Source: Spiroplasma eriocheiris
GTDB taxonomy: Bacteria > Bacillota_I > Bacilli_A > Mycoplasmatales > Mycoplasmataceae
NCBI RefSeq assembly: GCF_001029265.1
Contig: NZ_CP011856.1
Location: forward strand, 1,178,001 to 1,242,000
Length of the DNA: 64,000 nucleotides
Direction of reading: 5' to 3'
Part shown: positions 1 through 64,000 of the stretch, piece after piece
Position numbering within the stretch: position 1 is the stretch's first letter
How the letters are laid out: each line of letters opens with the position of its first letter
Position numbers and translations under genes: made by a program
The notes under the pieces: generated by a model
Told to the model about the DNA's origin: nothing
The model's database searches: none
What the model saw: only the letters and a program-made list of their open reading frames with translations

Positions 1-320
1 CCTAAGGCTAGCACATTCGCATTATTATGTTCCCGAACTAGTTTCGCAACAGTTGTTTCATTACACAATGCTGCTCGAATTCCTTTAACTTTATTAGCAG
101 CAATTGAAATTCCAACTCCCGTTCCACAAATAACAATTCCCAAATCCGCAGCTTTATTAACTACTAATTCCCCAACTTTGAAACCATAATCTGGATAGTC
201 AACTGACTCAGAAGTATCAGTTCCAATGTTAATTACTTCATAACCATTATCTTCTAAATATTCAACAATTACATTTTTCATCTCCACCCCAGTATGGTCA
301 TTTCCAATGGCAATTTTCAT
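1..320 (-). CDS. rpiB: Ribose-5-phosphate isomerase B (3' end outside window)
   Basis: Interconverts ribose-5-phosphate and ribulose-5-phosphate in the cytosolic pentose phosphate pathway. The start MKIAIGNDHTGVEMK is the RpiB/LacAB opening, with the substrate-binding Asp and His at residues 8-9. The VDYPDYG segment and the CGTGVGISIAANK anion-binding loop (catalytic Cys) follow, all typical of the family. ATG at 318-320 is preceded by AAGGTGAAG. About 106 codons are visible and the stop lies off the window, so family length (about 145-150 aa) cannot be checked. The seen part is intact. Confidence 0.93.
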   Translation of the reverse strand, partial: MKIAIGNDHTGVEMKNVIVEYLEDNGYEVINIGTDTSESVDYPDYGFKVGELVVNKAADLGIVICGTGVGISIAANKVKGIRAALCNETTVAKLVREHNNANVLAL

Positions 321-388
321 GTTTCTTCACCTTCCTTATGTTTTAACTATAACATACTTTCTTTTTAAAATTAAAAACCTAACCTTAA

Positions 389-1240
389 TTAATCACAAAA
401 ATTATTTAAAATAATTGTAGCATATTCAACACGAGTTAGTTTTTGATCAGCATACTGTAATAATAAATCCGCACACTGATTATAAATTTGGTGTTCACTC
501 ATTTTAAAATGAATATATTGTTCATTTTTAATATATCATAATTTTAAACATTGAATAATAAAATTAAACTTCACAATTAGTTTTAAATTACTTAGCGCCC
601 GGTTTTTTTGGGCATCATACATATATGAAATTAAACGATCATAAACATTCTTTTTATCTTGCGTTTTCAAATTAAATTCCGCAATAATCGGATTGCCAAT
701 ATATTGGTTAAAAATCGTTTTAATAACTTCTTGATCTTGTAAATTAATAAATTCAATGGGGATTTCTGTTTTTTCCACAAATTGCAAATAAGTTTTAATA
801 TTATTAATTAAGATATCATCATCAATTGATTTTGGTAACACTCACCGGTGGGTATTATGTAAAATAATTGTTAAATAATGTTTTAACTTGTTAATAATTA
901 ATTGCCTTAAAACCTTGGCAAAATTTAATAAAGTTCGATCATCACGATAAACGTCATTATTACAACTAATTTGCAACGCAAAATCAAAGTCAAAATATTT
1001 CATTTGCTTATTAATAATTCAGGCATCCGAATATAAGCTACCCTTTACCTTGGGAACTGTTAAAATTCTAAATAATTTCATATATTTTGATAATTCCGGA
1101 TATTGGTGAATCTCTTCTAAAAACCGATCAATAATATTTTTGCGAATAAAAGTTTTATAAGTGTGCTTAATTTTGATCACAATTGGCTTTCAATTTTTTG
1201 TCATTGCTAAAATTGAATCAATAATTTTTTTCTTTTCCAT
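389..1240 (-). CDS. Hypothetical protein, 283 aa
   Basis: Open for 283 codons when TGA is read as Trp. I do not recognise a family. The product is rich in Lys, Ile, Asn and Phe, has no signal peptide and no membrane segment, and looks like a soluble helical protein. The start ATG at 1238-1240 is the first in frame, with a weak purine stretch before it. It sits between rpiB and a small orphan gene on the same strand. No catalytic motif could be assigned. Confidence 0.75.
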
Positions 1241-1315
1241 TTTCTTAACTCCATTAAAATATCTATCTTATTTTCATAAATTTCTCATTTATATTATTCT
1301 TAGAAATAAAAAATA

Positions 1316-1603
1316 TTATTTTTCATTTAATATCTCTAGTAATTTTTGAGGACTCATTGGTGTTACAGTTACAATTAAATTATTATACTTATTAATAACT
1401 ACATATAGATTATTTTTAAAGTCATCTAATTTAATATAAAAATTTCGTGTGGTTTCAATTCGATCAGTCGAATTATCAATCATTTTAATAATCTTTTCCT
1501 TAATAATTCATTCATCCATTGCTTTAAAATCAGCAATGCGTTCTTTAATTCGTTGCAAACCATGATATGAAAAATTAAAGTTATGTTGATAATAATAGCC
1601 CAT
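1316..1603 (-). CDS. Small hypothetical protein, 95 aa
   Basis: A 95-residue soluble protein starting MGYYYQHNFNFSYHGLQRIK. The N-terminal pattern of an aromatic residue, then His, then an (L/I)-x-R-I-K/E-R segment followed by beta-strand-like stretches recalls DUF4258/RelE-like small folds, but the match is too weak to name it. It is preceded by a purine-rich site (GTGAGG) and followed closely by the 283-aa orphan gene. Function unknown. Confidence 0.65.
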
Positions 1604-1701
1604 GTTAAAAACCTCACTTACTCTTTATATCCATTGTAATTATATATTAACAAATAAAAAAATAATTTTTATCTTTTTTAGAATTTTTTTGGTTATTATC
1701 A

Positions 1702-3024
1702 CTATTTTTTTTGCTTTTTAACTACGACAGACATAAAACTACCAGTAATCCAGTTAATAATTCAGTAAATAAACAAGATAATCGCAATATAACCGGTAAT
1801 TGTATTATTTAATTGGGCACTAATCTGATGGTGATTACTTAAACTATTCGTTGTAAACTTCGCAATTGTTACCCCTAGTCACAATGCAAACGGAACCACT
1901 AACCCTTCTATAATTAACTCTAACGATAACCCATCGGCTTTAAAACTATCCATTAAAGTAGCAATTACATATAGTAATAAAGCTGTTGATAAGACTAAAT
2001 AAGCTAGCGATAGTAAATATGGTAAAGGACCAATTGCTAAAATACTTTCCCCAACATTTGGAACCGGATCAGTGATACTTGGCATAATACTAATTGTCAA
2101 ACAAATGTTTAAGGTAATTAAGGCAATTAACGAATAGTAAACCAGAGCGGGAATAATTAAGTAATTCTTATTATTAAGGTTTTTATTTTGTAAGGTCTTT
2201 ATTAAATGAACAATTAACGCAATTGTCACACAACAAATAACAAAAATAATAGCGCCCCATTTTTCTAAATTGATATTACTGTAAATGTTAAGAAGAGAAA
2301 AAACAACAATTGCCAAAATAGTTGTAATTCCTAAACCATATCCTAATAAATAAAAGTAAAAGCGAAACATACTTAAAGAAAAGATTTTTCACCCTAAGGC
2401 TACGCGGTTTTTTACATTATTATATAAAGTTTGGTAATAATCCACATTATATTTTGAACCTTGCGAAGCCATTTCATAACCTCTTTTAAAATCAAAGAAT
2501 GCCTCTTTTTTATTAGCAGTTAAAATAACCTGGCGCTCTTTTTGGTAAATTTCTGTTAAAGCACCAAGAACCTTATCAATAACTTCTTTATAACGGGTAA
2601 AATCACCTTCGATCAATGCAGTTTTTCGTAAATCTCGCACTAGGGTATTAACAAATTCTGGTTTAACCGGAGATTTTTCATATAATAATAAATCCTTTTT
2701 AATTCCTGACATGTTATTTTTTAAAATGTTAATTTTCATATTTTCTAAAATAGTGTGTAATTTATCATAATTATACAATAAAAAATCTGATTTTGTTTTT
2801 TTATACTGACGCATTCCAATGATTGTCGACATAAAAATTGATTTAAAAGTCGGAATAATCATTGCAAATAACATCCCTAAAATAATTAACTTAAACGGAC
2901 TTAAAATTTGTACTAAGTTACTGTTCCCTTGGTTATCAGTTAATCAATTTACCCAACTTGAATAGGCAAAATAAGCTAACACAATAAAAACTAATGTAAC
3001 TAAATTTCTTGTAATTAAACGCAT
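1702..3024 (-). CDS. Multi-pass membrane protein, 440 aa, unknown function
   Basis: Two hydrophobic blocks flank a soluble central domain. Residues about 5-60 hold an N-terminal anchor and a second helix. Residues about 65-210 are Lys/Glu-rich and helical, probably cytosolic. Residues about 220-430 hold roughly six membrane helices. ATG at 3022-3024 follows AGGTGA at good spacing. No transporter signature was recognised. TGA is used repeatedly for Trp, including at the junction between the middle domain and the C-terminal helices, so a standard-code reading would wrongly split the gene. Confidence 0.8.
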
Positions 3025-3112
3025 TATTCACCTGCCAACTTTCTAACTAATTTTCCACAGCATAGTTTATTCATTTCTTAATTTTATTGTATCCTAAAAA
3101 ATGAGAAGAAAA

Positions 3113-3148
3113 AACATGTTTAGGTTATTTTTAATCACTAAACATGTT
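3113..3148 (-). terminator. Terminator of the PTS/nanE operon
   Basis: An 11-bp perfect stem (AACATGTTTAG / CTAAACATGTT) with a T-run in the minus-strand RNA, placed just after the PTS gene stop. Confidence 0.75.
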
Positions 3149-3180
3149 CCATTTTATTCTGAATCCCTTAGTTAATATTT

Positions 3181-4944
3181 TTATAATAATTTATTAATTT
3201 GTGCGCTTAAAACAACAACTTCTCCGCCAAAGACAACTTGAATATTATCACCTTTGATAATTGAACCAGCTGCTCCTTCGTTCCGAAATACTTGAGGATC
3301 TATTTTTGTTGCGTCTTTGACTGTTACTCGGAGTCTGGTTGCACAAGATGTGACAGAAATAATATTTTCTTTGCCACCAAATCCTTTAATAATATTAAGA
3401 ATTCGTTGGTCCGCATCATTAGTTGCAAGAGATGTTTTTTTTAAGCTAAAATCTTTTTTACTTAGTAATCTCACTTCATTGTTTCCACGGCCAGGAGTTG
3501 GTAAATCTCAATGTTTAATTGCAAAGTAGAAGGCACAAAAAGCGATGATACCCTCCCCGATGGCAAAAGGAAAGGCATAATAGAACTTAGTTCCCTTCAT
3601 CACTGGTAAGGCCCCATAGATCATTAAATCAATAAAACCACGGGCAAACCCAACCCCAACATGAGCACCTACTAATTGCATAAACATATATGAAAAACCT
3701 GATAACGGTACATAAATTAAATAATATAAATAGGGGGCTATAAATAAGAAGGTAAATTCTAATGGTTCAGTAATCCCGGTTAGAAAAGCAACTACCATTG
3801 CTGAACCAATTACTGAAATAGTATTACGGCGATTTGATTTATTAGCGGTTAAAATAAAGGCAATTCCAATTCCCATACACACACCTAAATAAGTTGGATA
3901 GTCTTGGGTAAATCTTCCCGCATGAATATGCGCATACTTTGTAAATCATTCAAAAATTGGAACTGAGCCCCCACCACTATTAATTGGCAGACTATTATAA
4001 GGCAATCCATTAATGAAGTTTCAAATTGATTGGTCACCATTAATTGGATTATCTTTTAAAAGGTCTAAAATATGCTTAATTTGTTCATTTGTAGCATCAA
4101 CATTCGCTTGTTGAATGGCATTCATAAAGATCTCAGTTGACAATACCCCACCAAATGGAGTAGTAAATGCGACCGCAATCACAATTTGGTGTAAACCAAA
4201 TGGCATTAATGCTCTGGTAAAAATTCCATATGCTAAACCATCAACCCCAGCGGGTGCTTTGGCAATATTTTCGCCAATAATATTAATTGCTTGCCCAACC
4301 CATGGTCAAAAAACTAAGAAGATAATGGCAATTATAAAGCTTAACGGAATCATTACAAACGGTAAGAACCGTACGCCACTAAAAAAACTAATTGCTGATG
4401 GTAATTTTAAGAGGTGTAAACGATTATAAACATAGGCAGTAACCGCTCCAATAATAATCCCACCAAAAATAGATGTTTGTAAGGACCTAATTCCTAAATT
4501 ATTCGTAATTAAGCTATTTAAGCCCTCACCGCTATGAAACCACATAATGTCTTTTAAAGTATTTCCTTCAAAATGAATGAATGGAATTTGGGAAGAAGAA
4601 AAAACTAAATAAGATATTATTGCAATAAAAGCAGCGGCACCTGACTCACTAGTAAAAGTAATTGCCACAGCCACACAAAACATAATAGCAAAGTTAGCAA
4701 AAATAATTTCACTCATTCCTTTAAAAATGTTTGCGGCAATAACTCCACTCGTACTATGATCATTAGCCCCGATTGCCCCACCAATTCCTAATAGTAATCC
4801 GGCAAAGGGTAATACGGAAATCGGCAACATTAAACCACGGGCAAATTTTTGCAAATTAGCTGATCATTTATTTCTACGTTGTTTCCATCATTCTTTTACA
4901 AAGGAAAAACTATCTTTATTATCTGCTTGATACTCTTTGTTCAA
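3181..4944 (-). CDS. PTS sugar transporter subunit EIICB, glucose/GlcNAc family
   Basis: Phosphorylates and imports a sugar, taking phosphate from an EIIA partner. The N-terminal about 470 residues are a ten-helix EIIC domain. It begins near LQKFARGLMLPISVLPFAGL, the usual family opening, and contains the G-(I/V)-TEPLEF signature. The last about 75 residues are an EIIB domain with the phosphocysteine in SVTSCATRLRV. No EIIA domain is attached, so the separate Crr at 43.7 kb is the likely donor. The start is probably TTG at 4942-4944, seven bases after AAGGTGA, and lies two bases beyond the nanE stop. Linkage to nanE points to an amino sugar (GlcNAc, ManNAc or MurNAc) rather than glucose. This is inference. 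Confidence 0.88.
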
Positions 4945-4946
4945 TA

Positions 4947-5648
4947 TTATTCACCTTCATTCTTTGGTAATATTTTCATAAAATGTTCGGTAATTACTTG
5001 CGGACGCGTAATCGCGCTTCCCACGACTACTGCTCAAACATGATCAAAATCTAATAAATCTTTAACTTGTTCTGGATATCAAATACCACCTTCAATAATT
5101 AGATGGCTTTTATTAATAACTGGCTTTAATTCTTTAACAAATTGATAATTATTATCTAAATTTCCTAATCCTACTGTTTGGGAAGTATAACCGCGTAAAG
5201 TTGTTCCAATAAAATCAAATCCTAATCGTTCAGCATTTTCAATATCACTAATTTCCGAACAATCAGCCATAATTAACTGGTGGAGATGATTTGCTCGTAA
5301 ATATTCGACAATTTCTTCTAAACTTTCGCAGGGACGATTACGAAAAGTGGCATCTAAAGCGATAACATCCACTTGTAACGCAACTAATTGTTTGACTTCT
5401 GCTAAAGTCGGGGTAATAAATACTTCACTATTTTCATAATGTTTTTTAATTAGTCCAATAATTGGAACCTTAACTACTTCTTTAATTGCTTTGATATGTT
5501 CAACTTGGCTTAACCGAAGCACTTCCGCCCCGCCTTGGACACATGCTAAAGCAATTTTTTGCAACACATAACTATCATTTAAAATTTCATCATCAACTGC
5601 TTGACATGATACTATAAGTTTTTTCCTAATTTTACTTGTAAAACTAAT
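4947..5648 (-). CDS. nanE: N-acetylmannosamine-6-phosphate 2-epimerase
   Basis: Converts ManNAc-6-phosphate to GlcNAc-6-phosphate. It is a TIM barrel with the family opening LIVSCQA, the conserved GLIKK segment, MADCSEISD, and GFDFIGTTLRGYT. The length, 233 aa, is normal. The start is not an ATG: the conserved LIVSCQA block requires initiation upstream, and the best candidate is ATT at 5646-5648, seven bases after a strong GGGGAGGAG site. It is cotranscribed with the PTS gene and faces the RpiR-type regulator across about 117 bp. Confidence 0.88.
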
Positions 5649-5739
5649 ATTATCTCCTCCCCTTTGATAAATATATTGTAATCTTTACTTTTTTACAAAT
5701 AAATTTTATAATTATGAAAATTTTTTACATAAAAAGAGT

Positions 5740-5745
5740 TATAAT
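5740..5745 (+). promoter_or_regulatory. -10 box of the RpiR/MurR-type regulator
   Basis: A TATAAT hexamer 20 bases before the regulator's start. The -35 region is poor. The same interval must also hold the promoter for nanE/PTS on the other strand, which makes it the likely operator region. Confidence 0.5.
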
Positions 5746-5765
5746 AATTTGCAAGAGGTGACAAG

Positions 5766-6601
5766 ATGGGACAATTTAAAATTTTAGAAATTGATAATCC
5801 GCAAAATACTCATAGTGATTTAACAATCATTGATTTTATTAATGCTGAAACAGAGTATTTTATTAATAATAATATCCAGAAGATTGCCCAAAAATGCTAT
5901 GTTTCAACAGCTTCAATTAGTCGTTTTGCTAATAAAAATGGATTTCAAACCTTTCGAAAACTTCAACAGTATGTCTATGAAAAAAACGAATGGCAAAAAA
6001 ACATTATCAATTATCAACCGGAACCCAACTCCAAGACAGCATTAATAACATTACTACATATAATATCTATGCAATTAATGAAACAGTCCAAAATATTCAA
6101 CACCAACAATTAGCAGTTCTTGTGAATGATATTATGCAAGCAAACCGCATTCTCATTTTTGGTGTTGGTTCATCCTGAATTGCTTGTGAGGAATTAGCAA
6201 ATAATTTGCAAAAAATTGGAGTTAATATAGCTTGTAATAAAGATTTTCATACCCAATTACTAACAATCCCTGGTTTAACAGCTAATGACCAAATTATTTT
6301 ATTTTCAAAATCTGGGCGCACTAGAGAAATCTTAGAAATTCTTAAAATAGCTTTTAACTATAAAATTCCAGTTACTTTAATTACTTCAAATGTAAATTGT
6401 GAATATGAAAAATATTTACATAATAAAATTCTCTTCCGAACGCTTAAACAAATCTCACGCTATTCTGCTGTTTCTTCGAAAATTATCCAGTTATTATTTG
6501 TAGATATTGTTTTTAATCAGATTATTGAAAAAAATAGTAATTATAAAAATTACATTATAAATGGAACTAAAATTGTCAAAACTTGAAATAATACTAAATA
6601 A
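5766..6601 (+). pseudogene. RpiR/MurR-family sugar-responsive regulator, frameshifted
   Basis: The N-terminal about 77 residues form the family helix-turn-helix (IQKIAQKCYVSTASISRFAN, then FQTFRKLQQYV). The C-terminal about 180 residues form a SIS sugar-phosphate domain (ILIFGVGSS, later ILFSKSGRTREILEIL). The two halves are in different frames, and the switch falls in a pair of seven-A runs at 5980-5986 and 5995-6001. It stands divergent to the EIICB/nanE operon, so it is the natural regulator of amino-sugar uptake. Start ATG follows GAGGTG. Either a true knock-out, slippage on A7 that restores the frame, or a sequencing error. Confidence 0.8.
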
Positions 6602-6613
6602 TTAAAAATAATA

Positions 6614-6640
6614 AAACTCAGATTCTAATAATCTGAGTTT
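6614..6640. terminator. Bidirectional terminator between regulator and mgtA
   Basis: An 11-bp perfect stem, AAACTCAGATT / AATCTGAGTTT, with T-rich sequence after it and A-rich sequence before it. It serves two convergent genes. Confidence 0.8.
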
Positions 6641-6648
6641 TATTATTT

Positions 6649-9348
6649 TTATAGTCACCGGTGATAAATTTTGATGTAAATAAACTTTGTCAGCTGACTC
6701 AGCAAGCAATAGGATATAATAATCATCACCAAGAATGCAAAATAAATTCCTGGTAACGGACGCATACCCAATTCGGTCCCAATAATCGTAAAGGGAATTA
6801 CAATTCCAATGGTACTAACTGCTAAGGTAGCAACATTTAGTTGCCAAGCAGCACGTGATTGGATAAATGGAATCCGACGAGTACGGTACATTTGTACCAC
6901 TAAGGTTTGGGTTAGCAATCCTTCAACAAATCAACCCGTATGGAATAAACTGATTTGTTCAGGGGTTGGGTTTCCTTGTGATAACACCCCAAAATAATAA
7001 CCCATTATTGCAAAGGTAATACTATCAAAAATTGAGGAGACTGGTCCGTTAATAAAAACAAACGGAATAATATCTTTAGTTGTCCAAGTTTGCGGTTTTG
7101 CTAAAAAATCAGCGTCTACTTTATCAAAAGCCACAGCAAATTGCGACATGTCATATAATAAATTTTGAAATAATAATTGAATCGGCGCTAACGGGACAAA
7201 AGGTAGCCATGCCGAGGCAATTAAAACACTTAAAACATTTCCAAAATTTGATGAAATTGTAATTTTAATATATTTTAAAATATTCCCAAAAATATTGCGC
7301 CCCTGAATAATTCCTTTTTCTAAAACTAATAAGGACTTTTCTAATAAAATAATATCAGAAGCTTCTTTGGCAATATCAGTTGCATTATCAACTGAAATTG
7401 CGACATCACTTTGGCGTAACACCGGCGCATCATTGATTCCATCGCCCATAAAACCAACCGCATGATCATTAGCTTTTAATGCATCAATAATTTTGGCTTT
7501 TTGTAACGGGTTTAATTTTACAAAGATATTATTTCGTTCCACCACATCCCGTAATTCATACTCACTTAATTTTTCTAAATCTTCGCCACTTACTAATCCC
7601 TTAACATTGAGGTTTACCCGATTACAAATTGCTCTAGTTACTTGCTCATTATCCCCAGTTAAAATTTTTAATTCAACCCCATTTTGTTTTAATAACTTAA
7701 TCATTTTCGCAGCAGATGGTTTGGGCTTATCTAAAAAGGAAATAAACCCTAAAAAAATTAAATCATTTTCATCACTTGTTGTATAATAATCATTTTTTTC
7801 ATGTCCACGTGAGTAAGCCACACCAATTACACGCAATCCTTCAGTATTTAAACGATTAGTTGTTGCATTAATCATTCTTAGATGATCATCACCAAGGGGA
7901 ACTACTTTCCCATCATATTCAATGCGGTTACAATTTTTAACAATTTCTTCAATTGCCCCTTTGCAAATTAAAGTATGGTGGTTATCTTCACCTTTGACAA
8001 CAACTGTTAATTTCCGGCGGTTAAAGTCAAACGGAATTTCATCAATTTTTACATAATCATTTGCCATTAATTTTAAGTTATGTTGTTCAACATATTTAAT
8101 AATTGCCTTATCCATCGGATTTTTTAAACCAGTCTGATAAAGGCTATTTAAATAAACATAATTTAATAATTTTTCATCTTGCTTATTATTTAATAATGTA
8201 TAGTCAATTAACTCAATATTATCATTTGTTAGTGTCCCGGTCTTATCCGTACATAACACATCAATCGCTCCTAAATTTTGAATTGCTTCTAATTTTTTAA
8301 CAACAACTTTGGCCTTGCTCATTTTGCTAGCCCCGCGCGCTAAATTAGAAGTAACAATCATTGGCAACATTTCGGGTGTTAGTCCAACCGCTACTGAAAT
8401 TGCAAATAAGAGCGCCCCAATCCAATCATTTTTGGTAACACCATTAATAACAAAAACAATTGGCACCATTACAAACATAAAACATAATAATAACCAAGTT
8501 GTTCTTTTAATTCCCTTGTTAAAACTATTTTGTGGTCTTTTTTCAGTAATTGTTTTTGAAATTGTTGCATAATAAGTATTCTCTCCAACCCCAATTACAA
8601 TCGCAATTGCACTACCTGACACCACGCTTGTCCCAGTATAACAAATATTTTGTAATTCTAATAAATTTGATTTTTCTTTATTATAACTAGCATGTTTTTC
8701 AACGGGCAATGACTCTCCCGTTAATGAAGACTGATTAATAAATAAATCATTGCTTCAGAGAATGCGAACATCAGCGGGAACCATATCCCCACTTGATAAA
8801 TAAATTAAATCGCCCTGCACTAATTCATGAATTTCTAATTCTTTGGCTTCTTTTATTAATTCAGTATTATTACTTGCGACAACTTCATCAACTTTTTCAT
8901 CCTCTGTTAGTCGAATCACCGTAATAGTGTTGCTAACTAAATTAGTTAATTTTTTCGTTACTAAATAGCTACGGACTTCTTGAATATAAGACACCGTTGT
9001 GCTAATAAAAATCATTACTAAAACAATAACTGTTCCGACTAGTTCAAAACTATCACCGTTCATAAAAAAATAACTTAAAAGATTATATAGGGCAATACAC
9101 CCCAGCACAATGTTAAATGGATTTAAAAATACTTTTAATAATTCTAAAAATCAATGAAACTTAACTTCTTTTAAAGTATTATCACCATATTCTTTGGCAA
9201 TTTCTTTTGCTTGGTCAAAATCTAACCCAAATTTTGGAAGATGAAAATGATCTAAAATCCCCACCTGTCCAAGTTGAGCAATTCTTTTAATTTCATCAGT
9301 TTTAGCAAACCCAATTTCTTTTTTACCTTTTCTTTTTTTTACCTGCAT
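6649..9348 (-). CDS. mgtA: P-type Mg2+-importing ATPase
   Basis: A full-length 899-aa type IIIB P-type ATPase of the cytoplasmic membrane that moves Mg2+ at the cost of ATP. In order: cation-ATPase N-terminal region (about 1-65), first helix pair, actuator domain with the TGES loop (near 8750), phosphorylation motif DKTGTLTN (near 8240), ILTGDNEQ, MGDGINDAP (near 7440), and the C-terminal helices. All catalytic motifs are intact. ATG at 9346-9348 follows GGAGG. The leader of about 240 bp contains a possible short ORF. A dead, truncated relative lies at 58.9-59.8 kb. Confidence 0.95.
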
Positions 9349-9424
9349 TCATTAGCCTCCTCTTAATTTAATATTAATTAAGAACAAAATTTTGAAACCA
9401 GGCAAACACTATTAAAATTAATTT

Positions 9425-9496
9425 TTAACTAAAATTGCTGGCTAAAATATTCATTCTGTTAACTAGATTGTTCAGTTGGCACATCTGCTCGGACAC
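9425..9496 (-). CDS. Possible 23-codon leader ORF upstream of mgtA
   Basis: A GTG start eight bases after AAGGAG opens a 23-codon frame that ends in TAA about 75 bases before mgtA. Its codons (GAG, CAG, CTG, TCC) are unusual for this genome. That could mean a leader peptide whose RNA sequence is constrained, or simply a structured leader. There is no Pro-rich stretch like that of enterobacterial mgtL. Low confidence that it is translated. Confidence 0.25.
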   Translation of the reverse strand: MSEQMCQLNNLVNRMNILASNFS

Positions 9497-9594
9497 TTTA
9501 ACCACTCCTTTTATTTTTTAATTAATCTCATTTATTTAAATAATATCGTATAACAAGCGCTAACACAAGCATAACAAAAAAAAGTTAATAACTT

Positions 9595-10773
9595 TTAGTT
9601 ATTAACCGGTTTTACTACTGGTTCAGTAAGAACTTGGGGATCAACTGTTGGTAAATTCAGCATTAGCTTAAATTGTTTTTTCCATAATTTATTATAACCA
9701 ACTGCAATTCCAAAACAAGTAAAGTAAATTGCAAGATATTTAAGAAGTGAATAAACTAACGCAACTCAAATGTTTGCTGTTACAAAGTTTAGAATATTTC
9801 AATATGTTGTTACCCCGTTTGTTCATCAACCAAAGATTAGACGGAGGAACATTCCCAAAATAAATTCAACTCCATAGAGTTTATTAAACGAATTATGGAA
9901 AATTAATAGCACTAAACTTGCATAATATCATTTTAACCATTTATCATTAAATTTAATGTGCATTGTTACAAATGGTACGCAGAATAAAAAGGCACTAATG
10001 ATAACTAGAATATCTCAATGAAACATTGATAAATGGGTAAATAATCGTAGTATTGTTAAACTAAAATAACCAATGACTGCCATTGCTAATCATACTAATA
10101 AATTGTTAATTTTACTAACTAGTCAATCATAATTAAAACTAACTCCTAATAAGAATGCTAAAATTGCCAGGATAGCTTTCGAAAAATTGGGAACCCGAAA
10201 GGTTACGGAGATCAGAGCATAATTAAAATTAACATAATCTTGCTTATTTAATAAAACATTAAAAGCAATTGTTACAGCAAAGACAAAACTAAAAAACAAT
10301 GCGGTAAGAACTATTCAAATAATTAACTGGTTTTTTTCTTGTTGAAACCATGGTCAATATAATAAGCATTTATAAAGAACAATTAGTACAATTGTGGTGG
10401 TAATAATTCATCGTCCTTCATACCAAAAGAACGACTTAATAAAATCAGTAATTAATAATTTAATATCAAAACCATATTCTTTAACATTAAAGAAATCAAC
10501 GGCAAATAATCCAGATAAAAAGAATAATGGAATTAAATATAAAATAAACTTCCCTAAGAACTTCCAATTGTATTGTTCGCTAATGGCTAAATAACCTAAG
10601 CAAATTGCCACCACAAACGGAAGTGGACTGCATAAATAACTAATAATTTCATTGAAAATTGGGGTATTAATTAAAGTAAAAATTTGGGTGTTATAAAATG
10701 ACAATAAAATAACACTAATAATTAATAATCACTTAAAATTTTTATTAATTTGATCCTTAGATATTTTTACCAT
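9595..10773 (-). CDS. Multi-pass membrane protein, 392 aa
   Basis: About ten to twelve hydrophobic helices across 392 residues with short loops, ending in a Pro/Val-rich cytosolic tail. No family recognised. The ATG at 10771-10773 lies inside the 3' end of the phosphodiesterase gene (17-bp overlap), so the two are translationally coupled and probably work together. It could be an acyltransferase-like membrane protein, but no catalytic His/Asp pattern stood out. Confidence 0.75.
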
Positions 10774-11845
10774 CAATTGGATAACCTTCTTTCTCTGGTT
10801 TTGGGAAAAATGGTGATACGATTGGTTTACCTTGTCATTTTTTATCACCACTTGTCGTGCGTGCTCAATAATCTTTAAGATCCATTAAATAAGCAATTGT
10901 TGGCGCACTATCATATACTTTAATTCCATCCGGAATAACACCCGATTGCAAAATATCTTTTTTACTATAAACAATTCAGGGAACCGTCATTTCCGGGATG
11001 TTTGGTCGCCCATGATATTGTGATAAACCTCCATGGTCACTATTAATAATAAATAACGTGTCATCATACATTTGTTTAGCTTTTAGCTTATTAATAATCA
11101 TCCCAATTTGCTGATCAGTTTTTGTTAAAGCTTGGTAATATTCTTCGGAATTATATTCACGAGAATGCCCAGTATCATCAGGATCTAAAAAATACATCCA
11201 TGAGAAACTAGGTTTGGCAGGATCAATTTGGTGTTCTAACACATCTAAATAGCGTTCAATTGAATCTTCTTTGGTATTTGTTTGATAGTAATAATCAATA
11301 AAATTCTGGCCATATGCTTTAAAATCAGGACTTAAAGCAGTTGATTGGACACCTAATAAGGAAACAAACGCTGTTTGAATTTTTTCGTGCGTTGCTAATC
11401 ATCCTGCGTCAAGATTACTTTGGTGAATTAAACCAAAAATTGAAGTTTGCTTCGCTAACTTTGCCTCATCAATATAAACAGAATGGTGAATATTAGTTAA
11501 TGGTTGATCAACAATCCCATGGTTTTCCGGACCGGTTCCCAATAAAATCGTTGCCCAATTTCCAGCAGAAGAATTTGGCAATTCACTACGGACATCTAAT
11601 TTATAAGCCCCATGCTCCATCATATAGCGAATATTTGGAATAGTGGCTTTTTGTAACGCATAAGCTGCTAACCCATCAATTGCTAACATAACCACATGTT
11701 TGGGATGATGAGTAAGTTTATTTTCATAAGAAACATATTCAATGTATTTTTGTTGATACGATTGGTATCCTGCAATTGCTGCAAGTTCCAAAACAGCGAT
11801 CGAAACTGCTCCGGTTAATAAAAAACTAGCATGTAATTTTCGCAT
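10757..11845 (-). CDS. Alkaline-phosphatase-superfamily phosphodiesterase/sulfatase-like protein
   Basis: A 362-aa protein with a hydrophobic N-terminal segment (about residues 7-27; signal anchor), placing the domain outside the membrane. Metal-binding motifs of the type I phosphodiesterase/nucleotide pyrophosphatase group are visible: VVMLAIDGL near 50, the nucleophile region with LPNSSAGNWATIL near 90, a DPDDTGH motif near 220, and INSDHGG near 265. It probably hydrolyses a phosphate diester or transfers a phospho-group outside the cell. It is the first gene of an overlapping pair with a multi-pass membrane protein. Substrate unknown. Confidence 0.82.
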
Positions 11846-11918
11846 CTTAGACCCTCATTTTCTTTCTTCTAAGTTTACTTACAAATTATAGTGTATGTTA
11901 AAAAGTACTAAAAGTCAA

Positions 11919-11948
11919 AAAAATTTATCTAAAAATAGATAAATTTTT
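11919..11948 (-). terminator. Terminator of the PTS IIB gene
   Basis: A 12-bp A/T stem (AAAAATTTATCT / AGATAAATTTTT) with six-base loop and a T-tract on the minus-strand RNA. Confidence 0.6.
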
Positions 11949-11988
11949 AAAATTTTTCAATTAATTATTTGTTGCCTTTATTAATTAA

Positions 11989-12285
11989 TTAAATATTTGT
12001 GGTAAAATCAATGATTGCATTCGCATCATTTTTAACATACAAGTCTGATGGCAGTACTTCCACTTTAATATCTTTATTTTCTGGTAGCATGCCAATAATT
12101 TTATTTTTTAAGTATTCAACTTGTGGTGTTAATAACACAATATCATAATCATTGGTATTTAAATTATTTACTGTTACAGCTTCAAATTTTCATTCTTTGT
12201 TGTCTTGGGCCAAAACATTATTAATTTTTTCAACGATTGTTTTTGCGCTAATTCCTGCAGAACATACTAAACAAATTTTTTTCAT
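11989..12285 (-). CDS. PTS lactose/cellobiose-type EIIB
   Basis: A 98-aa stand-alone EIIB with the phosphocysteine at the start, MKKICLVCSAGISAKT, and the following alpha/beta fold with the VLLTPQVEYLKNKI segment. It passes phosphate from a IIA protein to a beta-glucoside or diacetylchitobiose-type EIIC, neither of which is adjacent. GGAGGG precedes the ATG. Monocistronic with its own terminator. Confidence 0.85.
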
Positions 12286-12396
12286 TTTTTCCCTCCATTG
12301 GTCATATCGAAATATGTAGGTATAAATTATACTAATAAAATAGTAATAACGCAATAATTTCGCAGGATTATTTTAGCATAATTTTGCAATAAATGA

Positions 12397-12402
12397 TATA
12401 AT
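12397..12402 (+). promoter_or_regulatory. -10 box for the 113-aa orphan gene
   Basis: TATAAT about 75 bases upstream of the start. TTGCAA at about 12384 is a short-spaced -35 candidate. Confidence 0.45.
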
Positions 12403-12476
12403 TATAAAAGAATTTGTTCAATTATTTTTAAGATAGTTCAACAAATTACATATAACTTGAATTTAGGAGGATAAGC

Positions 12477-12818
12477 ATGTTACCAGAAAAAATTGATTCT
12501 TTTATTGAGGACCATGTTGACAAACCATTGTCAGAATATATTAAAGAAAATCCCAGATTTATTCTAGAATTTATTAATACATTATCATGAGAAGAAAAAT
12601 TTGAGTTAATAAATGACTATGTAGCACAAGATGATGAAATTGAACACGCAATTAATACGATTAATAAGAAAATTTCATTATTCATTGAAGATGAAATCAA
12701 AGAACGCGTAATTCAAAACATCTCCGAAGAAGAATACTTAAGACATAAGGCAATTGTGGAAGTATACGAAAAAGCAAAAGCTGAGTATGAACAAAATAAA
12801 AAATCAAATATCAATTAA
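12477..12818 (+). CDS. Small acidic hypothetical protein, 113 aa
   Basis: A 113-aa soluble protein rich in Glu, Lys and Ile, predicted all helical with coiled-coil character after residue 55. It starts MLPEKIDSFIEDHVDKPLSE and follows a textbook AGGAGG. I recognise no family. It is a single-gene unit with its own promoter and a strong terminator. Confidence 0.8.
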
Positions 12819-12837
12819 ATAAGGCCAAGTATAGATG

Positions 12838-12873
12838 AAAAGGGTTTAAATAATATTATTCAAACCCTTTTTT
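12838..12873. terminator. Bidirectional terminator between the 113-aa orphan and tyrS
   Basis: An AAAGGGTTT / AAACCCTTT stem with a further A/T extension and T6 on the plus strand. Serves the two convergent genes. Confidence 0.8.
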
Positions 12874-12884
12874 CTTTTATTATA

Positions 12885-14123
12885 TTATAAGTAAATAATA
12901 TGGTATTTTCGCTTACCGCGGCGAATAATTAAAAATTTGTTGTGTAAAAAGTCCGCCGATGCTAAAACTTTAGTTTCGTCATTAACAACTTGACCATTAA
13001 TTGTAATCGCATTTTGGCTTAAAAATTCACGACCCTCACGCTTTGAACTAACAACTTCACTCGCAACTAATAAATCTAGCAAATTAAGATTTAGTGACTC
13101 TAATTGATAGTGGGGAAGACTATGTTGAATACTTTCCAATTCTGATAATGATAATTCATGTAAATTGCCATTGAATAAAGCACCCGAAATTTTAATTGCG
13201 CGGGCTAACTCATCTTTCCCATGAACAAATAATGTTAATTCTGCAGCTAATTTTTTTTGTCCTAGTCTTTTAAATGGTTCTTTTAAATGATCTTGTTCTA
13301 ATTGCTTAATTTCTGCTTCCGATAAAAAAGTTAAGAATTTTAATAGTTTAAAAGTTTCAATGTCTTCTTGATTATAAAAGAATTGATAAAACTCATATGG
13401 GGAAGTTTTCTCAGGATCTAACCAGACAGCTCCCGATTCAGTTTTTCCGAATTTGGTCCCATCAGCCTTAGTTAATAAATTCATGGTTAACCCACAAGCT
13501 AAATTATCTTCGCCCAGTTGCTTACGAATATAATCTGTTCCTGAAGTAATGTTTCCTCATTGATCACTACCCCCGGTTTGAACTGTACAATCATATTTTT
13601 CATATAACCGGTAAAAATCATAAGCTTGTAATAAAGTATATGAAAACTCAGTATATGATAGCCCGCTTTCAATTCGCGAAGCGATATTTTCTTTATTTAG
13701 TAAATAACTAATATTAAAATCTTTTCCCACATCGCGTAAAAAATCAATTAATGAAATCTTATTTAGTCATTCACCATTATTAACAATTTGGACATTCGGA
13801 ATTAGTTTTTCGACTTGTTGTTTGATCCTTTCAACATTATGTAATACTATTGCATTATTTAACAATATCCGTTCTGCTTTCTTCCCACTAGGATCACCAA
13901 TCATTCCGGTTCCGCCCCCAATAATTGCAATTGGTTTAAAACCACATTTGGCAAAACGTTCTAGCAAAATAATTTGAATTAAATGACCAACATGTAAAGA
14001 ATCTCCTGTCGGGTCAAAACCACAATATACTCCTTTTTGTAATTCTTGTGATTTTAATAGTTTTTCTTCGTTTGTTACCTGTTTTAATAGTCCTCTTCAA
14101 CTCAATTCTTTAATAATATTCAT
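12885..14123 (-). CDS. tyrS: Tyrosyl-tRNA synthetase
   Basis: Charges tRNA-Tyr. A 412-aa class I synthetase with the HIGH-type motif in DSLHVGHL near residue 40 and the nucleotide-binding loop GGGTGMIGDPSG. The tyrosine-binding QTGGSDQWGN follows, then the KMSKS-type KFGKTESG. A C-terminal S4 RNA-binding domain (SKREGREFL onward) ends the protein. GGAAG precedes ATG at 14121-14123. The short leader has no room for a full T-box. Confidence 0.96.
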
Positions 14124-14157
14124 TGTAACTTCCTTTCTATTAATCATATTATTGAAA

Positions 14158-14179
14158 AAACTCTAAGTAAATAGAGTTT
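14158..14179 (-). terminator. Terminator after the ytxH-like gene
   Basis: A stem AAACTCTA / TAGAGTTT with a T6 tail on the minus strand, overlapping the ytxH-like stop. Confidence 0.65.
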
Positions 14180-14684
14180 ATTTTTTATTTTGGTGTGAGA
14201 TTTTTTTAGTGGGTGTGGAGTGCCCTTCTTCAATGATTTTTTCTGAAATTGAGGCAGAGGTTTTTTTCAAATCATCACTAACCTTAATTCCAGCATCAAT
14301 AGCAGAAACAGTAATTTTTGCTAAATCTTTAGCCACTGCCCGAACATTTGGAGATTTTGCCGCTGCTTTGATTAGTTTAACAGCACCTTGGTCAAGTTTT
14401 TTCAAGGCTTTATAAGCCATTTCTTTGGTTGAAGCAGAATCTAAAATATCAACTGCTCCCTTAACATTTTTAATTTTGACTTCAATATCAGCAGCAATTT
14501 CATCAGACTCAATTCCTTGTGATTTCTCCCAAACAATTTCAATTTTATTAACCATTTCTTTTAACTGCGGGTTATATTTTTTAACCATTTTAACAAAATC
14601 AGCGCGTAATTCAGAACCTTTTTTGGGGGCAATTAACATTCCAGCAACCATAATTGCTACTGTTTTTAATAATTTAAAAGCCAT
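14178..14684 (-). CDS. YtxH-like protein
   Basis: A 168-aa protein. Residues 1-25 hold a short hydrophobic segment followed at once by APKKGSELR, the signature of the YtxH domain (hydrophobic anchor plus Gly-x-x-x-R). The rest is an amphipathic, Lys-rich helical repeat. In Firmicutes YtxH partners YtxG in a general-stress locus, and the same arrangement holds here: the gene starts two bases after the DUF948-like gene ends. Exact role unknown. Confidence 0.75.
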   Translation of the reverse strand: MAFKLLKTVAIMVAGMLIAPKKGSELRADFVKMVKKYNPQLKEMVNKIEIVWEKSQGIESDEIAADIEVKIKNVKGAVDILDSASTKEMAYKALKKLDQGAVKLIKAAAKSPNVRAVAKDLAKITVSAIDAGIKVSDDLKKTSASISEKIIEEGHSTPTKKISHQNKK

Positions 14685-14686
14685 AA

Positions 14687-15040
14687 TTAATCATCCTCAG
14701 AATTAGCAAAATCTTTTAGTTTATCAACTAATCGATAAGCAACATCCTTGTTTCTTGAAATCACTTTAATTCAAGCTTTAACATTTCGTTTTGTAAATGC
14801 TTCAAAAACATCAACATAGTTTGATATTTTTACCACTGTATCAACTGTTGAGTTTAGCATTTCTGATTTATATGTTAAGTCTTCAATAAAATAATCAAAT
14901 TTTTTTGCCGCAATCGCAACTTTTCGCGCCGCAATAATTCCATATGAACAAAAAATAATTGCTAAACATAATAAAATAATAATTAAAATTGTTTCTGAGA
15001 TTAAAAGATTATTGTCACTAGCTAATAAGTATAAATTCAT
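14687..15040 (-). CDS. DUF948/YtxG-like membrane protein
   Basis: A 117-aa protein with one N-terminal membrane helix (residues about 14-35), then an amphipathic region. That region contains a run of hydrophobic heptads typical of DUF948 proteins. ATG at 15038-15040 follows GGGTGA. An in-frame GTG four codons upstream has poorer spacing. It is translationally linked to the YtxH-like gene. Confidence 0.7.
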
Positions 15041-15115
15041 TTTTTCACCCACTTAACTCAATTTTTTATACTACTCTCATATTATAACTTATCTCTTAAA
15101 TATATTAATGATATT

Positions 15116-15694
15116 TTAGATATTTAAAAGATCTTTTATAAAATATTGGTAAAAATTAACTGGTAGTAATTTTTTCATCCCTTGATATCTTAGTAAACTA
15201 ACAAAAACTAATAAATAACTAATTAATTTTTGGGCTGAAATTAAATATTTTTGATATTTAATTTGATAAGATTCTATTTTATTATAATATTTTTTCCTAA
15301 ATTTTAATGTTAATAATTTACCTTTTTCACTAAAAAAGTCATTTTTAATCGTAACTTCGGTTGAACTAAACTGTTCTTTTAAAGAATGGGTTTTAAAATT
15401 ATTGATTAAATTAGCAAAAGAGCAGTTTTCATGGAAACCAACCATAATTATTGCTTGGAAGTCCGAAAAACTTAGTACTAACTCATCAAAACTAAGATCA
15501 TAACGTTCAACAGTTGGAGGGTTCGTTGCCGTCGCTAAAAAATGGGTTAGGAATAATTGTTGATTACAAAAATTAATTGTAGAAGTTAATTTTGTCAATG
15601 ACGGATGGCTTGCTGACAACCTTATAAATAAATTATCTTCTAAAGCAAAAATATCATCTTTGATAAACGAACCTGGCATCTTATTTTTCTTCAT
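15116..15694 (-). CDS. Hypothetical protein, 192 aa
   Basis: A soluble 192-aa protein with a basic, aromatic C-terminal half and a hydrophobic stretch near residue 165. No family recognised. Its start overlaps the end of the next upstream gene by 14 bp, so the two are coupled. Confidence 0.75.
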   Translation of the reverse strand: MKKNKMPGSFIKDDIFALEDNLFIRLSASHPSLTKLTSTINFCNQQLFLTHFLATATNPPTVERYDLSFDELVLSFSDFQAIIMVGFHENCSFANLINNFKTHSLKEQFSSTEVTIKNDFFSEKGKLLTLKFRKKYYNKIESYQIKYQKYLISAQKLISYLLVFVSLLRYQGMKKLLPVNFYQYFIKDLLNI

Positions 15695-16697
15695 TATTAT
15701 TTAATTCATTTTTAATTCGTTCACGGCGATTTTCATCTGCTTCTTTAAGATTTTCTTCTTCAAGATTTAATTTCCGCATACAATAAGGATTTCGACTCGT
15801 GTAAAAATCAACAACTTGCTTTTTGGCCGGATCATCGTTGGCATTTTTTAAATTTTCCATCATTTGTTGATGTTCCGAGGAACCTTGAATAATTGGTTTT
15901 GGTCTACGAAGAAATTGACGATCAAGATTATTTTCTTTTAATTCGCGAGCGATTTTATAACGTGTTGAACCGGCGGCAATTGAATTATGCATAATTTGTT
16001 TTTTCCGATCAAGTAACGACATATCAGTTGGAAAATCTGTATTGATTTGATAAGTCTTACGAATAATATTCCGAAATTTACTATTAACTTCTTTTTGTTC
16101 TTCAATTCCTTCAAACATTGTTGTTTGTTCATAAATATCATATAAGTTTTTACGCGGATCAGTTTTTTTAATTTTTTCTTTTAATTGTTCTAACTCGACT
16201 GTTAATTCTTCGGTACGATCACCAAAAATATTCTCACCATTTTTGCGGGGTTTGAATAAAAAAGCTTGGGTTTTTTCAGCTTGTTCAGATAATTTCACTG
16301 GTTTTTTAACCATTGATTTAATCATTTGCTCATCTTGTTGCGAATTATATTTTTTATAAATTGGCTGATAAGTTTCTGGTGTTGGTGCTATTTTTTCTTC
16401 ACCCCCATTATCCCCAATCTTTTGTTTAATTTCTGCTTCAACTATTTCAGCAATTGGAGAAGTATCATCACTAGTATAATTAATTGTTGTTTGAGAATGG
16501 GCAGAATTAAGATCTTTTCCAAATAATGGCGAGATTACTTCTGTTAATTTTACAACTTGTTTCTCAGAACTTGTTGGTGCACCAGCAGCAACTGGTTCAT
16601 TTTTTTCAGAAGTATTTTGTTTTGAATTATTATTTTCAAAAAAAGTGCCTTGGTGATTATAATAAGACGGAATTTTTTGATTATCTTTGCTATCCAT
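15681..16697 (-). CDS. Hypothetical, largely disordered charged protein, 338 aa
   Basis: A 338-aa protein, very rich in Glu, Lys, Asn and Gln, with a Pro/Ser/Thr-rich N-terminal half (about 1-150) that looks unstructured. A helical, charged half (about 160-338) follows, with repeated K-E-N-L patterns. No signal peptide and no membrane helix. Likely a cytoskeletal or scaffold-type protein, but that is only inference from composition. It overlaps the 192-aa gene downstream. Confidence 0.75.
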   Translation of the reverse strand: MDSKDNQKIPSYYNHQGTFFENNNSKQNTSEKNEPVAAGAPTSSEKQVVKLTEVISPLFGKDLNSAHSQTTINYTSDDTSPIAEIVEAEIKQKIGDNGGEEKIAPTPETYQPIYKKYNSQQDEQMIKSMVKKPVKLSEQAEKTQAFLFKPRKNGENIFGDRTEELTVELEQLKEKIKKTDPRKNLYDIYEQTTMFEGIEEQKEVNSKFRNIIRKTYQINTDFPTDMSLLDRKKQIMHNSIAAGSTRYKIARELKENNLDRQFLRRPKPIIQGSSEHQQMMENLKNANDDPAKKQVVDFYTSRNPYCMRKLNLEEENLKEADENRRERIKNELNNNEEK

Positions 16698-16751
16698 AAC
16701 TAATTCTCCTCCAAATATATCTTAATTATACCTAAATTATTTGTTGTTAAC

Positions 16752-17774
16752 TTATTTTTTTTGTAATCGGGTTGACTCGATGTTATGGCGTCCATACTTG
16801 GCCTGTGGTTGGCCGTTGATTAAAACCGCATCCCCGGTAAAACCAATTGTTAACTTTGCTAAACTTTGACCAACCCCATAAAAATCAACGGGAATATTTT
16901 CTTTTTCAAAATCTTCAATAATTTTTGCTGTAAAACCAGAAGAAACAATAATCTTAACATTAGTAAAATGATGGCGATCTAGTTCTTGCCGTAAGGCTTT
17001 GATTAAATGTTTATTAACCCCATGGATGTCTTCGCCTTTAAACTTTTCTTCTTTTCCAATAAAATATTTATCAACTAAAGCTTTTGAAGTGTCAATGCGA
17101 ACAGCAAATAAATCAGGAAATTCCTTAGCAACTTTTAAAGTATCATTAATAACATCATTATTATAATCGACTAGAGCAACTAATTTTTCCGTTGGAAAAT
17201 GTTTTTCGTAAGCATGTAACGCCGCAATTAAATCACCATTAAATGCTTGAATTAGCGCATGGGGAACAGTTCCAATTGGATCCGCATTAGGGTTAACCTT
17301 TGATAACTGTGCTTGTGTTACAAAATTACTAATCCTCCCCACACTAGCAGCATAACCATCATTTTCCTGGGTATAATAATAATCATTACGATCATTCATA
17401 TAAATAATGGGCTTATTATTAGCAACTTGGATTAAACGATAACAATTAGTTGCAATGCTTGTTTGACGAGCAAGAATTCCATCAATAATACCTTCTAAAT
17501 AACCAAATTGGTAATAATGACCAGTAATTTTTAGAACTGGTTCAAAAGCATTAATAAGATCACCATCTGTTAAGGCATAAATTTCCAAACTTGCCGCATC
17601 AATTGCTTCCGCTTTAATTAATTCAACACATTCATTAACCCCTGCTAATTTGACATTATTTTCTCTTTGAAAAAATTGAATAGTAATAACATCATCTGGC
17701 CGTTCATTTTTTAAAATGGTGGCTGTTTTTAAGAAATAAATCGCACTATAGTAACCTTCTTTTATTTTATTCAT
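16752..17774 (-). CDS. pncB: Nicotinate phosphoribosyltransferase
   Basis: Makes nicotinate mononucleotide from nicotinate and PRPP, the first step of NAD salvage. The 340-aa product has the family's VALVDYNND, the catalytic-core segment around FAVRIDTSKALVDKYF, and IIVSSGFTAKII followed by FYGVGQSL. It is close to the short mollicute/Firmicute form. The ATG at 17772-17774 gives the conserved opening MNKIKEGYYSA. An in-frame ATG 11 codons upstream overlaps the ytpR stop and is less likely. Confidence 0.9.
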   Translation of the reverse strand: MNKIKEGYYSAIYFLKTATILKNERPDDVITIQFFQRENNVKLAGVNECVELIKAEAIDAASLEIYALTDGDLINAFEPVLKITGHYYQFGYLEGIIDGILARQTSIATNCYRLIQVANNKPIIYMNDRNDYYYTQENDGYAASVGRISNFVTQAQLSKVNPNADPIGTVPHALIQAFNGDLIAALHAYEKHFPTEKLVALVDYNNDVINDTLKVAKEFPDLFAVRIDTSKALVDKYFIGKEEKFKGEDIHGVNKHLIKALRQELDRHHFTNVKIIVSSGFTAKIIEDFEKENIPVDFYGVGQSLAKLTIGFTGDAVLINGQPQAKYGRHNIESTRLQKK

Positions 17775-17790
17775 CTTTATAGTAGTCCTT

Positions 17791-18393
17791 TCAAAAGCTA
17801 TCTCCAATTTGATATTTATTATCCGTTAACACCATAATTACTTTGCCCGCTTGAGTAATTGGTAAACCCAACTCACGTTCAGAACAAATCATCCCATCCG
17901 ATTTTTCACCCCGTAATTCTGAGGGAATAATTTGTAATAAGTTGGGCATCCAAGCACCTATATTAGCAACAACAACTCGTTGGTGATAGTCAACATTTGT
18001 GGCCCCACAAATTATTTGTCGCTGTTCATCACCAAGATTAACTTCACAAATGTTTAACTTATCTGAATTTGGATGTTTTTGAACAGTTACGACTTCTCCG
18101 ACTATAAATTGGATTGTTGAATTAATATCGGTCAAATCATAACCATACTGGTGGAATAAAATGATTATTTCCGCAATTAAATCTTTATTATCACTATTAA
18201 TGCCGCTAGTTAACTTATTTTTAAGCATCGTTTTAGCATTTAAAATATTAAAACCAACTAACTGTCGCTTATCATCATGGAAGAAAACTAAGTTATCGTG
18301 AATTATCCGTGTGGGATTATTAATAACTTGTAAATAACCAAATAATGTATCAAAATTTTCATTATAAAATAAGCCCATTGTATTATTTTTCAT
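17791..18393 (-). CDS. ytpR: tRNA-binding domain protein YtpR
   Basis: A 200-aa protein. An N-terminal alpha/beta domain (about 1-95) is followed by an EMAP/Arc1p-type OB fold (about 100-200). The latter carries VGEVVTVQKHPNSDKLNICEV, IICGATNV, and SDGMICSERELGL, all typical of the tRNA-binding domain of PheT and YtpR. It is stand-alone, not fused to PheT. AAGGAG sits before ATG at 18391-18393. The start lies inside the end of the aminopeptidase gene (11-bp overlap). Confidence 0.88.
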   Translation of the reverse strand: MKNNTMGLFYNENFDTLFGYLQVINNPTRIIHDNLVFFHDDKRQLVGFNILNAKTMLKNKLTSGINSDNKDLIAEIIILFHQYGYDLTDINSTIQFIVGEVVTVQKHPNSDKLNICEVNLGDEQRQIICGATNVDYHQRVVVANIGAWMPNLLQIIPSELRGEKSDGMICSERELGLPITQAGKVIMVLTDNKYQIGDSF

Positions 18394-19489
18394 TCTTATT
18401 CTCCTTATTAATAAAATTAAACTGGCGGATTTTTTCATCATTTAAATCCTTGATGATCGTCGTCACTAGTTTAATAGTTTCATTGAAATCATCTAAATCA
18501 ATCACCCCACTGGTTGTGTGGAGATTTCGAGCAATCAAACAAGCCTGAATGGTAGGTACCCCATAATCATGTAAATGAACAGCGCCGGCATCTGTTCCCC
18601 CTGGTGAAATATAAAACTGATTTTTAATGTTATATTTTTTCATTAATGCAATTTGATATTGAATTAAATCATATCTTGTAATATATTCACGGTCCATTCC
18701 TCTTAACATAACACCATTCCCAAGCTGACCAAATTCACTATTTGAATAATAATCTTGGCCCGGAGAAACATCGGTAACAATCGCAAAATCAGGTTTAATT
18801 AAATTAGTTGCTGTAACAGCCCCTCGGGTTCCAACTTCTTCTTGAACACTAAAACCAATATATAAATCAAAGTCCAATGCTAAATCTTTAATATTTTCTA
18901 AAACTTCCAATCCTAAAATAACTCCCATTCGGTTATCAATTGCTTTTGATAATAGGCGTCTTTCATTTAATAAGACCGTTTCTCCCTCGCAAACTAAAAA
19001 ATTACCCGGGCGAATCCCATTAGCATAGGCATCTGCTTCAGAAGTAAAGCCAAAATCAACTAGCATTGTATCAATTTGGGTTGGTTTATTACGAGCTTCT
19101 GGTGATAATAAGTGTGGTGAAATCGCTGAAATTGTTCCTTTAATAAAAGTTCCATCATCTTTTAAAAGTTTTACCCGGTTCGCTAATAAAGTTTGTTCTC
19201 AAATTCCACCCAGGGGATTTATTTTAACCAAACCCTTCGGATTGATTTGACGGACCATAAAACCAACTTCATCACCATGAGCCATCAACATTACTTTTTG
19301 AGGGTTAGCAATATTTTTTTTATTTCTAATAACAGCAAAGCAACTACCTAAATTATCTTGAATAATTTCATTAGTATATTGCTGATAATATTTCTTCATC
19401 AGATCAATAACCCGAAATTCACAACCACTTGGTCCAAACTCTTGCAAAATTGATTCATAGATTTTAAATTTTTCTGGATTAATTTTCAT
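18383..19489 (-). CDS. M42-family metallopeptidase (glutamyl aminopeptidase/endoglucanase type)
   Basis: A 368-aa cytosolic aminopeptidase with two metal ions. Metal ligands appear in MLMAHGDEVGFM (His/Asp), AIDNRMG (Asp), VQEEVGTRG (Glu pair), DVSPG and the C-terminal GGTDAGAVHL. The full family length is present. It likely degrades peptides taken up or released by proteases. Heads an overlapping aminopeptidase-ytpR-pncB unit. AGTAGGTG precedes the ATG. Confidence 0.92.
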
Positions 19490-19596
19490 AATAACACCTA
19501 CTCGTTCTTGAAAATATTATATCAAAGTTTATAATTAATTTATTGTTAACAAATTAACAATTTTATTAAATTTGTAGAATTAAACGAGGGATAAAT

Positions 19597-20439
19597 ATGA
19601 AAAAAGTAGCAATAATAGTTGACTCCTCATCAGGAATCAAAAGAAAAGACTTAGAAAAATATGATGACATGTATTGAATGCCATTACTATTAACTTTCCC
19701 CGATGGTAGTGAAGTTGATGACGATGATGATATTATTTCATTCAATGAATTTTATGATATTTTGGCGCAGAAAGTTGTTAAGACAAGCCAAATCCCAATG
19801 GGAAAAATGATTAACAAGTGAGATGAACTGTTAAAAACTTACGAAAAAATTGTTTTCGTTGGTTTATCAAAAGGTTTATCTGGTCAACATGAAAATATTT
19901 ATATGCTTTCACAGCAAGATGAATATAAAGATCGTGTTTTTGTTATCGATACTGATGGTGTTAGCGAAGTATTAAAACATATGATTGACCATATTTATCA
20001 GTGATTAAACGAAGGAGTAGTCCCGGAAGAAATCCAAGCAAAAGTTGATGAATTAAAAAAACAATTCTCTGCTTTTATTATTCCAAAAAGTTTAGAAACT
20101 TTAAAACGGGGCGGAAGGATTACCCCCGCTGCAGCCGCTCTTGCTTCGCTTTTGAAGATCACACCGATTTTAAGATATGATGGAAAAATTGATAAATTTG
20201 AAAAAACAAGAACTTTTAAAAAAGCAATTGAATTAACATTACATCAAATTAAAAAAGAGCGTAAAAATTGAAAAGAAATTATTTTAATTCATTCGAAAAC
20301 AGATGAAGAAACATTAAATGATGTTAAAAAAATCATTACTGACTATGGTTGTGAAATTAAAAAAACAGTAATTTTAGCCAATGTCATAGCAGCCCATACC
20401 GGACCTAATACTGTTGTTCTAGTATGTTGAGAAAAATAA
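19597..20439 (+). CDS. DegV-family fatty-acid-binding protein 1
   Basis: A 280-aa DegV protein. The family opening VAIIVDSSSGI, the SQIPMGKM loop that contacts the fatty-acid carboxylate, and the LETLKRGGRI segment are all visible. DegV proteins bind a long-chain fatty acid and hand it to the FakA kinase in Firmicutes; no kinase gene is near. It is followed 13 bases later by a paralogue, so both are probably on one transcript started in the 107-bp divergent gap before it. Confidence 0.9.
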
Positions 20440-20451
20440 GAGGTGAAAAAA

Positions 20452-21312
20452 ATGAGCAAAAAAATTGCAATCTTAACTGATTCATCAGCAGGATTTACAG
20501 AGGAAGAAATTAAAAAATATCAAATTCATGTTTTGCCACTACACATTATTTTAAATGGTGAAACAGATATTTTAGATAATGAACAAGAAGTTGCAGCTAA
20601 TAATTTCTATGAAGTTGTTAGAACTGGAATTACCAAAACTAGTCAAGCATCAACCGGAGAAGTTATTAATATGTATCAAGAATTACTAAAAACCCATGAT
20701 GAAATAATTCATTATCCAATTGCTGAAAAATTATCTAGTCAATATTCAACAGCTTATATGATTGCTCAAGATGATGAATTTAAAGAAAAAGTTAATGTTG
20801 TTCGAAATCATACAGCGGCTTATTCTTTAAAACAACTAGTAATTTTAGCAAAGGATTTGGCAGATAAAGGGATGGATAGCAAAGATATCATTGCTGAAAC
20901 AACAAAATTTGAAAATTCAACCCTAATGGCTATGATTCCTGGGAGCCTTGATCGTTTATCAAGCGGGGGAAGAGTTAAAAAAGTTTTACTTTCCTTAATT
21001 AATTTATTAAAAATTAAAATCTTATTACAATGGGGAGAAAATCCCAAAAAAGTTGCCTCGTCACGAACAATAAACTCATTAGTCGAAAGTTTTATTGATC
21101 TATTAAAAAACTTCACTAAGAAAGTTAAGTTAAAATATGAGTTATTTGTTTTAAAAACTTCAGAATGTTCAGCAAAAGTTTGAGATGCAATTGTCGGTGT
21201 TCTAAATGAACATAAAATTAATTATCATGTTGAAAAATTACCAAATGTATTTGTTGCTCATGCGGGATTAGATACAGTTGCTTTTGTAACAATTCCAGAA
21301 CTTAATAAATAA
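20452..21312 (+). CDS. DegV-family fatty-acid-binding protein 2
   Basis: A 286-aa paralogue of the preceding gene with AILTDSSAGF, the TSQASTGEV ligand loop, the SSQYSTAYM segment, and LDRLSSGGRV. ATG at 20452 with GAGGTG before it is preferred over the in-frame GTG at 20443. The pair suggests FakB1/FakB2-like division of fatty-acid preference. This is inference. Confidence 0.9.
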
Positions 21313-21316
21313 AATA

Positions 21317-21344
21317 AAAATCCATTCTTAATAAAATGGATTTT
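21317..21344 (+). terminator. Terminator of the DegV pair
   Basis: A ten-base perfect stem AAAATCCATT / AATGGATTTT followed by a T-rich run. Confidence 0.8.
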
Positions 21345-21373
21345 CTTTTTTTGATGTAAAACTTAAAAAAATA

Positions 21374-21466
21374 TGGCGGAAGTAAAGAGATTCGAACTCT
21401 TGCGTGACTTTCATCACCTAACGGTTTTCGAGACCGCCCCCTTCAACCAGACTTGGGTATACTTCC
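21374..21466 (-). tRNA. tRNA-Ser (anticodon CGA)
   Basis: A cloverleaf with a 7-bp acceptor stem starting GGAAGTA, a long class II variable arm as expected of tRNA-Ser, a seven-base anticodon loop CTCGAAA, a TTCGAAT T-loop, and an encoded CCA end. Decodes UCG. Confidence 0.93.
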
Positions 21467-21484
21467 TTATTTTTTATTTTGTTA

Positions 21485-21559
21485 TGGCAGGGGTGACAGG
21501 ACTTGAACCCACAGCATACGGTTTTGGAGACCGTTGTTCTACCATTGAACTACACCCCT
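21485..21559 (-). tRNA. tRNA-Trp (anticodon CCA)
   Basis: A 75-base tRNA starting AGGGGTG with anticodon loop CTCCAAA, a TTCAAGT T-loop and an encoded CCA end. It reads UGG. It shares nearly its whole body with the UCA isoacceptor next to it, which points to a local duplication. Confidence 0.94.
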
Positions 21560-21609
21560 AGTTTCTTTAAAATAATAACATAAAAAAATAAAATCTTGGG
21601 TAAAAATAA

Positions 21610-21633
21610 AAAAGTATTTTTCAAAATACTACT
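21610..21633 (-). terminator. Hairpin between the two tRNA-Trp genes
   Basis: AGTATTTT / AAAATACT stem followed by a T-run on the minus-strand RNA. It sits just after the UCA tRNA gene and before the CCA tRNA gene, so it may end or attenuate transcription between them. Confidence 0.6.
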
Positions 21634-21642
21634 TTTAAAATA

Positions 21643-21718
21643 TGGCAGGGGTGACAGGACTTGAACCCACAACACTCGGATTTGAAGTCCGATGTTCTAC
21701 CACTTGAACTACACCCCT
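21643..21718 (-). tRNA. tRNA-Trp (anticodon UCA), decodes UGA
   Basis: A 76-base tRNA with anticodon loop CTTCAAA, acceptor start AGGGGTG, and encoded CCA end. It reads UGA (and UGG by wobble) as tryptophan. This proves the altered code assumed in all gene calls here. A tandem UGA/UGG tRNA-Trp arrangement is established for Spiroplasma citri. Confidence 0.95.
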
Positions 21719-21824
21719 AATTTTATTGTGCTAAATTAACACTTATTTATTTTAACAAATAAATTCTTAAAATTAAATAATTAAATCTTAAATTTATATT
21801 TTTTAAAACACAAAAAATCTTAAA

Positions 21825-22301
21825 CTAATCTAAGTCATCATCAAAATGGGTATGCTCCGTGCGGTTTAATCGTTGACATTCTTCACACAAACCATGTCCT
21901 TCAATTTTAAAATGAATTGGTTTTCAGTGAATTTTTTCTAAAACTTTTCCTAAACTAACAATATCAATTGCTTTTAAAATTGCTTCATCTTTAATATGAA
22001 GAACTTTCTTACATGAATCACAAATGGCATGAAACGAAGGGTTTTCAGCGAGATCATATCAAATTTGCTTACCATCAAAAGTATTGCTAAAAAGGATATG
22101 TTCTTTTAAGAGCATATCAATAGTGTTATATACAGACATTAAATTGACATTTTGGTATTCTTTTTCTAAATCTTCAACAATTGCGGACAAAGTTAAGTGT
22201 TTTTCATCAGTTAAAATTTTAATAATTGATAAGCGAATATCTGTTAACCGATAATTTTTATCTTTTAAAATCTGAACAATCTTATCGTACGATAAAGCCA
22301 T
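21825..22301 (-). CDS. Fur-family metal- or peroxide-responsive repressor
   Basis: A 158-aa regulator with the Fur winged helix (RLTDIRLSIIKIL, then NLMSVYNTIDML as recognition helix) and the dimerisation/metal domain. The HAICDSCKKV and GLCEECQRL pairs bind structural zinc. The family member (Fur, PerR, Zur) cannot be told from sequence reading alone. It ends next to tRNA genes and lies nine bases downstream of acpP. Confidence 0.88.
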
Positions 22302-22310
22302 AAAAATTCC

Positions 22311-22535
22311 TTATTTCTTTAAATCATCAATAATTTTAACTAAGTCATTTACTGTTTTAATTTCTGTTAACTTATCATCTGGAATTCGAATTGACAATTT
22401 TTCTTCAGCTAAAATAACCAAATCCATTAAATCTAATGAATCAAGACCAAGATCTTTAAAATTAGTATTCAAATCAACTGTTTTACTAATCCCCCGTTGT
22501 TTTAAAACTTTCTTTAGTTCTTCCATAATATTCAT
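22311..22535 (-). CDS. acpP: Acyl carrier protein
   Basis: A 74-aa helical acidic protein with the phosphopantetheine attachment serine in GLDSLDLMDL near residue 33. Length and charge are normal for ACP. No other fatty-acid synthesis gene is in view, so its job here may be in acyl transfer to phospholipid. GAGGTG precedes ATG at 22533-22535, and a second in-frame ATG follows three codons later. Confidence 0.93.
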   Translation of the reverse strand: MNIMEELKKVLKQRGISKTVDLNTNFKDLGLDSLDLMDLVILAEEKLSIRIPDDKLTEIKTVNDLVKIIDDLKK

Positions 22536-22623
22536 AATGCAATTTCACCTCTATTTATTACTATATTTATAATTATAACAAATAAAATTAAAAATAAATC
22601 TTTTCCATTTTTTAAATGCAATC

Positions 22624-23097
22624 TTAAATTTTAATACGCCAAGAATTAATTATTATATTAGCTAAGGTATAATGAACAATTGTGATTATTTTTGATAACC
22701 CATAATGTTCATTACTACAATCAAAAACTAAATAACTATCTTCATTATTAATAGTTGGAAAAACATTAATTCACTGCGCTAAAAAGATTTTTTTAACGCT
22801 TAAATTTAAGAAAAAATAGTCATTATGTTGAAAGACAATAGTATCATTGAATTGATAGCTAGCTAAAGTTAGTTCATAAGAATCATCATTTCTTGAGGGT
22901 TGGGGCGAAGGCGGAGAGTTGTTAATAACTTGGGGTGATGGTTGGTGTTGCTTAATAATAACATTTTGGTAAATTAAAACTCCAAGACAAGTTAGAAAAA
23001 CTAAAATAACAGCAATAAAAAAACCGATAATAATCTGACGCTTAAATTTTCATTGTTTAAACTTGGTAACGCTTTTCTTGTCATAAGTAACTTCCAT
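22624..23097 (-). CDS. Single-pass membrane protein, 157 aa
   Basis: Residues about 1-20 are basic and cytosolic, about 21-45 form one membrane helix, and about 50-75 are a Pro/Ser/Gln-rich linker. The remainder is a small extracellular beta-rich domain. No family recognised. It follows the 430-aa orphan by about 30 bases, with poor ribosome-binding sequence, so the two may be coupled. Confidence 0.65.
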
Positions 23098-23128
23098 TTG
23101 CTTATTATCTTTTGGTTTCAAAAAAGAT

Positions 23129-24421
23129 TTAATTTTGGAAATAAAAATCTTGAACAAAGTTAGCATATTGGTTATCATCAAAAGGTTGGTTATAATAATA
23201 AGCAAGTCGATCATTATTAATTAAAAATATAGTTGCCGGAGGGTTGATAAAATTATTAAAAAAAGATTTTTTCTGAAACGGAACGCTAATAGTAACCAAG
23301 TTATGAAAATTATGATTATCAAAAACTATTTTTTGGTTAATAATAATTCCTAATGTGGGAATAACCGTTTGTAAAAGTAATTCCTCATGGGCTAGAAAGG
23401 GGTCTATTAATAAACTATTGTTAGTTACCATATTTTCCGTAATTTCAACTCGCTGTTTTTGAGAGTTATAGATGGTATTATTACTAAAATAGTGGTAAAA
23501 ATGCTGATTATAATATTTTAAATAACCGGTTATTTTGTTAAAATTATATTTAGTGGTACTACTTAAAATATAAGTTGTAACTGATAAAGTTAAATTTGGG
23601 TTTGGTAATTTGGTACGGAGTTTATCAATCTTTGTAATAATATCATTAGGGTATTTTTTGCAATCTTCTAAATTATAGTTAAAATTATTATCAAAGTAAA
23701 AGAGACTGGGAATACTGGGATCAGTAATTTTATTATAATAAGTAAACGTTAGCTCATCTTTTAGTAAACTTTTTTGATAGTCAAATTGCTGATTATTTTC
23801 GTTAAAATTCTTATATTTAAAAAGAGCATTAATGACCAAATTAGGAGTATCAACTAGCTGAGGGGTAAGATTTCAATAAATTTCTTGGTATGAATTTTTG
23901 GCAACTAATGCATTATTATCATTATAATCTAGACTAACCACAACTGCAATTTGGTTTCAATTATCATTATTTAAGCAAGTGGTTGGAATAACCTCTTTTG
24001 CTCAATTACCATAACTTAATTGGTGATTTTTGGTAGCTAATAAAGTTTCAGAATTAGTTGCTAATAAGTCACTATTCAACAAGCATCCTTTTTTGTTATT
24101 AAAATTAAAACTTACTCTCATATGATTAAAATTAAAATTTAAATTAGGATACTCATCAAATAACCAATCATACTCAAAATGCGAACGGTGATTATGAATA
24201 CTATAATACTTACTTGTGGGATTGCCATTATCATCAAACCAAGCTGCTAAGTTACCAATGTTAGGACGAAAATAAAACGGAATGGCAAATTTATTATCCC
24301 CGTTAGCAAAAGGATAAACAGAACTTGCAAAATCAAGGGCTAAATTAATTTTATTAGTTGCTAAAAATTCACGGGAATTTTCAACATATAATGAATCTGT
24401 AAATAAATTAGTGCTCAACAT
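23129..24421 (-). CDS. Hypothetical protein, 430 aa
   Basis: A soluble 430-aa protein very rich in Asn, Tyr and Phe, with no signal peptide and predicted mostly beta. No family recognised. It starts at ATG 24419-24421, seven bases after a GGAGG that lies inside the 3' arm of the proS terminator hairpin. Its expression may therefore depend on readthrough. Partner of the single-pass membrane gene downstream. Confidence 0.7.
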
Positions 24422-24424
24422 AAA

Positions 24425-24467
24425 AAAACCTCCTTCAATTAAGATTTACCTAATTAAAGGAAGGTTT
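24425..24467 (-). terminator. proS terminator that contains the next gene's Shine-Dalgarno
   Basis: In minus-strand RNA a long A/C/T arm (24452-24467) pairs with AATTGAAGGAGGTTT, with one bulge. T7 and then ATG follow directly. The GGAGG ribosome site of the 430-aa gene is buried in the stem. Confidence 0.75.
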
Positions 24468-24477
24468 CCTTTATTTT

Positions 24478-25902
24478 TTAATAAGCGCGGGCAAAATATA
24501 CTAAATACTGGGCAGGATTATCACAACGGAAACACTGTCCCGAGACATCTTGAAAAATATCAAACGGGATACAACGAGAAACGGTTTGGGTTTCTTCTTT
24601 AATAATATTCTCACAAGCAATCGCCCCACAAAATGGCACTAAAAATAATGCATTTTTTTGTTTTAAAATTTCTTTATATTCTTCATAAGTATTAACTTTA
24701 ATAGTTCGTTGTTGACGATTTACAAGTGCTCGGTTGAAAAGATTAGCACTAATTTCCGTAAATAATTTATTAATTGTTGGCAAAACTTCCGGAATTTTGA
24801 CTTGAACTTTTTCAAAAGTATCACGGCGAGTGATTGTTACACTTTCTTGCTCTAAATCCCGCGGACCAATTTCAATACGGACAGGGATCCCTTTAATTTC
24901 CGCATTTGCTAATTTATAGCCAAATGATTTCTCCGATTCATCAATAGCCACTCGGAAATCTCCTAACTGTTTTTTAATTTGTTCAGCAACTGTTAATAAT
25001 GTCTCATCATTTTTAACAGGAACAATCATTATTTGCGTTGGAGCAATCATTGGTGGTAATACTAACCCGTGATCATCACCATGGGTCATAATAATTGCCC
25101 CAATTGTACGAGTTGATACACCTCACGAAGTTGAGTAGGCATATTCTAACTGGTTATCTTGGTTTGAAAATTTAATATCAAATGGTTTTGCAAAGTTTTG
25201 ACCAAAATAATGGCTTGTTCCGCATTGTAGAGCTTGCCCATCATACATTAAAGATTCAATGGTATATGTTTCTAATGCTCCCGCAAATTTTTCGCGTTCT
25301 GTTTTTTGTCCACGAATAACTGGTAATAATAAAGCTTCTTCGGCAAATTTACTATACACATCCAGAATTTTTAAGGTAAAATCTTTTGCTTCTTGGGCAT
25401 TTGCATGAATAGTGTGCCCTTCTTGTCATAAAAATTCACTAGTACGTAAAAATGGACGGGTTGTTTTTTCTCATCGCAAAACATTTACCCATTGGTTATA
25501 TAACAATGGTAAGTCGCGATAACCTTGAATTTCTTTCGCAAAAAAAGTTCCGAATAATACTTCCGAAGTGGGGCGAATATATAATTCTTCTTCTAATTTT
25601 TTGTCCCCAACTTTAGTGACCGTTGCAATTTCGGGCGAAAATCCTTCAATATGTTCTTTTTCTTTATCAAATAATGATTTAGGAATTAATAAGGGAAAGT
25701 AAACATTAGTTACTTTTAATTCCTTAAATTTTTGGTCTAAATATTTTTGAATATTTTCTCAAATCGCATAACCATACGGTTTGAAAATCATTGTTCCCTT
25801 CACTGGTCCATAACTAATTAAATCAGCATTAACAACAATATCGGTATATCATTGGGCAAAATCCTCATCACGAGGAGTAATCTTCTCTAATTTTCTACTC
25901 AT
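24478..25902 (-). CDS. proS: Prolyl-tRNA synthetase (short, archaeal/eukaryote-like type)
   Basis: Charges tRNA-Pro. At 474 aa it lacks the editing domain of the long bacterial type. Class II motifs are visible: motif 2 in [16 protein letters not shown], motif 3 near [16 protein letters not shown], and the core loop [13 protein letters not shown]-terminal extension carries RCIPFD and a CFRC pair, typical of ProS type 3. Coupled with the 230-aa gene upstream (three-base gap). Confidence 0.95.
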
Positions 25903-25905
25903 AAC

Positions 25906-26598
25906 TTACTTCTTTCTATTTTTATTAGCAACTTCTTCAATATTTCCTTTTTCACCTTGAAAAACTTTAATTTTTAAATTAGTGCTTTTAACATAATTCT
26001 GAATCCGGTTTAAATATTCATTATTTTTCATTAAAATTCATTTAATACACTCTGGTTTTACATCTTCAAATAAGTGAACACGACGGGTCGTTTCTTCATA
26101 ATACCAATCAGTTTTTGTATTTTCAAATAATTTTTTAATATCAATTGCAATCACAGCAATTTGATTAGGATCAACTTTTTGCTCAGCAATCCAACTTCAA
26201 AAATAGTGGCGGGTTGAATTATCTAATTCAAATTCAATGTGATCAGGTTTTTCTAGGTATGTTCATACAATATATTCACTATCTTTAACGAGGTGAATAT
26301 TTTTAATGGGTTGGATTCCAAACTCTAACTGACGTAGAACATTGCTTACATCTGTATAAAATAATAGCGTACGAATTTTTTGAGCATTTAAATTCTTAAT
26401 AATTTTATGGGTTTTTCGTCTTTTAAAACTAAAACCAGTTTTAATATCTTTGCTGTCTTCTTCGTCATCAAAAAAATTACTCGGTTCTGAATCCTGTGGT
26501 TTTGCTTTTTTTTCATCTTGTAATAAATTATGTTTGCCTGGTTTTTGTTTTTTATCTTCTTCTTCCGGAGTTTTATTTTTTAATTTATTAAATAACAT
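25906..26598 (-). CDS. Hypothetical protein, 230 aa, possible ADP-ribosyltransferase-like fold
   Basis: Residues about 1-60 are acidic/basic and disordered. Residues about 70-215 form a compact domain starting LLFYTDVSNVLRQLEFGIQP, with a later hydrophobic strand IAVIAIDI and a C-terminal beta region. The opening pattern (aromatic-Thr-x-x-x-Asn-Leu/Val, then Gly-Ile) recalls the DarT/DUF4433 group, but the resemblance is weak and unverified. GAGGTGAAGG precedes the ATG. Lies directly before proS. Confidence 0.65.
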
Positions 26599-26659
26599 TC
26601 CTTCACCTCATCTTTTACCACTTAAATATACCATTATTATACTTGATTTTTAAAAGATA

Positions 26660-28198
26660 TTATAAAATTGGACTAACTAATTTTAGGCATTGAAGTCCCA
26701 CCCGGTATTTTAACGGTTTATATTTAATTGGTCATTCACGTCATAAAATTGCATGGTTATAATCTCATTCTCAGCGGGTTAAAAATGTTTTTACAACTTC
26801 CTTATCATAAATAATGGCAGTTGTTTGATGATCTGAAAAAAAACTGCGATAATCTAAATTACATGTGCCAACAATCGCAATTTCATCATCAAAAATAGCT
26901 ATTTTATTATGACAAAAGACATTATTCATTTCATAAATCTTAACACCAACCGCTAGTAATTCTTTACAATAAGTTTTAGTAATATCTAATACAAAAATTT
27001 TATCAGTTAATCCGGGAATCGTTAATCGCACATCAATCCCCGCTTGCGCTGCTGTTTTAAGTGCTAAAATTAATTCCCCAGGGGCTATGAAATAAGGTGT
27101 TGATAACCAAATTCTTTTTTTTGCATTATTAATTAATGAAATATAAGCATCCCGATTTAACGACTCTGAAAAACTAGGATAGTCATTAAAAATTTGCACT
27201 AATGTATTATTTGTTTGGTGATGATCTTTTTTGGTAAAGATATCATTTTCTAATTCACTAATTCGCTCACGTTGTTTGCTAGCAAAATATCAATCATCAG
27301 CAAAAATAACTTCTAAGGCGCGAACCCCATCACCTTCAATTCGTAATTGGACATCATGAAAAAGACCAAATTTTGGCGATTGGTTAACATATAAATCAGA
27401 TAAATTAATTCCGCCGGTATAGCCAATTTTCCCATCAATAACAACATCTTTACGATGGTTACGATAATTAGCATTCCCATTTAAAAATGGTGTAATAATT
27501 GGTAAAAATTTATACATTTTAACCCCAATTTTTTTTAGTTTGCGCAGACTCTTTTCACTAATTTTAAAATAACTTCCCACGTGATCATAAATTAAATAAA
27601 CTTTCACCCCAGCTTTCAAAAGTTCTTTAATAATTTCGGCAAATGCCTCAAATAACTCACCATCCGCAATAATAAAATAAGTTAAGAGAATATATTTTTT
27701 GGCTTTTTGTAAATCAGAAAGAATCCGATAAAAAGCAATTGTCCCGTTTGGCAAAATTTCAACAGCACTATTACCATAGACTGGTTTTTCTGCTTTATGA
27801 TTAAGGAGTTCAAAAGTTCTTGTAAAATGAGGACTTAATGTATTAATCTTTGTTAAGTTTGCAAGATTATCTTCTTGAAACTGTTGGTATTCATTTTTAT
27901 TAATTGCTTCGTAGTAAATTGTTCTTTTATTGGAAAAATGATATTTTCGACCAAAAAAAATGTATGAGCAAAGACCAATAAAGGGAATAAAAATAACAAA
28001 AATTATTCATGATAGCTTAACCTCGTATCTTCTTTTTGAAAAAAATATTCAAAATGCCATTAAAAAGTCAATAATCAAGATTGAAACAAAAATTCAAATA
28101 AAAGCAATATTAAAAATGATTGCCACAACTACGACTGCTGCTACTGCTAGCCCGAATAAAAACATCATTGATAAAATTATTTTTAATCAATTTTTCAT
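26660..28198 (-). CDS. cls: Cardiolipin synthase
   Basis: A 512-aa phospholipase-D-type enzyme that joins two phosphatidylglycerols into cardiolipin at the membrane. Two N-terminal membrane helices (about 7-60) are followed by two HKD motifs: HRKDVVIDGKIGYTGG in the first half and HNKIAIFDDEIAIVGT in the second, each with the downstream Asn/Ser-Asp segment. Full family length. An AGGG site precedes the ATG at 28196-28198. Confidence 0.94.
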
Positions 28199-28249
28199 TA
28201 ATTTTCCCTTTCGTTGTTTTAACTATAATATTATTTTACCAATAAAAAA

Positions 28250-28271
28250 AGTTATATTACTACATATAACT
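28250..28271 (-). terminator. Terminator after tRNA-Ser(GCU)
   Basis: AGTTATAT / ATATAACT stem with a T7 run on minus-strand RNA. Confidence 0.7.
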
Positions 28272-28291
28272 AAGTTTTTCTTTTAAATTAA

Positions 28292-28382
28292 TGGCGGAAC
28301 AGGAGAGACTCGAACTCTCGCGCCGGTTGCCCGACCTAACACCTTAGCAGGGTGCCCTCTTCACCAACTTGAGTACTGTTCC
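28292..28382 (-). tRNA. tRNA-Ser (anticodon GCU)
   Basis: A 91-base class II tRNA with acceptor start GGAACAG, anticodon loop CTGCTAA, a long variable arm and an encoded CCA. Reads AGC/AGU. Confidence 0.94.
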
Positions 28383-28456
28383 AATTGGTATTTTCCACTC
28401 CTATATTATATACAAAATCACCTTAATATAACAAGTATTTTTAATAATTAATTTAA

Positions 28457-28479
28457 AAAACGAATTTAAAATTCGTTTT
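28457..28479 (-). terminator. Terminator of the 423-aa leader-regulated gene
   Basis: AAAACGAATT / AATTCGTTTT stem with a TTTAAATTAA tail. It overlaps the gene's stop codon. Confidence 0.6.
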
Positions 28480-29749
28480 ATTTTATACTATGAACTTCTA
28501 CTAAATCATCATTAACTGAAGTATTATCTGGTGATAATTGGGCTTGTTGGGCAAGGTTTTGTTGCTGTCTTTGAAGATTTTGCTTACGATGATTAGCAAG
28601 TAGTCTTTGTTGGTTGTTGGATGATACGGAGTCATTATTTAAAAGTGGAGTATTTTCATTAATTTCTTGGGGGCGATTTCAATACGCGGTTATTAAATTG
28701 GTAATTTTTTTAACAATACTAAAAGCACCGCGGGTGCTATCAACAATTGAAGAAAATGCTGCTGGTAATACAGCTTCTAGAATTGTTTTCAAAGAATTTG
28801 TTAATCCTTGGTTCGTAATCAAATTTCTTGTTAAAACACCATAAGTCATTAAATTTAAACCTGGTGATAGGACTCCAGTAATGTTATTAATAACTTGCAC
28901 CCCCAAACTTTCTTTTTCTGCACAAATTGTGGCAATCAAGTTGACCATTTCCATTCCCTGGGCCATTGTTGATCAGAAGTTAGTTCCCTTGAAATAAATT
29001 TCTTTAAATAGTTCAAAACCACCATCATGTTCATAAGTTTCATAAGTAGTTTCATAAGTGTGAACTAATTGCATTAAAATATTGCAACCCACTGATAAGT
29101 AAATACTAGTGGCCAGAACTTTTTGGGCATATTTAGTCAAGTTGTGCTTTTCATTATCAAGATATTTTTCAACTAATGGTTTCATTGATAAATAAACAAT
29201 ATCATAGTAATAAAAATATAATCCCTCTGGTTTTCATAAATTAAAATTAGGCATTGTGTATTTTGCCACACAAATACTTGTCGATTCTAAAAAATTTAGA
29301 AAGGTATCTAAAAGTTCTTCTTTTTTAAACCCGTTTTGAGCAATTGCTTTGACATGCATAAAAAATGATCGAACATCTGGTTCAGAAATGTGCTCGTTAA
29401 GAATTTCATCAATTTCGACAATAAAATCAGCAGTTTCCGCATTTAATGAATGATTAGGTTCAACACCAACTTCTAAGATAGTGCTACTTCCTGCTGAGGA
29501 AATAGGTGACTCTGGTGGGTTACTTTCTGTGGGTTCATTTCTTTCTGAAGAATTTATTAGTTCAGATGGGTCTGAGACTGGTGGTAAAGGAGATTCCTCA
29601 CGGAAAAGGAACTCGGGGATAATAACTTCGTCTGCTTCAGAAATTTCATTCGATGCTGAAAAAGTTTTGCTATCTAAATCAGAATCATTTTTAGACAGAT
29701 CATTAGGGGTTGATAAATTTTCAATTGAATTATTGTGTGATTTTGGCAT
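28478..29749 (-). CDS. Hypothetical protein, 423 aa, leader-regulated
   Basis: Residues about 1-110 are Ser/Glu/Pro/Asn-rich and disordered. Residues about 115-360 are a largely helical body, with moderately hydrophobic stretches near 225-245 and 285-330. The tail is Gln/Asn-rich with a PLL motif. No family recognised, no signal peptide. The gene has its own long 5' leader with the GAGT-N10-CCTRA terminator element shared by two other orphan genes in this window, so it is probably part of a common regulon. Confidence 0.75.
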
Positions 29750-29871
29750 AGTTGTTTTCCTTTCATATAATAAATTAAGTATAAAAAAGCATTTTAAGCT
29801 TTCAAACTTAAAATTAGATATTAAAAATATTTTAGTTGCATCACTAAAAAATAATAAAAAATAATTTTAAA

Positions 29872-29920
29872 CAAAAAACACCTAATAAAATAAACTTTAT
29901 TAGGTGTTCTTGACACTCGT
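29872..29920 (-). promoter_or_regulatory. Leader attenuator element 1 (GAGT-N10-CCTAA terminator)
   Basis: In RNA of the minus strand: ACGAGTGTCAAGAACAC, then the stem ACACCTAATAAA / TTTATTAGGTGT and T6. A small hairpin GTGT-CAAGA-ACAC overlaps the terminator's 5' arm, so the two compete. The 423-aa gene starts about 120 bases after it. Confidence 0.65.
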
Positions 29921-30046
29921 TAAAATTGATAATTATTAACTTTTCGTTTTAGAAAAGTACGTTATCATTTTATCACTATAAAAACAGAAAACAATAATTA
30001 TTTAATAAAATAAATTCTTATTAAATAAATTTTAAAAAATAGATTT

Positions 30047-31213
30047 TTATTTAAAGATTCGTTTTAATCGAATTAAAAATTCATTAATTGTTTTATTTGA
30101 ACAACTCAGAACTAACCGAAACCATTTATTTTTTAAATCATAAAAATCATCATTAAATTTTACTAAAAGTTTCTCTTGAAAAAAGCGTTTTTTATAAAAT
30201 GCTAATGTTTTTTTATCATCATTAATTAAAATAACAGTGGCAAAACTGCTTGGCATTGCCATTATTGTTAGTGGTAAATGGTTTTCCCGAATAAAACATT
30301 CAATAATTTTATAGTTTTCTTGAAAGATTAAATGTAATTTATCAATTCATTTTGCCCCTTTTGCTGAATAAACAGCTTTTGTAACTTCGGTTCCAAAAAT
30401 ATCACCTTCGTATAACCAATTTTTTTGATAATACTGATAAATTTTTTGCCGTAGTTCTTGGTTAGGGCAAATAAAATAGCCAGTTGCTAACCCCCCGATG
30501 TTAAAACCCTTGCTGGGAGTGGTACATACAATTACATTATTAAATAATTTTTGATCACTAAGATTAAGAACTGAATTAAAACCTTGGGCATTAGTTAATA
30601 AATCTCCCCCACTTTCATCAGATATTAAAATAACATTATTTTGATAACAGATATTAGCAATTTTTGTTAACTCCTCAACTGTCCATAACTTTCCCCCGGG
30701 ATTCATCGGGTTACAAAGCAAAAATGCTTTTACCATCGGATCACGCAACTGTTCATTCAAAGCATTAAAATCAAATTCAAATTTATTATTTTTAATTTGT
30801 AATTCATTAAAAATAACTTCTCGATAATTAAAAGTACAAATTTTTGGCAGTGCTGAGCGCACTGGACTTGTAATTACAAACTTAGCTCCCACATGACTAA
30901 TCTGGCGAATAATAGCTACAATCCCCAACAATTCACCATAACAATAATTAATCCACTCTTGTTTTAATTCCACATTTTTTCGAATTTTATATCATTTAAT
31001 AATACTCTGGTAATATTCATCATCTAGAACAATATAACTAAGTGACTTAAACCGGCATCGTCTAATGATTTGGCTAAAGATAAAATTCGGTGTTGGAAAA
31101 TCTAAATCAGTAAGTTGACTGGCAATAAAACTTTCATCACTTCCATATTTTTCTTTTAAATATTTTAAGTTCCATCGCCGGTCATTTGAATTTTTTCTAT
31201 TTATTTCTTTCAT
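30047..31213 (-). CDS. MalY/PatB-type PLP aminotransferase (cystathionine beta-lyase-like)
   Basis: A 388-aa fold-type I PLP enzyme. NPMNPGGKLWT matches the NPHNPxGRxWT segment, SDESGGDL holds the Asp that contacts the PLP nitrogen, and the Schiff-base Lys lies in TTPSKGFNIGGL. The IH pair usual after the Asp-Glu is replaced by SGG, which may change substrate preference. The C-terminal small domain is short but ends normally. Likely cleaves cystathionine or cysteine, or transaminates. The gene has no close partner. Confidence 0.82.
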
Positions 31214-31323
31214 TTATAAATAAACCTCCCGCCTTAATTTTAATTTTTCTGTAAAATTATTACAACTTTATTGTGTTAATATAAAAAAATATCTAATTTT
31301 AGACTGGCATCTTAAAACAAAAA

Positions 31324-31344
31324 AGAAGCGCTAAAAGCGCTTCT
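31324..31344 (-). terminator. Terminator of ktrB
   Basis: AGAAGCGC / GCGCTTCT stem followed by T6 on minus-strand RNA. Confidence 0.85.
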
Positions 31345-31424
31345 GTTGATAAATTTCTGTTGAATATCCTTTATATAATTAAAATGTTCAACACTTATTT
31401 TTAAAAATTATTATCCCCGCAGGG

Positions 31425-33029
31425 TTATCCAATTGTAACATCTTCTTCAACATAACTGTATTCTTTGTCCCCTGTTCCTTTAATTGAAACTAATAAGGTT
31501 GAAGAAATTCCCAACTGTCCAATAAACATGTTGGCAATTAATAATAATAAACTAAAGGCGCCCAAGCCATAGGTTTGTAAAAAATTAAAGGTATTTAGAC
31601 CCGTTGTCCCAAAAGCACTACATACCACAAATAAAATATTTAAATAATCTAAGGTTGGGTTTTCAATACTAATTCCTAAAACTGTTCCACCGACCAGCAT
31701 TACGGAAATAATGGTTACTACTAAGGCTCGCTTAACAGTTTCATTCGGAATTTTCCGTTTGAACGCATTGACACTATTATTATTCCGCATAATGGACCAA
31801 ATGGTAATTAGGACAATTGCAAAGGTAGTTGTCCGAATTCCCCCAGCTGTTGAAGAAGGCGCTGATCCAATAAACATCATAATTGACATAATTGCTCGTG
31901 ACCCTGGTAATAATTTAGTACAATCAATTGTTGAAAAACCAGCATTCCGTGTTGACATGGTATTGAATAAAATATTCATAAACCCGTTCCATTTAGTTGG
32001 TGCATCCCGTAAAATTGTTTCAATATAAACAGTATTTCCAAAAGCATCCATTGTTGTCATATTTAAATTAACATATTCCACTAACCAAACTAAGAATACT
32101 CCGACAATGGATACTAACGAATAAGATATAAAGTTAATTTTGGTGAATAAACTAAATTTTACTTTTTCTTTTCGTTTTCAAGCCGCAATTTTTCTTTTAA
32201 TATCATAAAAGGTTGGAAAACCAATTCCTCCCATTACAAATTCAATCATAAAAATAAATTGTAAAAAGTAATTAGTATTATAAGGCATTAAAGAAGAATT
32301 TCCAACAATATCAAACCCCGCATTGTTAATGGCCGAAATTGAATGGAAAACACCACTTCATAAACTGGCTCAAAACCGGTGGTATGTGACATTATCAATC
32401 ATAAATTTTCCCGCCGTACTTCCGGGTGAAAAGTAAAAGTTAAAAAACAGTAAAATGGCCGCAATTACTTCAACAATAATTAGAAAGTAAAAACTACTTT
32501 TAATTAAATCTAAGGTGTGACCAAAACTATTATTTCCCCGCTCACCTTGTACTAACATCCGGTCTTTAATTGAAATTTTACGACCTAATAAAACTAAGAT
32601 CATAATTTTAAAGGTTAAAACCCCAAAACCACCAAACTGAATTAAAATAATAATAATTAATTGGCCAAAAAAGGTATAATCAGCAGCAGTAACTGGAATT
32701 GTTAGTCCAGTGTCAGAAAAAGCACTCGAGGCAGTAAACAATCCAATTAAGAAATTTCAGCGAAAATCATATTGCCCTAGGGGAGTTCCACTCCCATCGG
32801 TAATGTCCCGGGCACCATTATAGACAACCCCCGGAATACATAATAAGAATCCGGAAATTAAAACTACTAAAACATAAATTAAAAATAGTTTCCCTGCTAC
32901 TTTTGAAAAGGGAATAAAATGAATTCTCCTTTTTTTAATTGGTGCAGCGATATCGTCTTCATTGCGTTGATTTAAAAGTTCTTTTCTTTTTTTAAAGATA
33001 TTTTTAAAAAAAGGCTGATAAACTCTCAT
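31425..33029 (-). CDS. ktrB: K+ transporter membrane subunit (TrkH/KtrB family)
   Basis: A 534-aa K+ channel-like protein of the cytoplasmic membrane. The four pore-loop repeats show as SAFSDTGL, INNAGFD, STRNAGFST and SAFGTTGLN, each with the selectivity-filter Gly. A hydrophilic N-terminal stretch of about 45 residues precedes the first helix. It is divergent from ktrA, its regulatory partner, with a shared 118-bp promoter gap. Confidence 0.92.
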
Positions 33030-33094
33030 AGACTATACCTCTATTCAAATATAATATTAATATTATACCAACATTCTCTATAAAGTACCAAAGA

Positions 33095-33122
33095 TTGCTT
33101 ATAATTTTAAAAATAGTATAAT
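33095..33122 (+). promoter_or_regulatory. ktrA promoter
   Basis: TTGCTT, a 16-base spacer and TATAAT, ending 25 bases before the ktrA start. Confidence 0.65.
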
Positions 33123-33147
33123 TAAGCGTGATAAGGAGAGTGATAGG

Positions 33148-33846
33148 ATGGCTCGTAAAAAAAGTTTTGCAATAATTGGATTAAGTAACTTCGGAAAAGC
33201 GGTTATTGATACCTTAGTTGCTAAAAAACAACATGTCATGGTGTTTGACGCTGACCAAGCAAAAGTTAATAACATGATTGCCAGTTATGAACAAATTGAT
33301 GGGGTAGCCTTAGACTCAACCATTAAAGCCAATTTAATTGAACAAGGCGTAGACCAATACGATACTGTTATTGTAACAATGGCTACCAATATTGAAGCTA
33401 GTGTTTTAACAATTATTAGTTTACAAGACATTGGGGTTAATAACATCATTGCGAAGTCAAAAGATTCGCGTCATGCCCGAATTTTAAAAGCCTTAGGAAT
33501 TACTAATATTGTCCAACCTGATCTTATTGCCGGAAACATTATTGCCGCCAAAGCAATGTTTGATGTTGCAATTGAAATGCAAACAGTTGATGAAAACTAT
33601 GCTTCAGTTGTGATTAAAGTAACCGAACCATCAATTGATGGTAGTTCATTGTTAGACTTACGGTTAATTAATAACAAAGATTACAACATTGTCCATATTA
33701 AAAGAAAAGGAAAAGTTATCTTGCCGGGGGATGTTGACAGTTTAAAACTTGGGGATGAATTATTATTTATTGCTAAAATTAATGCAATTAATGATTTAAC
33801 AACCAAATTACAAGCTGTTGAAGAACCAACCGAAGCAGATAAATAA
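33148..33846 (+). CDS. ktrA: K+ uptake regulatory subunit (TrkA/KtrA, RCK domain)
   Basis: A 232-aa cytosolic ring-forming regulator. The Rossmann-type RCK_N domain (about 1-140) starts with AIIGLSNFGKAV and an acidic residue at the end of strand 2 (VFDAD). RCK_C follows (about 145-225). It gates KtrB in response to ATP/ADP or NAD(H). Strong GGAG site and promoter. Confidence 0.94.
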   Translation: MARKKSFAIIGLSNFGKAVIDTLVAKKQHVMVFDADQAKVNNMIASYEQIDGVALDSTIKANLIEQGVDQYDTVIVTMATNIEASVLTIISLQDIGVNNIIAKSKDSRHARILKALGITNIVQPDLIAGNIIAAKAMFDVAIEMQTVDENYASVVIKVTEPSIDGSSLLDLRLINNKDYNIVHIKRKGKVILPGDVDSLKLGDELLFIAKINAINDLTTKLQAVEEPTEADK

Positions 33847-33860
33847 TTATCTTAAAAAAA

Positions 33861-33892
33861 TAACCACCAATAAGTTATCTTACTGGTGGTTA
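33861..33892. terminator. Bidirectional terminator after ktrA
   Basis: TAACCACCA / TGGTGGTTA stem with T7 on the plus strand. The minus-strand gene's stop codon lies inside it. Confidence 0.8.
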
Positions 33893-34808
33893 ATTTTTTT
33901 ATAATGGACTAAAGCATCACGAAGCATTTTAGACTTATTTTCCACAATTAATAAATGGGGATTTTCATCATCAACCGCAGTTTGCGCCCCATATTTAATA
34001 ATTAAACCCTTAATAATATCTTGGACACCCCCGGCGTTTTCAGCAAAATCAATATATAAATACTTGTTAGATTTGCCTACTCATGCTGTATGTTTAACTG
34101 AATTTAAAGTATTATAAATCCGCTCTAAGAGATCTAATTCCTGGTCTGAAATTTTGTGGGTTGATGGGAATTATCACTAGCAAGATTAACTTCTTCTGGC
34201 GTTGCTAATGTTGGTTCTTTCGGAACATTTGGTAGTTTTTTTAAGGTTGCTAGTTCTATACTAATAGGTACTAGTAAAATTAAATATGTTCCCAAACAAA
34301 TCCACAATAAAATATCATAAACTTCTAATTTTGTTGTTCATTCTAAAAAATTAAAGCCTGGTTTAGCCAAAATTTCAGAATTACTAGCACCCGAGGGAAT
34401 AATTGCAGTTGCCCCCGCCATGTCTGTTTGATGGTTAATTAAACTTGTGAATAAAATAAAGAATGAATAAAAACCTAACACAATCGTAAAACTAAATAGT
34501 CATTTCAAATCATTGGGACTTGGTTCACCATTCTGGTTTAATTTTGCCCATAATTTAAAACTCCGGAAAATTATGATTAATCCTAAAATAGCAGGAATGA
34601 TAAAAATAAAAGCAACTTTTGCTTGCACTGGTTGATATAAGAGTACAAATAATTTGTCTTTTTCTTCTGCTGGTAAGTTTGGATTAATCATTGTATTGTC
34701 AATAATGTAACCAATCGCCGCCGCAAAAACAGCAAAAGTACTAATTGAAAATAACGCAAAGAAAATAATTGCGCAGATTACTTTTTTATAATATGTCTCA
34801 CTTCTCAT
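33880..34808 (-). pseudogene. Membrane protein of unknown function, split by a frameshift
   Basis: The first frame (34808 down to a TAG at 34134) encodes four membrane helices and a linker. A second frame, open from about 34170 to a TAA at 33880, encodes a well-composed C-terminal domain of about 95 residues beginning near ISDQELDLLERIYNTL. The two overlap over about 35 bases, as expected from a single-base indel in one ancestral gene. No family recognised. Confidence 0.65.
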
Positions 34809-35004
34809 TTCTAAAGTTTCCTATGGTCTTTCTATTTTTCAGTATTTTTACATATTAAATATAGCACTTTATATCAGCGATTAGAATAAGATTTTAATAA
34901 AAATCATATTTTTAATTAATTTCGTGAAAATAAAAAGGGAAATCAATATTCATTAGTTAAACAACTATTGAGGTAATAGTTATAAAACTAACTAAGTTAA
35001 TATT

Positions 35005-36453
35005 TTAGCGAGAAGAACTGCCAGGAAGATTTTGATTAAGATTAATTGTAGTATCTATTGATTTCATTTTATTTTTTTGTTCCACTTTTTTAATTAGTAT
35101 TTTTTTAAGTTTATTTAAATTTTTTAATTCTGGATGTTGTTCACTTATTTGCTCTAAAATTTTGGTTTCTAGAAATTTATAAATTATAATTTTTTCAAAT
35201 CTTTCTACACCAGTATTATTAGGATGATAACCAAAAATTTCTTTTAAATCCCTTAACATATTAAATTCATCTGGACAGTAGATTTTTAAATTATTTCTTA
35301 TTTTTACACTCGCTAAACAACTTTGTAAATTTTTTCAATTTCATTTTTCTAATTGAGGTTTTGAAGAAACATTAATTAATTCATTAATATCAATCCTAAT
35401 TGAAGAGTACGTACTTAAAAAATTTACTGTATTTATCAATGTTGTTCTCATATCTTTTTTATTAGCACATTTTCAAAGGAATAATTTTTCTTGTTCCAGA
35501 GGAATTAATTCTTTTCCTGTAAGAAAATATGGGCAGATTTCATCATAATCTAATTCCCTAAATTTAATATAATTATTAATAATATTTTTTCACTCCTTAA
35601 ATAATTCTAATATTTTTTCACTAATATTGTTGTTAAAAATATTAAAGTTATTTAGGAGCGATTGGTGGTCTACTGCTAATAATCCTTGAATTTCCCTTCA
35701 TTCATTATTTAATATTAGATTTTCAATTTCGTTGTGTTCATTAAAAGTTGCTAAAATTTTTTTATAAAAATTCCAAAATATGCCGCTAATAAACTTCAAC
35801 ATTATGAAATCAGGATTTTGTGAATAATTTAAATTCTTAAAATAAATTATAAATTGTGATTGAATATTTAAGAGCAAATTATTTTTTTCTTCTATTGTAT
35901 AGTTGCTTTTTATAATGGAATGAATATTATCAGATAAATACTCATTAAAACTACAAAGCTCTTCAAAAACTATGAATAAATTTTTAAAATTTTCAAAAAT
36001 TAGTTCTTGGAGATTATCTATCTCATTTGTCACAAAGTTATGTGAGGATTTTATTCCCACAAAATAAGTATCTGTTAAAATATTTAGAGAATTTTTATTT
36101 AAATAAAAATTATTTAAAATTTCTTGATAATGACTATTATCTCATTCATCACCTTTCGGTATGTCAACAGTATTGTAGTCCTTAATTTTTTGGAAGAAAA
36201 GATCTAAGTTGTTAAGACATTCATTGTAAGTAAATAATAAATTCGATAAACTACTTCTGTTATTATCATCAATTATTGAAGTAATATAAACACCTAAATT
36301 AAACGTATAATATTTTAAAATTTCATTTAAATATTCTTTAAAAAAATAAAATAAAGTTTCTTTTTTAGATTTTAATTCTTGTTCTGTTTTTATCTTCTTT
36401 CCAAATTTTTTATTTCTATATTTAAAAAAATTGTCAATTTGCTCAATATTCAT
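35005..36453 (-). CDS. Hypothetical helical protein, 482 aa (intact copy)
   Basis: A 482-aa protein, predicted almost wholly helical, rich in Asn, Ile, Lys, Leu and Phe, without signal peptide or membrane helices. No transposase, integrase or nuclease motif was recognised. The leader is the GAGT-N10-CCTRA attenuator, and the ribosome site AAAGGAGCGG precedes ATG. It is the intact copy of a duplicated unit; the second copy at 44718-46166 is broken. The last about 15 residues differ between copies, ending LPGSSSR here. Confidence 0.8.
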
Positions 36454-36486
36454 AAGTTATCCGCTCCTTTATAACGATAGTTTTTC

Positions 36487-36555
36487 AAAAAAACCTGATT
36501 ATTATTAACTATAAATGGATAGTTAAGAATTAAATCAGGCATTATGTATACTCTA
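36487..36555 (-). promoter_or_regulatory. Leader attenuator element 3 of the intact 482-aa gene
   Basis: Minus-strand RNA has GAGT, ten bases forming the stem GTAT-ACATA-ATGC, then CCTGATT pairing with AATCAGG, and T7. A nested stem AACTAT / ATAGTT lies within the terminator loop. The ATG follows 34 bases later. Confidence 0.65.
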
Positions 36556-36700
36556 TTGAGATATTTAATTAAATAGTGAATAATTTTATTATTCATTTTA
36601 ATTATAGTTATTTAAATAAATTTAAAATAAAAAAATAAATTTATTTTTGGACATTTAATTAGTTTACAATCATTAATTAAGATTATGTTCAGAATTAAAA

Positions 36701-36730
36701 AATTGAATCTTTCTTAAAAATGATTCAATT
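36701..36730 (-). terminator. Terminator of the gat operon
   Basis: AATTGAATC / GATTCAATT stem with a T6 tail on minus-strand RNA, after gatB. Confidence 0.75.
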
Positions 36731-36757
36731 CTTTCCTTGTAGTTATCATTAAATTAG

Positions 36758-38200
36758 CTATGTGTTTTTTTTCTTCGTAATTAACTCAAGAACAACTTGT
36801 TGACCAATTTCAGGTGCTACTTGTCCTTTGGTTAATTTCATTAACTCACCCATAAAAAATTTAATCACCCGTTCAGGACGTTCATCATATTGTGTTAAAA
36901 TTGCTAGGTTGTTTTCAATTACTGGAGTAATAATATTAATAATTTCTTGGGGATCAGTAATTTGTTTTAATCCTAATTTAGCAACTAAAATTTCTGGTTT
37001 AACATCCGTCGTTAAAATATGGGTTAACACGGTTTTTGCTTGTTTAGTCGAAATGATATTTTTAACAATTAAATCAATCATTTCACTTAAATTAGCAGGT
37101 GTTAATTTTGTTTCCTTAATAGTAATATTTTTGGCATTTAAATAGGCCGAAATATCACCAATTAAATAATTGGCGACCATTTCATAATTAGAATTATTTT
37201 TTACACTTGCTTCAAAAAAGTTCATTAAATCATAATCCTGTAAGAGCACTTCAATGTCGCTCTCTTTTAAATGGTATTCTTCTCGATAGCGTTGACGTTT
37301 TTGATTAGGTAATTCTGGGGCCGAGGCCAAAATTTTGGTAATTCATGTTTCATCTAGTTTGATCGGAAAAATATTAGGTTCAGAAAAATATTTATAATCG
37401 GTGGCATCTGTTTTTTTTCGCATTAAAACTGTTTCTTTAGTTTTTTCATCGAATCGGCGTGTTTCTTGTTCCACAACCCCACCACTCAGAATAATTTGGG
37501 TTTGGCGTTTAATTTCAAATTCAATTGCTTTTTCAACATTATTAATTGAATTTAAGTTTTTAATTTCTACTTTGTTCCCTAATTGATTGCTTCCCGATGG
37601 GCGTAAGGAAATATTAACATCACAACGCAAAGAACCTTCATTCATTTTGGCATCACTAACATTTAAATATAATAGAATTTCGCGTAAGGCTTCAACATAT
37701 TTTTTTGCTTGATAAGCACTGCGTAAAACTGGGCGAGTTACAATCTCAATCAATCCAATTCCTGCCCGGTTATAGTCTAATAATGTTTTATCAGCTAAAT
37801 GTAATTGTTTTGCCGTATCTTCTTCAATATGTAAACGTTCAATTTCTATATTTGAGGGTTGATTATTTTCATTTATTATAGTTAAAAAACCATTTTTCCC
37901 AATTGGAAAATATTGTTGGGTAATTTGAAAACCCTTGGCTAAATCCGGATAGTAATAGTTCTTACGGTCAAACTGAACAATTGGATCAATTTCTAAATTT
38001 AACGCTTGACAAGCTAATAAGGCTAAAGCTACCCCTTGCTTATTAACCGTTGGCATCGCCCCTGGATAACCCATATCCATGATATTTACCATCGTGTTAG
38101 CAGGAGCATCATAACTAACTGGCCCTTTTGAAAACATTTTTGTTTTGGTTTTTAATTCCACATGGTTTTCAATACCAATAACAACTTCAAAATTATGCAT
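36758..38200 (-). CDS. gatB: Asp/Glu-tRNA(Asn/Gln) amidotransferase subunit B
   Basis: A 480-aa subunit that recognises misacylated tRNA and activates its Glu/Asp side chain with ATP. It has the opening FEVVIGIENHVELKTKTKMF (GatB usually has GLEVH here) and the metal/ATP site around FDRKNYYYPDL. The helical and YqeY-like tail domains (about 300-480) follow. The ATG overlaps the gatA stop by one base (TAATG). Needed because a free-standing GlnRS and AsnRS cannot be assumed in this organism. Confidence 0.95.
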
Positions 38201-39672
38201 TATTTAATGCCCCCTTTCTTGCTTGGCACCACAAGATTTTTTAAACCAATAATATCTTCTAATAAATAACCTGCATTTAAAACTGCTTGGTCATTAAATG
38301 GTTTGGCATTAATATTAATCCCAATTGGCAACTCATTAATTAAAGCTAGTGGAATTGTTAAAGATGGGTTTCCCATAAAGTTAGCTAATACTAAAACATC
38401 ATCAATATAATGCTCAACATCTTCCTCTTTTAAAACTTGTTGTTTAATATCAGCAATTTTAGGGGCAACGTCACTAGCCGAAGGCAACAATAAAATGTCA
38501 TACTGACGAAAGATTTTTTCGAGTTCGCTAACTATTAACCGGCGAACTCTTTTTGCTTTCAAAAATAATAATGTTTGGTTTTTTCGAGTTAAAGCATATG
38601 AACCAATAACATCTCTTCTTTTGACAACATCGCCAAAACCTTTTCCCCGCGAATTCATCATTACTTCTTCATAACTATTACCTTCTTGGCGGACTCCAAA
38701 ATTAATTCCATCTAAATTTGAATGACTACTTACTGCTTCAGCAAAGGAAATAATCATATAAACTGGTAATAATGCTTTCAAGAGATCTTCAGGAAAATCA
38801 ATTGCTGTTAAACTAATATTATGAGCAGTTAACTTCTGATATAAATCTTCATAAATTGCTTTAATCGGTGCAGGTAACTGCTGATGAATTTGTTTAATAT
38901 ATGCAAATTGATAGTGCTTAATATCACTTGTTAAGTTTTGATAATAATTTTGCTGATCACTTGGTAATGAAGTCGCATCCTTATCATCTTGTTTTGCTAA
39001 ATAATCTAAAACAATTGCACAGTCTTCAACTGTTCTGGTAAAATACCCAACCGTATCTAGCGATGGTGCATAAGGAAATAAACCAAAGCGCGATAAAATC
39101 CCATAAGTTGGTTTTAAACCAACAATTCCTGTATAACTAGCTGGTTTTCGAATTGAATCACCAGTATCAGAACCAAGGGTAAAGGGAACAACCCCCGCGG
39201 CAACTAATGCAGCAGACCCCGAAGAAGATCCCCCTGTAATTCTAGTTTTATCCCAAGGGTTTAAAACTTCCCCAGTATGAGCATATAACCCATGGCCTCC
39301 CATTCCTAATTCATCAAGAGCTGTCTTTCCTAACAAGATGGCATTGTTATCAGCCAAAATTTTAACAACTTCAGCATCATAAGGAGGGATGAAATTATCT
39401 AAAATGTGGGAACTAGCTGTGGTACGGATATTTTTTGTTGCAAAATTATCTTTGGCAAAATATGGAATTGCAAAAAGATAATCATCTGCTTTAATTTCTA
39501 GTGCTTCTAATTCTTTGGCAACTTTTAAAGCCTCAGTTTTTAGAATTGTTACTGTTGCATTTAAATTCTGATGACTTTCTAACGCTTGAAAAGCAGTTGT
39601 GATAATTTCGGTGGGAGTTATTTTTCCTTGCAATAATAATTCATGTAATTCTTTAATTGTATAATAATTCAT
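38200..39672 (-). CDS. gatA: Asp/Glu-tRNA(Asn/Gln) amidotransferase subunit A
   Basis: A 490-aa amidase that frees ammonia from glutamine. The Ser-cisSer-Lys triad lies in YFAKDN (Lys) and in the GGSSSGSAALVAAG region with GSDTGDSIRKPA (both serines). Full length. It sits between gatC and gatB with almost no spacing. Confidence 0.96.
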   Translation of the reverse strand: MNYYTIKELHELLLQGKITPTEIITTAFQALESHQNLNATVTILKTEALKVAKELEALEIKADDYLFAIPYFAKDNFATKNIRTTASSHILDNFIPPYDAEVVKILADNNAILLGKTALDELGMGGHGLYAHTGEVLNPWDKTRITGGSSSGSAALVAAGVVPFTLGSDTGDSIRKPASYTGIVGLKPTYGILSRFGLFPYAPSLDTVGYFTRTVEDCAIVLDYLAKQDDKDATSLPSDQQNYYQNLTSDIKHYQFAYIKQIHQQLPAPIKAIYEDLYQKLTAHNISLTAIDFPEDLLKALLPVYMIISFAEAVSSHSNLDGINFGVRQEGNSYEEVMMNSRGKGFGDVVKRRDVIGSYALTRKNQTLLFLKAKRVRRLIVSELEKIFRQYDILLLPSASDVAPKIADIKQQVLKEEDVEHYIDDVLVLANFMGNPSLTIPLALINELPIGININAKPFNDQAVLNAGYLLEDIIGLKNLVVPSKKGGIK

Positions 39673-39675
39673 TTT

Positions 39676-39969
39676 TTACTTAACCACCTTATTAATCACA
39701 ATATAATCATCTTCAACAACTGGGGCATTTGCTAATAATTCTGCTTGGGGAACTTGTTCAATTTCCTCATCATCGCGTAAACCTGTTACTGTAATTTCAA
39801 AAGGAAAGTGCATTGAATGAACATTTGTTGTATCAATTTTTTGCACTAAATCCATTTGTTTCAAAATAACATCAAATTCATTACTTAACTTTTCTAATTC
39901 TTGTTCTGATAAATCAAGCATAATATTATGCGCTAACTGGCGCAACTTTTCTTTATCAATTCTTGCCAT
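39676..39969 (-). CDS. gatC: Asp/Glu-tRNA(Asn/Gln) amidotransferase subunit C
   Basis: A 97-aa linker subunit that wraps GatA and GatB. It shows the usual pattern: an N-terminal helix with LRQLAHNIMLDLSEQELEKL, then a stretched belt region and a C-terminal DDYIVINKVVK. First gene of gatC-gatA-gatB and 17 bases after ligA. Confidence 0.93.
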   Translation of the reverse strand: MARIDKEKLRQLAHNIMLDLSEQELEKLSNEFDVILKQMDLVQKIDTTNVHSMHFPFEITVTGLRDDEEIEQVPQAELLANAPVVEDDYIVINKVVK

Positions 39970-39986
39970 TTTAAATTTCCTTTCTG

Positions 39987-41984
<1,998 letters not shown>

Positions 41985-41993
41985 AGAGTCCTC

Positions 41994-43628
41994 CTATTTT
42001 CTAGTTGTCTTTGCTTTATGCTTAAAAGTTAGTTTCTTAGGGGGTGGAAAAAATCGGCTTAGCTTAAAATTAAACGGTTTTGTTTTAATTGCATAAACTG
42101 TTGTATTAATGGCAACTAACAAGGCGACAATGAAAACTGTTGCATTATTTAATAACGCTTGACTATTGAAAATCCAAATTAAGAATCGTCCCACTAAAGG
42201 GTTGAAAAAAGAAACTGTTAATATTGATAGCATCGTAATTTGGGTTTTAGCGACAAAGTTGGGAATTCTCTCCATAAATAAAATCCAAATTAAAGCAAAA
42301 CCTAAAAAGAAGAAAGAAATTGAAATAAAAACAGTATCCGTAATTTCGCGTCATCTTCCTAATTCTAACTGCACAAATAACGGCTGGGCAATTTTTTCAA
42401 GGGTTCAAAAATCCAAATTAATCTGATTTGTCGCTAAAACAATCACCACCGAAATAATGGTAAAAATAGTGGGAATGACAAAAATAAATCCTCTCCGACG
42501 TTCATAAATTGCAAACTCAATTTCGCGAATTCTTGTGTAATTTCGGTACAATAAAAAGGCGATGAATAGCATTAATAATAGTAATGCTAAAAAAATAAAG
42601 ATTAATAACAAGTTTTTTAATCGGGCATTATAAACAATAAAACAAATACTTGATACAGCACTAAATTTTACAAAATCTTTTAAGAAATTTGTCCGAAATC
42701 GTAAAATACTAATTCAAGTTGTTACATAAATAGTAAATAAAATAATATAACTAGCATCTCAGTCAAAAGTTATGTAACTCGCAAAAATAAATCCAATAAT
42801 TCAAGGCATATTACGGCTGCGATATTCCCGGTTGGTGTAAATACTAATAAGGATAAATAACACAAAAAATAAATTAGTTAACATATTTTCGGGGTGTCAA
42901 GCATCATAACCAAAATAATAAATTAATAGTTTCGAAGCTAATAAAGTAACCAGGGATAATGAACCAATAATAATTTTATTACTATTTTTTTTTGAAAAAT
43001 TATTTAGTAAGGTAATAAAAATAGAAGCAAATAATAAGGCATCAAAAATATCCAATAAATTAGTAGTAATATCAATTGGATTTAATTTTGTCATTGCAAA
43101 TCACATTGAAACATTCGTAAACCATGGTACGGCTGATAAGGTAGAATTCGCACTTAAAGTAACCTCTGAATTTAAATTAAAAATAACCCTTCCGTTATCA
43201 AAATTAAAATTATAGAAGGTTAATACAAAACTATTACTCAAATTTTGTCCAGAAGGAGTAATAAATAAATTTTTTAAGTAGTATAAAAAGATAAACATTG
43301 TAAAAACCAACACAAATAATAAGTGGTTCCAGTCTAATAAGCGATAATTAAATCAAAAGCGCACAAATAACAATAAAATAACTGCGTATAAAATATTAAT
43401 TGCTAATAAATAATAAACTAAAACAATATATTTTAAATTACCAATAAACTCCAAGGGAATTAATAAAAAAGCAATTGTGGCAAAATAAAAGAAAAAACCC
43501 ATAATCATACTTAAATAAATATTACGAGTTCTAATTTTTAACAAGTCAGCCAAAATTGTTCCCGTCGAAGAGAAAACTCAATAATAATATAAGAAAAATA
43601 CAATTGCAATTAAAATTAGCTTTGTCAT
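41994..43628 (-). CDS. Multi-pass membrane protein, 544 aa
   Basis: About twelve to fourteen hydrophobic helices over 544 residues with a Lys/Arg/Pro-rich cytosolic tail (about 515-544) and an extracytoplasmic loop near residues 115-160. No transporter signature recognised. It lies nine bases before ligA and after the crr terminator. AAAGGTGAG precedes the ATG. Confidence 0.78.
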
Positions 43629-43664
43629 TAATTTCTCACCTTTCTCTTAGATTATAACAAAAAA

Positions 43665-43689
43665 AAGAATGATAATTTTTATCATTCTT
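43665..43689 (-). terminator. Terminator of crr
   Basis: AAGAATGATAA / TTATCATTCTT stem followed by T8 on minus-strand RNA. Confidence 0.8.
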
Positions 43690-43721
43690 GTGAATTGGCA
43701 TTAAATTATCTTTGACAAGTC

Positions 43722-44201
43722 TTATTTAATAATCGCAATTACATCTCCTTGGCTAACTTTTCCTTTTTTAACAACTTCAATTGTTTTCCCATTCATTGAA
43801 TCAGGAGTGAAAACCATTGGAGTATCTAAACTAGGTACTTTGTCTTTAATTTTATCTAAGTCAACATTACATAATAAATCACCTTGACTAACTGCTTGAT
43901 CTTGTTTAACTTTAATATCAAACCCTTCACCATTTAAAGAAACAGTGTCCATCCCAACATGCAATAACATTTCAACTCCTGATTTATGCTTAATTCCATA
44001 AGCATGGCCAGTCGGGAAAACTGTCATTAATTTACCTTCCATTGGAGCCACAAAATTTCCTTTCGCTGGTTTAATTCCTAAACCATCTCCTAACATTTTT
44101 TGTGAAAAAATTTCATCTGTTACTTCTTCAATTGCAATAACTTCACCATCAACGGGTGCGATAATTTGAATTTCTTTATTTTTATGTCCGAATAATCCCA
44201 T
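43722..44201 (-). CDS. crr: PTS glucose-type EIIA
   Basis: A 159-aa phosphocarrier that accepts phosphate from HPr and passes it to EIIB domains such as that at 3.2 kb. The active His is in LLHVGMDTV, with the second catalytic His in FPTGHAYGI. It is free-standing rather than fused to an EIICB. Ends in DVIAIIK as usual. Lies inside the 7.8-kb block flanked by inverted 1.77-kb copies. Confidence 0.94.
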   Translation of the reverse strand: MGLFGHKNKEIQIIAPVDGEVIAIEEVTDEIFSQKMLGDGLGIKPAKGNFVAPMEGKLMTVFPTGHAYGIKHKSGVEMLLHVGMDTVSLNGEGFDIKVKQDQAVSQGDLLCNVDLDKIKDKVPSLDTPMVFTPDSMNGKTIEVVKKGKVSQGDVIAIIK

Positions 44202-44228
44202 AAAAATTCCCTCCTCTAATGTACTTTG

Positions 44229-44258
44229 AATATATAACTACATTAAGTATACTACCAA
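44229..44258 (-). promoter_or_regulatory. Possible crr promoter
   Basis: TTGGTA and TATATT separated by 18 bases, reading toward crr. Confidence 0.4.
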
Positions 44259-44356
44259 ATAAAAGAAAAATGCTAGACTTTCCCACTAAAAATGTCAAAA
44301 TTGTACATTTTATGTTATTTTTGGAAAATTAATATTTTTTAAAATTAAATATCTTA

Positions 44357-44374
44357 AATTAATTTCGTGAAAAT
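44357..44374 (+). repeat. Left terminal inverted repeat of the right 1.77-kb unit
   Basis: AATTAATTTCGTGAAAAT. Its inverse occurs at 46240-46257 with one mismatch, and the same sequence occurs at 34914-34931. Confidence 0.55.
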
Positions 44375-44610
44375 GTTTAATTAAATCATGTTTAATAAAT
44401 TATTTTTTTTAGATATTGATCTTTTTTATTTTCATCAATAAATTTAAATCATTAAAAATATGAACTATTTTAATTTTTAGTATAATTTTAATTAATGATT
44501 ATAAACTAATTAAATGTCCAAAAATAAATTTATTTTTTTATTTTAAATTTATTTAAATAACTATAATTAAAATGAATAAGAAAATTATTCATAACATAAC
44601 TAAATATTTC

Positions 44611-44679
44611 AATAGAGTATATATAATGCCTGATTTTACCCTTAACTATCCATTTATAGTTAATAATAATCAGGTTTTT
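44611..44679 (+). promoter_or_regulatory. Leader attenuator element 4 of the broken 482-codon gene
   Basis: GAGT then the stem GTAT-ATATA-ATGC, then CCTGATT pairing with AATCAGG and a T5 run. It lies about 48 bases after a TATAAT box and 39 bases before the ATG. Confidence 0.65.
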
Positions 44680-44717
44680 ATTTTGAAAAACTATCGTTAT
44701 AAAGGAGCGGATAACTT

Positions 44718-46166
44718 ATGAATATTGAGCAAATTGACAATTTTTTTAAATATAGAAATAAAAAATTTGGAAAGAAGATAAAAACAAAACAAAAATTAAA
44801 ATCTAAAAAAGAAACTTTATTTTATTTTTTTAAATAATATTTAAATGAAATTTTAAAATATTATACGTTTAATTTAGGTGTTTATATTACTTCAATAATT
44901 GATGATAATAACAGAAGTAGTTTATCGAATTTATTATTTACTTACAATGAATGTCTTAACAACTTAGATCTTTTCTTCCAAAAAATTAAGGACTACAATA
45001 CTGTTGACATACCGAAAGGTGATGAATGAGATAATAGTCATTATCAAGAAATTTTAAATAATTTTTATTTAAATAAAAATTCTCTAAATATTTTAACAGA
45101 TACTTATTTTGTGGGAATAAAATCCTCACATAACTTTGTGACAAATGAGATAGATAATCTCCAAGAACTAATTTTTGAAAATTTTAAAAATTTATTCATA
45201 GTTTTTGAAGAGCTTTGTAGTTTTAATGAGTATTTATCTGATAATATTCATTCCATTATAAAAAGCAACTATACAATAGAAGAAAAAAATAATTTGCTCT
45301 TAAATATTCAATCACAATTTATAATTTATTTTAAGAATTTAAATTATTCACAAAATCCTGATTTCATAATGTTGAAGTTTATTAGCGGCATATTTTGGAA
45401 TTTTTATAAAAAAATTTTAGCAACTTTTAATGAACACAACGAAATTGAAAATCTAATATTAAATAATGAATGAAGGGAAATTCAAGGATTATTAGCAGTA
45501 GACCACCAATCGCTCCTAAATAACTTTAATATTTTTAACAACAATATTAGTGAAAAAATATTAGAATTATTTAAGGAGTGAAAAAATATTATTAATAATT
45601 ATATTAAATTTAGGGAATTAGATTATGATGAAATCTGCCCATATTTTCTTACAGGAAAAGAATTAATTCCTCTGGAACAAGAAAAATTATTCCTTTGAAA
45701 ATGTGCTAATAAAAAAGATATGAGAACAACATTGATAAATACAGTCAATTTTTTAAGTACGTACTCTTCAATTAGGATTGATATTAATGAATTAATTAAT
45801 GTTTCTTCAAAACCTCAATTAGAAAAATGAAATTGAAAAAATTTACAAAGTTGTTTAGCGAGTGTAAAAATAAGAAATAATTTAAAAATCTACTGTCCAG
45901 ATGAATTTAATATGTTAAGGGATTTAAAAGAAATTTTTGGTTATCATCCTAATAATACTGGTGTAGAAAGATTTGAAAAAATTATAATTTATAAATTTCT
46001 AGAAACCAAAATTTTAGAGCAAATAAGTGAACAACATCCAGAATTAAAAAATTTAAATAAACTTAAAAAAATACTAATTAAAAAAGTGGAACAAAAAAAT
46101 AAAATGAAATCAATAGATACTATGATTAATTCTGATAAAAATATCCCATACAGTTTTTCTCGCTAA
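44718..46166 (+). pseudogene. Broken copy of the 482-aa helical protein gene
   Basis: Same length (1449 bp) and almost the same sequence as the gene at 35005-36453, but codon 40 is TAA (44835-44837) where the other copy has GAA. The other differences in the coding region are few, apart from the last dozen codons (ends IPYSFSR instead of LPGSSSR). The rest of the frame is open, so the loss looks recent. Confidence 0.88.
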
Positions 46167-46239
46167 AATATTAACTTAGTTAGTTTCATAACTACCTTTT
46201 CAATAACTATTTAACTAGTAAATATTAATCATTATTTTT

Positions 46240-46257
46240 ATTTTCACAAAATTAATT
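46240..46257 (-). repeat. Right terminal inverted repeat of the right 1.77-kb unit
   Basis: ATTTTCACAAAATTAATT, the inverse of the left repeat with one mismatch. Confidence 0.55.
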
Positions 46258-46378
46258 AAAATATGTAAAATTATTGAAAAAATTAAACAAAATTTAAATT
46301 TAATAATCACAATTTTATAGCCAATAAGAATTGATAAAATTAATTATATTAAAAAATTAATGAAAAAGGAATTTTATT

Positions 46379-47290
46379 ATGAAAAGTATTTTAAAATTAT
46401 TATTTTCTTTCACAATAGCAACCCCAATTCCACTAAATATTATTAGTTGCTATCCAACAATTAACCACGATGATAAGAGTACTATTAATGTGGAATTGGA
46501 CCCATATTTGTATCAATATTATACCCCCATTAATAATTTGGGTGGTTCATCATTAATTAAAACTTTAGCAAATTTAATTACTACAACCCAACACCCAATA
46601 ACATATAAAGAAGTTTGAACTGTCTTTAATGCAGCTTATCAAGACAAATTTTATAAAAAGGATAACTCAATTATTGATGTCTACTCCACAGTTTTTCATG
46701 GTGAATCCCCTTACACATACCAACCACAAAAAGATCAATGCCATGGTCAACCTGTTAGTGGCGAAGGAACTTGTTATAACCGGGAACATATTATCCCCCA
46801 GTCCCTTTTTAAAAAACGAATGCCTATGGTGGCTGATGCCTACCATATCCTCCCTAGTGATGCTTTTGTAAATAATAAGCGAGCAGATTATCCCCATGAT
46901 GTTGTAGTAACTGCTACTTTCCGAAGTAAAAATGGCAGTAAATATGGAACAAATGCAAATGGTGAAACTGTTTTTGAACCCACAAATGACTTTAAAGGAA
47001 TAGTAGCTCGTTCATATTTATACTTTGCAATCCGTTACTATAATCAAATTCCTAATAATTGAGGATGAATCAAACATAGTTACCCTTTCATTAATGAACA
47101 TTATTTAACCACTTATTTAAATTGAGCTAATAATTATCATCCTCAAGAATTTGAAATTTATAGCAATAATATTATTAGTAAATACCAACATAATCGAAAT
47201 CCCTTCGTTGATTTACCAATTTTAACAAGTTTAATTTGAGATCCCGCGTTTCAAAATGAGCAGCTCCATTTAATTGAAAAAAGAACTAAA
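46379..47290 (+). CDS. EndA/NucM-type endonuclease I, lipoprotein-like
   Basis: A 303-aa secreted nuclease. The N-terminus has a hydrophobic signal ending in NIISC, a lipobox-like site with Cys at residue 24, so the protein is probably tethered outside the cell. The His-Me finger core is clear: CYNREHIIPQSLF followed by DAYHILPSDAFVNNKRADYP, as in endonuclease I (catalytic His in REHI). It could salvage nucleotides from host or environmental DNA, or belong to the adjacent phage-like cluster. Fair RBS, own terminator. Confidence 0.87.
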
Positions 47291-47308
47291 AACTAAGTTA
47301 ATTAATAA

Positions 47309-47336
47309 AATCTTCAAATAATGATTTGAAGATTTT
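47309..47336 (+). terminator. Terminator of the nuclease gene
   Basis: AAATCTTCAAAT / ATTTGAAGATTT stem with a short T run. Confidence 0.75.
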
Positions 47337-47436
47337 TAAATTTTTAATAAGAAAACTTATAGAAAAAAAATTGAAAATAATTAAAATAATTTTTACTATT
47401 CTAATCATTTTAAAACTATGTCAATTAGAATGAATC

Positions 47437-47450
47437 TGTCCGTATTTATT
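47437..47450 (-). repeat. CGGACA box, inverted copy
   Basis: On the minus strand AATAAATACGGACA, identical to the box at 53410-53423. Confidence 0.5.
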
Positions 47451-47521
47451 TAATTCCTTTGATATCTCTTACATGAATTCTATGATTTATCTGTATCAAA
47501 ATATAATTGAGGTGATAGAAC

Positions 47522-47749
47522 ATGGCAAGAAAATCAAACTTCTTTTATGCTATTTATACTGTCAATGATGAATTTGTTAATGTTTATGAAAGTGTGGAAG
47601 ATTTAATTGCTGAACAATTTGGCATTACAAAAGAACATCCCAAGTTCAAAAATAACTGCCAAGTAATTTTTAACTATATCTTTCGTCATAATAACCTCTA
47701 CAACCAAACTAGTCATTATAAATGAAAAATATATAAATATAAAAAATAA
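47522..47749 (+). CDS. Small hypothetical protein, 75 aa
   Basis: A 75-aa basic, aromatic-rich protein starting MARKSNFFYAIYTVNDEFV and ending in a Lys/Tyr tail. It may be a small DNA- or RNA-binding protein judged by charge, but no fold was recognised. GAGGTGATAG precedes the ATG. It lies between two inverted copies of the boxes seen before the later genes of this cluster. Confidence 0.65.
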
Positions 47750-47758
47750 CATCCATTA

Positions 47759-47772
47759 TTCATATGTGAACA
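47759..47772 (-). repeat. TGTTCACATATGAA operator-like box, inverted copy
   Basis: A near-palindrome whose core is shared with boxes at 53347-53369 and 54070-54092. Confidence 0.5.
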
Positions 47773-47809
47773 TTTTTAATAAATTACCCTGACAAAGGAA
47801 GTGCTAACA

Positions 47810-49282
47810 ATGCCAATTGGAACCCGTAATACTGCTTTACTTTTTGATGTTAAACATCTACCCGTTACAAGATTACCCCGGGAAGAAAAACAAAAAAGTA
47901 ATGATTTGTTTGGCCTAATCTTTGGTACAATTATTACTACTATTTTAGGAATTATCCTAGTTCCGATCGGTGGCGCGATTTTTGGCGCACTCGGAACTAG
48001 TTTAGCATTATCAACAACAACTACCGAAGTGTTAACTATAATTGGAGAAGTTGGAACTGATTTTTTAATCAATGAATTATATGATGTGATTAATAATGAT
48101 GTTAGTGCTAGTAATTCATTACTAAATTTATTATTACCCTTGGGTGAAAGTAAAGTTGCCAAAGCAATCAAAAAAAATGGTCTTTGAAAAGGTCTTTCTA
48201 AAACAACCATTAAGAAACGCCAGTTATGATCAAAAATTATTACCGAAGGAAAACTTAGTTATGATTTAACAAAAATGATTAAGGATTATTTAAACCAACA
48301 TGCTAAGCAAAATAATCCCATCCCTTATCATTTTACTAATCCTATTAATTTACAAAAAAATATTAACCAAAAATTAGGTTATCAAACAAAACAACTTAGT
48401 CAATTAGATTACTTTAATTATCAACAAATTACTTTAATTAAAAGAAAAGTTACTAACTTAATTACTAATCAACAATGAAAACAAGTTCCTAATAATTTTA
48501 AAATTAGGATGGATGATATTAATTATGTTAATAATATTTTAAATCCTCTTAACAAGACTTGGTCACAAATTATTGTCCTCGATTTTGCATCCTGGTTAAC
48601 AATAATCAATGAATTAATTCAAAAAAATGTTAAACCACAAGATATTGCCAACATTAGTTTACTAAGAACACGTTATCTAACCCAGGAAAAATTAACATTA
48701 GGGTTAACTAGTAAATTTAACTTTTCAAAAAGGCTATTAAATAATTCAGCTGGAATTAAAAACCTGTTTGCGGAATTAAATGATGAAACTGAAAAATTAA
48801 GTTTAATAATTGATCAATTAGGATGAGAATTAAAAACTGATCAAACTAAGTTATTAACTTTAATTAATAGTTTTTTAAATAAAAATAGTGGTGATTTAAC
48901 TTTAATAAATCAAGAAGTTCATTCTTTAGTTAAACCTATTAAATTCAAAAAGATTCTTAATTTACAAAAAACTACTGAAATTAATTTATCTTCATTAAAA
49001 TATTTTAATAATTTCCCCCTTATTCAGCAAATTCCTAATTTACCAATTAATAATGTTAATAAGATTACAAAACCTTACCAATTAAAACAACAATTACAAA
49101 AATTAATTAAGACTTATGATTTAAAGTCACAGCAAGAAATTAAAAAGATTATTAGTAATTACCAACTAATTCTTTGAAAATTAAATAAATATTATGCTTG
49201 CCAAGAATATTACACTTTACAAAGAAAGGATGAGAAACAATGGCAAAATTTCTTTCGAATACCCAAAAGCAAAACCTTTTAA
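47810..49282 (+). CDS. Hypothetical phage-cluster protein with N-terminal hydrophobic domain, 490 aa
   Basis: Residues about 35-100 are hydrophobic and Gly/Thr/Ile-rich, able to span or insert into a membrane. The rest is a long, polar, helical body rich in Asn, Lys, Leu and Gln. No family recognised. It ends inside the portal-like gene (43-bp overlap), so the two are coupled. In this place a structural or ejection protein that inserts in membrane would fit. This is inference. AAAGGAAG precedes the ATG. Confidence 0.7.
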
Positions 49283-50424
49283 AAAATAAATTAACCACAT
49301 CCAAAACTATTTTACAAAATTATGATATTAATAATTTTGATCATCTTCAAATGCTAACTAACTATGTTAGTGATCAACAAGCTAATAAATTTAATTCTAC
49401 GGACTTAAATTTAACAATTGATTCTCAAGATGAATTAGTTACTAAAATTAAAAATTATTTAACAACAAATAATTTTTATCAACAAAATTGGTTAAATGAA
49501 AAAAGACTGTCGCAATGTGGCCGTGCTGCTTACTTAGTATATCAACATAATGATAGTTTACATTTTAAAACTGTCAAAGTTATTAATAGTACTGAAAATA
49601 TCATTAACCAATTAACTACCTGTACAATTTTATTTCACCAATGGCAAGATGAAAATAACACTACACTAATAATGCATGCCACTTATCAATTAGTAACTGA
49701 CCATGTCGAAGTTACTAGAAAAATTTATCAACTTGATGAAGAAGGAAGTTTATCATCAACCCCATTAGATTATGATCAACATAACTTTGACCAAAGTTTT
49801 GGGAAAACTGAAACTTTAAAAATTAATTATTTACCAATTATTATTTTTAAAAATACTCCTAATGGAGCAAAAGATTGCGAATACCAAATTGAAAAAATTA
49901 AAACATTAGATTTAATTTATGAACAAATTATTTTAGGAACAATTTTAAACAGTACCAAGTTCTTCTTAAACACTAATGGTATTATTGGAAATACCCAAGA
50001 ACAAGTAAATAATATGATTCATAAATTTATTAAAAATAATATCTTAGTAATGGAAAATGACCCTGATCATAATCCTGATCCAATTAGTGCTATTATGGGA
50101 ACTTTTAATCCAAAACCATTGACTAATTTATATTTAAAAACACAAAACCAATTATTAACAAATTTTAATTTAGAATTACCCGAAGAAAAAATAATTAAAG
50201 ATCATACCATCACAATTACTAATCATAATGGTTTAGTAAATTTAACTAACCAAACTAAATTAGCATTACGTGCACAAGGATTAGCGGCCTTCATTAGTTT
50301 GTTATTAACTTTTGATAAAGATATTCTAAAAGCAAAAACATTTGCTCTGAAAGATAATACTGATAGTCTAAAAATCTTGGTGCAACTAAAAATTAATTCG
50401 GTTGGTTCATCACCATTATCTTAA
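49240..50424 (+). CDS. Portal-like phage protein, 394 aa
   Basis: A 394-aa protein with the general layout of A118/SPP1-type portals. An N-terminal helical region is followed by a domain of beta-strands and a LPIIIFKNTPNG strand-loop. A long helix starts IEKIKTLDLIYEQIILGTI, where known portals have a leucine-rich helix after a Gly/Asp turn. No clip signature can be verified by eye. The call rests on pattern and on neighbours, so it is tentative. It overlaps the gene before it and is followed 11 bases later by the next. Confidence 0.45.
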   Translation: MAKFLSNTQKQNLLKNKLTTSKTILQNYDINNFDHLQMLTNYVSDQQANKFNSTDLNLTIDSQDELVTKIKNYLTTNNFYQQNWLNEKRLSQCGRAAYLVYQHNDSLHFKTVKVINSTENIINQLTTCTILFHQWQDENNTTLIMHATYQLVTDHVEVTRKIYQLDEEGSLSSTPLDYDQHNFDQSFGKTETLKINYLPIIIFKNTPNGAKDCEYQIEKIKTLDLIYEQIILGTILNSTKFFLNTNGIIGNTQEQVNNMIHKFIKNNILVMENDPDHNPDPISAIMGTFNPKPLTNLYLKTQNQLLTNFNLELPEEKIIKDHTITITNHNGLVNLTNQTKLALRAQGLAAFISLLLTFDKDILKAKTFALKDNTDSLKILVQLKINSVGSSPLS

Positions 50425-50435
50425 TAACTACCACA

Positions 50436-52448
50436 ATGAAAAATATTAACGATAAAAATAATAAAGAACCACTCGGAAAAGATTTTTATATCGACCAAAC
50501 CCCATTAGACTTTGCTAATCTCGCAGAAAGTAAAAGTGATGCTGACTTATCATTAATTTATGGTCCAGACCGGAAAAATAAATTATATATTTATTCTTTA
50601 AAACGTCTATTTGATAATAGTGAAAAACCAAGTTTAGAATTTGGTCCTAACATTGTTCAAATTAGATTTATTAACCCCGATGATGTTATTATTACTGATG
50701 CTTATGAAATTAATGACTTTCAAATTGATTTAAAAGAAATCCCCATTAATAATCCCCAAAAACAAGCAACTAAATATAGTGAAATTGATACTAAAGTAAT
50801 GGTCTTCCAAAACCCCGCTACAATTAGTACTTATGACATTCGAGTAGTTTCCATTGATGAACCGGTTAATAACAACAATCTTGACAAATTATACATTATT
50901 GACCAATATAACCAGCCATGAAGTAACGGAGCAACAATTACCAAATTAGCTAATTTAACCTTGTTAAAAGACTTTAAAACAATTGATGGAAATGCAGTTA
51001 TTGTTAAAATTCAAAAACCATTACCCCCTGATACGGAAATCACTGGAATTAAAATTAAAGCACCCAAAGCAATTAAATGAGGAAATATTAAATGTTGAGG
51101 GAATGTAGACGGAGAATATGGTTATCCCGAGCTTGCTATTAAAGATAAAATCCCCTTCCCGTTATTATCAATGCCAATTGAAACTGAACCTAAATTAAAA
51201 ATTTTGCAACAATGACTTTCCCACCAAATTTTGCCTTGAGAATTAGCTAAAGAATTTTTAGTAGAAAAATCATGTTTAAGCTTAATTAACTTAGGTAAAC
51301 AAACAGAAAAAACTACTAAATTATTTTTAGATAAAACTCGCATTACAAAAGCGAATGTTAGAATTAATTATTCAGGTCAATATTGGAAAGGTGATCGTTG
51401 AGGATGTCAGACTTTAAATCCTCATAATGAAACAAAAAATATCATAGGTTTAAATACAACTTCCTTAGACCATGGAGAATGTAGAATGAATTCTGAATAT
51501 ACTAGTCCAGATACTTATGATGGCGTAGAGTTAGAATTAAAAGATGCCCCTGTTATTACATCTTTGCAGCAAGTTTTGCTTGACATGTTAACTTATACAT
51601 ATAATTATAAAAAAAATTTTGACGGCGCAGATTATCAAAATGGAAGTCCCCAAAATGCTATTGCAAAATTGAAAGCAAAATTTGAAGGACAAAAACCAGA
51701 AAATGTTATCTCCAATATTTTAGAACACTGAAAACTAGAAAACCCTAATTATATTAATATTAAAGAAATACTAATTTTACAGCAAATTATTTTGTTACTT
51801 TCAAATTATATCTATTCAAACGAATCAATTAATAAGGGACTAAATGATGATGTTAAATTATTAAGTCCGTATTATTTTGAACTTGTATCAAAGCCTGAAA
51901 AAAAAGATGATAATTATTATGAATTTAAAGATTGTATAGTAATTTTAAAAAGTGAGTATTTTGATTTTACTGATCCTGAAAATATTAAATTTAAAGTTAA
52001 TAATTTATCTACTAATAAAATTTTTAAATTAACTAATAATGAATTTAGTTGAATTTCTATTTCTAATTTTTTAGAAACAAATGACATTCCTTCTTTAATT
52101 CCACGCGATATAACATTGGCTTCCGGAGAATATGGAAAATATTTTACAAATTTAATTATCCCCAAAAATAAGTTAAATGAGGCCCTAAAACTATATGGTA
52201 GTGAAAATAATTTATATAATAAAATAAGTTGAATAAATAAAATATCAAATTTAGGAACTAATGAAATAATAGAATTTACATTACAAAAAAATATTACTAA
52301 GTTAAATTTAATTAATATATCATCCATTGATGGTAGTGGGAAATACGATATTGAATTAAAAACAAAAAATAGTTCAATTATTATTAAAGAAATTGATTTA
52401 TTTACTAGTAATAATGAATTATTATCATTAATTAATATAAATTTATAA
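50436..52448 (+). CDS. Hypothetical large phage-cluster protein, 670 aa
   Basis: A 670-aa soluble protein, mostly beta in the first half, with a short helical stretch near residues 355-460 and further beta at the end. No family recognised. The ATG lies 11 bases after the portal-like gene's stop with no Shine-Dalgarno, which implies translational coupling. By size and position it may be a capsid, tail or tail-knob protein. This is inference. Confidence 0.7.
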
Positions 52449-52500
52449 AAATAAAAATTTATTTTGTTATAATGTTGTTGAAAATAGGAAGGAAATTATT

Positions 52501-52782
52501 ATGAATAAAAAATATCTTTGATTCGGAATTTTTATTGCTATTCTTAGTTTAGTAGCAATAATAATTGGAGGAATTTCATTATCAAAAATAAATAAATCTA
52601 AAATTAGTGACTATAAAACTTTTGAAAACTGAGATCATTCCGTTGTCTTTTGCAATGCTAACATATGAAAACATACAGGAAGTTCAACTCCTAGTGGAGT
52701 TTCATTATATTGTAGTGTAGATAAAACTGATGCTAGTGATGTTTTATGAGATGGAGTTTACCCTGATAAATATTTTGACTAA
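52501..52782 (+). CDS. Small signal-anchored protein, 93 aa
   Basis: Residues about 5-28 form a membrane helix or signal (WFGIFIAILSLVAIIIGGIS). The outer domain of about 60 residues has two cysteines (VVFCNAN and LYCSVD), which could pair, and ends in a YPDKYFD motif. GGAAGG and a TTGTTATAATG promoter precede it. It has a decayed tandem paralogue downstream. Function unknown. Confidence 0.7.
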
Positions 52783-52963
52783 TTATTAAAAAATAAATTA
52801 ATATAATATAACTACCAAATTCCTAAAAATTTAAAAATATAATTTAAGTTAAGTTAGAAAATATAAAAGCATTTATTAAGAATATTAAATTAATTTCTTT
52901 ATGTATAGATAAATTTTTATATTATTTTGTTATAATGGCCTTGAAAATAGGAAGGAAATTATT

Positions 52964-53236
52964 AGGAATAAAAAGTATCTTTGATTCGGAATTTTTATTG
53001 GTATTCTTAGTTTAGTAGCAATTATTATTGGAGGAATTTCACTTTCAAAAATTAATAAATCCGGAGTTGCTAATTATCAGACATATATGGAAAGAGATGG
53101 GAAAGTAATATTTTGTGGTTCAACAATCTGAGCTTATTATTCTGATTCTCATATGTCTCTAAGTTGTAGAAATAACCCATAATCAGGGGATGTTAAATGA
53201 AATGGAAAATATCCAGAGGGTTATTTTGATGTTTAA
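52964..53236 (+). pseudogene. Decayed tandem copy of the 93-aa signal-anchored protein
   Basis: The promoter, ribosome site and first 40 codons closely match the gene at 52501. Here the start codon is AGG instead of ATG, and a TAA interrupts the frame at 53180-53182. The two cysteines and the C-terminal YFD motif are still recognisable. Confidence 0.75.
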
Positions 53237-53346
53237 AAACATTATTTATTAATTAATATAATTTATATAATTATATTAATTTTTTTATTTAGTTAAAATT
53301 CTATAAAAAATCTAATAATTATAATCATTTTTTATTAATATCCGTT

Positions 53347-53369
53347 AAAATTAAAGTGTTCACATATGA
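53347..53369 (+). repeat. Operator-like box (AGTGTTCACATATGA), copy B
   Basis: A 23-bp exact match to 54070-54092, placed about 90 bases before a start codon. Confidence 0.6.
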
Positions 53370-53409
53370 GTAAAAAATTAGTATTCAAGTAAGGGTCCCC
53401 CATGATTAA

Positions 53410-53423
53410 AATAAATACGGACA
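53410..53423 (+). repeat. CGGACA box, copy B
   Basis: AATAAATACGGACA, about 50 bases after the operator-like box, as in the copy at 54123. Confidence 0.5.
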
Positions 53424-53454
53424 TTTTTATTTTTAAAATTAAGGAGATAAAAAA

Positions 53455-53538
53455 ATGACTACTATTTTTAAGCGGCTATTATGGAACAAGAGGATTCTGC
53501 AAGTAAATAACCAACAACTTGCAGAATATTTCTTATAA
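53455..53538 (+). CDS. Possible 27-codon peptide containing a hairpin
   Basis: A short frame after GGAGATAAAAAA with ATG. An 11-bp perfect hairpin (53494-53527) lies inside it. It could be a leader peptide with an internal attenuator rather than a true gene. Confidence 0.25.
   Translation: MTTIFKRLLWNKRILQVNNQQLAEYFL
53494..53527 (+). terminator. Strong hairpin, terminator or attenuator
   Basis: ATTCTGCAAGT / ACTTGCAGAAT perfect stem with a 12-base loop and an ATTTCTT tail. Confidence 0.5.
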
Positions 53539-53556
53539 AACTACCATTTTTAATCG

Positions 53557-53781
53557 ATGGCTATGCCTTGATGAGCAGAAATACTTATTATAATATTAAA
53601 TATTTTATTAGGTATTAGTAGTGGTTATGGTAGTGCAAAAATAGTTAATAAAAAGAAGGATAGTAAAACCTTAATAATTCCTAAAGAAATTAAAAAAATT
53701 AAAAAACAATTATATAAACTAAATAATAAGATAGAATTTCTTATTGATAATTTGACCCATCCTAAAGGTAACAATGAATAA
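53557..53781 (+). CDS. Small one-helix membrane protein, 74 aa (holin-like)
   Basis: Starts MAMPWWAEILIIILNILLGI: one membrane helix right at the N-terminus, then a Gly/Ser turn and a Lys-rich coiled-coil tail of about 45 residues. The layout resembles small class III or single-helix holins. It overlaps the next gene by eight bases. Too short for a firm family match. Both TGA codons at positions 5-6 read as Trp. Confidence 0.55.
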
Positions 53782-53956
53782 AACTAAGTTAAAATTATTA
53801 ACTTTAAAACTGCTTTATTATTTTTTAAATATCATTATGATAGGATTACCAAAAATAGTTAATTTATTAATTAAACAAATTAATAAATTACAAGCAAAAA
53901 TTAAAACAGCTGGTGATCTCTTAGATGATGGTATAATAAATGATTCATTTGTTTAA
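53774..53956 (+). CDS. Small membrane protein, 60 aa (holin partner-like)
   Basis: A 60-aa protein with a hydrophobic segment (about 8-32) and a charged C-terminal coil. It starts within the end of the preceding gene with AAAGG before the ATG. An overlapping pair of small one-helix proteins just before a fibre-like gene is a common phage lysis arrangement. This is inference. Confidence 0.5.
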   Translation: MNKTKLKLLTLKLLYYFLNIIMIGLPKIVNLLIKQINKLQAKIKTAGDLLDDGIINDSFV

Positions 53957-53995
53957 ATTATCATTGGTCTTAATTGTTATTTAATTTCTTTTCCT

Positions 53996-54023
53996 AAATG
54001 ATGTAAGATTATTTACATCATTT
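53996..54023 (+). terminator. Terminator after the small membrane protein pair
   Basis: AATGATGTAA / TTACATCATT stem followed by T7. Confidence 0.8.
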
Positions 54024-54069
54024 TTTTATTTTAAATTTTTATCCTAATCATTTAAAATATTGCTATTTT

Positions 54070-54092
54070 AAAATTAAAGTGTTCACATATGA
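54070..54092 (+). repeat. Operator-like box, copy C
   Basis: TGTTCA-CATA-TGAACA is a perfect inverted repeat here. It lies 74 bases before the start of the fibre-like gene. Confidence 0.6.
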
Positions 54093-54122
54093 ACAAAATC
54101 TTGTTATATATTAACATTTTTT

Positions 54123-54137
54123 AAATAAATCCGGACA
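54123..54137 (+). repeat. CGGACA box, copy C
   Basis: AAATAAATCCGGACA, about 30 bases before the start of the fibre-like gene. Confidence 0.5.
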
Positions 54138-54165
54138 ATTTATTTTAAAAAGGAGATGAAACTAC

Positions 54166-55449
54166 ATGTCAATAATTAAACCTGAATTATGAGAAGGAGT
54201 AAGTTTACAAGAATATAATGAATCTTATCGTTTAACTGGTCCAATCAAGGAAGTACCATTAAAATACAATAAATTATATTCAAATGTTGAAGAATGATTT
54301 ACCACTTTTGCGATCCAAGCACAAGATGATATCAATGCTTATTTAAATTTTATTTTTTATAAATTCCCCTATCATACTTTTAGAGACCAAAGAATTAAAG
54401 AAATTATTCGAAAAATGATTTACATTATGATTGAACATTGGTGTTTTAACAGAATTCCCATTGAATTTATTGTTACTGCTAACAATAGATCTAAAAATGG
54501 GAATAATTTTGAAGCTAGTTCAAATAATATTCTAAACTTACAAGGATTACATCCTAGTCGCATGAAAATTTATGGAGAATTAACTTCGCTGAAAAAGTTA
54601 TTTGAAACATATAATGAAAACCCAAACGAAATTGATTTATCACAAATTGATTTAGAATTTTATTACACTAAGAGTGAAACAGATCAATTAATAAGTTTAG
54701 AAAAAAACGAAAGAAAAGAAAATGAAGAAAAATTAACAACAACTATTTTACAAAAACAATTAAAACTTTATAATGATGTAATATCATCAGAAGATTCAGA
54801 AGTAAAAAATTACAAAGGACCTATCACAAATTTAGTAATTAAGGGACCTGTCGCTACTGGATATGATCTTAATACAGAAACAGCTGTATTTGACATCTTT
54901 AATGAAATAGGACACATTGATGGTGACATTGTTCAACAGGGACAAACTTCCGATGAAAGTGGAGGGATACATGCTATTTCTGCTTTATGAGCTAAAAATC
55001 GCGAGCAAGATATTAACTTATTAAATAATAATGTTACTAATTTATCCAATAATTTAAAAGTTATTAATAATAATTTAATACATTTAGAAAATAGACTATT
55101 ATTTAATAATGAATTATGGGAAGAAGTTAAAAATGAAGTGGGTATCCCATGAGTTGAAGATTTAGTTCCCATATATTTAAAATTTATTGTTGTCCCAACA
55201 GGTCTTGAAAACTGAGATGTTAAATGAATTTTTAATGTAAATTTTATAAAAACTAAACTTAATTGAGCATCAATATATTCCTCATCAGTTTTAAAAATGT
55301 TCCTTCCTTTCCAAACAAAAAGTTATGAAGCAAGTATTAAATGAGATGATTCTGATAAAGTATTTAGAATTGACATAGAAGACTCACAATGAGATTTAAT
55401 TAAGATTAAATCTGTATATAAATATAAAGGAAACGATATTCCTTTTTAG
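54166..55449 (+). CDS. Fibre-like phage-cluster protein with coiled coil, 427 aa
   Basis: A 427-aa protein. The N-terminal about 130 residues are globular. Residues about 150-205 form a charged coiled coil starting FYYTKSETDQLI, a motif often seen before trimeric fibre stalks. A second coiled-coil stretch of Asn/Leu heptads lies near 285-320, and a beta-rich end follows. This suits a trimeric tail fibre or receptor-binding protein, but no family was recognised. AAAGGAG precedes the ATG. Last gene of the plus-strand island. Confidence 0.6.
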
Positions 55450-55674
55450 GTAACTACTATACCATAATCAGCTGAAATTATTATTAGAAACATTATATTT
55501 TCTGCTATTTAGTAGCTATGGTTGAATAACATTACATAATTCAGAAACAAAAAATTCAAAAACTAATTATAAAAATAAAATTTAATATATACTATTTAAC
55601 TATATGACTTAGATTTTTAATATACTTTTAACTAAATTAATTAATATTATTCTAAGATATATAAATTTTATTTC

Positions 55675-55975
55675 TTACAACAATGGGCTCTCAACCACAT
55701 TATGTAACAATACTAGCAACGAGGCAATAAAACAAACTGTTACAATTGCAAATATAATAAAATATTTATTATTTTTAAAAGCTTCCCAGACAGTTGGTTT
55801 ATGTGTTTGTTGTTCAAAAGCATTATGTTGACGGTGCTTTTTCCGGGATTGGTATTCTAACTTTCAGTATAAGATTCCAAAAACAATTGCTAACACACCA
55901 AAAATAACCACTAGGCTAATGGCGACTGGGACATATTATGATGATCCCAATATTAGTTAAGAAGTTAATCATCAT
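55675..55975 (-). pseudogene. Small two-helix membrane protein with frameshift
   Basis: After AAGG and ATG at 55973-55975 the frame runs about 20 codons and hits a stop near 55918. A second frame, open from there to a TAA at 55675, encodes two membrane helices joined by a basic loop (KLEYQSRKKHRQHNAF). A one-base indel near 55920-55930 would join them into a protein of about 99 aa. Follows ptsI on the same strand. Confidence 0.5.
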
Positions 55976-56008
55976 TAAACCAACCTTTCGTAATAGCAGC
56001 AAAATAAA

Positions 56009-56038
56009 AATAACACTATTTTATTTAATAGTGTTATT
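56009..56038 (-). terminator. Terminator of ptsI
   Basis: AATAACACTATT / AATAGTGTTATT 12-bp perfect stem with a T-rich tail on minus-strand RNA. Confidence 0.75.
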
Positions 56039-56053
56039 TTAAATGAAAATCAA

Positions 56054-57784
56054 TTATTTTAAAACATCTCCGGTTGCTTTTTCAACTAAATTAATAACTT
56101 CTTCACTAGTTTCACAACTTAAAACTGTTTCTGCTAATTTGGCCATTTCATTAGTATCCAATTTACTAATAATACTACGTGCACGTAAAATACTTGTGGC
56201 CGACATTGAGAAGTAATCTAATTTCATTCCCATTAAAATTGGAATCGCTAATGGTTCGCCGGCCATTTCCCCACACATTCCTACTCATTTGCCTTCTTTA
56301 TGAGCACCATCAATAATAGTTTTTAATAAACGAAGAATTGATGGGTTGTATGGTTGGTACAGATATGAAACAAATTGACTCATTCGATCAGCAGCCATGG
56401 TATATTGAATTAAATCATTAGTTCCAATTGAGAAGAAATCAGCATGTTTAGCAAATTGGTCTGCTAAAACAGCGGCCGCAGGAACTTCCATCATCATTCC
56501 AATTTCGACATTATCGGCAACTTTATGTCCCTCTTTTAATAAATTAGCTTTTTCTTCTAAGGTAATTGCTTTTGCCTTTTTAAATTCATCAATAGTGGCA
56601 ATCATTGGGAACATAATTCCTAATTTTCCAAAGGCACTTGCTCTTAATAACGCTCTTAACTGAGTACGGAAAACATCTTCGCGATCTAAACATAAACGAA
56701 TGGCACGGTACCCTAAGAACGGATTCATTTCTTCGGGGAATTCAAAATATGATAATTTTTTGTCTCCCCCAATATCTAATGTTCTAATAATAACCGGGCG
56801 TCCTTGCATCCCTTCTAAGGCTGCTTTATATGCAACAAATTGTTCATCTTCAGTTGGGAAGTGATCATTATCCATGTATAAAAATTCACTTCGGAATAAA
56901 CCTACTCCTTCTCCACCATTGTCTAATACTCCTTGAACATCTTTTGGGGAACCAATATTTCCTTCTAAGGTAAAGCCTTTAAAACCATCTTTAGAAACTG
57001 TTGGTTTATCTTTAAAAGTTAATAGTTCTTGTTGTTTTTTAATGAAAGCAGCTTTTTTATCAGTTCATTCTTTAATTTCATTAGGTTCTGGTTTTAGAAT
57101 AACTTCCCCAGTTGTTCCATCAATAATAATGTCATCACCATGGTGAGCTAAGGTTGTAATATTTTTTAGTCCTAATACAGCCGGAATTTCTAAACTACGG
57201 GCCATAATCGCAGCGTGACTAGTTCGCCCCCCCATATCACAAGCAAATCCTTTCGCATATTGCGGATCCAATTGGGCTGTTTGTGATGGCGTTAAGTCAT
57301 TAGCAACTATAATAACTTCTTCATTAATAGTTGCTAAATCCAACACTGGCACATCTAAAATATATTTAACTAACCGATCAGTAACATCTTTAATATCACT
57401 AGCTCTTTCTTTAAAATAGGGATCATCCATTTCCGAAAACATCGCAATATATTTTTTAGCCACATTATCAATGGCATAAGCAGCATTTAATTTTTCATTA
57501 TTAATTATTCCTTTGGCTTCATCTAACATTACTGGGTCTTGTAAGATTTGACCATGTGCTTCAAAAATTGCCGCTTTTTCAGCCCCTAATTTTTCTAAGG
57601 CAATTTTTTGTAATTTTTCAATATCCCCTTTTGCTTTGATAATCGCTTGGTCCAATAATTTGATTTCATCATCAACATTGTCAATTGTTGTCTTTTCAAT
57701 ATTCAATCGTGGTTCTTCTAATTTAAAAACTTTTGCAATCGCAATTCCATTACTAGAACCAATTCCTTTAATTTTATTTGACAT
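56054..57784 (-). CDS. ptsI: PTS phosphotransferase enzyme I
   Basis: Starts the PTS by taking phosphate from PEP and passing it to HPr. A 576-aa enzyme with the phospho-His in [13 protein letters not shown]. The PEP-binding domain has [23 protein letters not shown] and [10 protein letters not shown], and the catalytic Cys is in GMCGEMAG. Complete. GGAG at good spacing before ATG. HPr (ptsH) is not in the window. Confidence 0.96.
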
Positions 57785-57880
57785 CTTTATATCTCCTTTT
57801 TCTATCTATCCAAACTATTTTAATTATATACCAATTAAAATATTGTGATAAGATAAAACAAAAAAATATTAGATAATTAG

Positions 57881-58747
57881 TTATCTAATATATTCTTCAT
57901 CATCTTCAAATTTTAATGATTTATCTATTAAATCTAAATCTTCTTTAAAAATTTTCATTTTTTCATTAATAAACTCACTATTTTCTTCACAGAATTGCTG
58001 AATTAATTTATTAATTTCTTCCATAACTTGGAGAAGGTCTTGCGCAATATTCCGATTAATTACTTGCGGGTTAAAATTTTCAAGATAGTGATTAGCGACT
58101 ATTTCAAAGTGTATTCTTAAATTAGCTAGCAGTAAATTTCTTTTTTCAAAACACATTGCTGCATACTCAACAAACAAAGTTGAAAAAGACAAAAAGTTAT
58201 TTGCTAAATTAGTTTTTAAATAATTTTTTAATGTTGCAAACCTAGTATTAAAAAATTCTTTATACTTTACAACTAAACTATTGTCACTAAGCTGTTTATT
58301 ATTAGATAATGCTTTTGCAAAATCAAGAAACTTTCTTTTAATTGGCCCCTGAATTAAATTTAATTTTGTTCCAATGACTGGTAAGATTTTAATTTTAATT
58401 AAATTTTTAATCTCTTCTAATTCAAAAATACCTAAAAAACTATTTTCACTTAATAATTCCTGAAATTGTTGTTCAGATTCGTTTTGGCCCATCAATTGTT
58501 CATTAGTTTCAAATGTGAATAAAAATGGCACCCCATCAGATTTTGTGAATTCAACAATGTCTTCCTTAAAATTTAAAAAGCAATTATTTATATAATAATT
58601 AAAACAAAAATTTAAAAAGTAAAGAGAAAAATCATCGACTTTTTCTCGGTTTCTAATAAAATAGTCTTGAAAAAAATCATTATATTTTGTTTTAAATTGT
58701 TCTTCGGTTGTCGCTGAATCTAAGCGACCAAAAATATGTCCTGGCAT
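57881..58747 (-). CDS. Hypothetical helical protein, 288 aa, leader-regulated
   Basis: A 288-aa protein predicted almost all helical, rich in Phe, Asn, Glu and Lys, with no signal peptide or clear membrane helix, starting MPGHIFGRLDSATTEEQF. No family recognised. It is preceded by a clear TATAAT, then the GAGT-N10-CCTAA attenuator, then AAAGG and ATG. In type it resembles the 482-aa and 423-aa leader-regulated proteins, though I see no firm alignment. Confidence 0.78.
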   Translation of the reverse strand: MPGHIFGRLDSATTEEQFKTKYNDFFQDYFIRNREKVDDFSLYFLNFCFNYYINNCFLNFKEDIVEFTKSDGVPFLFTFETNEQLMGQNESEQQFQELLSENSFLGIFELEEIKNLIKIKILPVIGTKLNLIQGPIKRKFLDFAKALSNNKQLSDNSLVVKYKEFFNTRFATLKNYLKTNLANNFLSFSTLFVEYAAMCFEKRNLLLANLRIHFEIVANHYLENFNPQVINRNIAQDLLQVMEEINKLIQQFCEENSEFINEKMKIFKEDLDLIDKSLKFEDDEEYIR

Positions 58748-58780
58748 ATGGTTTTTTCCTTTCGTTGTTAGTTAAAAATA

Positions 58781-58830
58781 AAAAAACCTAAAAAATAATT
58801 TAATATTTTTTAGGTACTTTTCGTACTCGT
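58781..58830 (-). promoter_or_regulatory. Leader attenuator element 2 (GAGT-N10-CCTAA terminator)
   Basis: Minus-strand RNA: ACGAGTACGAAAAGTAC, then ACCTAAAAAATA pairing with TATTTTTTAGGT, then T7. A small stem GTAC-GAAAA-GTAC shares bases with the terminator arm. A TATAAT box at 58849-58854, about 20 bases upstream of GAGT, shows that it is a leader and not the end of an upstream gene. Confidence 0.7.
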
Positions 58831-58882
58831 TTTTTATTTTTCAATAGGATTATAACATATTTTTATTTAAATTTTGTTAAAT

Positions 58883-58914
58883 AAAAAACTATATTGCTAA
58901 CAATATAGTTTTTT
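58883..58914 (-). terminator. Terminator after the ATPase remnant
   Basis: AAAAAACTATATTG / CAATATAGTTTTTT 14-bp perfect stem. Confidence 0.8.
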
Positions 58915-58949
58915 CATTTTAAAATTACTTGAAAATTATACGGGTTTTT

Positions 58950-59795
58950 TTAATTAAAAGAATGTTTTTCAATAATACTATTAGTAATTGCTGCTAAATA
59001 AGTATTGCATCCGGTTGCTGTAACAATTCCAATGGCAAACCCTGATACCACCGTTGAACCCATTAAACAAATGTTGGGTATTTTTAATAAACTACTCTCA
59101 ATATTATCATTATTATAATACTCTTTTTTAACTGGTCAGTTATTACCAGTAATATTAGCTTGGTTAACATATAAGTCGTGACTAATTAAAATTCGTAAAT
59201 CTGAGGGAACAAAATCTCCTGTTTCTAAGAAAACTAAATCCCCTGGCACAATATCAGTTAAATTAATGACTGTCATTTTTTGGATTAATTCAGGAATGTC
59301 AATTTCGTTAATTTGCAAAATTTGATTGTTGGCGTTACGAATTACTTTGGCAGTACTTTGCGGAAGCTGACCAATTTTTTTAGTAATCAAATTTCTACGA
59401 ATTACTTTGGTAAAACTGATCATTCCACTAATAATTAAAATCATACTAAATAAAATTGGTCCTACCAAAAAATATGGGGAAAGAGTACGATTGGTAAAAT
59501 AAACAACTAAATTACCAATAATTATTGCTCAAAAAATTAGTTTAAAAGGACCACAGAATGCATTTAAAAATTCTCATCCTCAGTGCATTTTATTGTTTGT
59601 TAAAATATTTTCCCCAAACTCAATTTTACGTTTCTGATATTCTTCTTTTGTTAATCCAAAACTAGCTAATTCTAGTTTATTTAATAAGTTTGGTTGGTCT
59701 AGTTTCGCGTATTCAATTAACTTTGTTTTATTTTCATTAAAAAACTTTTCTTTTAAATAAATATTAATTCTTTCATGACGAAAAACTCTTGTCAT
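58950..59795 (-). pseudogene. N-terminal remnant of an MgtA-type P-type ATPase
   Basis: A 281-aa frame that matches only the first third of MgtA: N-terminal region, first helix pair and actuator domain with DIVPGDLVFLETGDFVPSDLRIL. It ends before any phosphorylation site. The catalytic TGES loop has become TGNN, so it could not work as a pump even if completed. GAAAGGAAGG precedes ATG at 59793-59795. It might persist as a regulator or be a dying duplicate. Confidence 0.78.
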
Positions 59796-59857
59796 AATAT
59801 CCTTCCTTTCTTGTTGGTTTCTTAACACAGTAAGAAAGTTATTAAAGAGAATTCCCG

Positions 59858-59974
59858 CTATGATATTAAAATTCGGGGGAAAGTAATAACACCCTTACTA
59901 GTTAGAAACATTATGTTAAATTGTTCATCTTGTTTTTTAAGTTTAGAGGAATAACTACTTGGTTCTGGTGCCAT
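59858..59974 (-). pseudogene. Short remnant ORF after the ABC ATPase
   Basis: ATG (with GGGGTGAG before it) inside the last 20 bases of the ABC ATPase gene opens 38 codons ending in TAG. The next frame continues with a hydrophobic stretch IIAGILFNNFLTVLRN that runs up to the ATPase remnant, as if one base had been lost. It could be the start of a lost gene. Confidence 0.4.
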
Positions 59975-60917
59975 TACTCTCACCCCCTTTCTGAGGAACT
60001 AATTGTTCATTAGTTTTCTGCAACTCTCCTAATTTTAACCGCAATTGCGAAATATCATTTTTCATTTCTTTAAAATAGTAGATGTGCACATTATTTTGTA
60101 GTGTATATTTAAAAATTTGGTCCATATTAATCGGAAAAGAAATTGTAATAATTAACTCATTGAATTTTTGTACAAACCGGTAGGGAATGTTTCGAATTTT
60201 TAAATATTCAATGACTTTTAAATTATTGTCTGATCTTAACCGGTAGTTCATTTTTGCTTTAAAGGGTGCATAACTACCACTATAAAGCATCTTTCCATTT
60301 AATAAAATGGTACAATCATCGATTAATGGTTCAATCTCATCAATCATGTGGGTTGTTAATAAAACTGTTTTCCCCTCTTTTTTGTACTTCATTAAAATAC
60401 GATAGAAATTTACCCGACTAGGATAGTCCAAGTTCGCCCCCGGTTCATCTAAGATAATTAAATCAGGATCATTCATTAACGAATGGATTAACATTAAGCG
60501 GTTTTTCATCCCGGACGAATAAGATGAAATTACTTTATCTTTATGTTGATATAAATTAAACATTTTTAATAAATTATCAATATTATTAACTAAGGTCTTT
60601 TTCTTCAAGGGCGTTAAATTACCAACTAATTTTAAGAAGTTATAGCCAGTTATTCCTAACGGAAATTCTTCAAGATTAGTGGCATACCCCATTTTTAATT
60701 TTGACTGGTATTTTCTGGGCGCATAACCATTGACTTTAATTATGCCCCGATAGCGGGTTAGCGCACCAATAATTGATTTTAACATTGCTGATTTACCACT
60801 CCCGCTCTCACCAATCAACGCATGTAAACTGCCCTTTTTAACTTTAAAGGATATTTTTTCAATTTTAAAATTTTGGAGTTTCTTTGCAAATTTATTAACA
60901 ATAATGACATTTTCCAT
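59955..60917 (-). CDS. ABC transporter ATP-binding protein
   Basis: A 320-aa ABC ATPase. Walker A is GESGSGKS, the signature is YSSGMKNRLML (LSGGQ-type, degenerate), and Walker B is LIILDEPGANLDY, with the H-loop in LLTTHMIDE. A C-terminal extension of about 90 residues follows. The family is the ABC-2 export type. It pairs with the frameshifted permease directly upstream and likely energises it. Confidence 0.9.
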   Translation of the reverse strand: MENVIIVNKFAKKLQNFKIEKISFKVKKGSLHALIGESGSGKSAMLKSIIGALTRYRGIIKVNGYAPRKYQSKLKMGYATNLEEFPLGITGYNFLKLVGNLTPLKKKTLVNNIDNLLKMFNLYQHKDKVISSYSSGMKNRLMLIHSLMNDPDLIILDEPGANLDYPSRVNFYRILMKYKKEGKTVLLTTHMIDEIEPLIDDCTILLNGKMLYSGSYAPFKAKMNYRLRSDNNLKVIEYLKIRNIPYRFVQKFNELIITISFPINMDQIFKYTLQNNVHIYYFKEMKNDISQLRLKLGELQKTNEQLVPQKGGESNGTRTK

Positions 60918-60929
60918 CTTAGTATCCTC

Positions 60930-62683
60930 CTACTGGGCAATTCTGCGATTTTTTCAAACAAAAGCCGCACTAATAAATAAGACAACTGCTAAAGTTAGAT
61001 AGCCAATCAGGACATCCTGACTATTTTGAATATTTTTACTATTTTTAAATTAATAGTATTATCATTATTTAATTGTAAAAATAAATTTGGATAACTAAAG
61101 AATTCATTTTGTTCACCATCTAGTTTAATTTCAGAAGTAACAAATGGATTAAATCAAAAATTACCATAACTACCAAGCATTGACGTTCAAAGTTGATTAA
61201 AGTGTTCAAAGATATTAAATTTATTAATTCATCAATATTTATTAACAAAATTATTATACTTATCCCATTGTGGACTTTGGAGACTATCATTTACTTTTGC
61301 ATTAGCAATTACTTTATTTTGATAAACAATATTTTCAATTTCATTTTCCACAATTCGTAAAGCAAAGTAAACCGGATTATTAAAGATTTTAGTATAAGCA
61401 TCAGCCGGATCAAAATTATAAGTTGATTCTGTATTTTTATAGGCACCAACAATATCTTTCGATGTTAATGAATATTTTTGCTGAGTACTTTTGACTAAAA
61501 TATAAGAAGCTTCTGGATTTGTCTTAGGGTCTCCTTCCACAAAAGACAATAGATTGGGAAAGTCATTTTCTCAATAACTAATTAATGCATCCCTGCTACC
61601 ATATATTTTAATATAATCATTAATAAAATTTAATAAATCAACTTTAAACAAATAAGTTTGTTGATCATTCGCTTTTGTTTCTACATCGGCTTGCAATTGG
61701 TCATAACTAATAATATTATGCAAAAAATTAATTGAGATAATAACTTCTTGGTTCGTAAAAATTCCTTTTTCATCATCAGCTCAGGTTCTAATTTTCATTG
61801 AGGTATCAACCCGACCATCATTTTCTAAACGAAGCTGGTCGTAAAAGTCATATCTTTTTGCTAAAGTTGTATCAATTGTGGGATCGTTACTAGTTCCAAA
61901 ATTAACTAAATCATTCTGATCAAATTTATCAAAAAATTGGTAGAGTGTTGTCGTTAAGTTTTGATAACGAAGTAAACCCTGGTTTAAATATTTTTTGAAT
62001 AATAGATCGGTCTTAATGTCACTCATATTAATTGGTGCTCCACCATTGTCAAAACTGATTGCAATATTATTAAGTTCTAAATCTAAAATTTGACTGGGTA
62101 AGCCCCCCAAAATAAATAAACTACATAGCACCGCAAAAATTAGAAAGATGACATGGGAATTAAAAAACATTGATAAAAATATGATCCCAGATAATAAGGT
62201 AAAAGAAAAAATAAAAGTAAAGATAATTAACTTGAGAATCATCTGGACATAAAAATGATAATATGGGTAATCATTAAAAGAATTCAGCACTATCTCTACA
62301 ATAAATAAAATTAAAATATTACTAATAATAAACATAATAATTGATAAAAACGAAACAATTGTTTGGGAAATAAAAATTTGCATCCGACTGACTGGTTTCG
62401 TGATAATTAGCAATAGTGAATTATCCTCGATTTGCTGACTAAACAACTTAACAATAATTATTAAAATATATAAAAATAATAAAATACAATAGAAAATTAA
62501 AACATAAAATTGAAAATTTTTAACAAAAGCAGTTCCATCATTCTTAAAATATAAGAATAAGATTAGCGAAAAAAGGAGACTAAGCAATAATGATAAAAGA
62601 AATATAATTCCAATAGCATAGGAACGAAAAATTTTGGCAAAAATATACTTATTTAATTTTAAGATTATTAGCCCTCTTTTCAA
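60930..62683 (-). pseudogene. ABC-2-type permease with large extracellular domain, frameshifted near its end
   Basis: Starts with TTG at 62681-62683 after GGAGG. About six membrane helices (residues about 12-215) are followed by a long polar, probably extracellular domain (about 216-540). The frame then stops at 60995-60997. The final helix LIGYLTLAVVLFISAAFVW and its basic tail are found in another frame ending at 60930. One extra A in the run near 61040 would restore it. Partner of the downstream ABC ATPase. Confidence 0.7.
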
Positions 62684-62775
62684 ACCATTTCCTCCTTTTG
62701 TTTATTACTAATGCAGTCAAGCAGTTGTGATATAAACTTACCTGTCGACATAGTTAGTTAAACTATTATGAATTA

Positions 62776-64000
62776 CTAACTAGTCGGTGGAGTTGCTCCA
62801 GCAATGAAGCTAAGACTAGCCTCGCTAGTATTTCAAAAACTAATTTTAGTACCTAGAATTTCAAAATAAGGAGTTGCTGCAGGGTGTAAATAATTAGCAA
62901 ATGCTCCGGTTAAATCAGGCCATTTTTCAAAATCACCTTTATCAAATGTTTTTAATAACTGATAAGCATACAAAAAATAATTTAAGAAATTTGTCATTGA
63001 ATCACCACGGAAACTATATTGCTGATTATTATTAGTTTTAAATCCAATAATATTATTTAATGCTTCTTTAGTAACGGCACTGTCTTTTTTTGCAAGATCA
63101 ATTGCATCACTAGTTAATAAATCAAACGTGTCAGTAAAAGGTACCCCTGAATAATGATTTAAAACATCCTGACTTTTATAAACAACTGCAAAGATATTAC
63201 ACTTAATGATAGAATTAAAATTTCTTAAAGTTAAAATTTTGTTATTTCCGATATTATCGTTAAAGAGTGTTGAACTAGTTGAAAAAATATTAGCAATAAC
63301 TGGGGTAACTTGATCAACATAAGTATCAAGACGGTTTAGAGTTCCATCATGGGTAATAAAATATGGTACACTAATTGGAGCTAAATTTAATCCATCGATT
63401 GTTCAATTGCTTAAAGTAATTGCACCATAGTTAAAAATCTTATTATGATCAGGAATCGGATTATTAGGATCAGTAAAAGTCCAGCCGTCTTTTTCTCAAG
63501 AATCAATTTGTTTATCTAATGCCGAACTAAATTCTTGGTCACTTTTTTTATAGTCAGCAGTTAAATTTTTTTCATCTCCTCAGTTGAAAATTTTGGTTGA
63601 AAGGTAACTACGTTTCCTGACTCATATTTATCTAGAAAACTCTGCTGACTGCCATTAATTCCTCAGCTAGCAAAGTCATTTGTTTGATTAGAATTACTTT
63701 CAAACTCATTAATTTGAATTTTTGAACTAGGGAATTTTTTATTTAAATAATCTTCTAAATAAGATTTTGCTAATGTTTTAAATTGGGCAAACTGTTGGAC
63801 ATCATCGGCTGAAAAATTATTTAATCTAGCGACAATATCGGTTTTTTTCAATTCTCCAGCAATTTTTTACCTGATTCAGAAATTAAGTTTGCAATATCAG
63901 CCCCTTGATTTGCTAATAAAAAGTTGGTATTGGTATCACTTGTATGTTGAATAATTTTCCCAGTTCGTAAATCTTTAATATTCAAACTAAAAGAAACATT
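62776..64000 (-). pseudogene. Large extracellular-type protein of the ABC locus, broken twice
   Basis: Three overlapping frames read as one protein: from the window edge to a TAA at 63821, then to a TAA at 63561, then to a TAG at 62776. The joins fall at a run of six A's near 63865 and at AAAATTTT near 63595; one added A at each restores the frame. The product is polar with Asn, Asp, Thr and Phe and no membrane helix in view. It is the probable extracellular part of the permease system. No family recognised; 5' end outside. Confidence 0.6.

Follow-up and report, generated by a model that had tools for sequence, protein, structure and literature searches.

The crab pathogen Spiroplasma eriocheiris carries a family of 16-nt hairpin elements that overlap intrinsic terminators in front of genes, and we interpret these with reasonable confidence as factor-dependent attenuators that are OFF by default and in which the mini-hairpin competes with the terminator. 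The family, its structure, its covariation, the terminator overlap, and the position before genes are read from sequence; the start sites, the factor, and the direction of the ON state we infer. A broader proposal, to which we give about even chances, is that a new RNA-binding antiterminator and this 16-nt hairpin control a largely orphan regulon of about 42 genes in a wall-less pathogen, including a GDSL lipase, a DXD glycosyltransferase domain, and a secretion-like operon, with one copy driving a small non-coding RNA. If true, a switch of genome-wide reach would operate in a mollicute, one of a group in which few regulators are known, and a hairpin of 16 nt would be able to act as an antiterminator for many genes. 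One regulon would then bring together dozens of lineage-specific genes without known function and give them a shared context, and the hunt for the controlling protein would become a direct biochemical experiment.

The element and its copies in the window

In the window, the 64,000-nt stretch of the S. eriocheiris genome analyzed here, copy 1 lies on the minus strand, where positions 29918 to 29903 read GAGTGTCAAGAACACC and are followed by CTAATAAAG...TTTATTAGGTGTTTTTT. The 16-nt core has the consensus 5'-GA-(4-nt arm)-NNRNA-(4-nt arm)-C-3'; its 3' part doubles as the start of an intrinsic terminator, and a gene comes just after. The copy 1 core, GA-GTGT-CAAGA-ACAC-C (29903 to 29918, minus strand), is identical in the related genome G005, and the 3' half of its mini-hairpin is contained in the 5' arm of a terminator at 29868 to 29911 (minus strand) with the U-tract at the low end. 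Copy 2 (GA-GTAC-GAAAA-GTAC-C; 58813 to 58828, minus strand) is followed by a terminator at 58781 to 58815 (minus strand), about 36 nt before an ATG. Copies 3 and 4 sit in the two copies of a duplicated unit: GA-GTAT-ACATA-ATGC-C at 36538 to 36553 on the minus strand, with the terminator CCTGATT...AATCAGG-T7 at 36487 to 36540 (minus strand), and GA-GTAT-ATATA-ATGC-C at 44615 to 44630 on the plus strand, with a terminator at 44628 to 44680 (plus strand). One pair of the GTAT/ATGC stem is a U.G wobble. In the unit's second copy (44560 to 44900), the attenuator is kept despite an in-frame TAA in the downstream reading frame.

The first-pass annotation had described this layout at copy 1 and claimed four occurrences of GAGT-N10-CCTRA. 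Both are confirmed: the window holds exactly four (29918, 36553, and 58828 on the minus strand, 44615 on the plus strand) versus 0.35 expected from dinucleotide shuffles, and 0 of 100 shuffles reach four. Because two of the four copies sit in the duplicated unit, the window provides three independent examples. Under stricter criteria (GA, four pairs, R9, A11, C16, and a terminator), set after the copies had been seen, the window gave 4 matches versus an average of 0.02 for first-order shuffles. The same annotation had placed the constant loop A's at positions 2 and 5; the four loops (CAAGA, GAAAA, ACATA, and ATATA) instead share A at positions 3 and 5.

Family size and stem covariation

Model searches found 42 copies with a terminator in the whole S. 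eriocheiris genome (1,365,714 bp) and about 28 in G005 (1,132,608 bases; probably S. mirum), counts that rest on search matches and a limited number of genome stretches. The first pattern, GAGTN10CCT...AGG...T4 with positions 5 to 14 free, had recovered 17 distinct copies in S. eriocheiris and 9 in G005, with one match in S. eriocheiris and none in G005 for its reversed control. Models R1 and then R2, searched across the 14 genomes of the genus, extended this set; in the other 12 genomes R2 found none, save one 27-bit match lacking the mini-stem. The search for further covarying copies that had been proposed at the outset thus returned them from the organism's own genome and from G005, and with nothing comparable in those 12 genomes the idea of one switch for several orphan genes is strongly supported. 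An order-wide model search of 320 genomes, run with stricter filters and few candidates scored per genome, gave only scattered matches of at most 35 bits outside the two species, versus up to 65 bits within them. The best of these outside matches look like chance, and those that were inspected proved to be incomplete cores or generic terminators, in some cases next to a tRNA gene or within coding sequence.

Among 84,980 species, in a collection that may omit S. eriocheiris and its near relatives, the exact pattern matched twice, in unrelated organisms and judged to be by chance; in viral contigs it had no match. The pattern CGAGTN10CCTRA hit mostly coding sequence in relatives, and eight extra matches of a strict script, which lay away from leaders and were judged by eye to be due to chance, were dropped. 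Within the collections searched, this family of 5'-leader attenuators appears limited to S. eriocheiris and G005, and no description of the element was found in the open-licence papers searched.

Covariation was assessed in 27 copies (20 distinct), namely, the 26 from the free-position pattern and the G005 orthologue of copy 2. Both sides change at pairs 5-13 (AU/GC/GU) and 6-12 (CG/UA), and 97.5% of stem cells pair, versus 10 to 51% when the partner is slid by 1 to 3 columns. Variants and later members add double changes at C4-G14 and A3-U15, and in a set of 40 copies double (compensatory) changes occur at each of the four stem pairs; this set was required to pair, so its pair types are informative but its 100% pairing is not. 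Such changes at every stem pair strongly support the function at the RNA level that had been claimed from the window alone. One pair of the LemA leader is mismatched in each of the two species (G.G and A.G), which counts against the attenuator reading.

Outside the stem, A11 is present in 27 of 27 copies and A9 in 26. G1, A2, A11, and C16 do not vary across the 41 S. eriocheiris copies compared, and A9 occurs in 40, while loop positions 7, 8, and 10 are variable. Some constant bases were conditions of later detection; a pattern free of constant-base conditions gave eight matches, all of them known copies in the two species, with GA, the loop A's, and C16. G1 and C16 may also pair, with A2 bulged above them. 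Conservation of the loop A's may come partly from pairing with the terminator U-tract, which also counts against the attenuator reading. Between 25 orthologous leaders of S. eriocheiris and G005, 15 of 400 core sites differ (3.7%), compared with 8.9% of sites upstream and 8.8% in the terminator region and downstream. Four G005 copies (500049, 767438, 820493, and 886567) that have lost G1 or one of the stem pairs precede broken-looking frames, though the numbers are small.

We consider it highly improbable that the copies simply terminate the genes upstream, or are DNA operators, and that their inverted repeats arose by chance. Copy 1 would suit such a reading, since it sits about 130 nt past the upstream stop codon and has a promoter-like sequence after it, but nearly all copies are oriented toward the following gene, pairing in RNA would account for the U.G wobbles and double changes, and the element is absent from 12 related genomes, with 0 to 1 matches in controls.

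Competing folds and comparison with known systems

In all S. eriocheiris copies tabulated, the terminator overlaps the 3' strand of the mini-hairpin or its flanking C. Because that strand also forms the first part of the terminator, the two folds should be mutually exclusive. Computed energies at 37°C in S. eriocheiris are −10 to −22 kcal/mol for the full element and −0.4 to −3.3 kcal/mol for the mini-hairpin alone, and because the latter is so much weaker, termination (OFF) would be the default. We propose that transcription begins a short distance 5' of the core and that the nascent RNA would first form the mini-hairpin GA(N4)NNRNA(N4')C, whose strand shared with the terminator would exclude the other fold; without the factor, the transcript would terminate. 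A putative factor acting in trans, probably an RNA-binding protein, would recognize G1, A2, loop bases R9 and A11, and C16, possibly with A2 bulged above the G1-C16 pair, and the mini-hairpin held in this way would block the terminator and allow RNA polymerase to read through (ON). The 3' arm of the terminator in the 388747/351057 leaders holds GGAGGTG close in front of the ATG. With the first gene's Shine-Dalgarno sequence thus inside the arm, translation may also be gated there, and the same event would free it.

Two results count against the attenuator reading at this point. No candidate factor was found, and in the S. eriocheiris genome (G000) a perfect core, GAGTACTTAAAGTACC (802836; L162, reverse strand 465), precedes a 552-aa gene without an overlapping terminator. 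This core could reflect decay or another expression platform.

The same folds could in principle work without a protein. A factor-free attenuator or RNA thermometer, in which kinetic competition sets read-through according to temperature or polymerase speed, would be in line with the computed shift of mini-hairpin stability with temperature, but it leaves the invariant G1, A2, A11, and C16 unexplained, and stem stability ranges widely between copies (the span given above); we regard it as unlikely. Slightly less probable still is a very small riboswitch, the same attenuator with a mini-hairpin that directly senses a small molecule or ion. The invariant loop and flank bases, the mutually exclusive folds, and the promoter-like boxes close upstream would all agree with sensing of this kind. 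However, the core has only 16 nt with the first, second, and fourth loop bases free, several leaders have a −10-like box about 12 to 16 nt before the core, which leaves little room for a further aptamer, and the target genes have no evident pathway in common.

By analogy, the factor-dependent attenuator that we favor would work like BglG/SacY-RAT or ANTAR antitermination. In the RAT model, a bound protein stabilizes a short hairpin that overlaps an intrinsic terminator and so permits read-through (PMC9981650). As in the BglG/SacY/LicT RAT, sequence and computed folds here place a short hairpin upstream of, overlapping, and mutually exclusive with an intrinsic terminator; the element differs in its 16-nt core with a single pentaloop and in targets that do not belong to one sugar pathway. 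The BglG-type RNA-binding domain CAT_RBD (PF03123) was found in 0 of 14 genus genomes, with four control genomes positive. ANTAR-responsive RNAs (EutV, NasR) have two hairpins with hexaloops, conserved A1 and G4, and a fold exclusive with the terminator (PMC3369931). The small stems, few fixed loop bases, and terminator exclusivity are shared, whereas the Spiroplasma element has a single hairpin with an NNRNA pentaloop fixed at positions 3 and 5. The ANTAR domain (PF03861) was likewise found in 0 of 14 genus genomes, but the control genomes were also silent. Rfam covariance models, searched over the window at the gathering threshold and over six loci at E values up to 1, gave tRNAs and sub-threshold matches, none at an element.

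The element could also be a binding or entry site for another role (RNA processing, mRNA stability, or processive antitermination of the boxB/N type), with the terminator overlap secondary. The pentaloop of the small phage boxB hairpin, bound by N, is rich in purines, and a base looped out of it can contact the protein; the NNRNA loop with its free fourth base resembles such pentaloops (PMC12550061). The one perfect core without an overlapping terminator would also fit. Yet a core-overlapping terminator occurs in 42 copies, the first loop position is not restricted to G as in boxB, and the element adds an invariant GA...C and a local terminator overlap; we therefore think another role improbable. 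The bulged-A operators of RNA-phage coat proteins (MS2 and PP7) resemble the element in their fixed loop A's and, if its A2 is bulged, in a bulge beneath a stem of 4 bp; they differ in loop size and context, and the bulge in the Spiroplasma element is itself a prediction.

Downstream genes and leader context

Copy 1 precedes the orphan gene P0001 (423 aa; 28478 to 29749, minus strand), whose paralogue, some 400 kb distant (in L064), is preceded by the same 16-nt core and a different terminator. Copies 2 and 3 precede the orphan genes P0002 (288 aa; 57881 to 58747, minus strand) and P0003 (482 aa; 35005 to 36453, minus strand). Within the genus, relatives of these three genes were found only in the S. 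eriocheiris and G005 genomes. Few of the approximately 40 downstream genes extracted resemble one another; most have no Pfam match, and the matches that were obtained are to LemA, DUF3137, PQ-loop, glyoxalase, GDSL lipase, and a DXD glycosyltransferase domain.

After the copy at 486984/411862 comes no reading frame of at least 50 aa; instead there is a stretch with more than 60 consecutive bases identical in both species and a hairpin at the end, a possible small RNA. In L058 (reverse strand, about 2016 to 2330) and L074, the element precedes a strongly conserved, gene-less stretch, a possible regulated small RNA with a terminator-like hairpin of its own.

TATAAT-like boxes lie 12 to 50 nt upstream of the core in most copies, in AT-rich sequence and counted without a statistical control. 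Sequence matches place a candidate −10 for copy 1 at 29967 to 29972 (TAAAAT with a TG extension, minus strand), 48 nt before the core, and one for copy 2 at 58849 to 58854 (TGTTATAAT, minus strand), 20 nt before the core. The copy 2 terminator should lie in the leader, because its short distance to the ATG leaves too little room for a promoter. At copy 1, a candidate downstream promoter, TTGAAA-16-TATACT (29778 to 29805, minus strand), lies between the terminator and the ATG and is kept in G005 as TTTCAA-16-TATAAT; the attenuator may be bypassed from this promoter, which counts against the attenuator reading for this copy. An inverted repeat at the same site (29785 to 29815; TTTTAAGTTT-GA-AAGCTTAAAA), a perfect palindrome in G005, is a possible operator. 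In several leaders (e.g., L121 and L063) a AAAGTGTAAAT-like sequence is common right after the −10-like box, and in others GTTAACA stands immediately 5' of the core.
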